Assembly (NCBI GenBank): GCA_026708965.1 | Contig: JAPOTY010000047.1 | Span: 55,021 to 119,020 of the forward strand | Source: Gammaproteobacteria bacterium | GTDB lineage: Bacteria > Pseudomonadota > Gammaproteobacteria > Steroidobacterales > Foliamicaceae | DNA: 64,000 nt | Direction of reading: 5' to 3' | In this document: positions 1-64,000 of the stretch, piece after piece | Layout: every line of letters starts with the position of its first letter | How positions within the stretch are numbered: position 1 is the stretch's first letter | Notes under the pieces: generated by a model | The model's input: the letters and a program-made list of their open reading frames with translations, nothing else | Told to the model about the DNA's origin: nothing | Database searches by the model: none | Translations under genes and position numbers: made by a program

Positions 1-2089
1 CGCCGCCATCGGCGCGCGCGGCCACCATAAAGCCGCTGTTCCCGTTCGCGCCGTTCTTGAGGGCCTGCGCGTGCCACACAATCTCGTCGTCGCGGAACAG
101 CCAGAAGTAGTCTTCCGCGAAGCGGACCCATAGAGCGCGCGCCTCGTCCTCCGCCATCCCCCGAGCGCCCAGTTCGAGCAGGGCGGCGCGCTCGCGGGCC
201 GCCAGCAGTTCCCCGGCACCGCCGGAGCGCTCGATATTCATGCGCAGGGCCCTCTCCGTTTGGCGGTAGAGATCCTCGAACAGGCGCGCCTTCCAGACGG
301 TCCAGAGGCTTGGATTGGTGCCGCGCACATCCGCCACCGTCAGCAGATAGAGGTGGTCGAGATGGACCTTGTCGCCCACCAGGCCGGCAAATTCCGCCAC
401 CACCGCCGGGTCGTACACATCCTTCTTCTGGGCGGTTGTCGATAGGGCGAGATGGTGGCGCACCAGCCAGGCCGCCAGCGCCGCGTCGCGGGGGGGCAGG
501 CCGTGGTCCAGCGCAAATCGTTCGGCATCGGCGGCGCCGAGCTCCGAGTGGTCCCCGCCGCGCCCCTTGGCGATATCGTGATAAAGACCTGCCACGTAGA
601 GCGGAAGCGGATCTTCGATGCCCTGCATGATTTCGCTCAGCCGGGCATCGTGGCCGCCTGCGTCGGCAATGCCGAAGCGGCGCAGGTTGCGGACAACCCG
701 CAGGCTGTGCGCATCCACCGTGTAGCTGTGAAAGAGGTCGTACTGCATTCGCCCGGTAATTTGGCCGAATTCCGGGATGTACGCGCCCAGAATGCCATAG
801 CGGCTCATGGCCTCAAGCTGGCTGGGCGCGTCGGGCGGCGCTGCCAGGATCTTCAGGAACAAGCGGCGGATTCTCGGGTCGGCGCGGAAGCGGTCATCGA
901 TCCGCGGCGCGCTTTCGATCAGGCCCTCCACCAGCCCGGCGCTGAACCCGCGGATATCCGGTTGGCGCTGGCGCAGCAGAAACGGCTCAAGGACCGCCTG
1001 GGGCGAAGCCTCGAACAGGCCCGCGCGCCTGGGATGAAGGTAGCCGTTGCGCAACACGAAGCGCGCGTTGAGCCTGCGGGCGCTGCCGCGCGCGGGCGCA
1101 ATGAGTTCTCCCAGCCGCCGGGTGGCGATTTCGGTGAACAGCGAGACGCTGCGCGTGGTGCGGTAATAGCGCTGCATAAACTGCTCCACGGCGCGGTTCC
1201 CCGTGCGGTCGTGGTAGCCGAAGGCTGCGGCGAGCTGCTTTTGGTGGTCGAACAGCAGCTGGTCCTCCATGCGGCCGGCTTGAAGATGCAGCGCAAAGCG
1301 GACCCTCGACAGGAACTCCCGCGCCGCGCGCAGTTCCTGGAGTTTTTCCGCAGCGATCAGCCGGTGTTCCAGCAGCGTTTCCAGCGATGCCCGCCCGAAA
1401 CGCCTGAGCGTGATCCAGTTGACCGTGTGCAGGCTCCTGAGTCCGCCCGGCCCATTCTTGACATCCGGTTCCAAGTTGGATGCCGTGTCGCCGTGCTCGC
1501 GCCGCCTTTCAGCCTGTTCGCCCACCTTGGTGCGGAAAAACTGGCCGGCAGGCCACACGCTGCGGGCATTGATCGCCTTGTCCAGTTTCCCGAACAGGTG
1601 TTCGGAACCGGTCACGAGGCGCGCTTCCATCAGCGCGGTCATGATCGTGATATCGGCGCGCGCCCGGTCGCGCGATTCCGCCACGGTGCGGGCGCCATGG
1701 CCCAGCATCAGTCCCGCATCCCAGAGAAAGGCCAGGAATTCGCCCACCTCGGCGCGCGCGCCTTGCGAATACCCCTGCGGCAGCAGCACCAGCACATCCA
1801 CATCCGAAGCCGGATACATTTCCGCGCGGCCGTATCCCCCCACCGCAAGCAGCGCCGCGCCGCGCAGCGCTGGCCCGGCATGCAGCCGCCAAGCTTCGCG
1901 CAGCAGCTCGTCGAGCAGGTCCGAGCGCAGCCTCAGCAATTCCTCCGCGCTTTTTTCCCCTTGCTCAAAGCAGTGCCGCACCTGCTTTCCATGTGCTTTG
2001 ATGCGGGTGCGCCAGGCGCTTAGGCCGGCTTGCCGCCGTTCCGCGGCGGTCGCTGTGTCCTCTGTCGGAACTGCGCGCTCAGGGCTCAA
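1..2089 (-). CDS. glnD: Bifunctional uridylyltransferase/uridylyl-removing enzyme GlnD (3' end outside window)
   Basis: GlnD senses glutamine and adds UMP to, or removes it from, PII proteins, so controlling nitrogen assimilation. The reading frame is absent from the ORF track because its stop lies beyond base 1; I translated it by hand. It shows the nucleotidyltransferase motif GGYGRAEMYPASDVDVL near residue 80 and the HD-domain motif LYHDIAKGRGGDHSELG near residue 500. About 696 codons are present. The family is usually close to 880-900 residues, so the C-terminal ACT region is outside the window. The start is taken as a TTG overlapping the last codons of map by 11 bases; no ATG or GTG precedes the conserved part. 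The order map-glnD opposite rpsB-tsf is typical of gammaproteobacteria. A 7-G run lies inside the gene. The long plus-strand ORF over this region is a shadow. Confidence 0.93.
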   Translation of the reverse strand, partial: MSPERAVPTEDTATAAERRQAGLSAWRTRIKAHGKQVRHCFEQGEKSAEELLRLRSDLLDELLREAWRLHAGPALRGAALLAVGGYGRAEMYPASDVDVLVLLPQGYSQGARAEVGEFLAFLWDAGLMLGHGARTVAESRDRARADITIMTALMEARLVTGSEHLFGKLDKAINARSVWPAGQFFRTKVGEQAERRREHGDTASNLEPDVKNGPGGLRSLHTVNWITLRRFGRASLETLLEHRLIAAEKLQELRAAREFLSRVRFALHLQAGRMEDQLLFDHQKQLAAAFGYHDRTGNRAVEQFMQRYYRTTRSVSLFTEIATRRLGELIAPARGSARRLNARFVLRNGYLHPRRAGLFEASPQAVLEPFLLRQRQPDIRGFSAGLVEGLIESAPRIDDRFRADPRIRRLFLKILAAPPDAPSQLEAMSRYGILGAYIPEFGQITGRMQYDLFHSYTVDAHSLRVVRNLRRFGIADAGGHDARLSEIMQGIEDPLPLYVAGLYHDIAKGRGGDHSELGAADAERFALDHGLPPRDAALAAWLVRHHLALSTTAQKKDVYDPAVVAEFAGLVGDKVHLDHLYLLTVADVRGTNPSLWTVWKARLFEDLYRQTERALRMNIERSGGAGELLAARERAALLELGARGMAEDEARALWVRFAEDYFWLFRDDEIVWHAQALKNGANGNSGFMVAARADGG

Positions 2090-2849
2090 GCGGGCCCGCT
2101 CCCAAAGTGAGGACCTCGTAGCCGCCGGCGGTGACCAGCACGGTGTGCTCCCACTGCGCCGACAGCTTTTTATCCCGGGTCACGACCGTCCAGCCGTCGG
2201 GCAGCAGGCGGGTTTCCGCCCGCCCCTCGTTAAGCATCGGCTCCACGGTCATCGCCATTCCCTCGCGCAGGGTCATGCCGGTGCCGGGTTCCCCGTAGTG
2301 CAGAACATTGGGCGGCTCGTGGAACCCGCGGCCTATGCCGTGGCCGCAGTATTCGCGCACCACGCTCAAGCCCTGCGATTCCGCCAGCGTTTGGATGGCG
2401 TGGCCCACATCGCCCAGCTGCTTGCCGGGGGCAATCTCGCGGATTCCCGCCCACATGGCCTCGAACGTGATCCGGGCCAGGCGCTGCGCCTTGATGCGCG
2501 GCTGGCCCACATGGAAGATCCGGCTGGTGTCCCCATGGAAGCCGTCCTTGATGACGGTGATATCGATATTGAGCATGTCGCCGTTTTTAAGCCGCCGCTT
2601 GCCGGGAATCCCGTGGCACACAACGTGGTTCGGGGAGGTGCAGATCGAGCGGGGGAAGCCGCGGTAGTTGAGCGGCGCCGGCACGGCCTTTTGCTGTTCG
2701 GTAATGTAATCGTGGCAGATCCGGTCCAGCTCCCCGGTGCTGATTCCGGGGCGCACATGGGCTTCGATCATGTCCAGCACTTCGGCCGCAAGCCGTCCCG
2801 CAACGCGCATGCGCTGCTGTTCCTCGGCTGATTTGATGGTGACTCGCAT
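2079..2849 (-). CDS. map: Methionine aminopeptidase type I
   Basis: Removes the initiator methionine from nascent proteins in the cytoplasm, using two metal ions. The 256-residue product has the usual type I length, and the metal-ligand regions are all recognisable: a D-I-D segment in GDMLNIDITVIKDG, then GDTSRIF, the YCGHGIGRGFHE histidine region, the TVEPMLNEG glutamate and the final WEHTVLVT glutamate. The N-terminus MRVTIKSAEEQQRMRVAGRL fits the family start. It is transcribed away from rpsB, with glnD directly downstream and overlapping. The roughly 300-base gap to rpsB carries a hairpin element and must contain the divergent promoters. Confidence 0.97.
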   Translation of the reverse strand: MRVTIKSAEEQQRMRVAGRLAAEVLDMIEAHVRPGISTGELDRICHDYITEQQKAVPAPLNYRGFPRSICTSPNHVVCHGIPGKRRLKNGDMLNIDITVIKDGFHGDTSRIFHVGQPRIKAQRLARITFEAMWAGIREIAPGKQLGDVGHAIQTLAESQGLSVVREYCGHGIGRGFHEPPNVLHYGEPGTGMTLREGMAMTVEPMLNEGRAETRLLPDGWTVVTRDKKLSAQWEHTVLVTAGGYEVLTLGAGPLEP

Positions 2850-2916
2850 GAGGCTCGACGCTCGTTTTCGGTAATAGTAGCGCGCAAGCCGCCCTGCCCG
2901 GAACCCGCCTGCGGAT

Positions 2917-3024
2917 GCCTTTTGCGGATGCCCCGTCTCGCGGAGCGTCGGCGGCAGGACAGCCGCCGCCGAGCCCTAGGGATGGGTTTATGCGTCTCCG
3001 CGAGACGGGGCATCCGCAAAAGGC
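2917..3024. repeat. Intergenic long-hairpin element, copy A
   Basis: Two 29-base arms (beginning GCCTTTTGCGGATGCC and ending in its reverse complement) are perfectly complementary and enclose a 50-base centre. The centre holds a smaller stem (TCGGCGGC / GCCGCCGA) followed by the conserved core GGATGGGTTTATGCGTCTC. The same core with a different stem recurs at copies B and C in this window. It lies between the divergent genes map and rpsB, so it could act as a transcript-end hairpin or simply be a non-autonomous repeat. No transposase lies nearby. Confidence 0.85.
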
Positions 3025-3166
3025 GGACCTGCCGCAGGTGCAGCGCCAATGCCCGATGTTATAGAATTGCGCGCTCGCTTCGAGGAGCGTTGGCGGCTGG
3101 CATTCGGCCCCTGCGGCTGCCCCGCGGCTAACCGGGGCGTTTTTGAGATTCTTGAGGAGCAGACGA

Positions 3167-4390
3167 TTGGCGGATATCACCGTGCGTGACATGTTGGATG
3201 CGGGCGTGCATTTCGGGCACCGGGCAAGGCATTGGAACCCGAAAATGGCGCCTTTCATCTATGGCGAACGCAACCAGCTTCATATTATCGACTTGGAGCA
3301 GACAGTCCCGCTCTACAGGAAAACCTGCGACTTCGTGCGATCGGTGGCCGCGCAGCGCGGCACCGTGCTGTTCGTGGGAACCAAGCGCGCCGCGCAGCAT
3401 GCCATACGCAACGAGGCCACGCGCTGCGGCATGCCGTACGTCAGCCACCGGTGGCTGGGCGGCACGCTCACCAACCTCAAGACGATCAAGAAATCGATTG
3501 CTCGGCTGGAAGAGCTTGAGGCGCTCGATGAGGACGCGACCCGGGAGCGCTTCACCAAAAAGGAAGTGCTGGGGCTGAAGCGCGAGCGGGAAAAGCTGCT
3601 GCGCTCGCTGGGCGGAATCCGCGATATGGATTCCCTGCCGGATGCGGTTTTCATTATCGATCTGGAGCACGAGCGCATCGCGCTCAACGAAGCCAGGAAA
3701 CTCGGCATTCCGGTGGCCGCGGTGGTCGATACCAATTGTTCGCCGCAGGATGTGGACTACATGATTCCCGGCAACGACGACGCGATCCGGGCGGCCGAGC
3801 TCTACGCCCGCGGCATCGCCGACGCCATCATGAAGGGCCGCGAGGAAATGCCGGAAATCTCGCTGGGCGAGGATGAGTTCGTGGAGTTGGACGAGTCCGG
3901 GAAACCGATCGCCAGGAGCGACCGGCGCCGCTCCCGGTCCAGCGCGCCTTCACGATTGCGCGGCGTGTCCAGGCGGATGCCGCGGCGCACCGCGGCGGTT
4001 GCCAGGGAGCGCGAGGACCGCGATTCCAAGTCGGATGAATCTAGGCCGGATGAAGCCATGCCTGTTGCCGCGCCGCCGGTCGAGGCTGCATCCGCTCCGC
4101 CCGCCGCCGAAGAGGCATCCGCTCCGCCCGCCGGGGAAACGGCCCCGGACGCGCCTGCCGCTGATGCCGCGCCCGCTTCTGAAGCCGCGCCTGAGGTGCC
4201 GGCGCCTTCTGATTCAGGAGCCGAGCCCGAACCTGCCTCCGCCGCGCCTGCGAGCGAAGCGCCTGCTCCCGAACCCGCGCCGGACGAAGGCGCGGCGGTC
4301 GTGCCGGATGCCGAGCAAGCCGCCGAGGCGGCCGCTGCGGTCGAGCCAGCCCCTGCGGCTGAGTCGGCCTCCAAGTCCAAGGAGGATTAA
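3167..4390 (+). CDS. rpsB: 30S ribosomal protein S2 with long C-terminal extension
   Basis: Component of the small ribosomal subunit. The start is set at a TTG preceded by GAGGAG at 7 bases, giving [18 protein letters not shown], which is the standard S2 N-terminus; the ORF-track start upstream adds eight non-conserved residues. The S2 fold runs to about residue 240, where Escherichia coli S2 ends. About 165 further residues follow: first a basic Arg/Ser-rich patch ([16 protein letters not shown]), then a strongly acidic Ala/Pro/Glu low-complexity tail ending in SKSKED. The tail is unusual. tsf follows after 3 bases, and its ribosome-binding site (GGAGG) lies in the last rpsB codons. A TATAGAAT-like -10 sits near 3060-3067, just after the hairpin element. 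Confidence 0.96.
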
Positions 4391-4393
4391 GGC

Positions 4394-5266
4394 GTGGCCA
4401 TTACCGCCGCCGAAGTCAAAGCCCTGCGCGAAGCGACGGGCGCAGGCATGATGGACTGCAAGCGCGCGCTCACCGAAACCAACGGCGATGCCGAGGCGGC
4501 CCGCAACCTGTTGCGCATGAAAGGCGCCGCAGCCGCTGAAAAGAAAGCCGGCCGCGCCGCTGCGGAAGGCGTGATCGCCGTGGTCGAGGGGCCCGGCGCT
4601 GTGGCCATGGCCGAAGTCAACTGCGAGACCGACTTTGTGGCCCGTCGCCAGGAATTCCAGGATTACGCCTCCTCGGTGGCCCGTATTGTCCTTGAGAAGG
4701 ATCCCGCCGATCTCGATGCGCTGCTGGCCTTGCAGGTGAATGGGCAGTCGCTGGAGCAGACGCGCCAAGAGGCCGTGGCCCGGATCGGCGAGAACATCAC
4801 GCTGCGCCGTTTTCAGCGCCTTGCGCCGCAGGGCGCTGCGGTGAGCTACGTCCACAACGACCGCATCGGGGTGATCGTGGACCTCGAAGGCGGCGATGCC
4901 GAACTGGGCAAGAATATCGCCATGCATGTGGCGGCCATGCGCCCCCAGCATGTGGCTCCCAACGATGTGCCCGCCGAAGTGGTGGAGCGCGAGCGCGCCT
5001 TTCTCGCCGGCCAAGCCGCCAGTTCCGGCAAGCCGCCGCAAATCGTGGAGCGGATGGTGGAAGGCCGTTTGCGCAAGTTCCTAAGCGGCATCTGCCTCAC
5101 CGGACAGGTGTATGTGCGCGACAGCGATCTCACGGTGGGCAAGCTGTTGGCTTCCCAAAAGGCCCGCGTACACGCCTTCGTGCGATTCGAGGTCGGCGAG
5201 GGCATCGAGCGTCCGACCAGCGACCTCGCCGAAGAGGTGGAAGCCCAGCTCCGCGAACACCGCTGA
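4394..5266 (+). CDS. tsf: Translation elongation factor Ts
   Basis: Guanine nucleotide exchange factor for EF-Tu. The 290-residue product starts at GTG with AITAAEVKALREATGAGMMD, the family's N-terminal UBA-like segment, followed by the EF-Tu-contacting motif TDFVAR within EVNCETDFVAR. Length is normal. It is coupled to rpsB. In most relatives pyrH follows directly; here about 6.7 kb of accessory sequence lies between. Confidence 0.97.
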   Translation: MAITAAEVKALREATGAGMMDCKRALTETNGDAEAARNLLRMKGAAAAEKKAGRAAAEGVIAVVEGPGAVAMAEVNCETDFVARRQEFQDYASSVARIVLEKDPADLDALLALQVNGQSLEQTRQEAVARIGENITLRRFQRLAPQGAAVSYVHNDRIGVIVDLEGGDAELGKNIAMHVAAMRPQHVAPNDVPAEVVERERAFLAGQAASSGKPPQIVERMVEGRLRKFLSGICLTGQVYVRDSDLTVGKLLASQKARVHAFVRFEVGEGIERPTSDLAEEVEAQLREHR

Positions 5267-5285
5267 TCCTTCGGCGGCACGGGCC

Positions 5286-5963
5286 ATGGTGAAACCTGCC
5301 AAGGTTACCAAGTGGGCTTTCGGCGTATGCGCCGTGCTGGCTGTGGTCATTATCGCGGTCGTGACCGGCTCAATGGATCGCGGCGGCGTGGAAAACCCTG
5401 TTCAAGCTCCAGACCCATCGCCTCAAAACCGGTCATCGGAAGATTCGGCCTTGCTCTCCAAACCCCCGCAATCTGAAATTCCAGCCGACTCTTCGATGGC
5501 CCTGAACCGGTTCGCCGACGGCGCCCAACCCGGCTGGACCGTGGTCAACCAAGGTGCGGTCGAGGCGGAACGGCTGCCGCCGCGCCAAGACACGTACACC
5601 GATGCGAGGCTGGTCAGCTTGGCTGGCGACTGGGGGAGCTGGGGGCCGGGGGCGCGCGTTATTTTCGATATCCCCCACACCGGCCGGAGTATTGAATCGG
5701 TGATTGAGCGGGTCGAGAGCGGGCTTGCCGGAAACATCTCCTACATCGGCCGCGTTGACCGCGACGATATCCTGCAAAGGATTATCGTGACCGTGGGCGC
5801 GCGCAACGCCTTCGCCTTCATCGCTTCTGACCAAGGCAGCTTCGAGATGGTGGGCAACCGCGAGTTCGGCTGGCTGATGTCCACGGCCGGCATGGAACAG
5901 CATGTGGACTACAGCAAACCCGACTACTACATCCCTGGATACAGCCTGCCGGACGGCTCATGA
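5286..5963 (+). CDS. Hypothetical membrane-anchored or secreted protein
   Basis: Not recognised as a named family. The chosen ATG gives 225 residues: a short basic N-terminus (MVKPAKVTKWAF), one hydrophobic segment (about residues 12-30, likely signal anchor), a Pro/Ser-rich linker and a compact C-terminal domain of about 130 residues rich in beta-type sequence (for example RIIVTVGARNAFAFIASD). The track ORF begins upstream inside tsf; that part is shadow. The stop overlaps an ATG (ATGA) that would start the giant protein if the following C tract were one base longer, which points to a two-gene unit inserted between tsf and pyrH. The function is unknown; an accessory role for the downstream secreted protein is only an inference. 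Confidence 0.7.
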   Translation: MVKPAKVTKWAFGVCAVLAVVIIAVVTGSMDRGGVENPVQAPDPSPQNRSSEDSALLSKPPQSEIPADSSMALNRFADGAQPGWTVVNQGAVEAERLPPRQDTYTDARLVSLAGDWGSWGPGARVIFDIPHTGRSIESVIERVESGLAGNISYIGRVDRDDILQRIIVTVGARNAFAFIASDQGSFEMVGNREFGWLMSTAGMEQHVDYSKPDYYIPGYSLPDGS

Positions 5964-8900
5964 TCCTGCATCGCCCCCCCCCCCTCTTAAGCGGCAACGG
6001 AGCGAATCGTTTCTGAATTTCGGCGCCGTTATCCCTGTCGTTATGGCATTCGCCTTCGCGGCGGTGTTTTTCCCGCCGAAAGCATCCGCCAACGGCGACA
6101 ATCTCTATCTTGAATGTCCTTGCAGTATCGAGGGCGACGGCTCAGCGCTCAAAGTCAGATTTGGCATTCGAAGCTTTCGCGCCACGGACAGCGGTCCGGC
6201 AAGTATCGCGGTTCGTGCTTCGGAGACAGCGGAGGGCGGCGGACTTGAGGTCGCCACAAGGATCGTCAGGCAGTCGGTTCCGGCGGGAGCGAGATTAACC
6301 GGGATCTCCGTGCGACTACAGCTTGTAAATCCCCTCCCCTCCGGTCTTCAGAACCTCTTTCTTGAACTGACAGAAGAACCGGTCGCCGGTTCTGGGCTGT
6401 ACCAAGATGAGGTCAGAATGGCAACCAGGGTTGATCTGACCGAGCGGTTCGACATTGGCGATCTGGATTATCTTAAGGACACGGACGGAGACGGCGTGGG
6501 CGATGTTAACGAGCGCGCCGAAGGAACCGATCCGGACGACCCCGATTCGATGCCCGGCGCGTCCACAATCGACATGCTCGCCTTGTACAGCCAAGGATTC
6601 CCGGACCTTTTCGATGGCGATCCCACAACGCACATTCAACATCTGACAACACTGGCGAACGTCATGTACGAAGACAACGGGCTGGCTATTCGGCTTCGTC
6701 CCGTGGGCGCGGCGCAGTTGGAAGTCGATGAGCATGACGAATGGGCACGCCCCGAAGAGGCGGCTCTCAGCGAGCAGGTGCAATTGCACGGTTCGGACCT
6801 GACAGTGCTTTTTCGTCCATCGGCGCCCAATGCCGGAACCTGCGGCTGGTCTTTCCTAGGAGGGTGGGGCGCTCGCGGGAGGCTATCCCGGGAACAGGCG
6901 CTAAAAAATCTTTCAACCGTCATGGGCATTTGCGGCGCCGACACGCTTGCCCACGAATTGGGGCACGCCCTAGGGTTGGGCCACTCGTTATGGCAGAACG
7001 AGATTGGCACCTGGCGCTGGTCGAGGGGACACGCGGTTGAGGACGACTTCAGCACCATCATGAGCTATGGCCGCGGCGGTCGTGGACTCGAAGCATTCTC
7101 GGATCCGGACGCGGTCTGCCGCGGCGAGCAGGAAACCGACAGGCCCTGCGGCGAACAGAGGGAAGCGGTTGCAGGCGCCGACGCGGCGGCGAGCCTCGAC
7201 GCGGTGCGCTTTCAGGCCGCGGCGTTTCAGGAAGGATTTCCCGACACCGACGGCGACGGCTTCGTGGATCCGGCGGACGAGCTGCCGCGGGACGATAGCG
7301 ACTGGCTCGACACCGACCGGGACGGGGTGGGCAATCGTGCCGACACGGATGACGATGGCGACGGCATTGAGGACGAACTCGATGCCTTTCCGCTCGATGC
7401 GGCGGAAACCACGGACACCGATGGCGATGGCGTGGGCGACAACGCCGATACGGACGACGATGGCGACGGCGTTGAGGACACGCTCGACGCCTTTCCTCTC
7501 GATGCGGCGGAAACCGCGGATTCCGACGGCGATGGGGTGGGCGACAACGCCGATGCGTTCCCGAATAATCCCAATGAGTCGATGGATACCGATGGCGATG
7601 GGGTGGGCAACAACTCCGACACCGATGACGATGGCGACGGAGTCATCGATCAGCGAGATGCCTTTCCCTTCAACGCCGGGGAAAGCGCGGATTCTGACGG
7701 CGACGGGGTTGGCGACAATGCTGACGCGTTCCCGCAAGATCCGTTGGAAACGATGGACACAGACGGCGATGGGATCGGCGACAACGCTGACAAGCTTCCG
7801 AACGATCCGAACGAATGGTCCGACTTGGATGGCGACGGGGTCGGCGATAACTCCGATGGCGATATCGATGGGGACGGCTTGGTGAACGCGGACGACCCGC
7901 GACCGCTCGTTTTCGATACCGATCCGGATAAGCCGGCGGTGGCTTCGTACGCGTTTTTAGCCGAATCTCCCGGCCAACTTAAAGTTTTGCATGCGGCTGG
8001 CGGCGAGGATGGACGAGTGGTGATCGGCGCGCCGTTCGAAGATTCATGGCGTGGTGCCGTCTATGTGGTCGCCGCCGCCGATTTCGACGCTATCGATGCT
8101 CTGGACGGCAGCGTGGATCGCGAGATCCACCTCGCCAATGTGGCGCGAGGCGCCGCTTCATGGAAGTTGCTCGGAGAAGAAAGTGACGATTCTGCCGGTT
8201 TGAGCGCGGACTCCGCGGGCGACATGGACGGCGATGGCTTGGCGGACTTTCTCGTTGGCGCGTCCGGCGTCTCTGATCATGAAGCGTACAAATGGGGTAG
8301 CGGGGCGGTCTATTTTGTCTCCGGCGCAAATCTTGCGTCGGCGGACGCGGCCGACGGAACGGTCGATGGGAACGTGTCCTTGGGGCAAATCGCCGCGCAG
8401 CCGCGTTCCTGGAAAATCGCGGGTGAATTTTCATACACAAGTTTGGGTTATAGCGTTGCGGCCGATAACTTGTACGGCGACGGCAAAGCCGAACTGGTGC
8501 TCGGCGCGCCGGATGCAGGGCAGAGCGAGGAGCCCGGCGGCAATGCCTATGTCATAGCGCTGGAAGACCTCCCTGCGGCAGATGCCGCCGATGGCGCAGC
8601 GGACGGCATCGTCCGGGTTGATCAAGCCGTGGGGCAGCCCGCCTCATACCGGCTGAAGGGTGCTGCCGACAATGCCCGTGTCGGGGAAAATGTGGGGATC
8701 GTCGGCGATCTGGGCGGCGACGGTCTAACCGATATCGGAATCAGCGCCCCGCGCGCCAAGGATGATGATCAGGAAGCGGTCGGCACTGTCCACCTGGTCT
8801 CCGCTGGCGGGTTGGCATCCGCCGATGCCGCCGATGGCCAAGCCGACGGCATCGTGCAGTTGAAGGATGCCGCTGGCCAGCCGGGTTTCTGGAATATAAC

Positions 8901-11847
8901 GGGCGAAGAAGCGTGGGAGCGACTGGGCTACCATGGCTTTGCCAAGGGCCGCGCGGGCGAGTTCTTGGTTCTGGGAAGCCGTCATTCATATCTGTTTGCG
9001 GCAGATGAGCTGGCCGCATTGGACGGGGCGGACGGCGCTGCGGATGGGGTTATCGCGGCGGAAAGCGTCGCGGGCGCCTCAAGCTCATGGAGGCTGGGTT
9101 GGATGCGCGAGGTCCGGTCGTTGACGGAAGGCACCGAAGGAAACGATGCCGATGACCTGATTGGCGTAGGCGGTCAGGAACTGATGCTATTCGAGCCGAA
9201 CCGGTTCAACGAGCTTTACGAGGCCGGTCGCGCAGAGAACAGGAACATCTCCCGGTGGGAAATCGAAAACCTTTCCGAGACTTGGCGCATAAGGTGGCCT
9301 GCGCCTGGTCAGTATGCAGGATCCCTTCCCGCCGGCGATATGGACGGGGACGGCCTTGCCGATTTGCTCCTGGCGGAGGACCCCGCGAAAGCCCGGTCGA
9401 AGTTGCCGGGCCGGGCGTACCTGCTGTTTGGCGCTGACCTTTCGGCGCTGGATGGCGCCGACGGCGAGTCTGACCGGCATCTGAATCTAGGAGATGTGGC
9501 TGGCGACACCGATGGCGACGGCATCGGCAATACTGCGGATAGCGACGACGACAATGATGGCCACGCCGACATTAAAGACCGTTTTCCGCTCGACCCCGGC
9601 GAGTGGGCTGATACCGATGGCGACCGCTATGGCGATAACGAGGACGCTTTCCCGGACGATTCCAGCGAACAGTTCGATTCGGACGGTGACGGCGTGGGCG
9701 ACGGAACGGACGAAGACGACGACGGCGATGGCGTTCCTAACGACGAGGACGAATGGCCGCGCGATACAGACAACGACGGCCTCGAAAATTGGGAGGATTC
9801 CGACGACGACAACGACGGCGTGGACGATACGGAGGACGCGTTTCCGCTCGATCCTGATGAATGGGCCGATAGCGACGGCGACGGCATCGGCGACAACGCC
9901 AATGCGGACGGCGACGGCGACGGTGTGCTCGATGCGGAGGATGCGTTCCCGCTCGATGCAACGGAATGGGTCGATAGCGACGATGATGGCATCGGCAACA
10001 ACGCCGACCCGGACGACGACAACGACGGCGTGCCCGATATTGAGGATGCGTTCCCGCTCGATGCAACGGAATGGGTCGATAGCGACGATGATGGCACCGG
10101 CAACAACGCCGATGCTTTTGCGGATAATCCAGACGAATGGGCCGACAGCGACGGCGACGGCATCGGCGATAATGCCGACCCGGATGACGATAACGACGGC
10201 ATTCCCGACGGAGAGGATGCCTTTCCCTTTGAAGCCGCCAACCGCATGAGCTTGAAGTCCTACCGGTTTGTGGCCGAAAGCGGAACAGATCAACTCGGCG
10301 AGGCCATGACAGGATTGGGGGATCTGGACTGGGATGGCCGGCCGGAGTTGCTCTTGGGCGCGCCTATACTCGCCCCCAACGGCGCCGCCTATCTGATATC
10401 GTCGCGCGACCTCGAAAATTTGGATAAGGCGGATGGTTCGCGCGATGGCGTGATATCGGTCGGACACGTCGCATCGCAGCCCAACTCGTGGAAACTCCTC
10501 GGCGAAGATGGATTGAATCTGGGCAGCGCGATGGCCTCCACCGGTGATTTGAATGGTGATTCCGTGCCGGAATTTATCGTGGGAGCGAGCGCCTTGGTGG
10601 GCGCGGCCTACGTGCTGTCGATTTCCGATTTTGCCGCAGGCGACGCGGCCGATGGAGAGTCCGACGGTGTCGTTTCGCTCGGCGGCATAGCGGAGTTTCC
10701 AGCTTCATGGAGGTTGGACGGAGACTGGGGAGCTGCAACGGGCACCAGTTTTGACAGTGGCGGCGGCTTGAATGACGGCATCAGGCAAATCTTCGTGGGG
10801 CAGTGGGGCGGCCGGGCAGGCGACGGCCCGGGGACCGCGCACCTGCTCGACGCGAACCGCTTGGCTGTCCTTGACGCGGCCGATGAAGATGCGGATGGTC
10901 AGATTGCCTTCCGGAGCATCGAAAACCTTGACGGGCAGCGGTTATTCACGGGCGAAAATCCTAGGGATGCGGCAGGGAGCGGCTTGGCCATTTTGGATTT
11001 CGACGGCGACGGCGGAACCGATGTGGCGATCGGTGCGCCAAGGCATGATGCCCTCGCACAGAATGATGGCGCGGTCTATATAGTCGGCGGGAAGGATTTC
11101 GAGTCCGGGGCGAAGTTTGAACTGGCGCGGGCCGCTGGCGGGAATGCCTCCTTCAAGATCATCGGGGAAGGGGCGGAAGAACAGTTGGGGGGCGCGATCG
11201 CGGTGGGCGATGTGGATGGAGATAGCCTGCCGGACCTCGTTCTCAATACCGCGTCCGGAAGCAGTTCGCGCGCCATTGTCCATGTGGTTTCGCTGGCTGG
11301 CGCCCATCTTGGGAATCTGGATTCCGCCGATGGCAGGCGGGATGGCGTCATCAAGCTGGGCAGTGAAGGCGGCGCCGGCCACTGGCGAATCACGCACCAT
11401 GACAATGGCTGGCCTCCTGCAGGATTTCGGGACTCGATTGCCGTGGTGGATAGCGACGGCGATAGACGCCCGGATTTGCTTGTTCCGCTGTATAACAGTG
11501 GTGGCAGCGACCGTGCGAGTTTCCTGTTGCTCCCGGCTGCCGATATAGCGTTGGGAAGCGGTGCGGGCGGCATCGTGACAACAACGGAAATCATCGATGA
11601 ATCCGGTTACGCCTTCCATCTGGATACGACCGACTGGATGGCCCTTTCCGTCAGCGGCGCTGGTGATGTGGACGGCGACGGGCGCGGGGATCTCATGCTG
11701 GGGATGACGGCGCGCAGCAGCGAGAGCGAAAACAAGCTTGATTCGGTTTACCTCATCGTTTTCGCCGATCTGAGATGGCTCGACGGGGCGGACGGCAGCG
11801 AGGACCGTGTCATTCAACTATCCAGCGTCGTGGGCCCGCGGCAATAG
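5902..11847 (+). CDS. Giant secreted metalloprotease-like protein with thrombospondin type-3 and FG-GAP-like repeats
   Basis: Up to 1981 residues; the true start is uncertain. A signal peptide (GAVIPVVMAFAFAAVFFPP, then KASA-N) begins near residue 40, preceded by a basic KRQR stretch. A metzincin-type zinc signature HELGHALGLGH lies near residue 351, with IMSYG as a likely Met-turn, suggesting a reprolysin-like peptidase. Thrombospondin type-3 calcium-binding units (DTDGDGVGDNAD and variants) fill about residues 449-667 and 1202-1443. FG-GAP/integrin-like propeller segments (for example GDMDGDGLADFLVGAS) occupy about 677-1193 and 1450-1967. It is probably a calcium-stabilised cell-surface or secreted protein. 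The best signal-peptide start is the ATG at 5960, overlapping the upstream stop, but the 11-C tract puts it out of frame; the track start at 5902 lies inside the upstream gene, and an in-frame ATG at 6043 would lose the basic n-region. Confidence 0.8.
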   Translation: MWTTANPTTTSLDTACRTAHDPASPPPPLKRQRSESFLNFGAVIPVVMAFAFAAVFFPPKASANGDNLYLECPCSIEGDGSALKVRFGIRSFRATDSGPASIAVRASETAEGGGLEVATRIVRQSVPAGARLTGISVRLQLVNPLPSGLQNLFLELTEEPVAGSGLYQDEVRMATRVDLTERFDIGDLDYLKDTDGDGVGDVNERAEGTDPDDPDSMPGASTIDMLALYSQGFPDLFDGDPTTHIQHLTTLANVMYEDNGLAIRLRPVGAAQLEVDEHDEWARPEEAALSEQVQLHGSDLTVLFRPSAPNAGTCGWSFLGGWGARGRLSREQALKNLSTVMGICGADTLAHELGHALGLGHSLWQNEIGTWRWSRGHAVEDDFSTIMSYGRGGRGLEAFSDPDAVCRGEQETDRPCGEQREAVAGADAAASLDAVRFQAAAFQEGFPDTDGDGFVDPADELPRDDSDWLDTDRDGVGNRADTDDDGDGIEDELDAFPLDAAETTDTDGDGVGDNADTDDDGDGVEDTLDAFPLDAAETADSDGDGVGDNADAFPNNPNESMDTDGDGVGNNSDTDDDGDGVIDQRDAFPFNAGESADSDGDGVGDNADAFPQDPLETMDTDGDGIGDNADKLPNDPNEWSDLDGDGVGDNSDGDIDGDGLVNADDPRPLVFDTDPDKPAVASYAFLAESPGQLKVLHAAGGEDGRVVIGAPFEDSWRGAVYVVAAADFDAIDALDGSVDREIHLANVARGAASWKLLGEESDDSAGLSADSAGDMDGDGLADFLVGASGVSDHEAYKWGSGAVYFVSGANLASADAADGTVDGNVSLGQIAAQPRSWKIAGEFSYTSLGYSVAADNLYGDGKAELVLGAPDAGQSEEPGGNAYVIALEDLPAADAADGAADGIVRVDQAVGQPASYRLKGAADNARVGENVGIVGDLGGDGLTDIGISAPRAKDDDQEAVGTVHLVSAGGLASADAADGQADGIVQLKDAAGQPGFWNITGEEAWERLGYHGFAKGRAGEFLVLGSRHSYLFAADELAALDGADGAADGVIAAESVAGASSSWRLGWMREVRSLTEGTEGNDADDLIGVGGQELMLFEPNRFNELYEAGRAENRNISRWEIENLSETWRIRWPAPGQYAGSLPAGDMDGDGLADLLLAEDPAKARSKLPGRAYLLFGADLSALDGADGESDRHLNLGDVAGDTDGDGIGNTADSDDDNDGHADIKDRFPLDPGEWADTDGDRYGDNEDAFPDDSSEQFDSDGDGVGDGTDEDDDGDGVPNDEDEWPRDTDNDGLENWEDSDDDNDGVDDTEDAFPLDPDEWADSDGDGIGDNANADGDGDGVLDAEDAFPLDATEWVDSDDDGIGNNADPDDDNDGVPDIEDAFPLDATEWVDSDDDGTGNNADAFADNPDEWADSDGDGIGDNADPDDDNDGIPDGEDAFPFEAANRMSLKSYRFVAESGTDQLGEAMTGLGDLDWDGRPELLLGAPILAPNGAAYLISSRDLENLDKADGSRDGVISVGHVASQPNSWKLLGEDGLNLGSAMASTGDLNGDSVPEFIVGASALVGAAYVLSISDFAAGDAADGESDGVVSLGGIAEFPASWRLDGDWGAATGTSFDSGGGLNDGIRQIFVGQWGGRAGDGPGTAHLLDANRLAVLDAADEDADGQIAFRSIENLDGQRLFTGENPRDAAGSGLAILDFDGDGGTDVAIGAPRHDALAQNDGAVYIVGGKDFESGAKFELARAAGGNASFKIIGEGAEEQLGGAIAVGDVDGDSLPDLVLNTASGSSSRAIVHVVSLAGAHLGNLDSADGRRDGVIKLGSEGGAGHWRITHHDNGWPPAGFRDSIAVVDSDGDRRPDLLVPLYNSGGSDRASFLLLPAADIALGSGAGGIVTTTEIIDESGYAFHLDTTDWMALSVSGAGDVDGDGRGDLMLGMTARSSESENKLDSVYLIVFADLRWLDGADGSEDRVIQLSSVVGPRQ
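5974..5984 (+). repeat. Homopolymeric C tract (11 C) at the start of the giant secreted gene
   Basis: Eleven consecutive C lie 12 bases after the ATG at 5960. With 11 C that ATG runs into a stop after 18 codons. With 12 (or 9) C it would read MILHRPPPPLKRQ and continue into the signal peptide of the giant protein. This is the arrangement of a slipped-strand phase-variation switch, though a homopolymer sequencing error would look the same. Confidence 0.8.
9937..10112 (+). repeat. Near-identical 71-bp units within thrombospondin type-3 repeats
   Basis: Two 71-base copies (9937-10007 and 10042-10112), spaced 105 bases (35 codons) apart, differ at one base (GGCATCGG versus GGCACCGG). The surrounding type-3 repeats are more divergent, so this looks like a recent in-frame duplication and a place where copy number could change. 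Confidence 0.85.
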
Positions 11848-11859
11848 CGGAACGGGAGG

Positions 11860-11888
11860 GCGACATCCAGGCTTCGCCTTTGTAAAAT
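11860..11888 (+). promoter_or_regulatory. Candidate sigma-70 promoter for the pyrH operon
   Basis: GCGACA (4 of 6 matches to TTGACA) and TAAAAT are separated by 17 bases, about 90 bases ahead of pyrH and just after the end of the giant gene. Separate transcription would be expected, because the accessory insertion has cut pyrH off from rpsB-tsf. Recognised by eye only. Confidence 0.45.
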
Positions 11889-11976
11889 GCGCGGCGGGTT
11901 GTGAAGAAGGTTAGGCAGTCGCTTTGAATAACGAGAGTCCGGCGCAAGAAGAAACATCTCGGTTTCGGGAGCGCCG

Positions 11977-12723
11977 GTGAATCCCGCGTCCTCGCCTTCG
12001 CCGGCGCCCTTGCTGCGCCGCATTTTGCTCAAGCTTAGCGGCGAGGCCCTGATGGGGCGGCAGCCGTACGGAATCGATATGTCCATGTTGCAGCGGATTG
12101 CCGGAGAGATCCGGGAGCTGTCGGCCATGGGCGTGGAGACGGCGGTGGTGGTGGGCGGCGGCAATATCTTCCGCGGCGAGGGCTTGGCGCGGGCGGGCAT
12201 GGACCGGGTGACGGCCGACCATATGGGCATGCTGGCCACGGTTATCAACGCCTTGGCATTGCAGGACGCGCTGGAGCGGCTGGGAACGGGCGTGAGGGTG
12301 ATGTCCTCCATGGCGGTGCGGTCGGTTTGCGAGGACTATATCCGGCGCCGCGCGCTGCGCCATCTGGAGAAGGGCCGGGTCTGCGTTTTCGCCGCCGGCA
12401 CCGGCAATCCCTATCTTTCCACCGATACCGCCGCCAGCCTGCGCGCCATCGAAATCGGAGCGGAGTTGCTGATCAAGGCCACCAAGGTGGACGGCGTCTA
12501 TTCCGCCGATCCGAATCTGGAGCCGGACGCGAAGCGTTACGAGCGCATTTCCCATGAGGAACTGATCGGCGGGCGGCTTGGAGTGATGGATTCGACGGCG
12601 GCGGTGATGTGCCGCGACAACGATCTGCCGATTCGCGTTTATGATGTGGCCTCGTCGGGCGATCTTTTGCGGATTGTGCGCGGCGAGAATGTCGGCACGC
12701 TGGTCAGCAGCGAAACGCCGTGA
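11977..12723 (+). CDS. pyrH: Uridylate kinase (UMP kinase)
   Basis: Phosphorylates UMP to UDP in pyrimidine nucleotide synthesis. The product (248 residues from a GTG start) has the amino-acid kinase fold signatures: KLSGEALMG near the N-terminus, [11 protein letters not shown], and the nucleotide-binding stretch [11 protein letters not shown]. Length matches the bacterial hexameric enzyme. About eight N-terminal residues before [11 protein letters not shown] are variable, so the exact start is not certain. frr follows after 28 bases, the normal order. Confidence 0.96.
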
Positions 12724-12751
12724 TCCAGGCGCGCTTGGGCAGGGGCCGCAG

Positions 12752-13309
12752 ATGATTGACGAACTGAAGGGCGACGCAATCGAACGCATGGAAAAAAGCG
12801 TCGCCGCCTTGCGCTCGAATCTTGCCAGATTGCGCACCGGCCGCGCCCATGCCGGGCTGATCGACCACCTTGCGGCGCCTTACTACGGCGCCGACACGCC
12901 CTTGCGCCAGGTGGCCAGCATTACCGTGGAGGATGCCCGCACGCTGGCTGTTTCTCCCTGGGAGGCATCGATGGTGCAGCCTATCGAGAAGGCCATCCGG
13001 GAATCGGGCCTCGGTTTCAACCCGGTCACCGCCGGCAACGTGATCCGCGTTCCGATCCCGGAGCTGAACGAAGAGCGCCGCCGCGAGCTGGTTCGGGTGG
13101 CGCGCCAGGAGGCGGAGATGGGACGTGTCGCCGTGCGCAATATTCGCCGCGACGCGCTCGCCGATGTCAAGCAGCTGGTGAAGGAAAAAATGGCGACCGA
13201 GGACGAGGAAAAGCGCGCGGCCGAAGAGATCCAGAAGCTCACCGACGAACACGTTGGCCGAATGGACGCGATGCTCGCGGATAAGGAACAGGAAATCATG
13301 TCCATCTAG
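12752..13309 (+). CDS. frr: Ribosome recycling factor
   Basis: With EF-G, it splits post-termination ribosomes. The 185-residue length is exactly typical. The ATG at 12752 gives MIDELKGDAIERMEKSVAALR; the longer track ORF begins in the pyrH tail and is discarded. Conserved segments include LRTGRAHAGLIDHL, SPWEASMVQPIEKAI and the C-terminal helix with ILADKEQEIMSI-like ending. It lies between pyrH and uppS as in other gammaproteobacteria. Confidence 0.97.
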   Translation: MIDELKGDAIERMEKSVAALRSNLARLRTGRAHAGLIDHLAAPYYGADTPLRQVASITVEDARTLAVSPWEASMVQPIEKAIRESGLGFNPVTAGNVIRVPIPELNEERRRELVRVARQEAEMGRVAVRNIRRDALADVKQLVKEKMATEDEEKRAAEEIQKLTDEHVGRMDAMLADKEQEIMSI

Positions 13310-14036
13310 CGGGCGGCATAGCACACTACACGTTCGGTTCAAGTTTCTGCGGCATCTGGCGATCATCATGGACGGGAACGGCCGCTGGGCGCTCCAGCGC
13401 GGCCTGCCGCGGTCGGATGGCCATAAGGCCGGCGTGGAGGCGGCCCGCAGGATCGTGGAGGCCTGCGCCCGGCGCGGGCTGCCGGCCCTCACGCTATTCG
13501 GGCTGAGCAGCGAGAATTGGCAGCGGCCAAGCAGCGAAGTGAGCGGCTTGATGACGCTTCTGACTGAGAGTCTCCGGGGGCATATGGACCTTCTCAACGA
13601 TAACGGGATCCGCCTGCGTTGCATTGGCGACCGCCGCCGCTTTTCGCGCGGCATACGCAACGCGCTGGACAAGGCCGAGGAAGGCACTCGCGGAAATCAT
13701 CGCATGAGCCTGGTGGTGGCGCTTTCCTATGGCGGCCAGCAGGAGATCGCCGGGATCGCGCGGCGGTTGGCGCTGCGCGCCGCGCGCGGAGAGCTGGACC
13801 CGCGGGGGATTTCCGTGGAGATGTTCGCCCGCCAGACCGGGCTGTCGGACCTGCCGCCGCCCGATCTCATGATTCGCAGCGGCGGCGAGCAGCGGATCAG
13901 CAATTTCATTCTCTGGCACCTGGCCTACTCGGAACTGCATTTCACGCCGGTGCTTTGGCCCGATTTCGGCATCGGCGACCTTGAGGCGGCGTTGGACGAC
14001 TATGCGGCGCGTCAGCGCCGCTTCGGCGCGTCATGA
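13254..14036 (+). CDS. uppS: Undecaprenyl diphosphate synthase
   Basis: cis-Prenyltransferase that makes the C55 carrier for peptidoglycan and O-antigen. Clear motifs: AIIMDGNGRWA (catalytic Asp), FGLSSENWQRP and the C-terminal IRSGGEQRISNFILWH. The N-terminus is odd. In this frame the only ordinary start before the conserved first strand is a TTG inside frr (used here, 56-base overlap); the next is the ATG of MDGNGRW itself, which would delete the first strand. A CTG at 13347 is another option. The stop overlaps the cdsA start (ATGA). Confidence 0.9.
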   Translation: MAEWTRCSRIRNRKSCPSSGRHSTLHVRFKFLRHLAIIMDGNGRWALQRGLPRSDGHKAGVEAARRIVEACARRGLPALTLFGLSSENWQRPSSEVSGLMTLLTESLRGHMDLLNDNGIRLRCIGDRRRFSRGIRNALDKAEEGTRGNHRMSLVVALSYGGQQEIAGIARRLALRAARGELDPRGISVEMFARQTGLSDLPPPDLMIRSGGEQRISNFILWHLAYSELHFTPVLWPDFGIGDLEAALDDYAARQRRFGAS

Positions 14037-14869
14037 ACCGGTCGGCGGACCCGCTTGGCGGAGGATGGGGCATGCCCCCGCGGCTGCTCACCGCGGCCGC
14101 GCTCCTCGCGGCTGTCGCCGTCGCCGTTGCGGCGCCGCTGGCCCTGCGGCTGGCCATGATCGGACTGGTGCTGCTGCTGTGCTGGCGCGAGTGGCTGCGG
14201 ATGGCGGGCATCAATCGCCCGCTGGCGAGGTCTTCGGCCATCGTGCTGTTTGCCGGGCTGCTGGCCTTGCCGGTGGCTTGGCCGCTGCCGTCCTCATTTT
14301 CCTATGCCGCCATGGTGCTGGGGGTGGCCTGGTGGTGCTTGGCGCTGCCGGTTTTGCGCGGGCCGGCCCGTCCGCTCGGCAACGCGGCCGCGGCGGCTTG
14401 CGGACTATTGGCGCTGGCGCCCGCCTGGCTGGCCGTGCTGGCCCTGGCCGCAGCGGAACAGACCGGCCTGCTGCTGTTGCTATTGCTGCTGGTCGCCGCC
14501 GCGGACACCGGCGCTTTTACTTTCGGCAAGCTTTTCGGCAGGCGCGCGCTGGCGCCGAAGCTGAGCAAGGGCAAGACGATGGAGGGCGCGGCAGGAGGCG
14601 TGGCGATGGCGACCATTGCCGGCTTTGGCGCCTCTTTTCTGGTGGAGAACTCCGCCCTCTACTGGACGCTTGCGGGCATGGCGATCGGTTTTTTTTCAAT
14701 GCTCGGAGACCTCACCGTGAGCCTGTTCAAGCGCCGCGCGGGAATCAAGGACAGCGGCCGGTCCCTGCCCGGGCATGGCGGCATGCTGGACCGCTTGGAC
14801 AGCGGTTTGGCAACCGCGCCCCTGCTGGTCCTGCTGGTCTTTGAGCCGCTGGGCTGGCTGCCTTTGTAG
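14033..14869 (+). CDS. cdsA: Phosphatidate cytidylyltransferase
   Basis: Makes CDP-diacylglycerol from phosphatidate and CTP in the inner membrane. The 278-residue, very hydrophobic protein has about seven to eight membrane segments and the C-terminal signature region LGDLTVSLFKRRAGIKDS followed by PGHGGMLDRLDS; the SKGKTMEGAAGG motif is also present. It overlaps uppS by 4 bases. A run of 8 T lies in the codons for GFFS. In many relatives dxr sits between cdsA and rseP; here the 45-base gap leaves no room for it. Confidence 0.95.
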   Translation: MNRSADPLGGGWGMPPRLLTAAALLAAVAVAVAAPLALRLAMIGLVLLLCWREWLRMAGINRPLARSSAIVLFAGLLALPVAWPLPSSFSYAAMVLGVAWWCLALPVLRGPARPLGNAAAAACGLLALAPAWLAVLALAAAEQTGLLLLLLLLVAAADTGAFTFGKLFGRRALAPKLSKGKTMEGAAGGVAMATIAGFGASFLVENSALYWTLAGMAIGFFSMLGDLTVSLFKRRAGIKDSGRSLPGHGGMLDRLDSGLATAPLLVLLVFEPLGWLPL

Positions 14870-14914
14870 CAGGCGGGAACCCAGCGGGTGTTTTTGCTAG
14901 CATAGGCCCCCGAT

Positions 14915-16297
14915 ATGTTTGTGGACACCTTGATTGCGATTGGCGCGTTTGTGTTGGCGATCAGCCTGCTGGTCGCGGTGCACGAATGGGGGCACTATAT
15001 CGCGGCCCGCCTCTGCGGAATCAAGGTTCTGGAGTACTCGATCGGCTTCGGGCCGTTCCTGTGGCGCAGAAAGGCGGGCCCCGACGCCACCGAGTACCAG
15101 TTGCGCCTTTTGCCAGTGGGCGGGTTCGTGCGGCTTCTCGACGAACGCGAAGGGCCGGTGGACGAAGCGGAGGCGCATCGCAGCTTCACCCGCCAGCCTT
15201 ACTGGCGGCGCATCTTTGTGCTCGCCGCCGGCCCCGGGATGAATTTTATTTTCGCCATCGTGGCCTACTGGGCCATCTTCATGGCCGGCGTGCAGTCGAT
15301 CGCGCCGTATGTGGGCGCCGTGGAACCGGACGGCCTGGCCGAGGAGGCCGGTTTGCGCGCCGGCGACCGCATCGTGGCCGTGGAGGGCCGCGAGACATCC
15401 ACTTGGCAGGCGGTCATCATGGCGCTGGTCGAGGAGATCCTGGGCGACCCTGCCGTGGGACTCGCCGTCGAAACCGGGGAAGGCGCAAATCGCAATCTGG
15501 TCCTCAATCTTGAGAACCAGAGCAAACGCATTCTGGAGAACGGCGATCTGTTCACTGCCGCCGGCCTGCGGCCGATGGCGGCATTCCCCATTATGGGCGA
15601 GATTGATCCCGGCGGACCGGCGGGGCGCGCCGGATTTGTTGCGGGCGACCGGGTGCTGGCGGCCGGCGGCGAGCGCATCTCGAGTTGGAGGCAATGGGTC
15701 GATTACGTTCGCGCCCGGCCGGGCCAGGCCGTGCCCGTGACTGTGCTGCGCGATGGCTATGAGCAGCGCTTGCTGGTGGAAATTGGCAGCCGCCAGGAGG
15801 CTTCGGCGGAAAACGCCTCCGGTCCGTCAAGCATCGGCTTTGTGGGCATCGGACGATCGCCGGACGCGCGTTCCGCGTTGTACGTGACCGAGCGCTTCGG
15901 GCCGTTGGAGGCGCTGATGCGCGGCGTTGCGGAAACCGGGCGGATCACCGGGCTGACCCTCCGGGTGCTCGGCAACATGTTCACGGGCGACGTGTCCCTG
16001 CGGACCCTGAACGGGCCCGTGGGCATTGCCCGCTACGCCGGCGAGGCCGTGCAGGTGGGCTGGGTGCCTTTTGCGACTTTTCTTGCGCTGGTGAGCGTGA
16101 GCCTCGGCATCCTGAACCTGCTGCCGGTTCCGATGCTGGACGGGGGCCAGATCGTGAGCCAGACGATCGAGCGGATGCGCGGCCGCCCGATCGCGGAACG
16201 CACTCAACTCGCGGTGCAGCGGATGGGATTGGCGCTGATTCTGACCATCATGTTTATCGCGCTCTTCAACGATATCAGCGGCTTGTTCGGCCCATGA
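14915..16297 (+). CDS. rseP: Site-2 protease RseP
   Basis: Intramembrane zinc protease that cuts the anti-sigma factor RseA during the envelope stress response. It has 460 residues, close to the E. coli length. The active site VHEWGH (residues 22-27) lies in the first membrane segment, followed by two PDZ domains (around GAVEPDGLAEEAGLRAGDRI and GEIDPGGPAGRAGFVAGDRV) and the C-terminal LLPVPMLDGGQ motif carrying the third zinc ligand. A TAGCAT -10-like hexamer with an upstream TG lies 11 bases before the ATG. bamA overlaps by 4 bases, as expected for the outer-membrane biogenesis cluster. Confidence 0.96.
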   Translation: MFVDTLIAIGAFVLAISLLVAVHEWGHYIAARLCGIKVLEYSIGFGPFLWRRKAGPDATEYQLRLLPVGGFVRLLDEREGPVDEAEAHRSFTRQPYWRRIFVLAAGPGMNFIFAIVAYWAIFMAGVQSIAPYVGAVEPDGLAEEAGLRAGDRIVAVEGRETSTWQAVIMALVEEILGDPAVGLAVETGEGANRNLVLNLENQSKRILENGDLFTAAGLRPMAAFPIMGEIDPGGPAGRAGFVAGDRVLAAGGERISSWRQWVDYVRARPGQAVPVTVLRDGYEQRLLVEIGSRQEASAENASGPSSIGFVGIGRSPDARSALYVTERFGPLEALMRGVAETGRITGLTLRVLGNMFTGDVSLRTLNGPVGIARYAGEAVQVGWVPFATFLALVSVSLGILNLLPVPMLDGGQIVSQTIERMRGRPIAERTQLAVQRMGLALILTIMFIALFNDISGLFGP

Positions 16298-18711
16298 GGC
16301 TGGACGCGAAACTGGCCCTGGCCGCCGCGCTGGCCCTGCTGGCCTTGCCTGCGGGCCGCGCCGCGGCGCAGGAGCCGGATTTCGTGGTGCGCGATATCCG
16401 CATTGAGGGCTTGCAGCGCATTTCCGAGGGCGCGGTGCTGAATTATCTGCCGGTGAATATCGGCGACACGTTGGATGCCGGGGAAATCGGACAGTTGCTG
16501 CGCGGCCTCTACGGTTCCGGCTTTTTCTCCGATATCGAGTTCCGCCGTGACGGCGATGCGCTGGTGGTGGCGGTGCGGGAGCAACCCACCATCGAATCGC
16601 TCCTGATTGAAGGCAATAAGGATGTAAAGACCGAGGATCTGAACCGGACTCTTTCGAGCAACGGCATCTCCGAGGGCAGCCTGGTGAAGCCGTCGGTTCT
16701 GGAGGAAGTCGAGCTGTCGCTGACCGACCTGTATTTCGGCCGCGGCAAATACGGCGCCGAGGTTGAGGTGGACGTCACGGAATTGCCCGACAACAAGGTG
16801 GATGTGGTGATCGATATCAGCGAGGGCGAACGCTCGCGCATCCGGCAGATCAATATCGTGGGCAATGAGCTATTCACCGACAAGGAGCTCAAAGAGGATT
16901 TTGAGCTGAAAACGCCCAACTGGCTGTCGTTCATTCGCCAGGACGACCGCTATTCGCGCGAGGCGCTGCAGGGGGACTTGGAAAAGCTCCGTTCCTACTA
17001 CCTCGATCGCGGCTATGCCGATTTCAACCTGGAATCCACCCAGGTGGCCCTGTCGCCCGACCTGAAGGATGTGTTCATTACCATCAATATCCGCGAGGGC
17101 AGCAACTATATTGTCTCGGAGATGAAGCTGGCGGGCGATTTCGTGGTGAGCGAGGAGGAGCTGAATCCCTACGTGCTGCTGAAGCCGGGCATGCGCTACT
17201 CGCAGCAATTGATCACCCGGAGCAGCGAGCTGATCCGCCTGCGCCTGGGCCAGGAGGGCTATGGCTTCGCCGAAATCACGCCCATCCCCGAAATCGATGA
17301 GGACAGCGAAGAGGTGGCCGTTACTCTGCTGATTACCGCCGAGCGGCGCGTGTACGTGCGGCGCATCAGCTTCGACGGCGCCGCGTCCATCGACGACGAG
17401 GTTCTGCGCCGCGAGATGCGGCAGTTCGAGGGCGCCTACCTGTCCAACGACCTGCTGGAGCGCTCGAAGATTCGCTTGCAGCGCCTGCCCTACCTTGAGG
17501 AAGTCGATTTCGAGACGCTCCGGGTGCCCGGCTCGCAGGACCAGGTGGATGTGGTGTTCAGCCTTACGGAGCGCCAGCCGGGGGAATTCCAAGGCTCGGT
17601 GGGCTATACCGGGTATTACGGGCTGCAGCTGAGCGGCAGCGCCGTGCATACCAACCTGTTCGGCCGCGGCAACCGGCTCGCGCTCGGCCTCACGGGCACA
17701 AGCTATTCAAGGCTTTATAACCTGTCGTACACCGATCCCTACGTCACGATGGACGGCATGAGCATTACCGGTTCGATCACCTATCAGAACTATAGCCAGT
17801 TCTTCAGCGCCGGATCGGACCTCGACACCACCACCGCGTCGGCTTCCGCCGAGGTGAGCTATCCGATTACCGAGTTGCAGAGCCTGATTTTCGGCGCCAC
17901 CCTACAGCAGGCCGACCTGATTACCACCCAGTTCAGCAACGAGCAATCGCGCCAGTGGGTGCAAACCAACGGCCGGCCCTACGAGCGGACCGTGCCGGGC
18001 GTTGGCGGCGGCGAGCCGCAACTGTATTACGGCTCCAAGTTCAACAGCCTCGAACTGCTGCTGGGCTGGCTCTACGACAGCCGCAACCGGGTTCTCTTCC
18101 CCGATCGCGGCATGCGCCACCGCCTGTCGCTTTCGGCCGCCATTCCGGGGAGCGATGTGGAGTACGCCAGCGCCCGTTACCAGTACACGCACTATCTGCC
18201 GTTTCCAGGCCTTCGCTGGTTCAGTTTCCGCCTCAACGCCGATGTGGGCATCGCCGAGGCTTTCGGCGACACCACTGCGGTCCCGCCTTACAAGCACTTC
18301 TACGGGGGAGGCCCGGACTCCGTGCGGGGCTTCAAGGAGTACCGTCTTGGGCCCAAGGATCGTTTTGGCAATGCCTACGGCGGGAATATGCTGGTGACCG
18401 GACAGGTGGAGCTGATCCTGCCTCTGCCGGAAAGGTTCCGGCAAAATGCCCGGCTGGCGGCATTTGTTGATGTGGGCAACGTGTTTTCCACTTCCGATCT
18501 GGAGTTCTACGACCGCATGGGCGATCCGTTGAGTTACGACTTTGACGCGGGTAAACTTAAACGTTCGGTTGGAATAGGCGCGGAATGGCTGGCGCCGCTG
18601 GGTCTGTTGCGATTCAGCTTTGCCGCCCCGCTCAACGCCGATCCCGAAACCGACCGCTTTTGGGGGGACGAGGTTGAACGCTTCCAGTTTTCGCTGGGGG
18701 GTGCGTTCTAG
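16294..18711 (+). CDS. bamA: Outer membrane protein assembly factor BamA
   Basis: Core of the BAM complex, which folds and inserts beta-barrel proteins into the outer membrane. The 805 residues begin with a signal peptide (LALAAALALLALPAGRAAAQ), then five POTRA domains (about residues 28-425) and a 16-strand barrel. The RGF motif of loop 6 appears as SVRGFKEYRLGPKD, and the protein ends in a C-terminal aromatic beta-signal (FQFSLGGAF). Length and order are normal for the family. It sits between rseP and skp. Confidence 0.97.
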   Translation: MRLDAKLALAAALALLALPAGRAAAQEPDFVVRDIRIEGLQRISEGAVLNYLPVNIGDTLDAGEIGQLLRGLYGSGFFSDIEFRRDGDALVVAVREQPTIESLLIEGNKDVKTEDLNRTLSSNGISEGSLVKPSVLEEVELSLTDLYFGRGKYGAEVEVDVTELPDNKVDVVIDISEGERSRIRQINIVGNELFTDKELKEDFELKTPNWLSFIRQDDRYSREALQGDLEKLRSYYLDRGYADFNLESTQVALSPDLKDVFITINIREGSNYIVSEMKLAGDFVVSEEELNPYVLLKPGMRYSQQLITRSSELIRLRLGQEGYGFAEITPIPEIDEDSEEVAVTLLITAERRVYVRRISFDGAASIDDEVLRREMRQFEGAYLSNDLLERSKIRLQRLPYLEEVDFETLRVPGSQDQVDVVFSLTERQPGEFQGSVGYTGYYGLQLSGSAVHTNLFGRGNRLALGLTGTSYSRLYNLSYTDPYVTMDGMSITGSITYQNYSQFFSAGSDLDTTTASASAEVSYPITELQSLIFGATLQQADLITTQFSNEQSRQWVQTNGRPYERTVPGVGGGEPQLYYGSKFNSLELLLGWLYDSRNRVLFPDRGMRHRLSLSAAIPGSDVEYASARYQYTHYLPFPGLRWFSFRLNADVGIAEAFGDTTAVPPYKHFYGGGPDSVRGFKEYRLGPKDRFGNAYGGNMLVTGQVELILPLPERFRQNARLAAFVDVGNVFSTSDLEFYDRMGDPLSYDFDAGKLKRSVGIGAEWLAPLGLLRFSFAAPLNADPETDRFWGDEVERFQFSLGGAF

Positions 18712-18760
18712 GGTCGCGTCCCGCCATACCTTTTGAAACAAGAGGCTTTTCGACAAAGCA

Positions 18761-19294
18761 ATGAAAATCGCAAAGACACTGCTCGCGGGCGCCGCTGCGG
18801 GCCTGTTTGCCGCCGGCGGATTGCTGGCCCAGGAGTCCGCTCTGAAGATCGGTTTCGTTAATCTGGAGGCCCTCACCGTGGAGTCGCCCCAGGGACGCGA
18901 GGCCAATGAAAGAATCAGCGAGATGTTTGCGCCGCGGCAGCGCGAACTCAATGCCAGCCAGACACGCCTTGAGGAACTCACGGAAAACTACGAGCGTGAC
19001 AGCGAAACCATGGGCACCGAGCAGTTGCGCACCGCCGAGCGGGAAATCATCGCCCTGAGGCGGGAAATCCAGCAGATGAACCAGGCTTTGCAGGAGGATT
19101 TCCAGTTGGAGCAGGAAACCAGCCGCCGCGATCTGGGCAGCACTTTCCTTTCGCATGTGCGGCAGGTGGCTGAGGCAAACGAATACGACCTGGTCCTGAC
19201 CGGGGGCGTGGTGTACTTCAGCGATGCCGTGAATATCACCCCGCAGGTGCTCGGCGCCCTCCAGGAAACCTACAGCAGCAACCAGCAGGATTAG
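18761..19294 (+). CDS. skp: Periplasmic chaperone Skp (OmpH family)
   Basis: Trimeric periplasmic holdase that carries unfolded outer-membrane proteins to BAM. The 177-residue product has a signal peptide (LLAGAAAGLFAAGGLLAQ), a short beta segment (LKIGFVNLEAL) and a long charged coiled coil (about residues 40-125), followed by a C-terminal strand segment containing YDLVLTGGVVYFS. It lies directly after bamA with a 49-base gap. About 110 bases without a gene follow before lpxD; I see no convincing terminator there. Confidence 0.93.
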   Translation: MKIAKTLLAGAAAGLFAAGGLLAQESALKIGFVNLEALTVESPQGREANERISEMFAPRQRELNASQTRLEELTENYERDSETMGTEQLRTAEREIIALRREIQQMNQALQEDFQLEQETSRRDLGSTFLSHVRQVAEANEYDLVLTGGVVYFSDAVNITPQVLGALQETYSSNQQD

Positions 19295-19406
19295 GGCCTG
19301 GCCCGGATATTGCACCGATGGCGTGGAGGCCGCGCGGGGGAAAGGCTCCGTCTGCGGGCTTGAAGCATAGCCGTGCCTATGGCGCGGCGATCTGCATGAG
19401 GTTTTA

Positions 19407-20447
19407 ATGCAGCGGCTTTCGCAGCACGAGCGAGGACTTACGCTTGGCGAACTGGCCCGGCGCAATGATTGCGATTTGCGCGGCAAGCCCGATATTCGTG
19501 TTCATCGCGTCGCGCCGCTGGCACGCGCCGACTCCCGCTGCGTTGCCTTCTTTCTTCAGCGGGCCTATCTCGACGACCTGCGCGCCACCTCCGCCGCCGC
19601 CGTGATCCTGAGCGAGCGGCACGCCGGGGAATGCCCTGTTGCGGCGCTGCTCACTCCCGATCCGTATGGCGCTTACGCGCGCGTCGCCGACGATCTGCAT
19701 GCGCTCGCGCCGCTCAATCCCGGGGTTCATCCCCACGCCACCGTGTCGCCCGGCGCCGCCGTGGATGCCTCGTGCGAGGTATCGCCCGGCGCCCGCGTGG
19801 GCGCGGGAGCCGTGCTTGAGCGGGGTGTGTTCCTAGGGCCGAACGTGACGGTGGGCGCCGGCGCCCGCATCGGCGAGGATTCCCGACTGCTGGCCAACGT
19901 CGCGATCGGCGAGGAGGCGAGGATCGGGCGGCGCTGCATCGTGCATCCCTCGGCCGTGCTCGGCTCCGATGGCTTCGGGCAGGCGCCGTCGGAGGACGGA
20001 AGCTGGCGCAAGATTCCGCAGTTGGGTTCGGTGCGGGTGGGTGACGATGTTGAGATCGGCGCCGGCGCCGTGATCGACCGGGGCGCGCTGGAGGATACCG
20101 TGATCGGCGATGGCGCGCGGCTGGACAACCTGATCCAGGTGGGACACAACGTGCATATCGGCGAGCACACCGCGATTGCCGCCGGCTGCATGATTGCCGG
20201 CAGTGCTAGGATCGGTCGGCGCTGCCGGATCGCCGGCGGCGTGGGTATTGCCGGCCATCTGCAAATTTGCGATGACGTGGTCCTGCTTGCGCGCACCGTG
20301 GTGACGAGCTCGGTGAAGGAACCCGGCACGTACGCCGGCTCCATGACGCCGATGGAGGAGGTCGCGAGCTGGCGCAGGAACGCCGCGCGATTTCGGCGGC
20401 TCGACGAGCTGTATCGCCGGGTGCGGCGGCTGGAGCGCCGCAAATGA
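19407..20447 (+). CDS. lpxD: UDP-3-O-(3-hydroxyacyl)glucosamine N-acyltransferase LpxD
   Basis: Third step of lipid A synthesis: adds the N-linked 3-hydroxyacyl chain. The 346 residues comprise an N-terminal uridine-binding domain (TLGELARRNDCDLRG), a left-handed beta-helix of hexapeptide repeats (for example VSPGARVGAGAVLERGVFLG) and a C-terminal helix. The catalytic-histidine region is NLIQVGHNVHIGEHTAIAAG. The stop overlaps lpxA by 4 bases; fabZ, usually found between them, is absent. Confidence 0.96.
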   Translation: MQRLSQHERGLTLGELARRNDCDLRGKPDIRVHRVAPLARADSRCVAFFLQRAYLDDLRATSAAAVILSERHAGECPVAALLTPDPYGAYARVADDLHALAPLNPGVHPHATVSPGAAVDASCEVSPGARVGAGAVLERGVFLGPNVTVGAGARIGEDSRLLANVAIGEEARIGRRCIVHPSAVLGSDGFGQAPSEDGSWRKIPQLGSVRVGDDVEIGAGAVIDRGALEDTVIGDGARLDNLIQVGHNVHIGEHTAIAAGCMIAGSARIGRRCRIAGGVGIAGHLQICDDVVLLARTVVTSSVKEPGTYAGSMTPMEEVASWRRNAARFRRLDELYRRVRRLERRK

Positions 20448-21223
20448 CCGCGATCCATCCTACTGCGGTGGTCTCGTCGCGGGCCCGGCTTGCGGCGGAT
20501 GTCAGGGTGGGGCCTTACGCGGTGATCGGCGCCGGCGTGGAGATCGGAAACGATTGCGAGATCGGTTCGCACGCGGTGGTGGAGGGCCCTACCCGCATGG
20601 GCGCCCGAAACGTTGTCCATCCGCATGCCGCCATCGGCCGCGATCCGCAGGATCGCAAGTTCCAACCGGGAGAAGCCAGCCGTCTTGAGATCGGCGACGG
20701 CAACACGATCCGCGAGTTCGTGACCATCAATCGCGGCACCGAAGCCGGAGGCGGCGTGACGCGCATAGGGAATGGGTGCTGGCTGATGGCGAGCGCGCAT
20801 ATTGCCCATGACTGCATCGTGGGCGACGATGTGGTGATGGCGAACTTCGCCAGCGTGGCGGGCCATGTGCAGGTGGGCAACCACGTCACCATGGCGGGCT
20901 TTGCCGGGGCCCACCAGTTCTGCCGGATCGGCGACTACAGTTTCGTGGGGATCTACTCAGGCGTTACCCGCGACGTGCCCCCCTATGTGCTGGTGGCCGG
21001 GCAGCCGCCCAAGCCCAGAGGCGTCAACGTCACCGGGCTGCGGCGCCATGGGTTCAGCGCCGGGCAGCGGGCCAATATCGAGCGCGCCTACCGAACGCTG
21101 TACCGCAGGGGACTGAGCCGCGCCGAGGCCGTGGAGGCGATCGCCGAGTCGGCGGGCGAGCAGCCCGAGCTCGACCGGCTGATCCGATTTCTTGCCGAAT
21201 CCGGCCGCGGCCTCTTGCGTTGA
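20444..21223 (+). CDS. lpxA: UDP-N-acetylglucosamine O-acyltransferase LpxA
   Basis: First acylation of lipid A synthesis. The 259-residue length is typical. Hexapeptide repeats start at IHPTAVVSSRARLAADVRVG. The catalytic-histidine segment is ASAHIAHDCIVGDDV, and the downstream FAGAHQFCRIG and VPPYVLVAGQPPKPRG regions match the family. It is coupled to lpxD by an ATGA overlap and followed closely by lpxB. Confidence 0.97.
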   Translation: MTAIHPTAVVSSRARLAADVRVGPYAVIGAGVEIGNDCEIGSHAVVEGPTRMGARNVVHPHAAIGRDPQDRKFQPGEASRLEIGDGNTIREFVTINRGTEAGGGVTRIGNGCWLMASAHIAHDCIVGDDVVMANFASVAGHVQVGNHVTMAGFAGAHQFCRIGDYSFVGIYSGVTRDVPPYVLVAGQPPKPRGVNVTGLRRHGFSAGQRANIERAYRTLYRRGLSRAEAVEAIAESAGEQPELDRLIRFLAESGRGLLR

Positions 21224-21230
21224 GCGCAGA

Positions 21231-22382
21231 GTGCTGACGGGTTCCAGGGTCCGGCCTCTGCGGATCGCGGTGGTTGCCGGCGAAGCCTCCGGCGATCGCT
21301 TGGGCGCGGGTTTGATCCGCGCCCTGGTTGTCGGGCCCCGGGCGGTGGAGATCGCCGGTGTGGCCGGCCCCGAAATGCGCGAGGCCGGCTGCAGGCCGCT
21401 GATGGACGCATCAGGGTTTGCGGTGATGGGCCTTGCGGAAATCCTCTCGCATCTGCCCCGGCTCTGGATGCTTCGGCGGCGGCTTCTTGGGCAGCTTGCG
21501 GCGTTTCGCCCGGACGTTTTCGTGGGCATCGACTCGCCGGAACTTAATCTCGGTCTGGCAGCGCGCATGAAGAAGCTGGGCGTTCCAACCGTGCAGTACG
21601 TTTGCCCTTCCATATGGGCTTGGCGGGCAGGCCGCGCGCGGCGCATCCGGCGCTGCTGCGATTCGGTTCTTTGCCTGCTGCCGTTTGAGCTTCCCCTGCT
21701 GCGCGAGCAGGGCATACCGGGCGAATTCGTGGGCCATCCGCTGGCCGATGCGGCGCGGAACGGGAGCCGCCGGGAAGGCAACCGCGGAAACAGCTTGCTG
21801 GTGGCGCTGCTGCCGGGCTCCCGGCGTTCGGAAATTCTGCGCATAGGCCCGTCGATCGCGCAAGCGGCGGCGTGGCTGGCCGCACGCCGTTCCAGCGCCC
21901 GGTTTGCCTTCGCGGCGGCCACAGGCCTGGGCGCCGTTCAATTTTCCGCAATCCTGAAGCGGTTTGCGCCTGATATTGAGGTGCGGACTTGGTCCGGCAG
22001 CGCCCGCGCCCTGCTGGCGAAAGCCGACCTCGCCTTGGCGGCTTCGGGCACGGTCACGATGGAGGCCATGCTATCGGGCTGTCCGCTGGTGGTTGCGTAC
22101 CGGGTTGCGCCGCTAACCGCATGGATCGCGCGCGCCTTTCGGCTCGTGAAGACGCCTTGGATTTCGCTGCCCAATATTCTGGCCGGGAGCGGGATCGTGC
22201 CCGAGCTGCTCCAAGGCCGGGCCTGCGGCGAGTTGCTGGGCGCCGAATTGCTGCGCCTGCATGACGATCCGCAGGCGCGCCGGAGCATGCGCGCGGAATT
22301 TGCCCGGCTGTCGGCGTTGCTGGGCCGGGGCGCGAGCGCGCGGGCGGCGAAGGCGGTGCTGGCTGCGGCGCGCGCTTTCTAA
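21231..22382 (+). CDS. lpxB: Lipid-A-disaccharide synthase LpxB
   Basis: GT19 glycosyltransferase joining UDP-2,3-diacylglucosamine and lipid X at the inner membrane. The GTG at 21231 (MLTGSRVRPLRIAVVAGEASGD) is chosen because it lies 7 bases after the lpxA stop; the track ORF starts inside lpxA. The family motifs AGEASGDRLGAGL, FVGIDSPELN, YVCPSIWAW and the ASGTVTMEAM nucleotide-binding region are all present. About 383 residues, the usual length. Confidence 0.95.
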   Translation: MLTGSRVRPLRIAVVAGEASGDRLGAGLIRALVVGPRAVEIAGVAGPEMREAGCRPLMDASGFAVMGLAEILSHLPRLWMLRRRLLGQLAAFRPDVFVGIDSPELNLGLAARMKKLGVPTVQYVCPSIWAWRAGRARRIRRCCDSVLCLLPFELPLLREQGIPGEFVGHPLADAARNGSRREGNRGNSLLVALLPGSRRSEILRIGPSIAQAAAWLAARRSSARFAFAAATGLGAVQFSAILKRFAPDIEVRTWSGSARALLAKADLALAASGTVTMEAMLSGCPLVVAYRVAPLTAWIARAFRLVKTPWISLPNILAGSGIVPELLQGRACGELLGAELLRLHDDPQARRSMRAEFARLSALLGRGASARAAKAVLAAARAF

Positions 22383-22384
22383 AC

Positions 22385-22966
22385 ATGGAAAAGCTGCTTG
22401 CGGGAGTCGATGAAGCGGGCCGCGGCGCATTGGCCGGACCGGTTGTTGCGGCAGCCGTGGTGCTGCCGGCTGGCGGGCGCGTGCCCGGAGTGCGCGATTC
22501 CAAGCAGCTGGCCCCCGGGCGCCGCGCCGTGCTGGAACGCCGAATCAGGATCGAGTGCCTTTGCTGGGCGGTAGGCCTGGCCACCGTCGAGGAGATCGAC
22601 CGCTTGAATATTCTGCAAGCCAGCCTCTTGGCCATGCATAGGGCCTTGGGCGGGCTGTCGCGCCGCGCCGCGCTGGTTCGCGTGGACGGTCCGCATCTGC
22701 CGGAGTTGCCGCTTGGCTGGAGGGGCAAGGTTCAACTAGAAGCGATGGTTGGCGGAGATCGCCGTTGCCCGGCCATCGCGGCGGCTTCCGTGCTGGCCAA
22801 GGAGTGGCGGGACCGCGCGATGCGGCAGCTGGCCCTCCGCTGGCCGGGCTACCGCCTAGCGCAGCATAAGGGCTACGGAGTCCCGGCGCACCGCTTGGCT
22901 CTGCAGCGCCTTGGGGCCAGCCCGGCGCACCGGATGAGTTTCCGCCCGGTTCGTGACGCCTTGTGA
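22385..22966 (+). CDS. rnhB: Ribonuclease HII
   Basis: Cleaves RNA in RNA-DNA hybrids and starts removal of misincorporated ribonucleotides. The 193-residue protein has the signature AGVDEAGRGALAGPVVAAAV with two active-site acidic residues (DEAGRG) and a further DSKQL motif. It starts at an ATG 2 bases after the lpxB stop, and its stop overlaps the dnaE GTG. The order lpxB-rnhB-dnaE is conserved in gammaproteobacteria. Confidence 0.97.
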   Translation: MEKLLAGVDEAGRGALAGPVVAAAVVLPAGGRVPGVRDSKQLAPGRRAVLERRIRIECLCWAVGLATVEEIDRLNILQASLLAMHRALGGLSRRAALVRVDGPHLPELPLGWRGKVQLEAMVGGDRRCPAIAAASVLAKEWRDRAMRQLALRWPGYRLAQHKGYGVPAHRLALQRLGASPAHRMSFRPVRDAL

Positions 22967-25900
22967 GGTCCGAACGGAACATGCAAGCGGTCCCCTTCGT
23001 TCATCTGCGCGTGCATTCGGAGTTCTCGCTGGTTGATTCGGTTCTGCGCATCAGCGGAAGCAACGCCAGCTTCTGCCGCGCCGTCCGCGAACGGGGCATG
23101 CCGGCTGTGGCTTTGACCGATCTCAACAATATGTTCGGCGCGGTGCGCTTCTACCGCGCCGCGCTGCGGGCCGGCATCAAGCCCATTCTGGGCGCCGATC
23201 TGCATCTGGCGCCGGGCACGCCGGGCGGGGCGCCCGGTCGGCTCACGCTGTTGTGCCGGGATGCCGCGGGCTATAGGAGGCTGCTGCGCCTTGTTTCGCG
23301 GATGCATCTGGAGATGGAGGCGCGCGAAGCGCCGCTGCTTGATCCGCAGTGGCTAACGGCCGAAGCGTTGCAGGGCCTGTTTGGATTAACGGCGCTGGAA
23401 AGCTCGGCGGCCGGCCCGCCGTCGCGCGCCGAGCATGACCGGGTGCTGGCGCTGCGCAGCGTTATGGGCGAGCGCCTATTTTTGGAGGTCAGCCGGCTGG
23501 GCCGGCCCGGCGAGTCCCGGATGACGCAGCGGACCGTGGAAATGGGCGCCGCGCAGGGGATTCCCCTAGTGGCGGTTAACGATGTTCGTTTCCTGGACAA
23601 AAGCGAATTTACGGCGCATGAAGCCCGCGTGTGCATCCATCAAGGCGAAATCCTTAACGATCCTCAGCGCAGTAGCCTGTACACGGCCCAGCAGTACCTG
23701 AGAACGCCCGGAGAAATGGCCGGGTTGTTCAGCGACCTCCCCGAGGCTCTTGGAAACACGGTGGCCATTGCGCGCGCCTGCAACGTGGAGTTGAACCTAG
23801 GGCATCCGCGCCTGCCCAAGGCGCGAGTGCCGAAAGGGGTGGACGAGGGCCGCTTTCTCCAATCGGAGGCACAGGCCGGGCTGGCCAAGCGCTTGGGCAT
23901 CGAGACCGCGGGCGGGCTTGAGGCCGGGTTGCCGGAAAAATATGAAAAGCGCTTGCAGGCCGAGCTGAAAGTAGTGGAGCGCATGGATTATCCGGGCTAC
24001 TTCCTGATCGTTGCCGATATCGTTCGCTGGGCGCGCCAGAACGATGTGCCGGTGGGCCCGGGCCGCGGGTCGGCGGCCGGCTCGCTCATCAGTTACGCGC
24101 TGGGCATCACCGCCATCGATCCGCTGCGCTACGGATTGATCTTCGAGCGCTTCCTGAATCCTGAGCGGATTTCCATGCCTGATATCGATATCGATTTTTG
24201 CGGCGAGCGGCGGGAACGGGTGCTGAGCTATGTGGCGCGGGAGTACGGCGAGGATCGCGTTGCCCAGATCATCACTTTCAATCGCCTCGCGGCACGCGCG
24301 GCGATCAAGGACGCGACCCGGGTGCTGGCCTATCCGCTGGGGCTGGGCGAGCAGATCGCGGGGCTCATTCCTCCTTTGCCGGTTGGGGTGACCATAGAGC
24401 AGGCGATGAAGGACGACCGGGAGCTTCGCCACCTCTACAATACCGACGGAGAGGCGCGCGAAGTGGTTGATTTGGCGCTTCAATTCGAGGGATTGCCTCG
24501 AAACGCCAGCACCCATGCGGGCGGGGTCGTGATCGCTCCATCGGAGCTGGAGCACTTTACGCCGCTCTACCGCCAGGATAGCGATTCCCCCACCGTGACC
24601 CAGTTCGACAAGGACGATATCGAGTCCGTGGGCTTGGTCAAATTCGATTTTCTGGCGCTGAACGACCTCACCACCATTACCCGCACCGTGGACAAGGTCA
24701 ATCGCGACCGCGCGGCCTGCGGCAAGGGTCCCATCGATATCGCGAATATTCCCCTGGACGATGCCGGAGTATTCGAATTGCTTCGCAACCTGCGCACGCG
24801 GGCAGTGTTTCAGCTGGAATCCAGGGGCATGCGCGAACTGATCCGCAACCTCAAGCCCGACCGCTTCAGCGACATGATCGCGCTGGTGGCGCTGTTCCGC
24901 CCCGGGCCTTTGCAAACCGGCATGGCCGATACCTACATCCGGCGAAAGCACGGCCAGGAAGCCGTGGACTATCTGCACGAGGATCTCCGCGAGCTGCTCG
25001 GCGAGACTTACGGAGTGATCCTTTATCAGGAGCAGGTCATGGAGATCGCGCGGCTGATCGCGGGCTACAGCTTCGCCCAGGCCGACGGGCTGCGGCGGGC
25101 GATGGGCAAAAAGCTCAAGGAGGAAATGGCCGACCAGCGCTCGGTATTTGTGAACGGGGCGCTTGAGCACGGCCTGGCGCGCGACAAGGCTGAGCATATC
25201 TTCAATCTGATGGAGACTTTCGCCGGTTACGGCTTCAACAAGTCGCATTCCGCCGCCTATGCGACGGTCGCCTACCAGACGGCTTGGTTGAAGGCGCGCT
25301 ATCCGGCGCAGTACATGGCATCCACCATGACCACTGACATGAGCGCGCATGAGCGCCTCTACTGGATGACGCAGGAATGCCTGGCCCTAGGCATTGAAGT
25401 GCTGCCGCCGGATGTGAACCACTCGGAGGTCGGTTTCAGCGCAGTGGACGACAAGACCGTCCGTTGCGGGCTGGGCGCCATACGCGGGCTGGGACAGGGC
25501 GCCGCCAAGGCGATTTTTGCCGAGCGCAGTTCAGCCGGGGCATTCGCGTCGCTGGGCGACTTTTTTGCGCGGGTCAGCGCTTCGGGTCTGCATCTGCGTC
25601 AGGCCGAGCCGCTGGGGCGGTCCGGCGCCCTCGACAGCCTTTGCGGCAATCGCGCAGCGGTGATGCAGGTGCTGCCCACCGCCTTGGCTGCGGCCGCCCA
25701 GGCCGCCCGGGATGCCGAATGCGGCCAGGAGGGCTTGTTTGAAGACGGCGGCTCCGCCGAGCGGATCGAGATTCCCGGCGTGCCCGAATGGGGGCTTCGC
25801 GAGCGGCTGGACGGAGAGCGGCGCAGCCTGGGTTTCTGCTTGAGCGGTCATCCCTTCGACGAGTACAGGGACGAGGCGGGCAGGCTCACGGGCGGCAGCC

Positions 25901-26466
25901 TGCGCGAGATCCTCGATGGTGTCCGGGCGGGAACGCTGGAAAAGAACGACGCGCCAACGATCATGGTGGCCGGCAGCGTGCTGCGGAAGTGGCGCAGGGG
26001 CGGCGCCAACTTCTTCGACCTTGACGATGGCGAAGCGCGCCTGCCGGTGCGTCTGCCGCGCTGGGACTCGGGGGCGCCGCCTGCCGGGCTTATCGCGCCG
26101 CACTCCCTGGTTGCGGTGAAGGGCCGCCTGGTCCGTTTGATGCGCGGCGAGCGCAACCTGTTCGCGGACTCGGTGGAGTCGCTCGACGATATGATGGATA
26201 TCCGCGCCCAAGAGCTGCTTTTGCGCTGCGCCTCCTCACCCGAACCTAGGGAAATATTCGCCCAATTGCAGCGATTGCTGAAAGGCCACACTCCGGGCAA
26301 CGCCGTCGTTGTCATTCGGCACACGGGTCGTGGCGCGACCGGCCGGCTGCGGCTGGGGGCCGGCTGGAGAGTCCGGGCATCGGAGTCCTTGCGGCATGCG
26401 CTGCGGCAGTCTCCAGCGGTGGAGGAATTCGAGTTCCGGTACGGGCGCCAGCCTCGGCAGCCTTAA
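22963..26466 (+). CDS. dnaE: DNA polymerase III alpha subunit
   Basis: Replicative polymerase catalytic subunit. The 1167 residues begin with a PHP domain (VHLRVHSEFSLVDSVLRI), followed by the C-family polymerase core. The catalytic aspartates are visible in MPDIDIDFCGERRERV near residue 405 and in the KFDFLALNDLTT region. The GPGRGSAAGSLISYAL and FNKSHSAAYATVAYQTAWL motifs are typical, and an OB-fold segment follows near residue 980. The start is the GTG overlapping rnhB; an ATG six codons later (MQAVPFVHL) is equally possible. accA follows after 32 bases. Confidence 0.98.
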   Translation: MRSERNMQAVPFVHLRVHSEFSLVDSVLRISGSNASFCRAVRERGMPAVALTDLNNMFGAVRFYRAALRAGIKPILGADLHLAPGTPGGAPGRLTLLCRDAAGYRRLLRLVSRMHLEMEAREAPLLDPQWLTAEALQGLFGLTALESSAAGPPSRAEHDRVLALRSVMGERLFLEVSRLGRPGESRMTQRTVEMGAAQGIPLVAVNDVRFLDKSEFTAHEARVCIHQGEILNDPQRSSLYTAQQYLRTPGEMAGLFSDLPEALGNTVAIARACNVELNLGHPRLPKARVPKGVDEGRFLQSEAQAGLAKRLGIETAGGLEAGLPEKYEKRLQAELKVVERMDYPGYFLIVADIVRWARQNDVPVGPGRGSAAGSLISYALGITAIDPLRYGLIFERFLNPERISMPDIDIDFCGERRERVLSYVAREYGEDRVAQIITFNRLAARAAIKDATRVLAYPLGLGEQIAGLIPPLPVGVTIEQAMKDDRELRHLYNTDGEAREVVDLALQFEGLPRNASTHAGGVVIAPSELEHFTPLYRQDSDSPTVTQFDKDDIESVGLVKFDFLALNDLTTITRTVDKVNRDRAACGKGPIDIANIPLDDAGVFELLRNLRTRAVFQLESRGMRELIRNLKPDRFSDMIALVALFRPGPLQTGMADTYIRRKHGQEAVDYLHEDLRELLGETYGVILYQEQVMEIARLIAGYSFAQADGLRRAMGKKLKEEMADQRSVFVNGALEHGLARDKAEHIFNLMETFAGYGFNKSHSAAYATVAYQTAWLKARYPAQYMASTMTTDMSAHERLYWMTQECLALGIEVLPPDVNHSEVGFSAVDDKTVRCGLGAIRGLGQGAAKAIFAERSSAGAFASLGDFFARVSASGLHLRQAEPLGRSGALDSLCGNRAAVMQVLPTALAAAAQAARDAECGQEGLFEDGGSAERIEIPGVPEWGLRERLDGERRSLGFCLSGHPFDEYRDEAGRLTGGSLREILDGVRAGTLEKNDAPTIMVAGSVLRKWRRGGANFFDLDDGEARLPVRLPRWDSGAPPAGLIAPHSLVAVKGRLVRLMRGERNLFADSVESLDDMMDIRAQELLLRCASSPEPREIFAQLQRLLKGHTPGNAVVVIRHTGRGATGRLRLGAGWRVRASESLRHALRQSPAVEEFEFRYGRQPRQP

Positions 26467-26498
26467 GGGCATAAAATCCCCAGTCCCGTTCGGACCTT

Positions 26499-27461
26499 AT
26501 GTCTATGGAATCTTTCCTTGACTTCGAGCAGCCCATCGCGGAGCTGGAGAGCAAGATCGAGCAACTGCGGTTTCTCGATAATGACTCGGGCGTGGATGTG
26601 GCTGCGGAAATCCAGCGGCTTGAGCGCAGCCGCCGCTCGCTCACGCGCAGAATCTACCGGAAGCTTTCGCCTTGGCAGACCGCGCAGGTGGCCCGCCACC
26701 CCAAGCGCCCCTACTCGCTGGACTATATCGCCAGCCTGAGCGCCGACTTCCAGGAACTGCACGGCGATCGAATATACGCCGACGACTTCGCCATAGTGGG
26801 TGGGCCCGGCAGGATCGACGGAACCCCGGTCATGTTTATCGGCCACCAGAAAGGACGCGACACCGCGACCCGGGTGCGACGAAATTACGGCATGGCCCGC
26901 CCGGAGGGCTACCGCAAAGCCCAGCGGCTGATGAGGCTTGCGGAGAAGTTCGGCCTGCCGGTGGTGACGCTGATCGACACGCCTGGCGCTTACCCCGGAA
27001 TCGGCGCGGAGGAACGCGGCCAGAGCGAAGCCATCGCTTCGAGCCTGAACTGCATGGTGGGCCTCAAGACGCCCATCATCAGCGCCATCATCGGCGAGGG
27101 CGGCTCGGGCGGCGCGCTCGCCATCGGCATTGCCGATGTGGTGGTCATGCTTGAGTACAGCATCTACTCGGTGATTTCACCGGAAGGCTGCGCCAGCATC
27201 CTATGGAAGAGCGCCGAGCACGCTGCCGAGGCGGCCGATGCCATGGGCGTGACCGCCAGCCGCCTGCTCAAATTCAAGCTGGTTGACGAAGTGCTTGACG
27301 AGCCTCTGGGCGGCGCCCACCGTAATCCCGACGAGGTCGTGGAAAGTCTCAAAAAGGCGATCAACAAACACTTGGCGCATCTCACCCGCCTCGATATTCC
27401 GCAACTGCTCGAACGCCGCCAGCAACGCTTGCTGAATTACGGCGTTTTCCGCGAAGCTTGA
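26499..27461 (+). CDS. accA: Acetyl-CoA carboxylase carboxyltransferase subunit alpha
   Basis: With AccD, it transfers the carboxyl group from biotin to acetyl-CoA, committing carbon to fatty acid synthesis. The 320 residues begin [20 protein letters not shown], the usual N-terminus. The carboxyltransferase core includes [40 protein letters not shown] and the oxyanion-hole region [19 protein letters not shown] hexamer lies just after the dnaE stop, so a separate promoter is possible. Base composition drops sharply right after the stop codon, where the foreign island begins. Confidence 0.98.
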
Positions 27462-27472
27462 CACACTCAGAC

Positions 27473-28657
27473 ATGCAACAGGGTGATACTCTGCCTCCGC
27501 CACCGAAGTATCGGCTGCCACCTGAACGATCAGCTTTCCAATCGGTGTGGATATGGACCGCCAAAATCCTTATCTTTATTGGATCGCTTGTTTTTGCGAT
27601 CACTTGCGTCCAACTGATTACCGGGTTTCCTGATGCTTACGGATGCATTTGCTTTGCGTATATTGCGCTTATCCTAGTTCTGGTGGGCATTGTGGTTGAA
27701 AATTTGTTTTGCTACAGGGAGCGGGTGTTCAAAAAACGGGTCGAGGATCGGAGTCAGGTCCAATGGCTGCTTCAGGAAGCGGAGTCCTTCATATGCCATA
27801 TTGAGAAAGGGAATCGTTCTTCAGGGAAGATGCGGAATCCAAATAGGCTAAAGAAAGAATTGGAAAGACTTAAATGTTTGGGGCCACAATGCTGGACGGA
27901 ATATCAAATACTCCCCCTGGATTGCCTGCTGGCCGATTTCTTTCCGCTAGCTGACTTGAAGGCTCGGGCGCTTTCTGGGCTAGCGGAGCTAAGGGAGTAT
28001 GCAGTCGGCGCCGCCTTTTCTTATGATGTAAATCTCTACTACGAGTGGGAAAAAAGAATTAACTCGATCATTGAGAGAATAGAAGATTACGAGATGCCAG
28101 CAGATGATTCTGGGAACGCTAATTCACCTGTAGAAAGTGAAGTTGGCGAACTTAGAGCTAACTTGCGGTCCCTTCGCGAGCATATTGCAGACTATCAGTT
28201 TAACTGGGCAAGGGGATCAACAATTGTCTCAAGCATACGTGTGTGTGGTTCGGTCGGTGTCGTGGTCTTTCTACTCTTGGGGCTTTTGCCTGTTTTGTCT
28301 AACTTCTCGGATATGCAATCTTCCACTTTGGGCATCTTGGACTGGGGATTTCTTGGGGCAGCGGGGGCAATGGCAGGCATTTTGCTAGGCCTTCGTAATT
28401 CCGACGAAGTTGAGGTTGGCAATACTGAGGGAGAAAAGGAACTTTGGCGGGCCGTACTAGGAATTCCGCTAGGACTGCTTTCTGGCATCTTGGCGTATGC
28501 GGCCCTCAAGGGCGGAATCATCAAGTCTGGCGCGGTAGTCCCAGAACTAGACGATCCATCGGCCTCAGATCTTGCTCTTTCAATCGTGTGGGCTGTTGTC
28601 TCTGGGTTAGGGCTTGAGAGGATTTTTGAGCGGGTCAGAGGCGCCGCTGATCTTTAG
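27473..28657 (+). CDS. Polytopic membrane protein of unknown function
   Basis: Not recognised as a named family. From the ATG at 27473 (394 residues; a TTG five codons earlier overlaps the accA stop) there are two N-terminal membrane segments (AKILIFIGSLVFAITCVQLI and CICFAYIALILVLVGIVV), a soluble charged region of about 190 residues with helical, partly coiled-coil character, and four C-terminal hydrophobic segments ending near WAVVSGLGLERIFERV. The layout (cytosolic domain held between membrane segments) resembles membrane effectors or sensors in defence loci, but this is inference. It opens the AT-rich island, and the SpeD-like gene follows after 14 bases. Confidence 0.75.
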   Translation: MQQGDTLPPPPKYRLPPERSAFQSVWIWTAKILIFIGSLVFAITCVQLITGFPDAYGCICFAYIALILVLVGIVVENLFCYRERVFKKRVEDRSQVQWLLQEAESFICHIEKGNRSSGKMRNPNRLKKELERLKCLGPQCWTEYQILPLDCLLADFFPLADLKARALSGLAELREYAVGAAFSYDVNLYYEWEKRINSIIERIEDYEMPADDSGNANSPVESEVGELRANLRSLREHIADYQFNWARGSTIVSSIRVCGSVGVVVFLLLGLLPVLSNFSDMQSSTLGILDWGFLGAAGAMAGILLGLRNSDEVEVGNTEGEKELWRAVLGIPLGLLSGILAYAALKGGIIKSGAVVPELDDPSASDLALSIVWAVVSGLGLERIFERVRGAADL

Positions 28658-28671
28658 ATGGGGCCGTTCGA

Positions 28672-29124
28672 ATGACAGTCTCGATTGGTTTAGGCAGTGA
28701 GGGCCGGTCGTCACATATTCATAGTAGAGTCTATGGCTTTGAATTATTACTTGACCTGCAAGGGTGTGATTCCGAACTTTTCAATCGACCTTATATCGAT
28801 CAGTACTTCACAGATCTTTGCAAATTAATTGATATGGAGAAGTGCGATGTTCACTTTTGGGATGATGTAGGTGTTCCTGTCGATGAAAGGCAGACTTTGC
28901 CTCATGCGAAAGGAACGTCAGCCGTGTGCTTCATACTTACAAGCAGTATCGTTATTCATACGCTTGATCTACTAGAGGCGGTCTTCGTAAATATCTTTTC
29001 ATGCAAGTCTTTTGATCCAAAAGTAGCGGAGAAATTTACAAGGGAGCGATTTGCCGCAGATTTCAGCAGCATGAGGTTTGTTGAGCGCAGGTTGTTAAGT
29101 CAACATTCGAGGGATACATCGTGA
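28672..29124 (+). CDS. S-adenosylmethionine decarboxylase (SpeD) family protein
   Basis: The 150-residue protein aligns by eye with bacterial SpeD proenzymes. GFELLLDLQGCDSELF matches the family's N-terminal strand and GC motif, and GTSAVCFILTSSIVIHT matches the processing-site segment (GVSGV..ESHLAIHT). Ser91, His96 and Cys111 keep the spacing of the catalytic Ser63, His68 and Cys83 of the Thermotoga enzyme; Glu62 and His64 are replaced by Thr and Ser. Such proteins self-cleave to form a pyruvoyl cofactor and decarboxylate AdoMet, and some homologues act on ornithine or arginine. The changed residues next to the cleavage site leave activity and substrate open. The stop overlaps the next gene's GTG, so the two are translationally coupled. 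Confidence 0.75.
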   Translation: MTVSIGLGSEGRSSHIHSRVYGFELLLDLQGCDSELFNRPYIDQYFTDLCKLIDMEKCDVHFWDDVGVPVDERQTLPHAKGTSAVCFILTSSIVIHTLDLLEAVFVNIFSCKSFDPKVAEKFTRERFAADFSSMRFVERRLLSQHSRDTS

Positions 29125-30497
29125 AAGTAAAGGAATTGGAGCTTCATCTTCCCGTGGATCTTGGGAAGCAGAATGCTTTAGCTCAAATAAGAGAAGCTCT
29201 TATGTTTCGCTTGCCGCAGGACATTAGGCCGCTCAAATTCGCTGTAACGAATTCAAATGGCTCGCGAGTCAGATGTGTGCTGAGTGGTTTGGAGGGCGAT
29301 ACAAACACAGTTCAGGAGCAATCGATATTCGACGTGAGATTGCGCCATTACGAACGTACAAGTCAATTCAACGTGGTGTTAGTTGTGCCTACCGGGATAG
29401 GTGCAGAGATTGGGGGACATGCAGGCGATGCTACTCCTGTCGCGAGACTGGTCTCGCAAGCATGCGACAACCTTGTTCTGCACCCAAACGTAGTAAATGC
29501 CTCCGACATCAACGAAATACCGTCAAATGCGATATATGTTGAGGGTAGTGTCTTGACTCGATTATTGATGGGAACGATTGGCCTTGCCCCTGTTCGTTCC
29601 AATCGGGTATTGCTGGCAGTGTCTGAGCACGAGGACAAATTGTTTGTGAACGCAGCTATCAATGCAGTAGGGGCAGCTAGGGCTTCTTTTGGTATAAATT
29701 GCCCCTATGTCCTGAAACTCTCGGATCCATTGGTAATGAAAGTACGCTTTACGGATGCTGGAACGGCGGCAGGTGAGATCGGCGGATTAAGAGAATTGTT
29801 TGCTACATTAGAAGAAAATCGAGCGGATTACGATGCTTTGGCAATTGCCTCAGTGATTTCTGTGCCCCCAGAATTCCATGAACATTACTTCCGATCGGAG
29901 GGAAGTATGGTAAATCCATGGGGGGGGGTTGAAGCAATGCTAACGCATGCGATATCAAACAAATTGAACGTGCCTTCTGCACACTCGCCAATGTTGGAGA
30001 CTCGCGAAATAGCCAATCAGGACTACGGGATAGTAGATGTGAGAATGGCAGCTGAGGCCGTATCACTGACCTTTCTTCACAGTGTTTTAAAAGGACTTCA
30101 CACAAGTCCCAGAATTGTGACGGATTCTTCACAGCTTGTTGCGCCTGGAGTGATTTCTGCCACCGATATTTCGTGTTTGGTCATACCAGATGGGTGCTTG
30201 GGCTTGCCCACTTTGGCAGCGCTCGAGCAGGGGATTGCTGTTATTGCGGTCCGAGAAAACAAGAACTTCATGCGCAACGATTTGACTTCACTTCCTTGGG
30301 GGGCTGGCCAGCTTCATATAGTCGAGAATTATTGGGAAGCGGTCGGTGTTCTTTGCGCCTTAAGGGGTGGAGTAACGCCAGATTCTGCAAGACGCCCTAT
30401 CCGCCCCACCATGGAATTAAGCCAACAACATTTAGGTGTTCCGCCTAAATTTGGATCTTTTGAGAAATCCAAACGGGCCAGCGGAAAAGCTCAATAG
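29121..30497 (+). CDS. DUF3326 family protein
   Basis: 458 residues, with the DUF3326 hallmark segments VVPTGIGAEIGGHAGDATPV, DNLVLHPNVVNASDINEIP and a C-terminal region with TDISCLVIPDGCLGLPTLAALE. The family occurs in cyanobacteria, plants and scattered bacteria; I know of no established function. The GTG start overlaps the SpeD-like gene by 4 bases. The first 90 or so residues are a separate N-terminal domain. A run of nine G in the middle (codons for PWGGV) would shift the frame if it changed length. The end overlaps the methyltransferase ORF. Confidence 0.8.
   Translation: MKVKELELHLPVDLGKQNALAQIREALMFRLPQDIRPLKFAVTNSNGSRVRCVLSGLEGDTNTVQEQSIFDVRLRHYERTSQFNVVLVVPTGIGAEIGGHAGDATPVARLVSQACDNLVLHPNVVNASDINEIPSNAIYVEGSVLTRLLMGTIGLAPVRSNRVLLAVSEHEDKLFVNAAINAVGAARASFGINCPYVLKLSDPLVMKVRFTDAGTAAGEIGGLRELFATLEENRADYDALAIASVISVPPEFHEHYFRSEGSMVNPWGGVEAMLTHAISNKLNVPSAHSPMLETREIANQDYGIVDVRMAAEAVSLTFLHSVLKGLHTSPRIVTDSSQLVAPGVISATDISCLVIPDGCLGLPTLAALEQGIAVIAVRENKNFMRNDLTSLPWGAGQLHIVENYWEAVGVLCALRGGVTPDSARRPIRPTMELSQQHLGVPPKFGSFEKSKRASGKAQ
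29930..29938 (+). repeat. Nine-G homopolymer inside the DUF3326 gene
   Basis: Nine consecutive G encode part of Pro-Trp-Gly-Gly-Val in an otherwise AT-rich gene. A one-base gain or loss would truncate the protein after about 270 residues. It resembles other long G/C runs in the accessory parts of this window. Confidence 0.85.
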
Positions 30498-31761
30498 TCC
30501 TTGCCATTACCTTGGGAATAAGCAGCTAATCGAGGATAAAGGTTTGAGTCGTCCTGAAGTGCGAGATTCTTCGCTCAACAAGAGCACTGTATATGAGCGC
30601 CGCCATTACCGAGTGCGAAATGTTACCAGCGCGAAGAAAGTGTGTCGAAATTATCTTAGGACCATTGACTTGGATAAGGTTGTGGGGTTTGGTTTGCCGG
30701 AGGTCGACGATCGTTACCACATATGGAGAGTACCTCTGAAAGCAAATGATGGGAGAAAAGTCGGAGAAATTGTGGTTGACGCATTCACAACATTTGTGGA
30801 CAACAATAGAACTACGGATAAGCATGTGCTTGAGGCACGCTTGCTTGGGCGCTCCGTGCGGAAGGCCAAAGAATCCAGAAAGAATAACTTGCCAAGAGTC
30901 TCACACCTGCGGAATACGGTTGGCCTAGGCGACAGCGAGGACTTACTGGCGGAGACACCCGCAGAATCGGTCGATCTCATTTTTACTTCTCCGCCCTATT
31001 ACAACGCTCGTCCAGAGTACGCAGAGTACATTCAATATGAGGAGTATTTGCTGAAGATGAAGAAAGTCATTCATCAATGCCACAGAGTATTGAATGAGGG
31101 GCGTTTTTTTGTGATCAATGTGTCTCCGGTACTTATTCGGAGAGCAAGTCGCAGCGAAGCATCCAAGAGAATCGCAGTTCCTTATGACTTTCATCAAATC
31201 TTTGTGGAAGAGGGATTTCAGTTTATTGATGACATTATCTGGATTAAGCCTGATGGAGCAGGGTGGGCTACAGGACGAGGGCGGCGCTTCGCAGCTGACA
31301 GACATCCTCTGCAATATAAGGCAGTGCCTGTAACGGAGTACGTTCTTGTGTATCGGAAGGCGACAGACAAGCTGATTGACTGGAACATTAGAAAGCACCC
31401 TAACCAAGAACTTGTGGCCAAATCGAAAATTAGCGATAGCTACGAGAGAACAAACGTCTGGAAAATTCATCCGGCGCATAGCAAGAAGCATCCTGCGGTT
31501 TTTCCAATAGAGTTGGCAGATAAGGTGATTCGCTACTACTCCTTTGAGCAGGATGTTGTTCTAGACCCGTTTGCTGGGATCGGGACGGTTGGCGAAGCGG
31601 CATCAAAGGCCAATCGGCGCTTTGTGTTGTATGAGAATAACGAGGATTACGTTACGGAAATCAAGTCGAATATTGAGAGTTGGCTACGACACAATGTTGG
31701 CGATGTGCATTGGGTGAATTGCGCTCCCTTGTCAGCCACAGAGAACTGGCTTGGATTGTGA
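30436..31761 (+). CDS. DNA methyltransferase, TSPPY type (type II R-M-like)
   Basis: AdoMet-dependent amino-methyltransferase. The catalytic motif IV TSPPYYNARPEY comes first (near residue 185) and the AdoMet-binding motif I, DPFAGIGTVGEA, near residue 378, which is the beta-class order; TSPPY is often seen in N4-cytosine enzymes, but N6-adenine cannot be excluded. About 180 N-terminal residues form a domain I do not recognise. The start is uncertain: the GTG used overlaps DUF3326, while a TTG at 30544 has a good GAGGA site upstream. The gene after it looks like the matching endonuclease. Confidence 0.87.
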   Translation: MFRLNLDLLRNPNGPAEKLNSPCHYLGNKQLIEDKGLSRPEVRDSSLNKSTVYERRHYRVRNVTSAKKVCRNYLRTIDLDKVVGFGLPEVDDRYHIWRVPLKANDGRKVGEIVVDAFTTFVDNNRTTDKHVLEARLLGRSVRKAKESRKNNLPRVSHLRNTVGLGDSEDLLAETPAESVDLIFTSPPYYNARPEYAEYIQYEEYLLKMKKVIHQCHRVLNEGRFFVINVSPVLIRRASRSEASKRIAVPYDFHQIFVEEGFQFIDDIIWIKPDGAGWATGRGRRFAADRHPLQYKAVPVTEYVLVYRKATDKLIDWNIRKHPNQELVAKSKISDSYERTNVWKIHPAHSKKHPAVFPIELADKVIRYYSFEQDVVLDPFAGIGTVGEAASKANRRFVLYENNEDYVTEIKSNIESWLRHNVGDVHWVNCAPLSATENWLGL

Positions 31762-31786
31762 GGCGCTTCCGCCTCCGCACATCAGG

Positions 31787-32896
31787 ATGAGTAATGAAAT
31801 GAATTACCAAGACCTTTGCGACAAGGCGCTTAGCCATTGGTCTCGGGTTGCAGAACCCCGCGCCGACTACGGTGGTGCGGAATTACTGGACAGAATCGGT
31901 GAAGAGGTTGTCCGGGAGGCTGTTATCTCGGTATTGTCAGGTGGTAACGTTAGGTCACTGACGGAGAATTTGACAAGACAGCGACTGACGCTGGCCAATG
32001 CTGCGCTTTTCGTATCCTTTCTTCAGACTCACTCTGAAATCAGTGACGCAAAGGGCAGATTCTTACATGTTGTGCGAGCAGGATTGAAGACTGCGAAAAC
32101 GCCTGAACAGAGGCAGTTTCTACAGTGGTGCGTGGGACTAACGCAAAAGGGAATACAAAATATTCTCCGAAGCGACAACACACTTGCTTTGGACGAATAT
32201 CTCGAAAATCTTGAGAATTCGCTCGCGCAAGCAGCCAAGCAGTGCGAGATGTCGCACGGCGAAGTACGTGGTGTTTTTGAGTTGGGTGCCAAGAGCCACG
32301 CAATTGACTGGCCCTTCCTGCTTCATTTGTTCGTCGCTATTGGGTCTCAGACGCTCACTATTCGAGGTTCGGAGAAATCGAAATACGGAAAGCTATTTGA
32401 AAAGCTGATACTTGGATCCGCCCTGACTCTTTTGGGTTTCAAGAGGGTGGGTCAAAAAGATATCACCGTAACCTCGAATGCGTTTTGGTTATCGTCAAGG
32501 GGGCAAAAGCGTGAAAGCGATGCCACGGTATTGTATCGTCCAGGTGTTGGTGTGAAGTTTGACATTGGATTCATCGGCCCCGGAAATACTGAGATTTCCT
32601 TGGACAAGGTATCGCGGTTCGAGAAGCAAATTGAACATGGGGAAGAGAGATATTCGATGTCTACTATAGTCTTGGTGGACAGGATAGGAGAAGGTAGTCG
32701 CATCGACGAAGCCGCCCAAAGCATTGGTGGCACGATTGTGCAAATGAGCATGACGCACTGGGTGCGAGAGGTGGCACTCGTACTGGGTGAGAAGATCCGG
32801 TTTAGGCATCCGATTTGCAACATGAGCGGCGACCAGAGTTTGCGGTTCATAAGTCAGGAGATGCGAAAAGTTGATCTGAAAGGGATCATTGATTGA
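31787..32896 (+). CDS. Probable type II restriction endonuclease
   Basis: 369 residues from the ATG at 31787 (another ATG lies four codons later; the upstream TTG start overlaps the methyltransferase). The N-terminal half is helical. The C-terminal half contains a candidate PD-(D/E)XK core, FDIGFIGPGNTEISLDKV, though the usual E-x-K spacing is not perfect. The call rests mainly on position directly after the methyltransferase, same strand and similar base composition. It may belong to the CfrBI-like family, but I could not confirm this from memory. Confidence 0.6.
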   Translation: MSNEMNYQDLCDKALSHWSRVAEPRADYGGAELLDRIGEEVVREAVISVLSGGNVRSLTENLTRQRLTLANAALFVSFLQTHSEISDAKGRFLHVVRAGLKTAKTPEQRQFLQWCVGLTQKGIQNILRSDNTLALDEYLENLENSLAQAAKQCEMSHGEVRGVFELGAKSHAIDWPFLLHLFVAIGSQTLTIRGSEKSKYGKLFEKLILGSALTLLGFKRVGQKDITVTSNAFWLSSRGQKRESDATVLYRPGVGVKFDIGFIGPGNTEISLDKVSRFEKQIEHGEERYSMSTIVLVDRIGEGSRIDEAAQSIGGTIVQMSMTHWVREVALVLGEKIRFRHPICNMSGDQSLRFISQEMRKVDLKGIID

Positions 32897-32992
32897 TCGA
32901 GTTCATGCTCTACATGGGGCGACCTTACGAGCTGAGATTTGCATACCATGCAAGCAAACCCTTGCAACGGTTGGTTGATGAGGGATTTTTTT

Positions 32993-33003
32993 GGGGGGGG
33001 GGG
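32993..33003 (+). repeat. T7-G11 homopolymer upstream of the DUF1838 gene
   Basis: Seven T run directly into eleven G, about 30 bases before the start of the DUF1838 gene and at the right edge of the AT-rich island. It is outside any supported coding region, so length change would alter spacing in the promoter or leader rather than a reading frame. The track ORF starting at 32893 reads through it but is not supported. Confidence 0.85.
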
Positions 33004-33033
33004 CACAAAGCATATGGTTGCTTGGAGGAATGC

Positions 33034-33933
33034 ATGAGTGGACCTATTGATCGCCGCATGGTTTTGGCCGGCGCGCTTGGCGCGCCGCTTCTGGCCGGAT
33101 TGCCCGCTGGCGCGCAAGCTGGCGAGTATTCGGGGCTTACCGATCTGGATTTGAGCGACGATGAAATGCTGCGCTATTTCGTAAAACTGCGCGGCAGCCT
33201 GGATGATCGCGTCACCATGGGCTGGGTGGACGCAGTCAACTATGCGTTCATCGATGGCGTGACTTATCCGATGTACCGGCTTTTGTCCACCACTATCCGC
33301 CAGACGCGCAAGGTCGATGACAGCGTCTACAACAGCGTCTCGTTGGAAGTCGCCATGTACATGGATATCGAAACGGGAAAGCTGCTGGACCAGCTGGCCA
33401 TGCCGGTGACGGGCAACATGGTGGATGTGCCCTTGTACCGCGCCGGCCCCTCGCATATGGATCTGGTCGCGCGCGCCGAGGAGACCAGCGAGTTCACTAT
33501 GGGCGAGGAAACGGTCGATGGCGAATCGTTCTTTGCCAAGGGGCAGGTCGATAGCCAGCGTTTCCTCAGCCTGCCGCAACGGCGCGGCGACGACTTCTAT
33601 ATTCGCCAGGATATCAGCGCGCGGGTATTCCCGCCCGGCGGGTCGCGCCCCAGCTTCTTCTACCGCGAGTGGACCATCAACCAGGGCAGTTGGGCCGCGC
33701 TCGCCAATCCGTCAACCGTGTCGGCGCCGGTGGACGTGGCCTATATCGCCAACACGGCGTTCCGGCCTTGGATGCAAATGGGCGATACGCCCGGCCATAC
33801 GGTGCAGAACGGGCGGGGCGGCAAGGCGGAAAACCCCGAGGGCTTGCCGGTTGAGTTGCTCCGCTTGGTAAAGCTCCACCACCCGGACCTGATCGAGGAT
33901 CCCGAAGGCGTCCTGGCCGGAGAATCCGCATAG
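33034..33933 (+). CDS. DUF1838 family protein with Tat-type signal peptide
   Basis: The start at 33034 is chosen from a GGAGGA site and a sensible export signal: MSGPIDRRMVLAGALGAPLL, with a twin-arginine pair followed by a hydrophobic stretch and an A-x-A cleavage site (AGAQA). The mature part (about 270 residues) matches the DUF1838 family, recognised from segments such as DLDLSDDEMLRYFVKLRGSL and VAYIANTAFRPWMQMGDTPG. The family has no established function. High GC content matches the chromosome, so it belongs to the host side of the island border. Confidence 0.85.
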   Translation: MSGPIDRRMVLAGALGAPLLAGLPAGAQAGEYSGLTDLDLSDDEMLRYFVKLRGSLDDRVTMGWVDAVNYAFIDGVTYPMYRLLSTTIRQTRKVDDSVYNSVSLEVAMYMDIETGKLLDQLAMPVTGNMVDVPLYRAGPSHMDLVARAEETSEFTMGEETVDGESFFAKGQVDSQRFLSLPQRRGDDFYIRQDISARVFPPGGSRPSFFYREWTINQGSWAALANPSTVSAPVDVAYIANTAFRPWMQMGDTPGHTVQNGRGGKAENPEGLPVELLRLVKLHHPDLIEDPEGVLAGESA

Positions 33934-34002
33934 GCTGGCGGCGGTAGCGGTAGGCTGGCGATCGCTTTCGTTCTCAAGTCTCTACAGGCGGCGCTTGGCC
34001 GC

Positions 34003-34941
34003 TTGCGGCCTGACTGGCAGGAGCGTCCCTTGCTGGTGGCGTTCAGCGGCGGGGCCGATTCCACCGCTCTCCTGCTGGCCACGCATGAATTGCTCGAAGC
34101 ATCCGCAGGCAAGCGATTGCGCGCGGCGCACGTGAATCACGGCTTGCAAAGCGAAGCAGGCGGTTGGGCGGAGCACTGCAAGGCGGTGGCGGGCGATTTG
34201 GGTATTCCCATCGAGTGCCGCGAAATGAAGGTGCGGGCTGCCGGCCGCGGCTTGGAGGCCGCGGCGCGCCGCGCGCGCTATGCGGCTCTTGAGGACATCA
34301 TGCAGCCCGAAGAGTGCCTGCTCACCGCGCATCACCAGGACGATCAGTGGGAGACGCTCCTGTTGCGCATGCTGAGGGGCACCGGCGTGGCGGGGCTTTC
34401 CGGCATTCGTGAGAGCCGTCCTCTTGGCGGCGGCTGGCTGTTGCGGCCGCTGCTGGATATGCCTCAGGCGAACTTAAGGTCATGGCTTGAGAGCAAAGGC
34501 GCGAAATATGTTGACGATCCATCCAACCGGGATTCCGGCCTGGACCGCTCGTTCCTGCGCAACGAAGTGCTTCCGCTGCTGCGGGACCGCTGGCCCGGAG
34601 GCGGCGCTACAGCCGGCCGTCTGGCGCGGCTGGCGGGCGAAACCCGCGAGCTGCTCGGTGCGCTGGCCGGGAAGGATGGCCACGGGATTGCGCGGGCGGA
34701 CTCTATCGATTGCGAGGGCCTGCGCAAACTTTCGCCGGCGCGCCGCGCCAACCTGCTGCGTGAGCGCTTGGCGGCGCTGGGGCTGGCCGCCCCTGCCCAG
34801 GCGCGGCTGCACGCGGCGCTCGAGATGCTGCTGAACGCGGCCGCTGACCGGCATCCCGAGGCGCGCTGGCGGGGCGCGCGGCTGTCCCGCCGCCGCGGCC
34901 GCATCCATATTTCCCCGCACACGCCGGCGAAACCGGACTGA
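34003..34941 (+). CDS. tilS: tRNA(Ile)-lysidine synthase
   Basis: Converts C34 of tRNA-Ile(CAU) to lysidine so that it reads AUA. The PP-loop ATPase motif LLVAFSGGADSTAL is at the N-terminus, followed by AHVNHGL and LTAHHQDDQWETLLLRM. The product is about 312 residues, against roughly 430 in E. coli, and appears to lack the C-terminal TilS_C domain while keeping the middle substrate-binding region. The TTG start is the only ordinary one; homologous-looking sequence (FVLKSLQAALGRLRP) continues upstream in frame without ATG, GTG or TTG, so an unusual start such as CTG at 33955 is possible. Confidence 0.93.
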   Translation: MRPDWQERPLLVAFSGGADSTALLLATHELLEASAGKRLRAAHVNHGLQSEAGGWAEHCKAVAGDLGIPIECREMKVRAAGRGLEAAARRARYAALEDIMQPEECLLTAHHQDDQWETLLLRMLRGTGVAGLSGIRESRPLGGGWLLRPLLDMPQANLRSWLESKGAKYVDDPSNRDSGLDRSFLRNEVLPLLRDRWPGGGATAGRLARLAGETRELLGALAGKDGHGIARADSIDCEGLRKLSPARRANLLRERLAALGLAAPAQARLHAALEMLLNAAADRHPEARWRGARLSRRRGRIHISPHTPAKPD

Positions 34942-34995
34942 TCCCCGGGCGCTCGCCAACAGCAAGGAGCTTTCTGCTGCAGGCCGGGGCTGGTG

Positions 34996-36051
34996 TCAGT
35001 CGTGGCGATCCAGCGCCCAGCGGACGTGTTCTCGAACGAGATCGCTGGTATGCGAGGCGCGCTGGCGCAGCGCCCCGATGACGGATGCGGAACGCGCGGC
35101 GTTTCCCAGCGCCACGGCCAGGTTTCTGAGCCAGCCGATATAGCCCGCGCGGCGCAGGGCGCTTCCGCGGGTCCTCTCGCGCCACTGTTTTTCGGACCAG
35201 CCAAACAGCGAAGTCAGCGCAATATCGTCGAGGCCGCCCCGGGGCGCGAAGGCCGCTTCTTCGCTGGCTCGGGCATGGCGGTTCCAGGGACAGACCAGTT
35301 GGCAGTCGTCGCAACCGAAAACGCGGTTGCCGATCATCGCCCGAAGTTCCCGTGGAATCGCCTCGCGATTTTCGATGGTCAGGTACGAGATGCAGCGGCG
35401 GGCATCGAGTTGATAGGGAGCTACGATTGCCTGCGTGGGGCAGATATCGATGCAGGCCTGGCAACTGCCGCAGTGATTGGCGACGGGTTGTTCAACCGGC
35501 AGCGGCAGGTCGGTATAGATTTCACCAAGAAAGAACCATGAACCCTCATGCCGGTTGATTAGGTTGGTGTGCTTGCCCATCCAGCCCAGCCCGGCCTGCG
35601 CCGCCAGCGGTTTTTCCATCACCGGCGCGCTATCGACAAAGACGCGGTAGCCCATGGGCCCGGCGAGCCCGGCGATGCGCTCGGCCAGTTTCCTGAGCCG
35701 CTTGCGCATCAGGCGGTGGTAATCGCGGCCTAGGGCGTAGCGCGAAATATAGGCCTTTTGCGGGTTGGCCAGCACCGACAGCGCGGGCGCCGCCCGGCGC
35801 GGCCAGTAGTGCATGCGAAAGCACAGCACCCGTAGCGTGCCGGGCAGCAGCAGGTTCGGACGCGAGCGCTTGCGTCCATGGCGCGCCATCCAGCCCATGC
35901 TTCCATGTCGGCCCAGCTCCAGCCAGCGGTCCAACCGCGTTTCGGCTTCTTGCAGCTCGATCCCGGCCACGCCAGCCTGCTCGAAGCCGAACTCCCGGGC
36001 CAGATCCGGCAGCTCGGCGGCAAGGCGGGAATAGTCCGTGGCATGCGGCAT
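34996..36051 (-). CDS. queG: Epoxyqueuosine reductase
   Basis: Cobalamin-dependent enzyme for the last step of queuosine synthesis in tRNA. The 351-residue product has two 4Fe-4S clusters, CGSCQACIDICPTQAI and CDDCQLVCPWNRHA, and the family segment PYQLDARRCISYLTIENR. A C-terminal HEAT-like tail follows, as in E. coli QueG. It is the only minus-strand gene between glnD/map and the type III system and converges with tilS. Its start region faces the hairpin element that separates it from nnr. Confidence 0.96.
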   Translation of the reverse strand: MPHATDYSRLAAELPDLAREFGFEQAGVAGIELQEAETRLDRWLELGRHGSMGWMARHGRKRSRPNLLLPGTLRVLCFRMHYWPRRAAPALSVLANPQKAYISRYALGRDYHRLMRKRLRKLAERIAGLAGPMGYRVFVDSAPVMEKPLAAQAGLGWMGKHTNLINRHEGSWFFLGEIYTDLPLPVEQPVANHCGSCQACIDICPTQAIVAPYQLDARRCISYLTIENREAIPRELRAMIGNRVFGCDDCQLVCPWNRHARASEEAAFAPRGGLDDIALTSLFGWSEKQWRERTRGSALRRAGYIGWLRNLAVALGNAARSASVIGALRQRASHTSDLVREHVRWALDRHD

Positions 36052-36157
36052 AACACCAATATTGCCGTAGCGCGGCCCATAGCGTTGAATAGAGGAAGCC
36101 GCTTGCCCGGGAAAGGGCGCGGCCTGTACGCCCCTTGGCGCAATATCCGGGCTAAAG

Positions 36158-36340
36158 CCCTGCGCTTGCCCCCGCCTCGCGGGAGCGTCGGCGGCAGGAG
36201 CCGCCGCCGAGCCCCATGGATGGGTTCATGCGTCTCCCGCGAGGCGGGGGCAAGCGCAGGGCGAGGGCCGAGATGACGCCGGAGCAGATGGATAGGTTCA
36301 TGCGTCTCCCGCGAGGCGGGGGCAAGCGCAGGGCGAGGGC
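36158..36340. repeat. Intergenic long-hairpin element, copy B, with tandem half copy
   Basis: Arms of 28 bases (36158-36185 beginning CCCTGCGCTTGCCCCC, and 36234-36261) pair perfectly around a centre with a small CGGCGGC/GCCGCCG stem and the core GGATGGGTTCATGCGTCTCC. A 51-base stretch covering the core and right arm (36218-36268) is repeated at 36290-36340 with one mismatch, giving an unpaired extra half. It lies between the divergent genes queG and nnr. The centre closely matches copy A, while the outer stem sequence differs. Confidence 0.87.
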
Positions 36341-36367
36341 AAGCGCGCTGGTGCAATATACGTGTTG

Positions 36368-37909
36368 ATGGAATCTCGAAACGCTTACCCCGCTGCGGTG
36401 GTGCGCGCGCTCGAAGAGGCCGTGATGACGGTCGAAGGCATCAGCGGCAATGCGCTGATGGAGCGTGCGGGCGCCGCAGCTTTCGAGCATGGGCGGCGGC
36501 GCTTCGCGCAGGCCCGCCGCTGGCTGGTCCTCGCCGGTTCGGGCAACAATGCCGGCGACGGCTTTGTCATTGCGCGCTTGGCGAAGGAATACGGACTTGG
36601 CGTCGAGACGCTGCTTCTGTCGCCGCCGAACCGGCTGCGCGGCGATGCGGCGACGCAGTTCGAGGCCATGACCGCCGCTGGCGTACCCGTGGCGTCCTAC
36701 GGGGGAGGGGGGCTGCCCCCATGCGATCTTATCGTGGACGCCATGCTCGGGATCGGCTTGGACCGTCCGTTGAAGGGCCGCTATCTCGAAGCGGTTCAGG
36801 CCGTGAATGAGTCCGGCATTCCGGCGCTGTCCGTTGATATTCCCACCGGCATTCACGCCGATAGCGGCCGCCGCATGGGCGCCGCCGTTCGAGCGGCGCT
36901 CACCGTCACGTTCATTGCCGAGAAAAGCGGTCTTTTCCTAGGCGAAGCCCCCGATCACGCCGGGCAGCGGGTGATGGAGCCCCTTGGCCGCATTCCGCCG
37001 CAACCGCATCGCAAGGTCGAGGATGCCGCAGACGGGAGGCAGCGGGGCTTGCGGATTTTTGCCGAGCAGGACTGGCGCGCCATGCTGGCCGCCCGGCGCC
37101 GAGCGGACCACAAGGGCCGGTTCGGGCATGTGCTGGTGATAGGCGGGGGGCCTGGCATGGGCGGCGCCGCCTGGCTGGCCGGGGAGGGCGCCTTGCGAGC
37201 CGGCGCGGGGCTGGTTTCGGTAGCCACCCACCCGGAACATGCGGGCGAATGGATCAGGGAGAGGCCCGAACTGATGGTGCGCGCGGTGCGCGGCGGCAAT
37301 GATCTGGCGCCCTTGCTCGAGCGCGCCACGGTGGTGGCCGTGGGCTGCGGCCTGGGGCAGGACCGCTGGGCGCGCGAGCTGTTTGCCGCGGTGCGCGAAA
37401 GCAGCCTGCCTTGCGTCATCGACGCGGACGGATTGAATCTGCTTGCGCGGTCGCCCGCTCGGAGCGAGCCGCGCAGCAATGCCCCGCCTCTCGTCATCAC
37501 GCCTCATCCGGGCGAGGCGGGTCGGCTGCTGGGCCTTTCCAGCGGACAGGTGCAGGCGGATCGGCTGCGGGCACTGGGCGAACTTCGGCAGCGCGTTGCC
37601 GGGGTGGTGCTACTCAAGGGCGCGCACACGCTTGTTTCAGCTGAACAGGGACCGCCCTGGGTGATCGATGCCGGTAATCCCGGGATGGCGACAGCCGGCA
37701 TGGGCGATGTGCTTGCCGGCTTGCTGGCGGGGCTTTGGGCGCAATTTGCGGATGCGATTCCCGAGAATGTCGCGGCCCTCGCCGCCTATGCGCATGCGCG
37801 CGCCGGAGATATCGCCGCCGCCGCCGGGCAGCGCGGCATGATCGCCAGCGATCTTGTCGCTGCTTTGCGGCAAGTGGTCAATCCCGAGACGCTTGAGCGA
37901 GGTCAGTGA
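36368..37909 (+). CDS. nnr: Bifunctional NAD(P)H-hydrate epimerase / ADP-dependent NAD(P)H-hydrate dehydratase
   Basis: Repairs hydrated NADH and NADPH. About 513 residues from the ATG at 36368. The N-terminal YjeF epimerase domain shows NALMERAGAAAFEH and GSGNNAGDGFVIAR. The C-terminal dehydratase of the ribokinase fold begins near residue 220 (KGRFGHVLVIGGGPGMGGA) and has the ATP-site motif GNPGMATAGMGDVLAGLLAG. A fused two-domain protein is standard for E. coli-type bacteria. In relatives tsaE follows directly; here an AAA ATPase gene intervenes. Confidence 0.95.
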   Translation: MESRNAYPAAVVRALEEAVMTVEGISGNALMERAGAAAFEHGRRRFAQARRWLVLAGSGNNAGDGFVIARLAKEYGLGVETLLLSPPNRLRGDAATQFEAMTAAGVPVASYGGGGLPPCDLIVDAMLGIGLDRPLKGRYLEAVQAVNESGIPALSVDIPTGIHADSGRRMGAAVRAALTVTFIAEKSGLFLGEAPDHAGQRVMEPLGRIPPQPHRKVEDAADGRQRGLRIFAEQDWRAMLAARRRADHKGRFGHVLVIGGGPGMGGAAWLAGEGALRAGAGLVSVATHPEHAGEWIRERPELMVRAVRGGNDLAPLLERATVVAVGCGLGQDRWARELFAAVRESSLPCVIDADGLNLLARSPARSEPRSNAPPLVITPHPGEAGRLLGLSSGQVQADRLRALGELRQRVAGVVLLKGAHTLVSAEQGPPWVIDAGNPGMATAGMGDVLAGLLAGLWAQFADAIPENVAALAAYAHARAGDIAAAAGQRGMIASDLVAALRQVVNPETLERGQ

Positions 37910-37973
37910 CCGCCTCAGGCAGGATTATTAGAAAAAATAGGATATGATGTTCCATATTTCCTGACATAGTTCC

Positions 37974-39122
37974 ATGATTGAGCGTGATCGTCATATCCGG
38001 GCGCTGCGAAGGCTGTTTTCCAGTCATGCCGTGGTTGTGTTGATGGGGCAGCGTGGAGTCGGCAAGACCACGCTCGCGCAGGAGTTCGCCAGCCGTTGGC
38101 GCTGGAATTCCTACTATTTCGACTTGGGGAAGGCCGCCGACCGTGCGCAGATCGAAGATCCCGGTGCGGGCTTGGCCAAGTTGCAGGGACTGATTATCCT
38201 CGACGAAATTGACCGCTTCCCGAGTGTGCTGCCGGTGATTCGGAATCTCGCCCAGCGAACCTGGACCCAAGCCCGCTTCCTGCTGCTCAGCAGCATCGAC
38301 CACAAGAGCCTCGGGGGCAAAATGCAACCGCTTGAGGATTTGCTGGCGCGATATGAGCTTCCAGGCTTGCTGGCGGAGGAGCTGCCCGTGCCGCAGTTGA
38401 ATACGCTTTGGCTACGGGGTGGTTTGCCAAATTCGTTTGCCGCCAGCAGCGACCGCGGCAGCTACGAATTCAGGGAGCGGTGCATCCGCGATTTTTTCGA
38501 GCGCGATATCTATCGTCTGACCGGCAATACATCCGTTGCGCTGGTGGAGCGTTTCTGGACCATGCTGGCGGGGTGCCACGGCCAGGTGTGGAATGGTTCG
38601 GAGCTGGCGCGGTCGCTGGACGTTTCCCACCACACCGCTCGGCGTTATCTGGAAATTCTGGAATCGGCCTTTCTGGTCAGGCGCATTCGGCCTTGGCAGG
38701 CTGATCTTCCGCGGCGCCAGGTGAAGTCTCCGAAGGTCTATTTCCGTGATTCGGGATTACTTCACTGCTGCCTTGGAATGACCACCTACGGGGAGCTTGA
38801 GCGGCACCCGAGGTCGTGGGCCTCCTGGGAGGGATTTGTCTTGGAGAACCTCATGCATTCGCTTGGGCAGGAAACCAACCAGTATTACTTCTGGGCCGCG
38901 CATACCGGCGCCAAGGTCGATCTCATTGTGCAAACCGGCGCCGTGTTGCGCGGATTCGCGATTCGCCGAAGCCTCCGCCCCCGTCTGACCCGCACCATGC
39001 AGAAGACCATGGAGGAACTGTCGCTCTCGCGGATGGACATCGTGCATGCCGGTCCCGATAGCTTCTCGTTGGGACAGCGCAGCCGGGCTTTTTCCGTCCA
39101 GCGATTGCGCGAGGATCTGTGA
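37974..39122 (+). CDS. AAA ATPase with DUF4143 domain
   Basis: 382 residues. The N-terminal AAA_14 module has Walker A MGQRGVGKTTL and Walker B GLIILDEIDRFP. A winged-helix-like stretch (WNGSELARSLDVSHHTARRY) and a C-terminal DUF4143 domain (SPKVYFRDSGLLHCCLG, FVLENLMH) follow. The family is widespread and patchily distributed, and is often thought to be mobile or toxin/antitoxin-like; its role is not established. It interrupts the nnr-tsaE pair. The 64 bases before it contain two copies of GTTCCAT 20 bases apart and a TATGAT hexamer, possibly a promoter with an operator. Confidence 0.88.
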   Translation: MIERDRHIRALRRLFSSHAVVVLMGQRGVGKTTLAQEFASRWRWNSYYFDLGKAADRAQIEDPGAGLAKLQGLIILDEIDRFPSVLPVIRNLAQRTWTQARFLLLSSIDHKSLGGKMQPLEDLLARYELPGLLAEELPVPQLNTLWLRGGLPNSFAASSDRGSYEFRERCIRDFFERDIYRLTGNTSVALVERFWTMLAGCHGQVWNGSELARSLDVSHHTARRYLEILESAFLVRRIRPWQADLPRRQVKSPKVYFRDSGLLHCCLGMTTYGELERHPRSWASWEGFVLENLMHSLGQETNQYYFWAAHTGAKVDLIVQTGAVLRGFAIRRSLRPRLTRTMQKTMEELSLSRMDIVHAGPDSFSLGQRSRAFSVQRLREDL

Positions 39123-39125
39123 TTC

Positions 39126-39686
39126 TTGGGCGGTCGCCGGTCAGCCCCCGAGGCTTCTTTCAGGGTTGGCAGCGTTAGCGGTCTGGTGGCCTTGGGACGG
39201 GCCATGGGCGAGGCCCTGGCCGCTGTGGCGGGCCTGAGGGAAAAACTGATCCTTGGCTTCGACGGGGAACTCGGCGCAGGAAAGACCACGCTGATCGGCG
39301 GGACCCTGCATGCGCTGGGTCTTGAGGCGCCGGTCACCAGCCCGACCTACGGGCTGGTGCATCCCTATGCCGTGCGGCCGCCAGGCTGGGAAGTGACGAT
39401 GGAAATTCTTCATATCGACCTGTACCGCCTTCAGCAGCTGTCGGAGCTGGATGAACTCGGATTGCCGGAGGAATTGCCCGGCTCGCCCGCCGGTCCTGGC
39501 GGAGTGCTCTTGGTGGAGTGGTTCGCAAACGCGCGCGGTCGGCTGGGCAAGCCGGATTTGGCTATTTTGCTGGGCCATGCCAACCCCGGCAGGACCGTGC
39601 GCGTGAGGGAATATTCATCCTCGGGCAGCGAGATAGCGCGCCGTCTCGGCATAGTCAGCCATCCGGATGTGGTCGCGCGGATTTAA
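39126..39686 (+). CDS. tsaE: tRNA threonylcarbamoyladenosine biosynthesis ATPase TsaE
   Basis: Partner of TsaB/C/D in making t6A37 of tRNAs that read ANN codons. The 186-residue product has the P-loop GELGAGKTTL, the SPTYGLVHPY segment and the HIDLYRL motif typical of the family. The TTG start lies 3 bases after the ATPase gene; the first 30 or so residues are not conserved, so a later start is possible. It precedes amiC as in other gammaproteobacteria, but with an AT-rich gap that holds its own promoter. Confidence 0.93.
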   Translation: MGGRRSAPEASFRVGSVSGLVALGRAMGEALAAVAGLREKLILGFDGELGAGKTTLIGGTLHALGLEAPVTSPTYGLVHPYAVRPPGWEVTMEILHIDLYRLQQLSELDELGLPEELPGSPAGPGGVLLVEWFANARGRLGKPDLAILLGHANPGRTVRVREYSSSGSEIARRLGIVSHPDVVARI

Positions 39687-39741
39687 TGAAAGCTGCATTA
39701 AGTAGTACTAATACCTTCCTAATAAATATAGATTTTCTCTC

Positions 39742-39769
39742 TTGACAAGCCGACCCTGAAGTCTATACT
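39742..39769 (+). promoter_or_regulatory. Strong sigma-70 promoter upstream of amiC
   Basis: A perfect TTGACA and TATACT are separated by 16 bases. They are preceded by a 40-base AT-rich stretch that could act as an UP element, in an otherwise GC-rich region. The predicted start lies about 25 bases before the GTG of the amidase gene, and a GGAGG-like site (CGGAGGTG) falls in the leader. This is the best-formed promoter in the window. Confidence 0.8.
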
Positions 39770-39798
39770 CGCGAGCGAGGGACTTCGGAGGTGTCCGT

Positions 39799-41130
39799 GT
39801 GAGAAGGCACTGGTCAGGCATCACTGCTTGCCGCTTGGCCGCCGGTTTCGGCGCGGCGCTGCTGGCTGGCGCCCTGAGCGCCGCGCCTGCCCGTGTCGAA
39901 GCCATTCGGGTGGCCGAGTACGATGCCCGCACGCGAGTGGTCATCGAACTGGACCAGAACCGGAGCCACAGTTTGCTGGTTCTCGACCACCAGCCGCGCG
40001 TGGTCGTGGATATTTCCTCAAGCACGCTGCATGCCAGCCTCCCGGAGCGGGGCAGGGGAATTGTGCGGCGCATGCGCCACGCCCGCCACCAGGATGGAGA
40101 GCTGCGCATGGTTTTCGATCTGCGCGCCACCGCCACCGCCAGCAGCGTCGCGATCGCGGCGAGCAGGCCGGGCGAAGGGCACCGCATTGTGGTGGATATC
40201 TTCTCCAGCCGCGGGGATGCCGGCGCGCCAGCGAAGGCAAACGGAACCCAGGTTGCGCGCGATGTCCTGATTGCGATCGACCCGGGCCACGGCGGCAAGG
40301 ATCCTGGCGCCATCGGACGGAACGGCTTGTACGAGAAAACCGTGGTTTTAGGGATTTCCCGGAGATTGTCGCGGCTGATTGAGCGCGAACCCGGCATGCG
40401 GGCGCTGCTGACCCGGGACGGGGATTACTACCTGAAGTTGCGCAGCCGCTACGAACTGGCCAGGCAGCGCAATGCGGATTTGTTTGTTTCCGTTCACGCC
40501 GATGCGGTTCGGGATCGGCGGGTTCGGGGATCAAGCGTGTATGTGCTGTCGGAGAAGGGCTCCTCGGACGAGGCGCGCCGTCTCGCCAAGCGTGAGAATG
40601 CATCCGACTTGGTGGCGGGCGTGGAGTTGGACGAGTATCCGCCGACGGTTGCCACGGTGATTATTGATCTGCAGCAGAATGCCTCCATCGGCGCCAGCTT
40701 GGAGGTGGGCGACGAGGTGTTGCAGCATTTGCACGGGGTGGGCCGCGTGCGTAAGGTCAGGGTGCAGAAGGCGCCTTTCGCGGTGCTTAAGGCACACGAT
40801 GTGCCGTCCATTTTGGTGGAAACGGCGTACATTTCCAATCCGCAGGAAGAGCAGCTGCTGAATACCGCTGCCTATCAGGAGAAGCTGGCGCGCGCGCTGC
40901 TGGCCGGCGTCAGGTCCTACTTCTACAGGAATCCTCCGCGCGGCACGCTGATCGCAGAGCGGGTGGCGATGGGCGAGGTCCCGCAACAGCAATACGTGGC
41001 CCGAAGGGGCGACACGCTCAGCGGCATTGCGCAACGCTTCAGGGTGCCGGTGCCGGTGCTGATGCGCGCCAACAAACTTCCGAACGACCGCCTGCGTGTC
41101 GGCCAGGTTCTCATGATCCCCGCCACCTGA
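39799..41130 (+). CDS. amiC: N-acetylmuramoyl-L-alanine amidase (AmiC-type, with AMIN and LysM domains)
   Basis: Periplasmic zinc amidase that splits septal peptidoglycan during cell separation. The 443 residues start at GTG with a signal peptide (LAAGFGAALLAGALSAAPA), then an AMIN targeting domain (about 30-140), an Amidase_3 domain (about 155-375) with zinc-ligand motifs IDPGHGGKDPGAIG, a Glu in LYEKTVVLGI and the His of SVHADA, and a C-terminal LysM domain (YVARRGDTLSGIAQRF). Symbols amiB and amiC are both used for this architecture. mutL, common downstream, is absent; leuS follows. Confidence 0.93.
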   Translation: MRRHWSGITACRLAAGFGAALLAGALSAAPARVEAIRVAEYDARTRVVIELDQNRSHSLLVLDHQPRVVVDISSSTLHASLPERGRGIVRRMRHARHQDGELRMVFDLRATATASSVAIAASRPGEGHRIVVDIFSSRGDAGAPAKANGTQVARDVLIAIDPGHGGKDPGAIGRNGLYEKTVVLGISRRLSRLIEREPGMRALLTRDGDYYLKLRSRYELARQRNADLFVSVHADAVRDRRVRGSSVYVLSEKGSSDEARRLAKRENASDLVAGVELDEYPPTVATVIIDLQQNASIGASLEVGDEVLQHLHGVGRVRKVRVQKAPFAVLKAHDVPSILVETAYISNPQEEQLLNTAAYQEKLARALLAGVRSYFYRNPPRGTLIAERVAMGEVPQQQYVARRGDTLSGIAQRFRVPVPVLMRANKLPNDRLRVGQVLMIPAT

Positions 41131-41228
41131 GATCATCTGCCGATGGGCGCAGCCCTGCGGAGCCGGAGGTGCTTCGGCAAAAGGTTGAAGCGGGATTGCC
41201 AGCCTTCCGGCCCGTACAATTCGCGCCC

Positions 41229-43835
41229 ATGAGTTCATATCCGTTCGCCGAAATCGAGGCGAAGTGGCAGGCGCGCTGGGAAAAGGACGGCACCTTCCGT
41301 ACGCCCGGCGTCCCCGACCGCTCGCTTCCCAAGGCGTACATCCTCGACATGTTCCCCTATCCCAGCGGGACCGGCCTTCATGTGGGGCACCCCGAAGGCT
41401 ACACGGCCACCGACATTGTGGCCCGCTACAAGCGCATGCGCGGCTGCAACGTGCTGCATCCCATGGGCTGGGACGCTTTCGGCCTGCCCGCCGAGCAATA
41501 CGCAGTGCGGACCAATACCCATCCGCGGGTGACCACGCGGCGCAATATCGACCGCTTTCGGACACAATTGAAGTCGCTGGGCTTTTCCTACGACTGGTCG
41601 CGCGAAATCAGCACCGCCGATCCCGACTACTACCGCTGGACGCAGTGGATTTTTCTGAAGCTGCATGAGCGCGGCTTGGCCTACCAGTCCGAGCAGCCGG
41701 TCTGGTGGTGCCCGGACCTGGGCACCACGCTGGCCAACGAGGAAGTCGTGGAAGGCCGGTCGGAAGTGGGCGGTTTTCCGTGCGAGCGACGGCCGCTGCG
41801 GCAATGGATGCTAAAGATCACGGACTATGCGGAGAGATTGCTGGAAGGACTCGACGGCCTGGATTGGCCCGAGTCCACGCTGGAAATGCAGCGCAACTGG
41901 ATCGGCCGTTCAGTAGGCGCCGAGATCCGCTTCGCGCTGGCCAATGCCGACCAAGCCGTCAGCGTGTTCAGCACCCGGCCGGACACGCTGTTCGGCGCTA
42001 CCTTCCTGGCCCTTTCGCCGGAGCACCCGCTGGCGGAAAAAATCGCCTCCCCGCAGCGGCTTGACGAGGTGCGGCGCTATTGCCGCGCGGCCGCGCGCAA
42101 GAGCCAGCTTAGGCGCGCGGCCGATGCGCATGACCGCAGCGGCGTCGATACCGGGGCGCGGGCCATCCATCCCGCCACCGGCAAGGAGATTCCGGTATGG
42201 GCGGCCGACTACGTGCTGATGGGTTACGGCACGGGTGCCATTATGGGTGTGCCCGGCGAGGACCAGCGCGACTGGGAGTTCGCCCAAGCTCATTCGCTTG
42301 AAGTGGTGCGCACCGTGCAGCCGCCCCAGGGGCACGAGGATGGCGCCTTCAGCGGCGAGGGCACCGTGATCAACAGCGGCTTTCTTAACGGAATGCGGAT
42401 GGAGGAGGCCAAGCAGGCCGCCATCGGCTGGCTTGAGCGCAACGGGCGCGGCCGGGCGCGGACCGCCTACCGCTTGCGCGACTGGCTGTTCAGCCGGCAA
42501 CGCTACTGGGGCGAACCTTTCCCGGTGGTATTCGTGGACGGCATCGCCAGGCCGCTGCCGGAAACGGAACTGCCGCTCACGCTGCCGGAACTCGACGACT
42601 TTCGCCCCAGCGGTTCGCCCGAAGGCCCGCTGGCCAAGGCCGGCGAGTGGCTCAAAGCCATCGATCCGCAAAGCGGCCGGCCGGCCCGCCGCGAGACCAA
42701 TACCATGCCCCAGTGGGCCGGCTCCTGCTGGTACTATCTGCGCTTTATCGATCCGCGCAATCCTGGCCGGCTGGTGGACCCTGAACTGGAGCGCTACTGG
42801 ATGCCGGTGGATCTCTATATCGGCGGCGCCGAGCACGCAGTGCTGCACCTGCTCTACGCGCGGTTTTGGCATAAGGTGCTGTACGACGCGGGCCTGGTTT
42901 CCACCGACGAGCCGTTCCGCAAAGTGGTGCACCAGGGCGTGATTCTGGGGGAGCGCGAGTTCACCGCTTATCAGGATGGCTCGGGAGCCTTCGTTTCCGC
43001 AGTGCGCGCCCGTCGTGTGCCGGGCTCTCAGCCGCCCGCCTGGGCCGATGGGGAAAGCGGCGCGGACCTTGCGCCGCAAGCCCTTGACGAGGAACAGGTT
43101 CGCAAGCGCGGCGAACACTTCGTGCTGGCCTCCGATTCCTCAATCGTGCTTGAGTCCCGCGCCCACAAGATGTCCAAATCGCGCGGCAACGTGGTGAACC
43201 CCGAGGAGGTGCTCCAGCGTTACGGTGCCGACGCATTCCGGCTTTATGAAATGTTCATGGGTCCTTTGGAGAAGTCCAAGCCTTGGAGCACGCGCGGCGT
43301 GGAGGGCCCGTTCAGATTCCTCGGACGTTTGTGGAGCCTGGTGGACGGCGGCATGAGCGAAGGCGAGGCCGCGCCCGAGCAGTTGCGTTTGCTGCATCGC
43401 ACCATTGCCAAGGTCACGGCCGATATCCGCGAGCTGAAAATGAACACCGCCATCGCTGCGCTGATGGAGTTCGTCAACGCGGCGGCCCGCTGGAAGGAAT
43501 TGCCGCGAAGCGTGGCGGAACCGCTGGTGCTGATTGCAAGCCCCTTTGCCCCGCATATTGCCGAGGAATTATGGGAGCGGCTGGGACATGGCGAATCGCT
43601 TGCGCATGCCCCTTGGCCCAAGGTGATCGGCCAATGGCTGAAGGATGAAACCGTGGAGATCGCGGTGCAGGTTAACGGCAGGCTCAGGGCCAGCATTCGC
43701 GTGGCTGCCGATGCCGGGCGCGAGGCGGTGCTGGCGGCGGCGCGCGGCGACGAGCGGGTGGCCGCGCGCTTGGCTGGAGAGGTGGTGCGAAGGGAAGTTT
43801 ACGTTCCGGGCCGCATCGTCAATTTCGTGCTATGA
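41229..43835 (+). CDS. leuS: Leucyl-tRNA synthetase
   Basis: Class I synthetase charging tRNA-Leu. The ATG at 41229 yields MSSYPFAEIEAKWQARWEKD, the usual start; the track ORF extends into untranslated sequence. 868 residues, normal length. The HIGH motif appears as YPSGTGLHVGHPEGYTATDI and the KMSKS motif as HKMSKSRGNVVNPEEVL, with the CP1 editing domain between them (GTGAIMGVPGEDQRDWEFA). A TACAAT hexamer ends only 8 bases before the ATG, so the transcript may have almost no leader. lptE follows beyond a hairpin element. Confidence 0.98.
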   Translation: MSSYPFAEIEAKWQARWEKDGTFRTPGVPDRSLPKAYILDMFPYPSGTGLHVGHPEGYTATDIVARYKRMRGCNVLHPMGWDAFGLPAEQYAVRTNTHPRVTTRRNIDRFRTQLKSLGFSYDWSREISTADPDYYRWTQWIFLKLHERGLAYQSEQPVWWCPDLGTTLANEEVVEGRSEVGGFPCERRPLRQWMLKITDYAERLLEGLDGLDWPESTLEMQRNWIGRSVGAEIRFALANADQAVSVFSTRPDTLFGATFLALSPEHPLAEKIASPQRLDEVRRYCRAAARKSQLRRAADAHDRSGVDTGARAIHPATGKEIPVWAADYVLMGYGTGAIMGVPGEDQRDWEFAQAHSLEVVRTVQPPQGHEDGAFSGEGTVINSGFLNGMRMEEAKQAAIGWLERNGRGRARTAYRLRDWLFSRQRYWGEPFPVVFVDGIARPLPETELPLTLPELDDFRPSGSPEGPLAKAGEWLKAIDPQSGRPARRETNTMPQWAGSCWYYLRFIDPRNPGRLVDPELERYWMPVDLYIGGAEHAVLHLLYARFWHKVLYDAGLVSTDEPFRKVVHQGVILGEREFTAYQDGSGAFVSAVRARRVPGSQPPAWADGESGADLAPQALDEEQVRKRGEHFVLASDSSIVLESRAHKMSKSRGNVVNPEEVLQRYGADAFRLYEMFMGPLEKSKPWSTRGVEGPFRFLGRLWSLVDGGMSEGEAAPEQLRLLHRTIAKVTADIRELKMNTAIAALMEFVNAAARWKELPRSVAEPLVLIASPFAPHIAEELWERLGHGESLAHAPWPKVIGQWLKDETVEIAVQVNGRLRASIRVAADAGREAVLAAARGDERVAARLAGEVVRREVYVPGRIVNFVL

Positions 43836-43898
43836 CGGCCCCGGCCCGCCTATTGCGCCAAGGGGCGGAGAATTCGCGCAGGATTTTGCTTGCCGCAG

Positions 43899-44023
43899 GC
43901 CATTCTCCGCCCCCCTCTTCCAGGAGACGCATGAACCCGTCCATGGGGCTTGCTTCGTTCGCGCCGGGACATCGGCGCTCACCCTGCCTCCGATACTCCC
44001 GGAAGAGGGGGGCGGAGAATGGC
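43899..44023. repeat. Intergenic long-hairpin element, copy C (inverted)
   Basis: Arms of 23 bases (GCCATTCTCCGCCCCCCTCT... at 43899-43921 and its reverse complement at 44001-44023) pair perfectly around a 79-base centre. The centre carries the conserved core in the opposite orientation to copies A and B (GGAGACGCATGAACCCGTCC). The stem sequence is again different. It fills the gap between leuS and lptE; the track ORF that reads through it as the N-terminus of LptE is an artefact. Confidence 0.85.
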
Positions 44024-44050
44024 TTCATCGTTCCGCTTCGCGCAAGCGCC

Positions 44051-44551
44051 ATGCGGATATTCGTGCTGTCGTGGCTGCCCGCGCTGCTGCTGTCCGCCTG
44101 CGGCTTCCAGTTCCAGGGGGCGCTCAGTTTTCCGGCGCTGTCCGGCGGGATATGGCTGCAAAGCGCCCACGGCGCCACGCCGCTTAAGCGGGCGCTCAAG
44201 GAGCAGTTGCGGCTGGCGCAAGTCGATGTGCGGGGCGGGCCTGGCGAAGGCGTCGCGATCCTGCGGCTGCTGGATGACGAGAGCCAGGAGAGCCTGGTGG
44301 CGATTTCGGCCAATAATCTCCCCACGGTGACCGAAATCAGTTACCGCGTCAGGTATTCCCTGCGCCTGGGAGGCCGGCGGCTGATCGAGGAGCGTGAGCG
44401 GGAGGCCAACCACACGCGGGTGCAGGACGAGTTCCGGGTGCTGGGCATGGAGCGCGAAGCCGAGGTTTTGCGCGAGGCCCTGGCCAAGGAATTGGCGCGG
44501 CAGATTCTCCGCGATCTGGCGGCCTTGCCCTCCCACGCCGCCCAGCAATAG
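44051..44551 (+). CDS. lptE: LPS-assembly lipoprotein LptE
   Basis: Outer-membrane lipoprotein that plugs the LptD barrel in LPS export. The start at 44051 gives MRIFVLSWLPALLLSACGFQ, a clean lipoprotein signal peptide with lipobox LLLSAC and Cys17 as the lipidated residue. The mature part (about 150 residues) matches the family: LPALSGGIWLQS-like first strand, LKRALKEQL and a C-terminal helix with REALAKELARQILRDL. It lies downstream of leuS as in other gammaproteobacteria, but holA is displaced by a five-gene insertion starting with cysS. Confidence 0.9.
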   Translation: MRIFVLSWLPALLLSACGFQFQGALSFPALSGGIWLQSAHGATPLKRALKEQLRLAQVDVRGGPGEGVAILRLLDDESQESLVAISANNLPTVTEISYRVRYSLRLGGRRLIEEREREANHTRVQDEFRVLGMEREAEVLREALAKELARQILRDLAALPSHAAQQ

Positions 44552-44553
44552 CC

Positions 44554-45981
44554 TTGATTCGCCTTTACAACACGCTGGGCCGCGAGTTGCAGACTTTCGT
44601 GCCTGGGGACCCGTCACGGGTCACGATGTACGTGTGCGGTCCCACCGTGTACGGCCCCGCGCATATCGGCAATGCCCGCCCGGCCGTTGTCTTCGACGTG
44701 CTGGCCCGTGTGTTGCGGCGGCGCTATCGCTTGGTTTACGCCAGCAATATCACCGACGTGGACGACAAGATCAACAAGGCCGCAGCCGAGGAGGGCGTGG
44801 AAATCGCCGCGATCGCGCGGCGCTGGGCGAAGGTATGGGAGGAGGATATCGCGGCGCTCGGCGTGCTGCCGCCCGACCATCGACCGCGGGCCACGGAACA
44901 TATCCCGCAGATGATTGGCCTGGTGGGGCGGCTGCTGCGAACAGGGCATGCCTACGAAGCCGAAGGACACGTTCTGTTCCGGGTGGGCGCCTGCTCCGGG
45001 TACGGCCAGTTGTCCGGCCGCGCCCGCGAGGAGCAGATTGCCGGAGCGCGGGTGGAGGTGGCCCCGTACAAGGAAGACCCGGCGGATTTCGTGCTATGGA
45101 AGCCATCGCCGCCGGAGCTGCCTGGCTGGGAAAGTCCTTGGGGCCGGGGGCGTCCCGGCTGGCACTTGGAGTGCTCGGCCATGGCGCGCGAGCACTTAGG
45201 CGAGACCTTGGATATTCATGGAGGAGGGCAGGACCTGATCTTTCCGCACCACGAAAACGAGATCGCCCAGAGCGAATGCGCGCACGCCGCGCCGCTGGCC
45301 CGCTACTGGATGCACAACGGCATGATTCGCATGGGCCGCTCGAAGATGGCCAAGTCCGCAGGCAATATCCTGACTATTCGCGGGCTGCTGGAGCAGCATC
45401 GGGGCGAAGTGCTGCGGCTCGCCTTGCTCAGCGCGCGCTACCGCGACCCGCTGGAATGGAGCGGCGAGCTGATCGCGGCCAGCCGCCGGCGCTTGGACCG
45501 CATGTACCGGGCGTTGCACGATTGCCCCCCGCGCAACGAGGCGCAGGAAAGCGGAGAGGCGGCGCCTGCGGGGGAACTGGTCCGGGCCTTGGAGGACGAC
45601 CTGAACACGCCTGCCGCGCTTGGCGTATTGGCGGGCCAGGCGCGCGAACTCCGGGCAGGCAGGGGCGACCCGCAAGCGACGGCCGAATCGCTCCGGGCCG
45701 GCGCTGCGCTGCTCGGACTTTTGCGGGCCGAGCCTGAGGAGTGGTTTACCGCTCCGGTTGAGGGTGCGGCAGCCGAGGCCGGGGGAGTCCCGGGAGAAGG
45801 CGTGGCGGAAACGCCGCTTGCGTCCCTGACGGCCGCCGAGATCGAGGCGCGCATCGATCAGCGCGCGGCAGCGCGCGACCGCCGCGATTTTGCCGAGGCC
45901 GACCGGATACGCGAGCGGCTCAAGACCTTGGGCGTGGCGCTGGAGGACGGCCCCGGCGGAACCACTTGGCGGCGGATCTGA
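44554..45981 (+). CDS. cysS: Cysteinyl-tRNA synthetase
   Basis: Charges tRNA-Cys. 475 residues from a TTG start 2 bases after lptE ([19 protein letters not shown]). The zinc-binding Cys of [17 protein letters not shown], the Cys in [13 protein letters not shown] and the His/Glu in [12 protein letters not shown] are all present; the KMSKS motif reads KMAKSAGN. Length is typical for the bacterial enzyme. A loop near residue 410 is rich in Glu/Gly/Ala. Confidence 0.97.
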
Positions 45982-46003
45982 CGGCAGGCGCTATGATTGC
46001 AGC

Positions 46004-46474
46004 ATGAGCAAACTATTTGCAGCCAGGCGTTCGGTGGTCGAGGTGGAGGAGGGCTCGCAGCTCGCGCCGAAATTCAACCAACAGGGCCTGATACCGGCTG
46101 TGGTGACCGACCATGCCAGCGGCGAGCTTCTGATGCATGCGTATATGAACAGCGACGCGCTCGAACGGACGATCGGCACCGGCGAGGCGCATTACTACAG
46201 CCGCAGCAGGGACAAGCTGTGGCGCAAGGGAGAGACCAGCGGCCTGATCCAGAAGGTGCGCGAGCTGCTGGTGGACGACGATCAGGACTGCGTGTGGCTG
46301 CGCGTGGAGGTAGCGGGCGGCGCAAGTTGCCACGTGGGCTACCGTTCCTGTTTTTATCGCCGGGTCCCGCTGACTGCGGATAAGGGGCCGGTGGAGCTTC
46401 AGTTCACCGAAAGCGGCAAAGTGTTCGATCCGGAGCAGGTTTACGCAGGGCACGAAAACCCGACCCGCTTGTGA
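46004..46474 (+). CDS. hisI: Phosphoribosyl-AMP cyclohydrolase
   Basis: Third step of histidine synthesis. The ATG at 46004 yields 156 residues; the track ORF starts inside cysS and is rejected. Family motifs: [37 protein letters not shown], and the metal-binding [13 protein letters not shown] plus [14 protein letters not shown]. It is a stand-alone cyclohydrolase without a fused HisE; no hisE lies nearby, and no other his genes are in the window. TATGAT ends 6 bases before the ATG. The stop overlaps sufE by 4 bases. Confidence 0.94.
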
Positions 46475-46908
46475 GTGCCGGGAAGCCGTCTTGCGGCAGC
46501 TTGCGGGAAGCTCAGGAGGAGTTGCTCGAAGAGTTGGGTTTTTTCGACAGTTGGATGGAGCGCTACCAGCATATTATCGAGATGGGCCGAAGCGCTCCGG
46601 AGTTTCCTGAAGAGTGGCGCATCGAGGACAACCGGCTGCGCGGGTGCCAGTCTCAGGTATGGCTGAAGTCTTGGCAGGAAGATGGCCGGCTGTTCTTCCG
46701 GGCCGTGAGCGATTCGGCCATCGTTTCCGGGCTTGCCGCCTTGCTGATGCGCGTCTATAGCGGTCGTTTGCCCTGCGAGATCGTCGAAACGCCGCCTGAC
46801 TTCATAGCCGGCGCGGGCCTGGACCATCACTTAAGCCCCACGCGAAGCAATGGGCTGCATTCCATGGTGAGCCAGATCCGCGGGCTGGCCGTAAAATGTC
46901 TCCAGTGA
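46471..46908 (+). CDS. sufE: Sulfur acceptor protein SufE
   Basis: Accepts sulfane sulfur from a SufS-type cysteine desulfurase for Fe-S cluster assembly. 145 residues. The conserved active-site cysteine lies in [12 protein letters not shown], and the segments [16 protein letters not shown] and the C-terminal [13 protein letters not shown] match the family. It starts at GTG overlapping hisI. No sufS or other suf genes are in the window. Confidence 0.94.
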
Positions 46909-47144
46909 AATCGCTCGCCATTGGACTGATACGCGCGTATCAGCTTTGCATTTCTCCGTTTCTGGGCTCGCGATGCCGTTTCCAGCCGACCTGTTCGAAG
47001 TACGCGGCGGAAGCCATTGAAGTTCACGGCCTGCTTCGCGGCTTCGGGATGTCGGCGCGGCGGCTGCTGCGCTGTCATCCGCTCGGTCCGTCAGGCTGGG
47101 ATCCGGTTCCGCCAACGGGCGCGGACCAGCCGCCGCGCCGATAA
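46896..47144 (+). CDS. yidD: Membrane protein insertion efficiency factor YidD
   Basis: Small protein aiding YidC-dependent membrane insertion. The 82 residues show the family pattern closely: [52 protein letters not shown]. It starts at an ATG overlapping the end of sufE by 13 bases, and the overlap contains TAAAAT. In most bacteria yidD lies near rnpA and yidC, so this location is unusual. Confidence 0.95.
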
Positions 47145-47149
47145 AGGCC

Positions 47150-47413
47150 GTGGAAGACAGCTTCCTGTTGCTATTGCGATGCCCCAGAACCGGCGGCGGG
47201 CTTGAGCGCGCCGGTGCGGAGACGCTGGCCGCGCTCAACGATTCCGTGCGCAAGGGCGAGCTGGCCGATGCCTCAGGACACAAGCTGGAGGCGCCGTTGG
47301 AAGCGGCGCTGGTTTCCGCTTGCGGACGCTGGCTGTATCCCGTTCGGGAGGGCATCCCTGTGCTGCTCGTCGATCAGGCGATCAAGGCGGCAAACGCGAA
47401 GGACACGGCGTGA
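47150..47413 (+). CDS. Trm112-like small protein
   Basis: 87 residues starting at GTG. The beginning (LLLLRCPRTGGGLERA) and the end (CGRWLYPVREGIPVLLVDQA) match the Trm112/YcaR zinc-ribbon-like family, in which IRDGIPVML is the hallmark. Only one of the usual N-terminal cysteines remains, so zinc binding is doubtful. In E. coli a homologue lies beside lpxK and kdsB. Its stop overlaps holA by 4 bases. Confidence 0.85.
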   Translation: MEDSFLLLLRCPRTGGGLERAGAETLAALNDSVRKGELADASGHKLEAPLEAALVSACGRWLYPVREGIPVLLVDQAIKAANAKDTA

Positions 47414-48435
47414 GGCTGTCCTGCAACGAATTGCCGGATGCCTTGGAAAAGGGGCTGGCGCCGCTGTACCTGTTGTCGGGCACCGAGCCTTTGCTGCTCG
47501 AAGAGGCGGCGGATCGGCTCCGGGCGGCTGCCCGCAAGGCCGAATTCTCCGAGCGCGCGCTGCATGTGGCCGACGCGCGCTACAACTGGAGCGCATTGAA
47601 GGCCGACGCCCGCAGCCGCTCGCTGTTTGCCCGCCGGCGGCTGGTGGAAGTGCGCCTCGCCAACGGCAAGCCCGGCGCGGCGGGCGCGAAAGTGCTCAAG
47701 GAGCTGGCTGATTCGCCGCCGGAAGACACCCTGCTCATGGTGATTGCCGGAGGCTTGGACCGCAATGCTAGAAAAAGCGCATGGGTGCGCGCCCTGGACG
47801 CTGCCGGCGCTTGGATCGATGCCCCGATTCCATCGGGCGCCGAACACCGGGCCTGGATACGGGAACGCCTTGCCCAGGAGCGATTTCAGCCCGACCCCGA
47901 GGCGGTGGCCCTGTTGGCGGAGCGCACCGAGGGCAATCTGCTGTCGGCGCGCCAGCAGATCGACAAGCTGGCGCTGACCAACGAGCCAGGGCCGCTCGGT
48001 TTGGAAGCGGTGATGGGGGCGATCTCCGATGCCAGTCGCTTCGACGTATTTCAGCTGGGGGCGGCCGCCTTGGGCCAAGATCTGCGCCGCGCCGCCCGCA
48101 TTCTCTCAGGCTTGAAGCGGGAGGCCGCGCCGCCCACGCTGATTCTCTGGGTTCTGGTGCGCGACATCACCACGCTGGCCGACCTGCACTGGCGGACCGC
48201 GCGCGGCGACAGCCTGCCCTCGGCGATGGGCGCGCTGGCTGTCTGGTCGAGCCGCAAGGCGGAATTCCGGGCTGCCCTGAAGCGGCACGGGGCGCGCTCC
48301 ATCGCCGGCCTGCTGCGCGGGTCGTCGAGGGCGGACCAGGTGATCAAGGGCGCCAGAACGGGTGAGCCGTGGGCGGAGCTGGAGCAACTCGCTTTTGCCT
48401 TGGCGGAGCCTCACCGCATGGGTGGCGGGCGTTGA
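47410..48435 (+). CDS. holA: DNA polymerase III delta subunit
   Basis: Clamp-loader subunit that opens the beta ring. The GTG overlapping the previous stop gives about 341 residues starting MRLSCNELPDALEKGLAPLYLLSGTEPLL, the family start; the longer track ORF is not supported. Conserved features include LLEEAADRLRAAARKAEF and a C-terminal domain with LWVLVRDITTLADL. No ATPase motif is expected. It is followed by nadD and rsfS in conserved order, here separated from lptE by the cysS-to-trm112 block. Confidence 0.93.
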   Translation: MRLSCNELPDALEKGLAPLYLLSGTEPLLLEEAADRLRAAARKAEFSERALHVADARYNWSALKADARSRSLFARRRLVEVRLANGKPGAAGAKVLKELADSPPEDTLLMVIAGGLDRNARKSAWVRALDAAGAWIDAPIPSGAEHRAWIRERLAQERFQPDPEAVALLAERTEGNLLSARQQIDKLALTNEPGPLGLEAVMGAISDASRFDVFQLGAAALGQDLRRAARILSGLKREAAPPTLILWVLVRDITTLADLHWRTARGDSLPSAMGALAVWSSRKAEFRAALKRHGARSIAGLLRGSSRADQVIKGARTGEPWAELEQLAFALAEPHRMGGGR

Positions 48436-49085
48436 GCGGATCCGATGTCTTGGGTCTCATGGGAGGCGCCTTCGATCCCGTCCACAAGGGACACATCGAG
48501 CTGGCGCGCAAGTTGGCCGCAGCGGCGGAAATCAGCGAGGTTCGCTTCGTGATCGCGGCCCGGCCGCCTCACCGGGGCGCTCTAATGGCGGGCGCTTCGC
48601 TGCGCCGGCGGATGCTGGAGGCGGCGATCGCCGATATTCCGGGCTATGCGGTGGAGGATTGCGAGCTTGAGCCTTCGGGGCCGCGCTACACAGTGGATAC
48701 TCTGTCGCTTCTGCGGCGCCGTTATCCAAGCCGCCCGCTTTGCTGGATGATGGGATTCGATTCTTTTGCCGGTCTGCCGCAATGGCGTGACTGGCGAACC
48801 TTGTTTGATCTCGCTCATTTCGTGGTGGGAGCGCGGATCGGCTACACCGATGGCCTGTCCGCAGCGCTGGAGCGGGAGATTGCCGCGCGTTCCGCCGCCC
48901 ATGCGCGGGAACTGCGGACCATCCGGTCTGGTCGGATACTGATGTGCGCGCAGCCTGTTGCGGCGATTTCCGCCAGCCGGGTTCGAAAGGCGGCGCGCGC
49001 CGGTCGCCTGGAGAGCGATCTGATCCCGGCGCCGGTGGCGCGGATCATCCGCGAATCCGGCGCCTACGCGGAAGGCAGCCCGTGA
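48432..49085 (+). CDS. nadD: Nicotinate-nucleotide adenylyltransferase
   Basis: Makes deamido-NAD from nicotinate mononucleotide and ATP. The TTG overlapping the holA stop gives MSGSDVLGLMGGAFDPVHKGH, with the (T/H)xGH nucleotidyltransferase motif as GGAFDPVHKGH. The C-terminal ISASRVRKAARAGR corresponds to the ISSTxIR motif. 217 residues, normal length. The track ORF extends upstream into holA and is trimmed. Confidence 0.95.
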   Translation: MSGSDVLGLMGGAFDPVHKGHIELARKLAAAAEISEVRFVIAARPPHRGALMAGASLRRRMLEAAIADIPGYAVEDCELEPSGPRYTVDTLSLLRRRYPSRPLCWMMGFDSFAGLPQWRDWRTLFDLAHFVVGARIGYTDGLSAALEREIAARSAAHARELRTIRSGRILMCAQPVAAISASRVRKAARAGRLESDLIPAPVARIIRESGAYAEGSP

Positions 49086-49414
49086 GCGCTGATCTGTTGC
49101 CGGCCTTGGCCGAGAGCGTGCTCGACGAATTGCAGGCCGCCGATGTGCGCTGGCTGGATGTGCGCGGCCAAACAGCGGTGACCGACCGCATGGTGATCGC
49201 CACTGGCCGCAACGCCCGTCATATCAAGGCGCTTGCGGACCGCCTCGTCGAGCGCGGCAAGAAAGCGGGATGCCCGGTGCTTGGCGTGGAAGGCCTGCAA
49301 TGGTGCGACTGGGTGCTGATCGATTTCGGCGATCTCGTGATCCATCTCATGCGCCGAGAAACACGCGACTTCTACAAGCTAGAGGACTTGTGGGAGTTTG
49401 ACGGTGCGGCTTAG
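49082..49414 (+). CDS. rsfS: Ribosomal silencing factor RsfS
   Basis: Binds L14 of the large subunit and blocks subunit joining in starvation. 110 residues from a GTG overlapping nadD. The family segments VTDRMVIATGRNARHIKALA, CDWVLIDFGDLVIHLM and RDFYKLEDLWEF are evident. In relatives rlmH and mrdA follow; here yhdP overlaps its stop by one to three bases. Confidence 0.95.
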   Translation: MSADLLPALAESVLDELQAADVRWLDVRGQTAVTDRMVIATGRNARHIKALADRLVERGKKAGCPVLGVEGLQWCDWVLIDFGDLVIHLMRRETRDFYKLEDLWEFDGAA

Positions 49415-52400
49415 TGTCGACGGCATTGAAAAGGGCGCTGCGCTGGGTGCTCGGTTCTGTCGGCGTGTGCCTGCTGCTCCTCGCCTTGCTACTCGGCGCC
49501 CTGCGGCTGCTTCTGCCCCTGACGCCGGCGTTCCAGGAGGAAATTGCGCGCTGGACCAGCGAAAGCCTTGGCTATCCTGTGGAGTTTGCGCGGATCGAGC
49601 CTTCTTGGGGGTTGACCGGGCCGGAATTTCGGCTCCGCGGCGTGCGCGTGATGTCCGAACGCGGCGGCGGACCCTTGTTGCTGGCCGACGAAATACAACT
49701 GGGAATCAATCTTTGGAGGCTGCTGCCGGGACGCGGTCTCACCCTGGACCGCATGTCCATTGCCGGGGCGCGTCTCTCTCTGCTGCGCCAGGGAACTGGG
49801 GCCTTTTCGATCCAGGGGCGTGACCCTGCCTACTATCCGGGCGGTCCGGCGCGCCTGCTGGCCTTTGTGCCCGGCGACATCAGGATTCGGGATATCTGGA
49901 TCGAGTACTTGGATCCCGCCCGCGAGGCGCGCGAAAACTTCTGGCTGGAGCGGCTTTCAATCAAGATTGCCGACGGGCGGATCGTTCTGGATGGGCGCCT
50001 AGTCCTGCCGGAGGAATACGGCGAATGGCTCGCGCTGGGCGCCGACATTGATCTGCAGCAATGGACCCGCTCGCTGGCGCCCTCCGGCGCTTGGCGGCTC
50101 CATCTTGAGGGGCGTGCAATTCGGCTGGCGCGCATGCGGGAACTGATAGCGGAAGCCGCTTCCCTGCCCGTCATAGGGACCGGCGACTTCAACCTGTTTG
50201 CGGATCTTGCAGGCACGGATATCGAGCAACTTTTCGGAGAGCTTGATTTCACCGATTTTCGCATGACCGAGGATTTGATCGACCCTATTGTTTTCGACCG
50301 CTTAGGCGGACAGTTCGAATGGCAGAGCCGGGGGCGGGAGCACGCCTTGAATGCCGGGCGCATCCGTGTCGTCCGGACTGGCGAGGCCTGGCCGGAGACA
50401 GAGCTCCACGCTCGCTGGTCGGCTGAAGAGGACGGAAGGCTGACCGGCCTGAAGCTTGAATCGAGCTTTGTGCGGCTTGATGATGTGGCGCCTTCGCTGA
50501 TAGGACTGGCATCGCGCGCCAACCTTGCCTTGCCTTTGCTGCCGCTGCGGGGCGACCTTGCGAACCTGAAGATGGAATGGGCGGAGGTTGGCGTATCGCT
50601 GCCGGACATACAGGCGGACTTCAGCGGATTGGACCTGGGCTGGGCTGAAAGCGGGCTGGCCTTGACGGGTGTGGATGGGCAGCTGCGGCACCGGGCGGGA
50701 TCCGGAAGCGCTAGGCTCGCGGTTTCGGGCGGCGTGATGAAGGCGCAGTGGCTGGAAGAGCCGGCGGGCGTGGACGAGTTGCAGGCGGAATTGAGCTGGA
50801 GTCATAGCGGAGGGTGGCTGCTGGAGGGCAATAATTTGCGCATCAGCGCACAGGGCATGGATTGGGCTGGCCGGTTTTCACTGGCTTTGCCTGCGGACGG
50901 CGGTTCGCCGGTGCTTGATCTGAGCGGCGGCGGCGAGCGCTTGGAGGACCTTCCGCAGGCCCTTCGCCTCCTGCCCTGGCGGAACACTCCCGGGCTTCCT
51001 TTCGGCTGGATGAGCAATGCGCTGCATTCGGGGAAAGGGGAAGGCTGGAAACTGCTGGTGAGCGGCCCGCTTCATTCGTTTCCTTTCGGCGGCGGCGTGC
51101 TGCGCCTTGAAATGAGCCTTCGCGATGCCCGGATGACACTTTTCCCGGACTGGCCGGATGCGCTGGACGTGGCTGGGCGAATCGTGCTGAATGGGCCGAG
51201 ATTGCTGATTCAGGAGGGAGAAGGCGATCTGGCCGGGGTCTGGTGGCGGGATGTTCAGGTGGAGGTGGCTGATCTCAGCCACCCTATGGTGGAGGTCAGC
51301 GCCGTGAGCGAAGCTCCTGTGCCGCGCTTGCTGCAGGGTTTGCGGCGCACCCCCGTGGCCGATCGGATTTACGGCGGGTTGCTGCAGGCTGAAACTTCCG
51401 GCCCGGCCAGCACCCGTTTCGGCTTTCGCCTGCCGATCCCGAACCGCAGCGCTTGGCGGATGCACTCCGAAACCGTCTTGGACGGAGTTGATTTGCAGCT
51501 GAACGAGCTGGTCCCGCCGGTTCGGGGTATGCGCGGCACGGTCACGGTAACCCGCGATGGCGTGCTCGCGGATAACCTGCGAGGCCAGTTTCTCGGCCAG
51601 CCCCTGGCCATTCGTTTGGGCAAGGCGCCCATCGGCGCGCAGGGCTATGGCTACCGCCTCGAGCTCAACGGGGCAGCATCCGCGGATGCTTTGCGCGACC
51701 TGTTCAACTGTTGCGGGCTGGACCGTTTGTCGGGGGAATTCGCTTGGACCGGCGAGATCCTTGTGCCTTCGATGGATGTCGAGCCCATGCGCGCTGCGCG
51801 CGCGCGCCTGGAGACGGATTTGGCGGGTCTGGCCAGCGCTTTCCCGCATCCCATGGGCAAGCTCGCGGCCACGCCAGGCCCAACCTGGCTGGAGTTGAGA
51901 TGGGGTTCGGCGCAGCCGCCGCGCCTCGCAGGGCGTCTCGGCTTGGGCCCCGGCATCGCCATGGAGTTCGTTGATGCCGACGAGGGATGGCGCATCGGCC
52001 GGGGGCGTTTGCGTTTCGGGGACGCGCTGCCGCAATTGCCTGTTTCCGCCGGCCTTCTGGTGGACGGGGAGCTTGACTGGCTGAGGCCGGGGGATTGGAC
52101 AAGCCTGTTTGCGCGTGATGGAAGCGCGACGGGCCTGCCCTGGGAGATCGACCTTAAGGCGGGCGCCTTGTATGCCCTTTCCAGCGAATGGCCGGAGCAG
52201 CGGGTCCAGGTTCGTCCGCAGCCCGGCGGATGGCAGGTGGAGCTTCAGGGGCAGGCTGCCGATGGTCGGATATTCTGGCCGCGGCCTGATGCCCAGGGAG
52301 CGGAACTGCTGGCGGATCTGAACTGGCTGCGGTTGACGCGGCGGGATCCGCGCCCGCCGCCGCCGGCCGACCCCCGCAGCCTGCCGGCCGGGAAGCTGCT

Positions 52401-53397
52401 GGTGGACGATCTGGAAATCGGCGCGATGCGGCTGGGCGCAGTGCGGGCGCGTTACGGGAAAACGGCCGGCGGACTGGGTTTGGATTGGTTCAGGACCGAA
52501 TCCCCGGCTTTCTCCTCGGAGGGCAGCGCGGCCTGGCTGGTGGCGGACGAAGCAGCCACGCAGCACTTGGGACGGCTGGATCTGGCGATGGAGAGTTTTG
52601 ATGTTGCCGCGGCGCTGGAGCAGCTCGGCTACGCCCGCGGGATTTCCGGGGATCGAGGCCGGATGTCGCTGTCGGCGAGCTGGGAAGGGCCGCCCGCTGG
52701 CGATTTTCTCGCTCGTGCCAACGGCACGGTCAGCATCGAGGTCGAATCCGGCGACGTGCCGGCGCTGGATCCCGGCGGCGGCCGGATGCTGGGCGTGCTG
52801 AGTGTTGCCCGGCTTCCGCGCCGGCTGGCGCTGGATTTTCGCGAGATGACCGAAGAAGGCCTGCCTTTTGATCGGCTGGCCGGCGATTTCAGCCTTCGCG
52901 CCGGCCAGGCCTATACTTGCAACATGGGCCTGCAAGGCGCAGTGGCCGGTTTGGCCCTGTTCGGTCGCACCGGGCTTAATGACCGCAGCTACGACCAGGT
53001 TGCCGTGGTGTCGCCGAATTTGCCCGGCCTGCTGTCATTGGGCGGCGTCATCGTGGGCGGCACCGGATTAGGCGCCACCATGCTGCTGCTGTCCCAGGCG
53101 TTCCGCGAACCGCTGCAAGCCATTTCGGCTAACTATTACCGGGTTGGCGGAAGCTGGGACAACCCGGATGTCAACCGGGTTCTTCGCGAAGAAATCGACT
53201 TTGAGGCGTTTGCCGACTGCGCCCGCTACTTAGAGGAACATCTCACCGACATGCCGGATATCGATTGGGACGCCCTGCTCAGCCAGGCGGAAGAGGCCGA
53301 GGCGGTGCCCGGAAGCGGCGAGCCGGAAGCGGAAACATCGGCGAGCGAGCCGCCCTCGACTCCCGAGGCGCCGCCGCCCGCAGCGACTGCGCCATGA
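49414..53397 (+). CDS. yhdP: YhdP family AsmA-like envelope protein
   Basis: Large inner-membrane-anchored protein of the AsmA-like group, implicated in phospholipid transport to the outer membrane. 1327 residues, close to the E. coli length. There is one N-terminal membrane segment (VCLLLLALLLGALRLLLPL), then a long periplasmic beta-rich body with DUF3971/AsmA_2 features such as ARIEPSWGLTGPEFRLRGVR and the C-terminal GRTGLNDRSYDQVAVVSPNL. The tail is Glu/Ala/Pro-rich. The order yhdP-nit-tldD is conserved. The 685-residue minus-strand ORF over it is a shadow. Confidence 0.93.
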   Translation: MSTALKRALRWVLGSVGVCLLLLALLLGALRLLLPLTPAFQEEIARWTSESLGYPVEFARIEPSWGLTGPEFRLRGVRVMSERGGGPLLLADEIQLGINLWRLLPGRGLTLDRMSIAGARLSLLRQGTGAFSIQGRDPAYYPGGPARLLAFVPGDIRIRDIWIEYLDPAREARENFWLERLSIKIADGRIVLDGRLVLPEEYGEWLALGADIDLQQWTRSLAPSGAWRLHLEGRAIRLARMRELIAEAASLPVIGTGDFNLFADLAGTDIEQLFGELDFTDFRMTEDLIDPIVFDRLGGQFEWQSRGREHALNAGRIRVVRTGEAWPETELHARWSAEEDGRLTGLKLESSFVRLDDVAPSLIGLASRANLALPLLPLRGDLANLKMEWAEVGVSLPDIQADFSGLDLGWAESGLALTGVDGQLRHRAGSGSARLAVSGGVMKAQWLEEPAGVDELQAELSWSHSGGWLLEGNNLRISAQGMDWAGRFSLALPADGGSPVLDLSGGGERLEDLPQALRLLPWRNTPGLPFGWMSNALHSGKGEGWKLLVSGPLHSFPFGGGVLRLEMSLRDARMTLFPDWPDALDVAGRIVLNGPRLLIQEGEGDLAGVWWRDVQVEVADLSHPMVEVSAVSEAPVPRLLQGLRRTPVADRIYGGLLQAETSGPASTRFGFRLPIPNRSAWRMHSETVLDGVDLQLNELVPPVRGMRGTVTVTRDGVLADNLRGQFLGQPLAIRLGKAPIGAQGYGYRLELNGAASADALRDLFNCCGLDRLSGEFAWTGEILVPSMDVEPMRAARARLETDLAGLASAFPHPMGKLAATPGPTWLELRWGSAQPPRLAGRLGLGPGIAMEFVDADEGWRIGRGRLRFGDALPQLPVSAGLLVDGELDWLRPGDWTSLFARDGSATGLPWEIDLKAGALYALSSEWPEQRVQVRPQPGGWQVELQGQAADGRIFWPRPDAQGAELLADLNWLRLTRRDPRPPPPADPRSLPAGKLLVDDLEIGAMRLGAVRARYGKTAGGLGLDWFRTESPAFSSEGSAAWLVADEAATQHLGRLDLAMESFDVAAALEQLGYARGISGDRGRMSLSASWEGPPAGDFLARANGTVSIEVESGDVPALDPGGGRMLGVLSVARLPRRLALDFREMTEEGLPFDRLAGDFSLRAGQAYTCNMGLQGAVAGLALFGRTGLNDRSYDQVAVVSPNLPGLLSLGGVIVGGTGLGATMLLLSQAFREPLQAISANYYRVGGSWDNPDVNRVLREEIDFEAFADCARYLEEHLTDMPDIDWDALLSQAEEAEAVPGSGEPEAETSASEPPSTPEAPPPAATAP

Positions 53398-54206
53398 GCG
53401 CCATGGCGGTTATTCAGATGTGCTCGGGCGACGATCCCGCCGCCAACCTCGGGCGGGCCTCCGCGCTCTTGCGCGAGGCCGCCGACCAGGGCGCGGCGCT
53501 GGCGGTGTTGCCGGAAAATTTCGCCCTTATGTCCAGGGATGCGGAGCGCAGACGCTCGAAGCATGCCGAGCAGCCGGGTTCCGGCCCCTGGCAGGACTTT
53601 GCCGCGGAACAGGCGCAGCGTCTGGGCCTATGGATTGTGGCCGGCACCATTCCCATGCGTTCGGATGATCCGAAGCGGCCGAGTTCGGCCTGCTGTCTTT
53701 TTGACGGCGCCGGCGCCATGGTGGCCCGCTACGACAAGGTGCATCTGTTCGATGTGTCGGTTCCGGGGCGCGCCGAGTCCTACCGCGAATCCGCCAATAC
53801 CACGCCCGGACGCAAGCCGGTGGTGGCGGAAACGCCGTTCGGGCGTGTGGGGCTGGCAGTGTGCTACGACCTTCGCTTTCCGGAGCTGTTTCGCGCCATG
53901 AGCGAGCGCGGCGCCGAAGTCATTGCCTTGCCGGCCGCTTTTACCCGCGCCACCGGGGAAGCTCACTGGCATGTGCTGCTGCGGGCCCGCGCGGTCGAAA
54001 ACCTTTGCTATATGCTCGCCTCCGCCCAGCACGGCAACCATCCCGGCGGGCGCGAAACCTATGGCTATTCGATGCTTGTGGAGCCCTGGGGGCGAGTGGC
54101 CGCGGAGCAGGGCGAAGGCGATGCCGTTTTGTGCCATGAGGTGAATCTGGCCACACTCGAGCGCCTGCGCGCGGGTTTTCCGGCGCTGGACCACCGCCGC
54201 CTGTGA
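53394..54206 (+). CDS. Nitrilase-superfamily amidase (Nit-type)
   Basis: 270-residue C-N hydrolase of the Nit1/Nit2-like branch, probably removing deaminated glutathione or omega-amides. The catalytic triad is visible: Glu in AVLPENFAL, Lys in RYDKVHLFD and Cys in AVCYDLRFPEL. The ATG overlapping the yhdP stop is chosen over the longer track ORF. Its place between yhdP and tldD is the usual one. Confidence 0.93.
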   Translation: MSAMAVIQMCSGDDPAANLGRASALLREAADQGAALAVLPENFALMSRDAERRRSKHAEQPGSGPWQDFAAEQAQRLGLWIVAGTIPMRSDDPKRPSSACCLFDGAGAMVARYDKVHLFDVSVPGRAESYRESANTTPGRKPVVAETPFGRVGLAVCYDLRFPELFRAMSERGAEVIALPAAFTRATGEAHWHVLLRARAVENLCYMLASAQHGNHPGGRETYGYSMLVEPWGRVAAEQGEGDAVLCHEVNLATLERLRAGFPALDHRRL

Positions 54207-54258
54207 GTGCCGGAGCCGGCTTTCTTGCGCCGTCCGATCAATTCCTTCGGGCGGGGGC

Positions 54259-54287
54259 TTGACCTGCGCCGCCGATTGCTCTGAAAT
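54259..54287 (+). promoter_or_regulatory. Candidate promoter for tldD
   Basis: TTGACC and TGAAAT are spaced by 17 bases in the 93-base gap after the nit gene. The predicted start would leave a leader of only about 6 bases before the tldD ATG. Recognised by eye. Confidence 0.45.
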
Positions 54288-54299
54288 CCGCGATTCGCT

Positions 54300-55775
54300 A
54301 TGAACGCCCCCCTCGACCCCTCCACTCACGCCGTGCGGCCCGATGCGGTTGCGCTGGCCCGCGCCAGCCTGCTGGAATCGTGCGATCTGGGCGAACCGCA
54401 GCTCGACCGGGCGCTCGGTGCCCTGCTGCGGCCCGGCGTGGACTGGGGCGATTTGTATTTTTCGGAGCACTCCGGCGAATCCTGGGTGCTGGAGGACGGC
54501 ATCGTCAAAACCGCGAGCCACGACCGCGGACGGGGCATGAGCGCTCGCGCCGTGAGCGGCGACAAGTCCGGGTTTGCCTATTCCGACGAGCTGGATCCCT
54601 TCACCCTGCTCCAGGCCGCGAGCACTGCGGGCGCGATCGCCCGGAGCGGCGGCCGCGGCCAGCTGAGGATGCGCCGCGAGCGCGCCAGCCGGGCCCTGTA
54701 CGCGCCGGGCGATCCCGGTGCGGGATTCTCCGACCCGGCCAAGGTGGAATTGCTGCATATCCTTGATCGCGAGGCGCGCGCCGCCGATTCCCGCGTCCGC
54801 CAAGTGATCGCCAACCTTTCGGTTGCGCGGAAACGGGTGTTGGTCTGCTCCTCGGACGGGCGTATCGCGGCGGACGACCGTCCGCTGGTGCGGCTGGGGG
54901 TGACGGTATTGCTTGAAGACAAGGGCGAAGTGCGCCATGGCGTGTCCGGCTGGGGCGGGCGGCTGCCGCTGGCGGAGCTTTTCAGCGAGGAAAGCGGGCG
55001 CGGGCATGCGCGCGAAGCCGTGCGCCAGGCGGCGGTGAACCTGGACGCGCAGCCGGCCCCGGCCGGCGAGGAGATCGTGGTGCTGGGTCCCGGATGGCCG
55101 GGCGTGCTGCTGCATGAAGCCGTGGGCCACGGCTTGGAGGGCGACTTCAACCGCAAGGAGGTGTCGGCCTTCGCCGGGCGTATCGGCGAGAAGGTGGCCA
55201 GCGGGCAGTGCACGGTGGTGGACGACGGCAGCCTTCCCGGGCGCCGCGGCTCGCTGGAGATGGATGACGAGGGCACGCCCACGGGGCGCACCGTGCTGAT
55301 CGAAAACGGCATCCTGGCCGGCTACATGCAGGATCGGCTGAACGCCGGCCTGATGGGCGCGAGGCCCACCGGCAACGGTCGCCGCGAGTCGTACGCCTGC
55401 CTGCCCATGCCGCGCATGACCAATACCTTCATGATGCCCGGCCCGCATGATCCGGAAGAGATTATCCGCTCGGTCAAAAAGGGCGTTTACGCGAAGAATT
55501 TCGGCGGCGGCCAGGTCGATATCACCTCCGGCAAATTCGTGTTCTCCGCCAGCGAGGCCTACCGGATCGAGAACGGCAAGCTGGGGGCGCCGCTGCGCGA
55601 TGCGACCCTGATCGGCGACGGACCCACGGTTCTGACGAGGGTGTCGATGGTCGGCAGCGATCTGGCGCTCGATCCGGGCATCGGCGTGTGCGGCAAGGAG
55701 GGCCAGAGCGTGCCGGTGGGCGTGGGCATGCCCACGGTCCGCGTGGACGGCATCACCGTTGGAGGCACGGCCTGA
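54300..55775 (+). CDS. tldD: Metalloprotease TldD
   Basis: Catalytic half of the TldD/TldE protease that digests unfolded peptides and matures certain RiPPs. 491 residues, slightly longer than E. coli TldD (481). The zinc motif HEAVGHGLEGDF (HExxxH) lies near residue 275, and the family segments GQCTVVDDGSLPGRRGSLEMD and NTFMMPGPHDPEEII are present. tldE (pmbA) lies one gene downstream, with purE between them. Confidence 0.97.
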   Translation: MNAPLDPSTHAVRPDAVALARASLLESCDLGEPQLDRALGALLRPGVDWGDLYFSEHSGESWVLEDGIVKTASHDRGRGMSARAVSGDKSGFAYSDELDPFTLLQAASTAGAIARSGGRGQLRMRRERASRALYAPGDPGAGFSDPAKVELLHILDREARAADSRVRQVIANLSVARKRVLVCSSDGRIAADDRPLVRLGVTVLLEDKGEVRHGVSGWGGRLPLAELFSEESGRGHAREAVRQAAVNLDAQPAPAGEEIVVLGPGWPGVLLHEAVGHGLEGDFNRKEVSAFAGRIGEKVASGQCTVVDDGSLPGRRGSLEMDDEGTPTGRTVLIENGILAGYMQDRLNAGLMGARPTGNGRRESYACLPMPRMTNTFMMPGPHDPEEIIRSVKKGVYAKNFGGGQVDITSGKFVFSASEAYRIENGKLGAPLRDATLIGDGPTVLTRVSMVGSDLALDPGIGVCGKEGQSVPVGVGMPTVRVDGITVGGTA

Positions 55776-55867
55776 ATCCCGCGAAGAGCAACGGGGCAGG
55801 CCCTCGCTCAGCCCTCAATCAATCACCATAACCAACCCATCTCATACACCTGCAAAAGGAGCAAGAA

Positions 55868-56356
55868 ATGACCAAAAAGGTGGCCATTCTCATGGGGTCG
55901 CATTCCGACTGGAAAATCATGGAGCACTCGGCCGTGACGCTGGACAAGCTGGGTGTGGAATGGGAGGCCCGGGCGCTGTCCGCCCACCGCGCCCCCAAAT
56001 TGCTGGCGGAATACGTGGAGCAGGCCGAGGATAACGGCTTCGCGGTGATTATCGCCGGAGCGGGCCTGGCCGCCGCCCTGCCGGGAACGGCCGCGGCGCT
56101 CACCTCGCTGCCGGTTTTGGGCGTTCCCCTAGCCAGCGCGGCGTTCGGCGGCGCGGATGCGATGCTATCGATCGCGCAGATGCCGGCCGGCGTGCCGGTG
56201 GGCACGCTCGGAGTGGGGCGCCATGGCGCGGTCAACGCCGCGCTGCTGGCTGCCGCGATTCTGGCCTTGAGCGACGATGGCGCGCGCGCCGCGCTCAAGG
56301 CGCATCGCGAAGCCCAAACCGCCGAAGCCGTGCGCAACAGCGATGTCGCCGGATGA
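55868..56356 (+). CDS. purE: 5-(Carboxyamino)imidazole ribonucleotide mutase
   Basis: Rearranges N5-CAIR to CAIR in purine synthesis. 162 residues. The conserved GSHSDWKIMEHS, ALSAHRAPKLLAEY and AGAGLAAALPGTAAALTSLPVLGVP segments are typical of class I PurE. A good AAGGAG site lies 7 bases before the ATG. purK, the normal partner, is not adjacent. The gene sits inside the tldD-pmbA cluster, in the position where a YjgA/DarP gene is common in relatives. Confidence 0.96.
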   Translation: MTKKVAILMGSHSDWKIMEHSAVTLDKLGVEWEARALSAHRAPKLLAEYVEQAEDNGFAVIIAGAGLAAALPGTAAALTSLPVLGVPLASAAFGGADAMLSIAQMPAGVPVGTLGVGRHGAVNAALLAAAILALSDDGARAALKAHREAQTAEAVRNSDVAG

Positions 56357-57662
56357 CCTAAGCGAGCGCGTGGCCGATGCCCTGGCGCACGCCCGCAAGG
56401 GCGGCGCCAGCCAAGCCGCGGCTTCCGCATCCAACGATTCGGGGCTCACGCTGCGCGTTCGGATGCGCTCCGTGGAAACCTTGGAGAGCCACCAGGGCCA
56501 TTCGCTGGGCGTGACGGTGTACCTGGGACGGCGGCAGGGCTCGGCCAGCACTTCGGACTTGTCGTCCCAAGCCGTGCGGGGAACTGTTGACAAAGCGCTG
56601 AGCCTGGCGCGCTTCGCCGCCGAGGACGAATTCGCCGGCTTGGCCGATGCCGACCGCATGGCTACGGAATTCCCGGAGCTGGATCTCCACCACCCTTGGG
56701 ATCTGGATGCGGAACAGGCCATGGAACTGGCGCTGGAGTGCGAGGCGGCGGCGCTGGATGCCGATCCCAGGATCAGCAACTCCGAAGGCGCGGGCGTGGA
56801 TAGCGGCGAATCCAGCCACGCCTACGGCAATTCGCACGGCTTTCTCCGCAGCGGGCGCTCCAGCAGCCACAGCCTCTCCTGCGCGGTGCTGAGCGAGCAG
56901 GACGGCCGCATGGAGAGCGATTACGAATTCTCCGCGGCCCGGGCGCCGGAGGAGCTCGCGCCGGCCAAGGAAGTGGGAGCGAAAGCCGCGCAATACACAT
57001 TGCGGCGGTTGGGCGCGCGCAAGATTAAAAGCACCCGCGCGCCGGTGGCGTTCGCGCCGAGGGTGGCCCGCAGCTTGATGGGGCATTTCTGCGCGGCGGT
57101 GAGCGGACGCGCGCTCTACAATCGCGCCAGCTTCCTGCTCGACAGCCTAGGCAAGCCGGTGTTCGCGGATTGCGTGAACCTGTCGGAGCTTCCCCATGTG
57201 CCGCGCGGCATGGCCAGCCGCGCTTACGACGCGGAGGGCGTGGCCACCGTGAACCGCGAGGTGGTTGGCGGCGGCATGCTCAACGGCTATTTCCTGGGCA
57301 GCTACTCGGCGCGCAAGCTCGGCATGGGAACCACCGGCAACGCCGGCGGCGCGCATAACCTAGTGCTCCAAAGCACCGGCGAAACGCTTGAGGAGCTGCT
57401 GGCCGAAATGGGCGAGGGCCTAGTGGTTACCGAACTAATGGGGCAGGGCGCCAATATCGTGACCGGCGACTACTCCCGCGGCGCCTCCGGCTACTGGGTC
57501 AAGGACGGCGCGCCGGCCCACGCCGTGCATGAAATCACCATTGCCGGCAACTTAAAGGATATGTTCCGCAATATCCGCGCTATCGGCGCCGACATGGACC
57601 GCCGCGGCGGCATCCACACCGGCTCCATCCTTATCGACAACCTAAGCATCGCCGGCGCCTGA
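56343..57662 (+). CDS. pmbA: Metalloprotease subunit TldE (PmbA)
   Basis: Non-metal-binding partner of TldD. The ATG at 56343 overlaps the purE end by 14 bases and gives 439 residues, typical length; the track ORF begins further inside purE. Family segments include LESHQGHSLGVTVYLGRRQG, GAGVDSGESSHAYGNSHGF and the C-terminal VTELMGQGANIVTGDYSRGA with IAGNLKDMFRNI. About 135 bases follow with no gene before the next island. Confidence 0.96.
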   Translation: MSPDDLSERVADALAHARKGGASQAAASASNDSGLTLRVRMRSVETLESHQGHSLGVTVYLGRRQGSASTSDLSSQAVRGTVDKALSLARFAAEDEFAGLADADRMATEFPELDLHHPWDLDAEQAMELALECEAAALDADPRISNSEGAGVDSGESSHAYGNSHGFLRSGRSSSHSLSCAVLSEQDGRMESDYEFSAARAPEELAPAKEVGAKAAQYTLRRLGARKIKSTRAPVAFAPRVARSLMGHFCAAVSGRALYNRASFLLDSLGKPVFADCVNLSELPHVPRGMASRAYDAEGVATVNREVVGGGMLNGYFLGSYSARKLGMGTTGNAGGAHNLVLQSTGETLEELLAEMGEGLVVTELMGQGANIVTGDYSRGASGYWVKDGAPAHAVHEITIAGNLKDMFRNIRAIGADMDRRGGIHTGSILIDNLSIAGA

Positions 57663-57797
57663 TCCGCAATAAGCGCCTTCTCGTCCGCAACGGCGACTCA
57701 ACAAGCGCGGAATACCCGGAAATCGCCTACACACTGGCTGCGCAAGAAAGTAAACTGCAATATGCGGGCTAGGCTCGATGCGCAAGGAGAAATAGTT

Positions 57798-59027
57798 ATG
57801 CGGCCTTTGGCGATCACGGACGATGAGTTGGCGGGACTGATCGGTTCGCGCGAATCCACCCGAACTGAGTTCAAGGAAACCTTGCAGGGCAGCGCGCCAA
57901 GGAAAATTCGCGAAGCTATATGCGAGTTCGCCAATGATCTTCCGGGCGACGGTAAGCCAGGCATTGTTGTTGTCGGTTTAAGGAACGACAGCACGCTTGC
58001 CGGCACCGCCATAAGCGACGATTTGCTTCTTGCGTTGACCCACATGCGCAGCGACGGAAACATCGTGCCCCCTCCAACCATCCTGGTGGAGAAAAGGGCG
58101 TACAGGGCTGGCGATATTGCCGTGGTAACGGTTTGGCCATCCGATTCGCCGCCAGTGCGCTATAAAGGCGCAATCCACATTCGCAATGGGCCAAGAAGGG
58201 GCATCGCGACAGCCCAGGAAGAGCGAATTCTTAATGAGCGCCGGAGACATGGCGACCATCCGTTTGATATTTTTCCGGTCAATAACACGGGGGCTGCCGA
58301 CTTGAACCGACGGCGGTTTGAGGACGAATATCTGCCGCACGCAGTGCGCCGCGACCTTTTACGAGAGAACGACAGGACTTTTGATCAACGCTTGGCTGCC
58401 GCCAAGATGACGGCTTCTGTCGAGGACGGGCGCGCCACAATTCTTGGATTGCTGGTTATCGGAGTAAGGCCGCGCGACTTCATTCCCGGAGCCTATGTTC
58501 AATTTTTGCGGATAGCCGGAAAGGATTTGTCCGACGACATCATTGACGAGCTTCAGATTGATGGCGCAGTATCAGATGTAATGGAACGTCTCGAAGACAA
58601 GCTTCGAGCGCACAACAGAAAGCAAATTGATTTAGTTAGCAATGACAGGGAGCAGCGCGCGGACAGTTATCCTATCGCGGCGCTGCAGCAGCTCACGCGC
58701 AATGCAATAATGCACCGCACTTACGAGCACACCAACGCCCCGGTTCGCGTGACATGGTTCGATGACAGAATTGAGATCCAGAATCCCGGCGGGCCATTTG
58801 GCACAGTTTCCCGCGAAAACTTTGGGCAACCCGGCCTAACGGACTACCGGAACCCGAACTTGGCAGAGGCTATGAAAGTGATGGGATATGTGCAGAGGTT
58901 CGGCGTGGGCATTGCCATCGCCCGAAAACAGCTGCAGGAGGCAGGGCATCCAGATATTGAGTTCGCCGCGACGCAATCCCATATTTTGGCTACAGTGCGG
59001 ATTGCTCGCAGGAAAGGGAAGCCCTAG
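57798..59027 (+). CDS. AlbA_2 (Schlafen-like) DNA-binding and GHKL ATPase-fold protein
   Basis: 409 residues from the ATG at 57798, which has an AAGGAG site. The N-terminal AlbA_2 domain contains ESTRTEFKETLQG and IREAICEFANDLPGDGKPGIVVVGL. The C-terminal part has an ATP-binding fold of the HATPase_c_4 group: LQQLTRNAIMHRTYEHTNAPV, then FDDRIEIQNPGGPFG and NPNLAEAMKVMGYVQRFGVG. Such proteins are often called putative transcriptional regulators and recur in defence and mobile regions; the substrate is unknown. The ParA-like gene follows after 2 bases, suggesting joint expression. Confidence 0.87.
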   Translation: MRPLAITDDELAGLIGSRESTRTEFKETLQGSAPRKIREAICEFANDLPGDGKPGIVVVGLRNDSTLAGTAISDDLLLALTHMRSDGNIVPPPTILVEKRAYRAGDIAVVTVWPSDSPPVRYKGAIHIRNGPRRGIATAQEERILNERRRHGDHPFDIFPVNNTGAADLNRRRFEDEYLPHAVRRDLLRENDRTFDQRLAAAKMTASVEDGRATILGLLVIGVRPRDFIPGAYVQFLRIAGKDLSDDIIDELQIDGAVSDVMERLEDKLRAHNRKQIDLVSNDREQRADSYPIAALQQLTRNAIMHRTYEHTNAPVRVTWFDDRIEIQNPGGPFGTVSRENFGQPGLTDYRNPNLAEAMKVMGYVQRFGVGIAIARKQLQEAGHPDIEFAATQSHILATVRIARRKGKP

Positions 59028-59029
59028 CA

Positions 59030-60028
59030 ATGTCGGTTCCCGTGCTCACTTTTCTCAACAACAAGGGCGGCGTGGGCAAGACCTCCCTCGTCTACCACTT
59101 GGCTTGGATGCTCCCGGAAATCGGGGAGCGGGTGCTGGTTTGCGATCTTGATCCTCAGGCCAATCTCACCGCGTCGTTCCTTAGCGAAGACGAACTAGAG
59201 TCCTTGTGGGATGATCCTGCCTCGAACCGAACCGTTTTTCAATGCGTGGCGCCGTTAATAAAGGTGGGGGATATTCACGAACCCTGCGTGCATCAGGCTG
59301 CTGATGCGCTGGGACTCATTCCCGGAGATCTGGCGCTCTCCGGTTTTGAGGATAATCTCTCCAGCGAATGGCCGAACGCTCTCGAGGAATCCAATCTTTA
59401 TCGACCGTTCCGCATTCTTTCCGCATTCTGGCAAATCATGCAGGCGGGCGCTAAGGAAATGGAGGCGTCAATCATTTTGGCGGACGTGGGCCCCAACCTC
59501 GGCGCTCTGAACCGCTCGGCGCTGATCGCAACCGATCATGTGGTTGTTCCTCTTGGCGCTGATCTGTTCTCCCTGCAAGGATTGCACAATTTGGGGCCAA
59601 CACTTGCGAGATGGCGCCGCGAATGGTCGAAGCGGCGCGCGAACTGGCAAGAGCCGGACTTTGAGTTGCCCAAAGGCGCAATGAGTCCGATCGGATACAT
59701 CGTGCAGCAGCACGGCGTGCAACTTGGGCGGCCAGTCAAGGCTTATGACAAATGGGTCAATCGCATGCCCGAGGCTTATGCCAGCCGTCTAATGGACGAA
59801 AAGAAAGGCCCGTTTGCCCAAACGCCCGCGCATGACAAGTTGTGCATAGCGACCGTCAAGCACTACCGAAGCTTAGTGCCCATGGCGCAGGAAGCCCGAA
59901 AGCCCATCTTCGAGCTAACCAGCGCGGATGGCGCCATCGGCGCGCACGCTGCCGCCGTTCGGGAGGCGTACAAGGATTTCCGAAAGCTGGCAAAGTCAAT
60001 TAGCGAGCGGGTAACCGCTGCTGCGTGA
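59030..60028 (+). CDS. ParA/MinD-like AAA ATPase
   Basis: 332 residues with the deviant Walker A NNKGGVGKTSLVYHLAWML at the N-terminus, VLVCDLDPQANLT, and a Walker B-like ILADVGPNLGALNRSALIA. No parB gene or parS-like repeat lies next to it, so chromosome or plasmid partitioning is unlikely. Its coupling to the AlbA_2 protein and its convergent position next to the type III restriction genes suggest an accessory role in the island. The C-terminal half (about residues 190-332) lacks a known domain. Confidence 0.87.
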   Translation: MSVPVLTFLNNKGGVGKTSLVYHLAWMLPEIGERVLVCDLDPQANLTASFLSEDELESLWDDPASNRTVFQCVAPLIKVGDIHEPCVHQAADALGLIPGDLALSGFEDNLSSEWPNALEESNLYRPFRILSAFWQIMQAGAKEMEASIILADVGPNLGALNRSALIATDHVVVPLGADLFSLQGLHNLGPTLARWRREWSKRRANWQEPDFELPKGAMSPIGYIVQQHGVQLGRPVKAYDKWVNRMPEAYASRLMDEKKGPFAQTPAHDKLCIATVKHYRSLVPMAQEARKPIFELTSADGAIGAHAAAVREAYKDFRKLAKSISERVTAAA

Positions 60029-60081
60029 TCCTGCCCCACCCAAGAGCATGCAAAGCAAGCAATAATCACGCCGCTTTGGGG

Positions 60082-62621
60082 TTAGGCGGGGAGCATGGCG
60101 TTGAGGCGGTTCTGCCATTCGTCTTCATCCACGATTTCGAAGCGCATGACCCTATCGCGCATTGCCGGGACGAATTCCGCCCAATCCTTCTTTGCCGCGT
60201 GCTTGGAGCAGATATCGAATACTGACCGTTTGTAGTCGGTGTCGGCTGATTGCTTCAAGTGGATGCCTTTGGTCTCCACCACGAAAACCTGATGGTATTC
60301 ATCCTCGGTGCCGGGCTCGTCCGCTTTCAGAGTGAAGATGAAGTCGGCGTAGATTCGTCCGCGCTTCCATCCTTGCACGTAGTAGTCCTTGCGGGCGCGG
60401 TTGCGGTACCAGAAAAATAGGCGTTCCTGCTGGTCCAAGTAGGTTGCGACCTTGTTTTCCAAGCCGTTTAGCTCGTCCTCGTTTGTGCGCTCAAACAGGT
60501 TGAGCAAGTACTGGCCGCCGTCTTCGCGGTTAGCCTGCTTTCCCGGGACGGCATCGATTTTTGCGGGAAGCTGATTGAAGCGCATGTTTTCGGCCACCAC
60601 AAGGAACCTCATCGTTCCCGATTCCAGCAAATCCGAAAAAACCTTGCGGGACAAACGGTCGCGCTCGCTTTCCAGATGCCGCCGCAGCGATTCCAAAATG
60701 AAGGTGTAGTTATCCGAAACCTTTTTCGTTGAATGCCGCTCCAGCAACGCGTCGAATGTCTGCCGGGCAATCTCGCGGCCACGCCAGGGATTGGGCATGA
60801 CTTCCAGCAGATGGCTGGCGGCGAAGAGGTAGTCGATTGCGGGTTCCTTATTCGCTGCGGGCATCGCCGACCGCCCATTAGCGGGATGCTCCATGAGCGG
60901 CTCGCTGTCCAGGCCGGCGCGCAACTCCATATCTCCGCGGCCGCTTTCGATCAGGCTCAGCCCCGCCAGCGGGGTTACGTCAATCTCGCCCCACGGCACC
61001 CGCGACAGAATGTCCGCTTCATAATGAACCAGCCGCCATTCGCCTCTGTCCCGGATCATGAATGCGGGCAGAACCAGATCCTTGGCAACTTTTCTGAATT
61101 GCTCGCGCTGCCTCAGCGCAACCGATTGCTGCGGCTGCATGGTGCCTTCCGCATCAGCCGTGATTCGTCCTTCCAGGCCCTCCAACCCCTCCAGCCCGAA
61201 GCCTTTCCGAACTTCGCCCAGCAATTCCGCGCCTCGGCGCTGAAAGCAGAACACGTAGCTCTGATCCAGCTCGGAAACACCCGTCTTGCAGGCATTGGGC
61301 TGGCGCAGAATGCGCCCAACGAGTTGCGTTAGCGCCGTTCGCGAGCCGGGATTGGCCAGGATAGCCAGCACGTAGGCGAACGAGCAATCCCAACCCTCCT
61401 GCAGCGCCTGCTTGGTGATGATGAAGCGGATGGGGCAATCGCGCCCCATCAGCCCGCCTAGCTCATCCACTTCCTTCAATTCATCGCGCTGGCTGGTCTT
61501 GATGGCAATTTGCTCCGGGCGGATCTCAGGGTGCCGGAGGAGGTATTCCCGGGCATCCTCGGCATGGATCAAACCGGGCTTTCGCTGCTCCCTGCCGGTG
61601 CGCTCCACCTGAATCACGCAAATCGGACGGATATAGAGGCCCGTGTTGGCCTCGTGCGCCCGCGCCCGCTCCTCCAGCAGCTTGCGATGCTCAATCGCCG
61701 CCAGCAAAGTGTCCTGCCAACTGGCGCTGGCGAGATTCCTGATGTTGAGATCGAGCTTGATCATTTCCTCGGCATTTAGCTCGGTTCCTTTGATATCGAC
61801 CAGGACGTTGGCGATTTTGGGCGGAGTTGCCGAAAGCTCCACAATCATGCATGGATTGAATCCATCCAGCGTCTTCTTGGCGTTGGGGCTGTAGGCTTTA
61901 TGCCCTTCGTCGAGAATAATCAGCGGCTGAAGCAGGCGCAGCGTGTTGCCGAGCGAGGTTTTGGCGTGGCGGCCCCACATGCCGCCCTGCTGCTCGAAAG
62001 CGTCAAGATTCGGAATCTTATCCAGCAGTTGCTTATGGCCGGAGATGTCGTCCTCGCCGGGGAAAAACGCTCGAATCCGCCGCTGTCGCGGAACATCCGC
62101 AGTTGCTTTTTGGTTGCGCGGTTGGCCGACGGCAGCATGAGAATCAATACGCAGAGGCAGTCGCGAATATCCCGGGGGCCGAATCGGCTGATTTTTTCCA
62201 GAACCAGCGTGCGGCCTGCCGAGGCCAGGTCCAACTGCTGGCGGTACGGATGGTCGCGGTCCTTGAGCGCTTTGAGCGTCTGGTTGTAGATCTGCGTGGT
62301 GGGCACAACCCACAGCACGAGGCCGGTTTGCTGGCGGCGGTAGTGGGTATTGACCAGATCAATGACTTTTGTGGCGAGAAGCGTCTTGCCGCCGCCTGTG
62401 GGAATCTTCAGGCAGAACGCGGGGAGCGGTTCGTCAAGCCCATTTCGACGCGGCATGTACGGACGCGTTGAATTTTTCTTCCAAGCCTGTTCGGCCCAAT
62501 CGATTTCCATATCAGGGAATTGCTTGCGTATTTCTTGCGCCTTCCCGCGCTGTTCGGCCAAATGCTCCACGAACCCGCGAACCTGATCGAGGACGCGCTT
62601 TTGGAATTCCTTGAGAATCAC
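60082..62621 (-). pseudogene. res: Type III restriction enzyme, Res subunit, with one-base frameshift
   Basis: ATP-dependent translocase/nuclease of a type III R-M system. The first frame (GTG at 62621, overlapping the mod stop) carries Walker A KIPTGGGKTLLA and breaks after MFRDSGGFERF. The second frame continues FPGEDDISGHKQLLDKIPNL with the DEGH box (LIILDEGHKAYS), LSATPP and QLVGRILRQP. Adding one base to the run of five A at 62063-62067 (plus strand) restores a single product of about 846 residues. The C-terminal nuclease core is visible as YADFIF followed by FVVETKGI (D...E-T-K). It is either an inactivated gene, a slippage-controlled gene or a sequencing error. The track ORF at 60082-62313 contains shadow sequence at its N-terminus. 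Confidence 0.88.
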
Positions 62622-64000
62622 GGGCCGGCGCGAGGGGCGCTGGCCGCGCTTAAGTTGTCCACCGCCTCGTAAATCTGGAAAGGCAACTGCTGAAACGTGA
62701 TCCGGTACTGGTGCAGGAACTCCCGGTCCAGGTATTTCGTGGGCGCGAAAACCAATCGGTTGCGGTTGTGCTGCGCGGGCGGCAGCGCCCGGGCCTTGTC
62801 CAGAGTCAGCGCCATATTCTTCAGCGTTTCCACTTCCGGCTCGTAGATGAGAAAAACGTCATAAAGTCGGCTGCTGCCAATAAACCAGTCCTTGCGGCGG
62901 ATGCGCTCCGGCAGGAACTCCTCCCCGGTGGCCGTGAAGAAAACGTAGCTGGCCAGCTTCTCGTAACTGGGCAGATTGGAGCCATCCAGCAGCGATTCCT
63001 GACGCATCGGTTTGCCCAGCTCGAAATAGCTGAACGACCCGCCCAAGCCAGATTTGAGCGCTTCATCCTTGGCTGACGGGACTCCCTGAATGACCCGCCG
63101 CACGCGCTCCGCAGTGATCGAATCCACGTAGTCCTCGCACTCAATCAGCACAAATCGGCGATTGCCGCCATCCTGCTTGTTGAGTGCGAGCACTGCATGG
63201 GCCGTGGTGCCGGAACCAGCAAAGGAGTCCAGCACGATGGAGTCGGGGGCGGTAGCGAAGGAGAGCAATTCGGCGATCAGCGTGGAGGGCTTGGGGTTCT
63301 TGAAGGCTTGAGGCTTTCGGGGAAAGATTTTCCGGATCTCGTTCGCTCCGCGGCGTGAGTCAATCCCATCAATGACGCTGCCCAGTTTGGCCTCGTAGTC
63401 GTCCACATATGCCTTGAGCTCGATGATCTTCGATTCGTCCGCGCCGAAAATCACACGATCTTCGGCGAGCAGGCGATCCATTGTGGATTCCGGGAAGCGG
63501 TAACCCATCAGCGGCTGCTTGCACGGCTTGCCGGTCACGGGGTGGATCACGTCGTAGCGGTAGCCCTCGCGGCCCGGGTTGTGAACGCTCCGGCTACCCG
63601 CGTAAATGCCCTCTTCGTCGATGAACTTGTAGTCGTCGAGAGGTTTGACTTCCACTTTGTGTTCCTTCAGCCAACTTGAGTATGCCTGCTGGCTTTCTTT
63701 GAGCGAGTGATGAGTTTTAAGGAGTTCGGCGCCTATGCGCTGCAAGGCCGCCTTAGAGCCGGAGCTTGCCGCCTTCCAGACCTCTTCAAGAGTCTGCTTG
63801 TTTGCAGCGTAGCAGACGATGTACTCGTGCTCGATGGCGATATTCGTCGGGTTGTTGTCGGTGGAGCCGTGCCAGATGATCTGCCCTACGCGGTTCTGCT
63901 GCCCAAACACCTCGTCCATCGGGCAGCGCCGATGGTGCATCTTGTTGTCGTCGATGGACAAGAGGATCACGCCGTCCTGCGCGAGCTGCTCTCCGAGGAC
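62618..64000 (-). CDS. mod: Type III DNA methyltransferase, Mod subunit (5' end outside window)
   Basis: N6-adenine methyltransferase and specificity subunit of the type III system. The reading frame is open to the window edge (LGEQLAQDGVILLSIDDNKM), so the N-terminus with the expected DPPY motif IV is missing. The AdoMet-binding motif I, VLDSFAGSGTTAHAVLAL, is present, with FVLIECEDYVDSITAERVRR after it, as in beta-class enzymes. About 460 codons are seen. The stop overlaps the res GTG by 4 bases, the normal mod-res arrangement. Confidence 0.92.
   Translation of the reverse strand, partial: VLGEQLAQDGVILLSIDDNKMHHRRCPMDEVFGQQNRVGQIIWHGSTDNNPTNIAIEHEYIVCYAANKQTLEEVWKAASSGSKAALQRIGAELLKTHHSLKESQQAYSSWLKEHKVEVKPLDDYKFIDEEGIYAGSRSVHNPGREGYRYDVIHPVTGKPCKQPLMGYRFPESTMDRLLAEDRVIFGADESKIIELKAYVDDYEAKLGSVIDGIDSRRGANEIRKIFPRKPQAFKNPKPSTLIAELLSFATAPDSIVLDSFAGSGTTAHAVLALNKQDGGNRRFVLIECEDYVDSITAERVRRVIQGVPSAKDEALKSGLGGSFSYFELGKPMRQESLLDGSNLPSYEKLASYVFFTATGEEFLPERIRRKDWFIGSSRLYDVFLIYEPEVETLKNMALTLDKARALPPAQHNRNRLVFAPTKYLDREFLHQYRITFQQLPFQIYEAVDNLSAASAPRAGP

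Follow-up and report, generated by a model that had tools for sequence, protein, structure and literature searches.

Pyruvoyl-dependent ornithine and arginine decarboxylases that derive from the AdoMet decarboxylase (AdoMetDC) SpeD are already known (SpeDC/SpeDA; PMC10407285, PMC9992855), and the available text of the first report gives SpeDC the speD-speD2-speE arrangement that is also found in Leptospira. The SpeD of phiN3 is presented in the available text of the second report as a bona fide AdoMetDC (PMC9992855). A connection with envelope stress and polyamines has been described for operons that combine a GspS-like (glutathionylspermidine-synthase-like) gene with DUF350, DUF1190, and PspA (PMC11237479). 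In the parts of that paper that were accessible, one operon variant has an AdoMetDC and a polyamine oxidase, DUF3326 is not reported, and a polyamine-independent AdoMetDC of GspS-type operons is cited (Li 2019, cited in PMC11237479). No published report of a SpeD-DUF3326 pair was found. Two papers were found to name DUF3326, one of them in a list of gene clusters, and neither appears to concern its function.

The locus compared with these systems lies in the window, i.e., the whole stretch of 64,000 nucleotides that was analyzed, from a gammaproteobacterial genome. A SpeD-like gene (ATG start, no internal stop) overlaps a DUF3326 gene by 4 bp. Together with a membrane protein gene and a restriction-modification (R-M) system, this pair forms a horizontally inserted, low-GC island (Table 1). 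The island genes have 43–50% GC, compared with 63% for the window. The alignment to the closest congener ends at 27462 and restarts at 33034. In congeners, a DUF1838 gene comes next after the left-flank gene, which we take to be accA; the two coding regions are about 40 bp apart in the closest congener. The island is not present in any congener, including the eight with a highly similar accA. No integrase gene was recognized among the island ORFs, and a search of the island for terminal repeats turned up no long ones. The membrane protein has hydrophobic segments at both termini; it has no Pfam family, and a profile search of the PDB returned nothing credible. The R-M genes provide both the methyltransferase and the endonuclease that a type II system requires (30436–32896); the true methyltransferase start is probably downstream of the DUF3326 stop, and 30436 is the start of the ORF. 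At the same accA|DUF1838 site, another congener, G005, has genes for an HNH nuclease and for a protein with AlbA_2 and HATPase_c_4 domains (L193, 2143–4742), which makes the site an insertion hotspot for defense-like genes.

Table 1. Features of the window locus and its inserted island.
Feature	Position	Strand	Basis or remark
accA, chromosomal gene flanking the island on the left	26499..27461	+	83–88% identity in 8 congeners
Membrane protein, 399 aa from TTG	27458..28657	+	in-frame ATG at 27473
Inserted island, ~5.57 kb	27462..33033	.	empty site in closest congener (L186)
SpeD-like pyruvoyl decarboxylase (predicted), 150 aa	28672..29124	+	PF02675 E 4.7e-15
Trp63 codon, in clade-marking FWDD-type insertion	28858..28860	+	80/80 in clade
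Ser91 codon, predicted processing serine/pyruvoyl residue	28942..28944	+	80/80; 1vr7 alignment
His96 codon (T. maritima H68)	28957..28959	+	80/80 conserved
Cys111 codon (T. maritima C83)	29002..29004	+	80/80 conserved
DUF3326 protein, 458 aa, N-terminal extension ~80–90 residues	29121..30497	+	PF11805 E 6.7e-91
Type II N6/N4 DNA methyltransferase	30436..31761	+	PF01555 E 2e-44; PADLOC MTase_II E 1e-140
CfrBI-like type II restriction endonuclease	31751..32896	+	PF09516 E 2e-17; PADLOC REase_II E 3e-60
DUF1838 gene, right flank	33034..33933	+	start inferred from congeners

The earlier note had described the 150-residue product as a SpeD homolog with an intact catalytic triad and altered residues beside the processing serine, and this description holds. 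The AdoMet_dc match (PF02675) spans residues 25–139 and is above the curated cut-off. A PDB search with the single sequence found nothing, and a search with the SpeD profile recovered AdoMetDC. In a profile alignment to the Thermotoga structures 1vr7/1tlu, Ser91, His96, and Cys111 align with S63, H68, and C83 and keep their intervals of 5 and 15 residues. Judged from the sequences, homology, residue spacing, and neighborhood are well beyond chance. However, the protein scores only 28.1 bits against a cut-off of 75.65 for the NCBIfam AdoMetDC equivalog (TIGR03330), which makes it a relative of AdoMetDC and not an ordinary member. The residue before the serine is Thr in 69 of 80 clade members, compared with Glu in canonical SpeD, and the residue after it is Asn, Ser, Thr, or Asp in all 80, compared with His. 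The arginine decarboxylase of phage HTVC201P and the SpeDC-like Leptospira protein likewise have Thr before the serine. Asp99 occupies the proline position of the HTWPE motif, by our own reading of where the published conserved Pro lies, and phiN3 also lacks this Pro. The Pro is reported as conserved in bona fide AdoMetDC in the accessible part of the JBC paper. Reference SpeD proteins have a gap or a different residue at the position of Trp63. The protein would cleave itself before Ser91 and thereby generate a pyruvoyl group. In two phages, a C-terminal SpeD domain is found on longer ORFs of 617 and 1236 residues (L070, 5467–7317; L158, 6656–10363).

In the phylogenetic tree, the clade of SpeD-like proteins to which the pair belongs joins the second SpeD of the Leptospira speD-speD2-speE operon, apart from the canonical SpeD proteins sampled. 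The bootstrap values are 91 for this joint group and 76 for the pair clade itself, in a tree with this one SpeDC-like reference. The grouping with ornithine-type homologs favors the idea of the earlier note that this is a divergent pyruvoyl-type SpeD with a probable substrate shift. The clade resembles SpeDC/SpeDA, as these are described in the accessible text (PMC10407285, PMC9992855), in that its members have the size of class 1b SpeD, a Ser/His/Cys triad, and a Thr that precedes the serine, and occur in phages; the lack of spermidine synthase in the window genome is a further similarity. Of the four residues diagnostic for ornithine decarboxylase (ODC), the clade also has Gln (in phage members) and, at a second position, Tyr/Phe. 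In contrast to SpeDC, it has no Phe at the diagnostic position that follows the catalytic His, and cellular members have Cys in place of Gln. The extra FWDD segment with its invariant Trp and the fixed DUF3326 partner are further differences from SpeDC/SpeDA; no mention of DUF3326 was found in the accessible text of those papers. At the ODC-diagnostic positions (Gln/Thr/Phe/Tyr, located by means of the second Leptospira SpeD), the window protein has Cys86, Thr90, Thr97, and Phe105 and does not match the set. Across the clade, the corresponding counts are Gln in 66, Thr in 69, Thr at position 97 in 56, and Tyr in 50 of 80 members, and Phe at position 97 is absent from the residues listed for these 80. 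By the four-residue rule, the clade is thus not SpeDC.

An enzyme that still decarboxylates AdoMet, with DUF3326 as a new aminopropyl-transfer or dcAdoMet-using enzyme, is rather unlikely. Membership in the AdoMet_dc family fits this explanation, as does the polyamine-independent AdoMetDC of GspS-type operons. The phiN3 SpeD also has a changed pre-serine residue and is nonetheless a bona fide AdoMetDC according to the available text (PMC9992855); since it lies near the branch of the pair clade, tree position alone does not exclude AdoMet. The replacement of Glu by Thr before the serine, shared with the phage arginine decarboxylase and the Leptospira protein, argues against it. An amino-acid-type substrate, such as ornithine, arginine, or a carboxylated polyamine, would be likelier than AdoMet. 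This new branch, present in dozens of uncultured phages, would then join the known cases of substrate change in SpeD.

The search for the SpeD-DUF3326 combination in other genomes, proposed in the earlier note, indicates a mobile two-gene unit, carried by marine bacteria and by numerous uncultured phages. With the SpeD protein as query, genome contigs yielded 13 relatives (58–69% identical), in MAGs labeled as several phyla. DUF3326 is directly downstream of SpeD in all 13, found via SpeD alone, with the DUF3326 gene truncated by the contig end in some. Scans of genome and viral contigs gave 99 distinct loci, of which 65 have both genes, 27 have SpeD only (reference proteins included), and seven have DUF3326 only; single-gene loci are in the set because either gene was searched for. 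The order is SpeD then DUF3326 on one strand in 64 of the 65 two-gene loci. The intergenic gap has a median of 3 bp (≤25 bp in 55 loci, ≤100 bp in 59), with overlaps in 29. Congruence between the SpeD and DUF3326 trees is modest (r 0.31), and none of 2000 shuffles was as high. Terminase, portal, tape-measure, DNA polymerase, and ribonucleotide reductase genes are found near the pair, and by this gene content the carriers include genuine uncultured phages. None of 72,556 plasmids or 50,697 phage records of isolates contains DUF3326, so no annotated relative was usable. Among cellular genomes, its distribution is sporadic and the bacterial hosts are scattered. Neither 147 relatives of the window genome nor 369 genomes of its class included another carrier of DUF3326. 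Samples around three other carriers likewise show it to be rare, with 9/385 genomes in the class of an Alphaproteobacteria carrier, 1/388 over the cut-off for the phylum of one from Verrucomicrobia, and 3/52 for the phylum of one from SAR324. It also occurs in cyanobacteria (control genome).

About a dozen members of the SpeD clade have no DUF3326 within the locus DNA examined, and the SpeD-like protein may therefore work alone in some phages. Such lone genes include those of L123, L124, L141, and L147, for which a partner may be dispensable, distant, or supplied by the host.

The constant partner of SpeD is DUF3326 and not an R-M system. As the earlier note had remarked, a DNA methyltransferase is one gene away in the window (DUF3326, then the methyltransferase and the CfrBI-like endonuclease), and this adjacency is the one observation that would suit a SpeD acting as an AdoMet-consuming regulator of the neighboring R-M system. 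No counterpart of the window methyltransferase or endonuclease is present at the 13 first relatives within the locus DNA examined. Moreover, R-M families are not among the recurrent families of 114 neighboring proteins at 21 cellular loci. The regulator hypothesis is thereby largely refuted and very improbable. The earlier note had treated linkage to DUF3326 and R-M genes in other genomes as decisive for its proposal; the linkage to DUF3326 recurred, whereas that to R-M genes, and with it the proposed functional tie to the methyltransferase, did not.

The window genome is 94% complete, and the SpeD-like gene is its sole AdoMet_dc gene, which would be compatible with an ordinary housekeeping speD for spermidine synthesis. 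However, the lack of a spermidine synthase noted earlier for the surroundings of the gene extends to the whole of this genome, and the island is missing from all congeners. A separate, strongly matching canonical AdoMet_dc gene is present in six of 12 other carrier genomes, indicating that the SpeD of the pair is not simply the AdoMet decarboxylase of its genome. With the equivalog score also far under its cut-off, a housekeeping role is hardly credible. No second DUF3326 gene was found in the window genome. A PF01564 match is present in 16 of 21 carriers and is strong in 12, so the absence of spermidine synthase was dropped as a general diagnostic.

The SpeD gene beside DUF3326 can be exchanged for genes of other families, which are separated from DUF3326 by short gaps or overlap it. 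An NspC-like (carboxynorspermidine-decarboxylase-like) PLP decarboxylase replaces SpeD in L211, L213, and L214 (TIGR01047, E 1e-77 to 1e-84), with scores under the equivalog cut-off. The phage locus L034 and the locus L113 have a phosphatidylserine (PS)-decarboxylase-like protein of a pyruvoyl family in this slot (E 3e-26 and 5e-17), and L035, L071, and L074 have an ornithine-cyclodeaminase-like (OCD-like) protein (E 9e-53 for L035). DUF3326 has no recognized partner at four loci (L039, L060, L215, and L216). Three unrelated decarboxylase families and one deaminase family in a single slot suggest that DUF3326 needs an enzyme that acts on the alpha-carbon of an amino-acid-type compound, assuming that the replacements share the pathway; this is our main functional inference. 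However, each of the replacements could supply a substrate of its own. Since NspC-like, PS-decarboxylase-like, and OCD-like enzymes are not known to make dcAdoMet, the exchange also speaks against AdoMet as the substrate. An NspC-like decarboxylase beside a second enzyme gene, seen at three loci, recalls the CASDH/CASDC (carboxyspermidine) pathway; unlike in that pathway, the second gene, DUF3326, has no recognized relation to the saccharopine-dehydrogenase-like CASDH. In one phage with a PS-decarboxylase-like gene beside DUF3326, the 991-residue portal protein has a middle part that matches phosphoheptose isomerase (L034, 9938–12910; phrog_1238).

The partnership with three unrelated kinds of decarboxylase is the first strong clue to the chemistry of DUF3326. 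About 30 positions are invariant across 50 diverse DUF3326 sequences, as expected for an enzyme. A structure model from 50 sequences is alpha/beta and confident (pLDDT 94.7, pTM 0.90), and gave no convincing structural match in the PDB; PDB sequence and profile searches returned nothing credible. In 11 of 11 cellular DUF3326 proteins but in only four of 50 viral ones, the N terminus is extended by about 90 residues or more. Fold matches of two models were weak (lumazine synthase, HAD phosphatase with TM 0.32, and transcarbamylases with TM about 0.2), and no function was inferred from them. DUF3326 also pairs with PLP- and NAD-type enzymes, and for this reason a role in pyruvoyl maturation, like that of PanM/PanZ for PanD, was rejected.

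Among the 114 neighboring proteins at 21 cellular loci, GSP_synth, the glutathionylspermidine-synthase-like family, is the commonest (seven proteins, in seven of the 21 loci), and PspA, DUF2170, DUF350, and DUF1190 occur three times each. The pair is part of a GspS-like operon in L209, L210, and L212, the NspC-like replacement is part of one in L213 and L214, and a GspS-like gene is upstream in L004 and L009; the window locus differs in having none of these genes. A membrane-protein homolog is immediately upstream of the pair in L003, L006, L008, L012, L013, and L015, and the Septu genes PtuA/PtuB are in this position in L007 and L010 (PADLOC, E to 1e-68). On the island, by comparison, no PtuA/PtuB is among the matches listed for its proteins. 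To our knowledge, Septu does not require SpeD or DUF3326.

The cellular neighbor context ranks a module for amine synthesis first, a defense signal second, and an AdoMet substrate third. We lean toward the reading that the SpeD-like gene and DUF3326 are a mobile two-enzyme amine-making module with a varying third component. DUF3326 would be an enzyme of the same short pathway, acting on the amine made or making its carboxylated precursor, and the product would be a modified amine, probably not the usual polyamine spermidine. Cells would use this product with an exchangeable third component, such as the membrane protein of the window, a GspS-like ligase operon with DUF350/DUF1190/PspA, or the Septu ATPase-HNH pair, and phages would carry the core pair without third components.

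Small-molecule signals that switch on effectors are known from CBASS and the type III CRISPR SAM-AMP system. By analogy, the pair may make a signal that switches on an exchangeable effector (the membrane protein or the Septu-type ATPase/HNH nuclease), with phage copies countering or mimicking it; we regard this as a less probable alternative. Points in its favor are the swapping of the upstream component while the pair is kept, the Septu genes directly upstream at two loci, and the R-M system on the window island, at a site occupied by AlbA_2/HATPase and HNH genes in a congener. L003 also encodes a HEC-02A candidate defense protein (115–642; PADLOC, E 3e-54), a few kilobases upstream of its SpeD-DUF3326 pair. 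A defense role, as the earlier note had raised, is possible given the insertion hotspot and the Septu genes. However, the commonest neighbor is not an effector but an operon for a biosynthetic ligase, which the available text of PMC11237479 ties to envelope stress. In addition, phages widely carry the pair without effectors, a sensor component was not recognized, and fewer than half of the 21 cellular loci have defense genes nearby. More speculatively, the amine-making module may be the core of an unrecognized mobile system whose product, a new amine metabolite, would serve as a signal or as a modifier of membranes or nucleic acids. It would be used against and exploited by phages, with cells coupling exchangeable effectors or ligases to it and phages carrying the stripped pair.

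Two further genes lie close to the cellular pairs. A cysteine-rich protein follows DUF3326 at two of the membrane-protein loci (L008, 3096–3557; L012, 7790–8563); it is YkgJ-like by eye, and the L012 copy has no Pfam match. Just downstream of one Septu-SpeD-DUF3326 cluster is a gene for a Tle1-like phospholipase domain protein (L007, 7975–9150; PF09994, E 4e-75).
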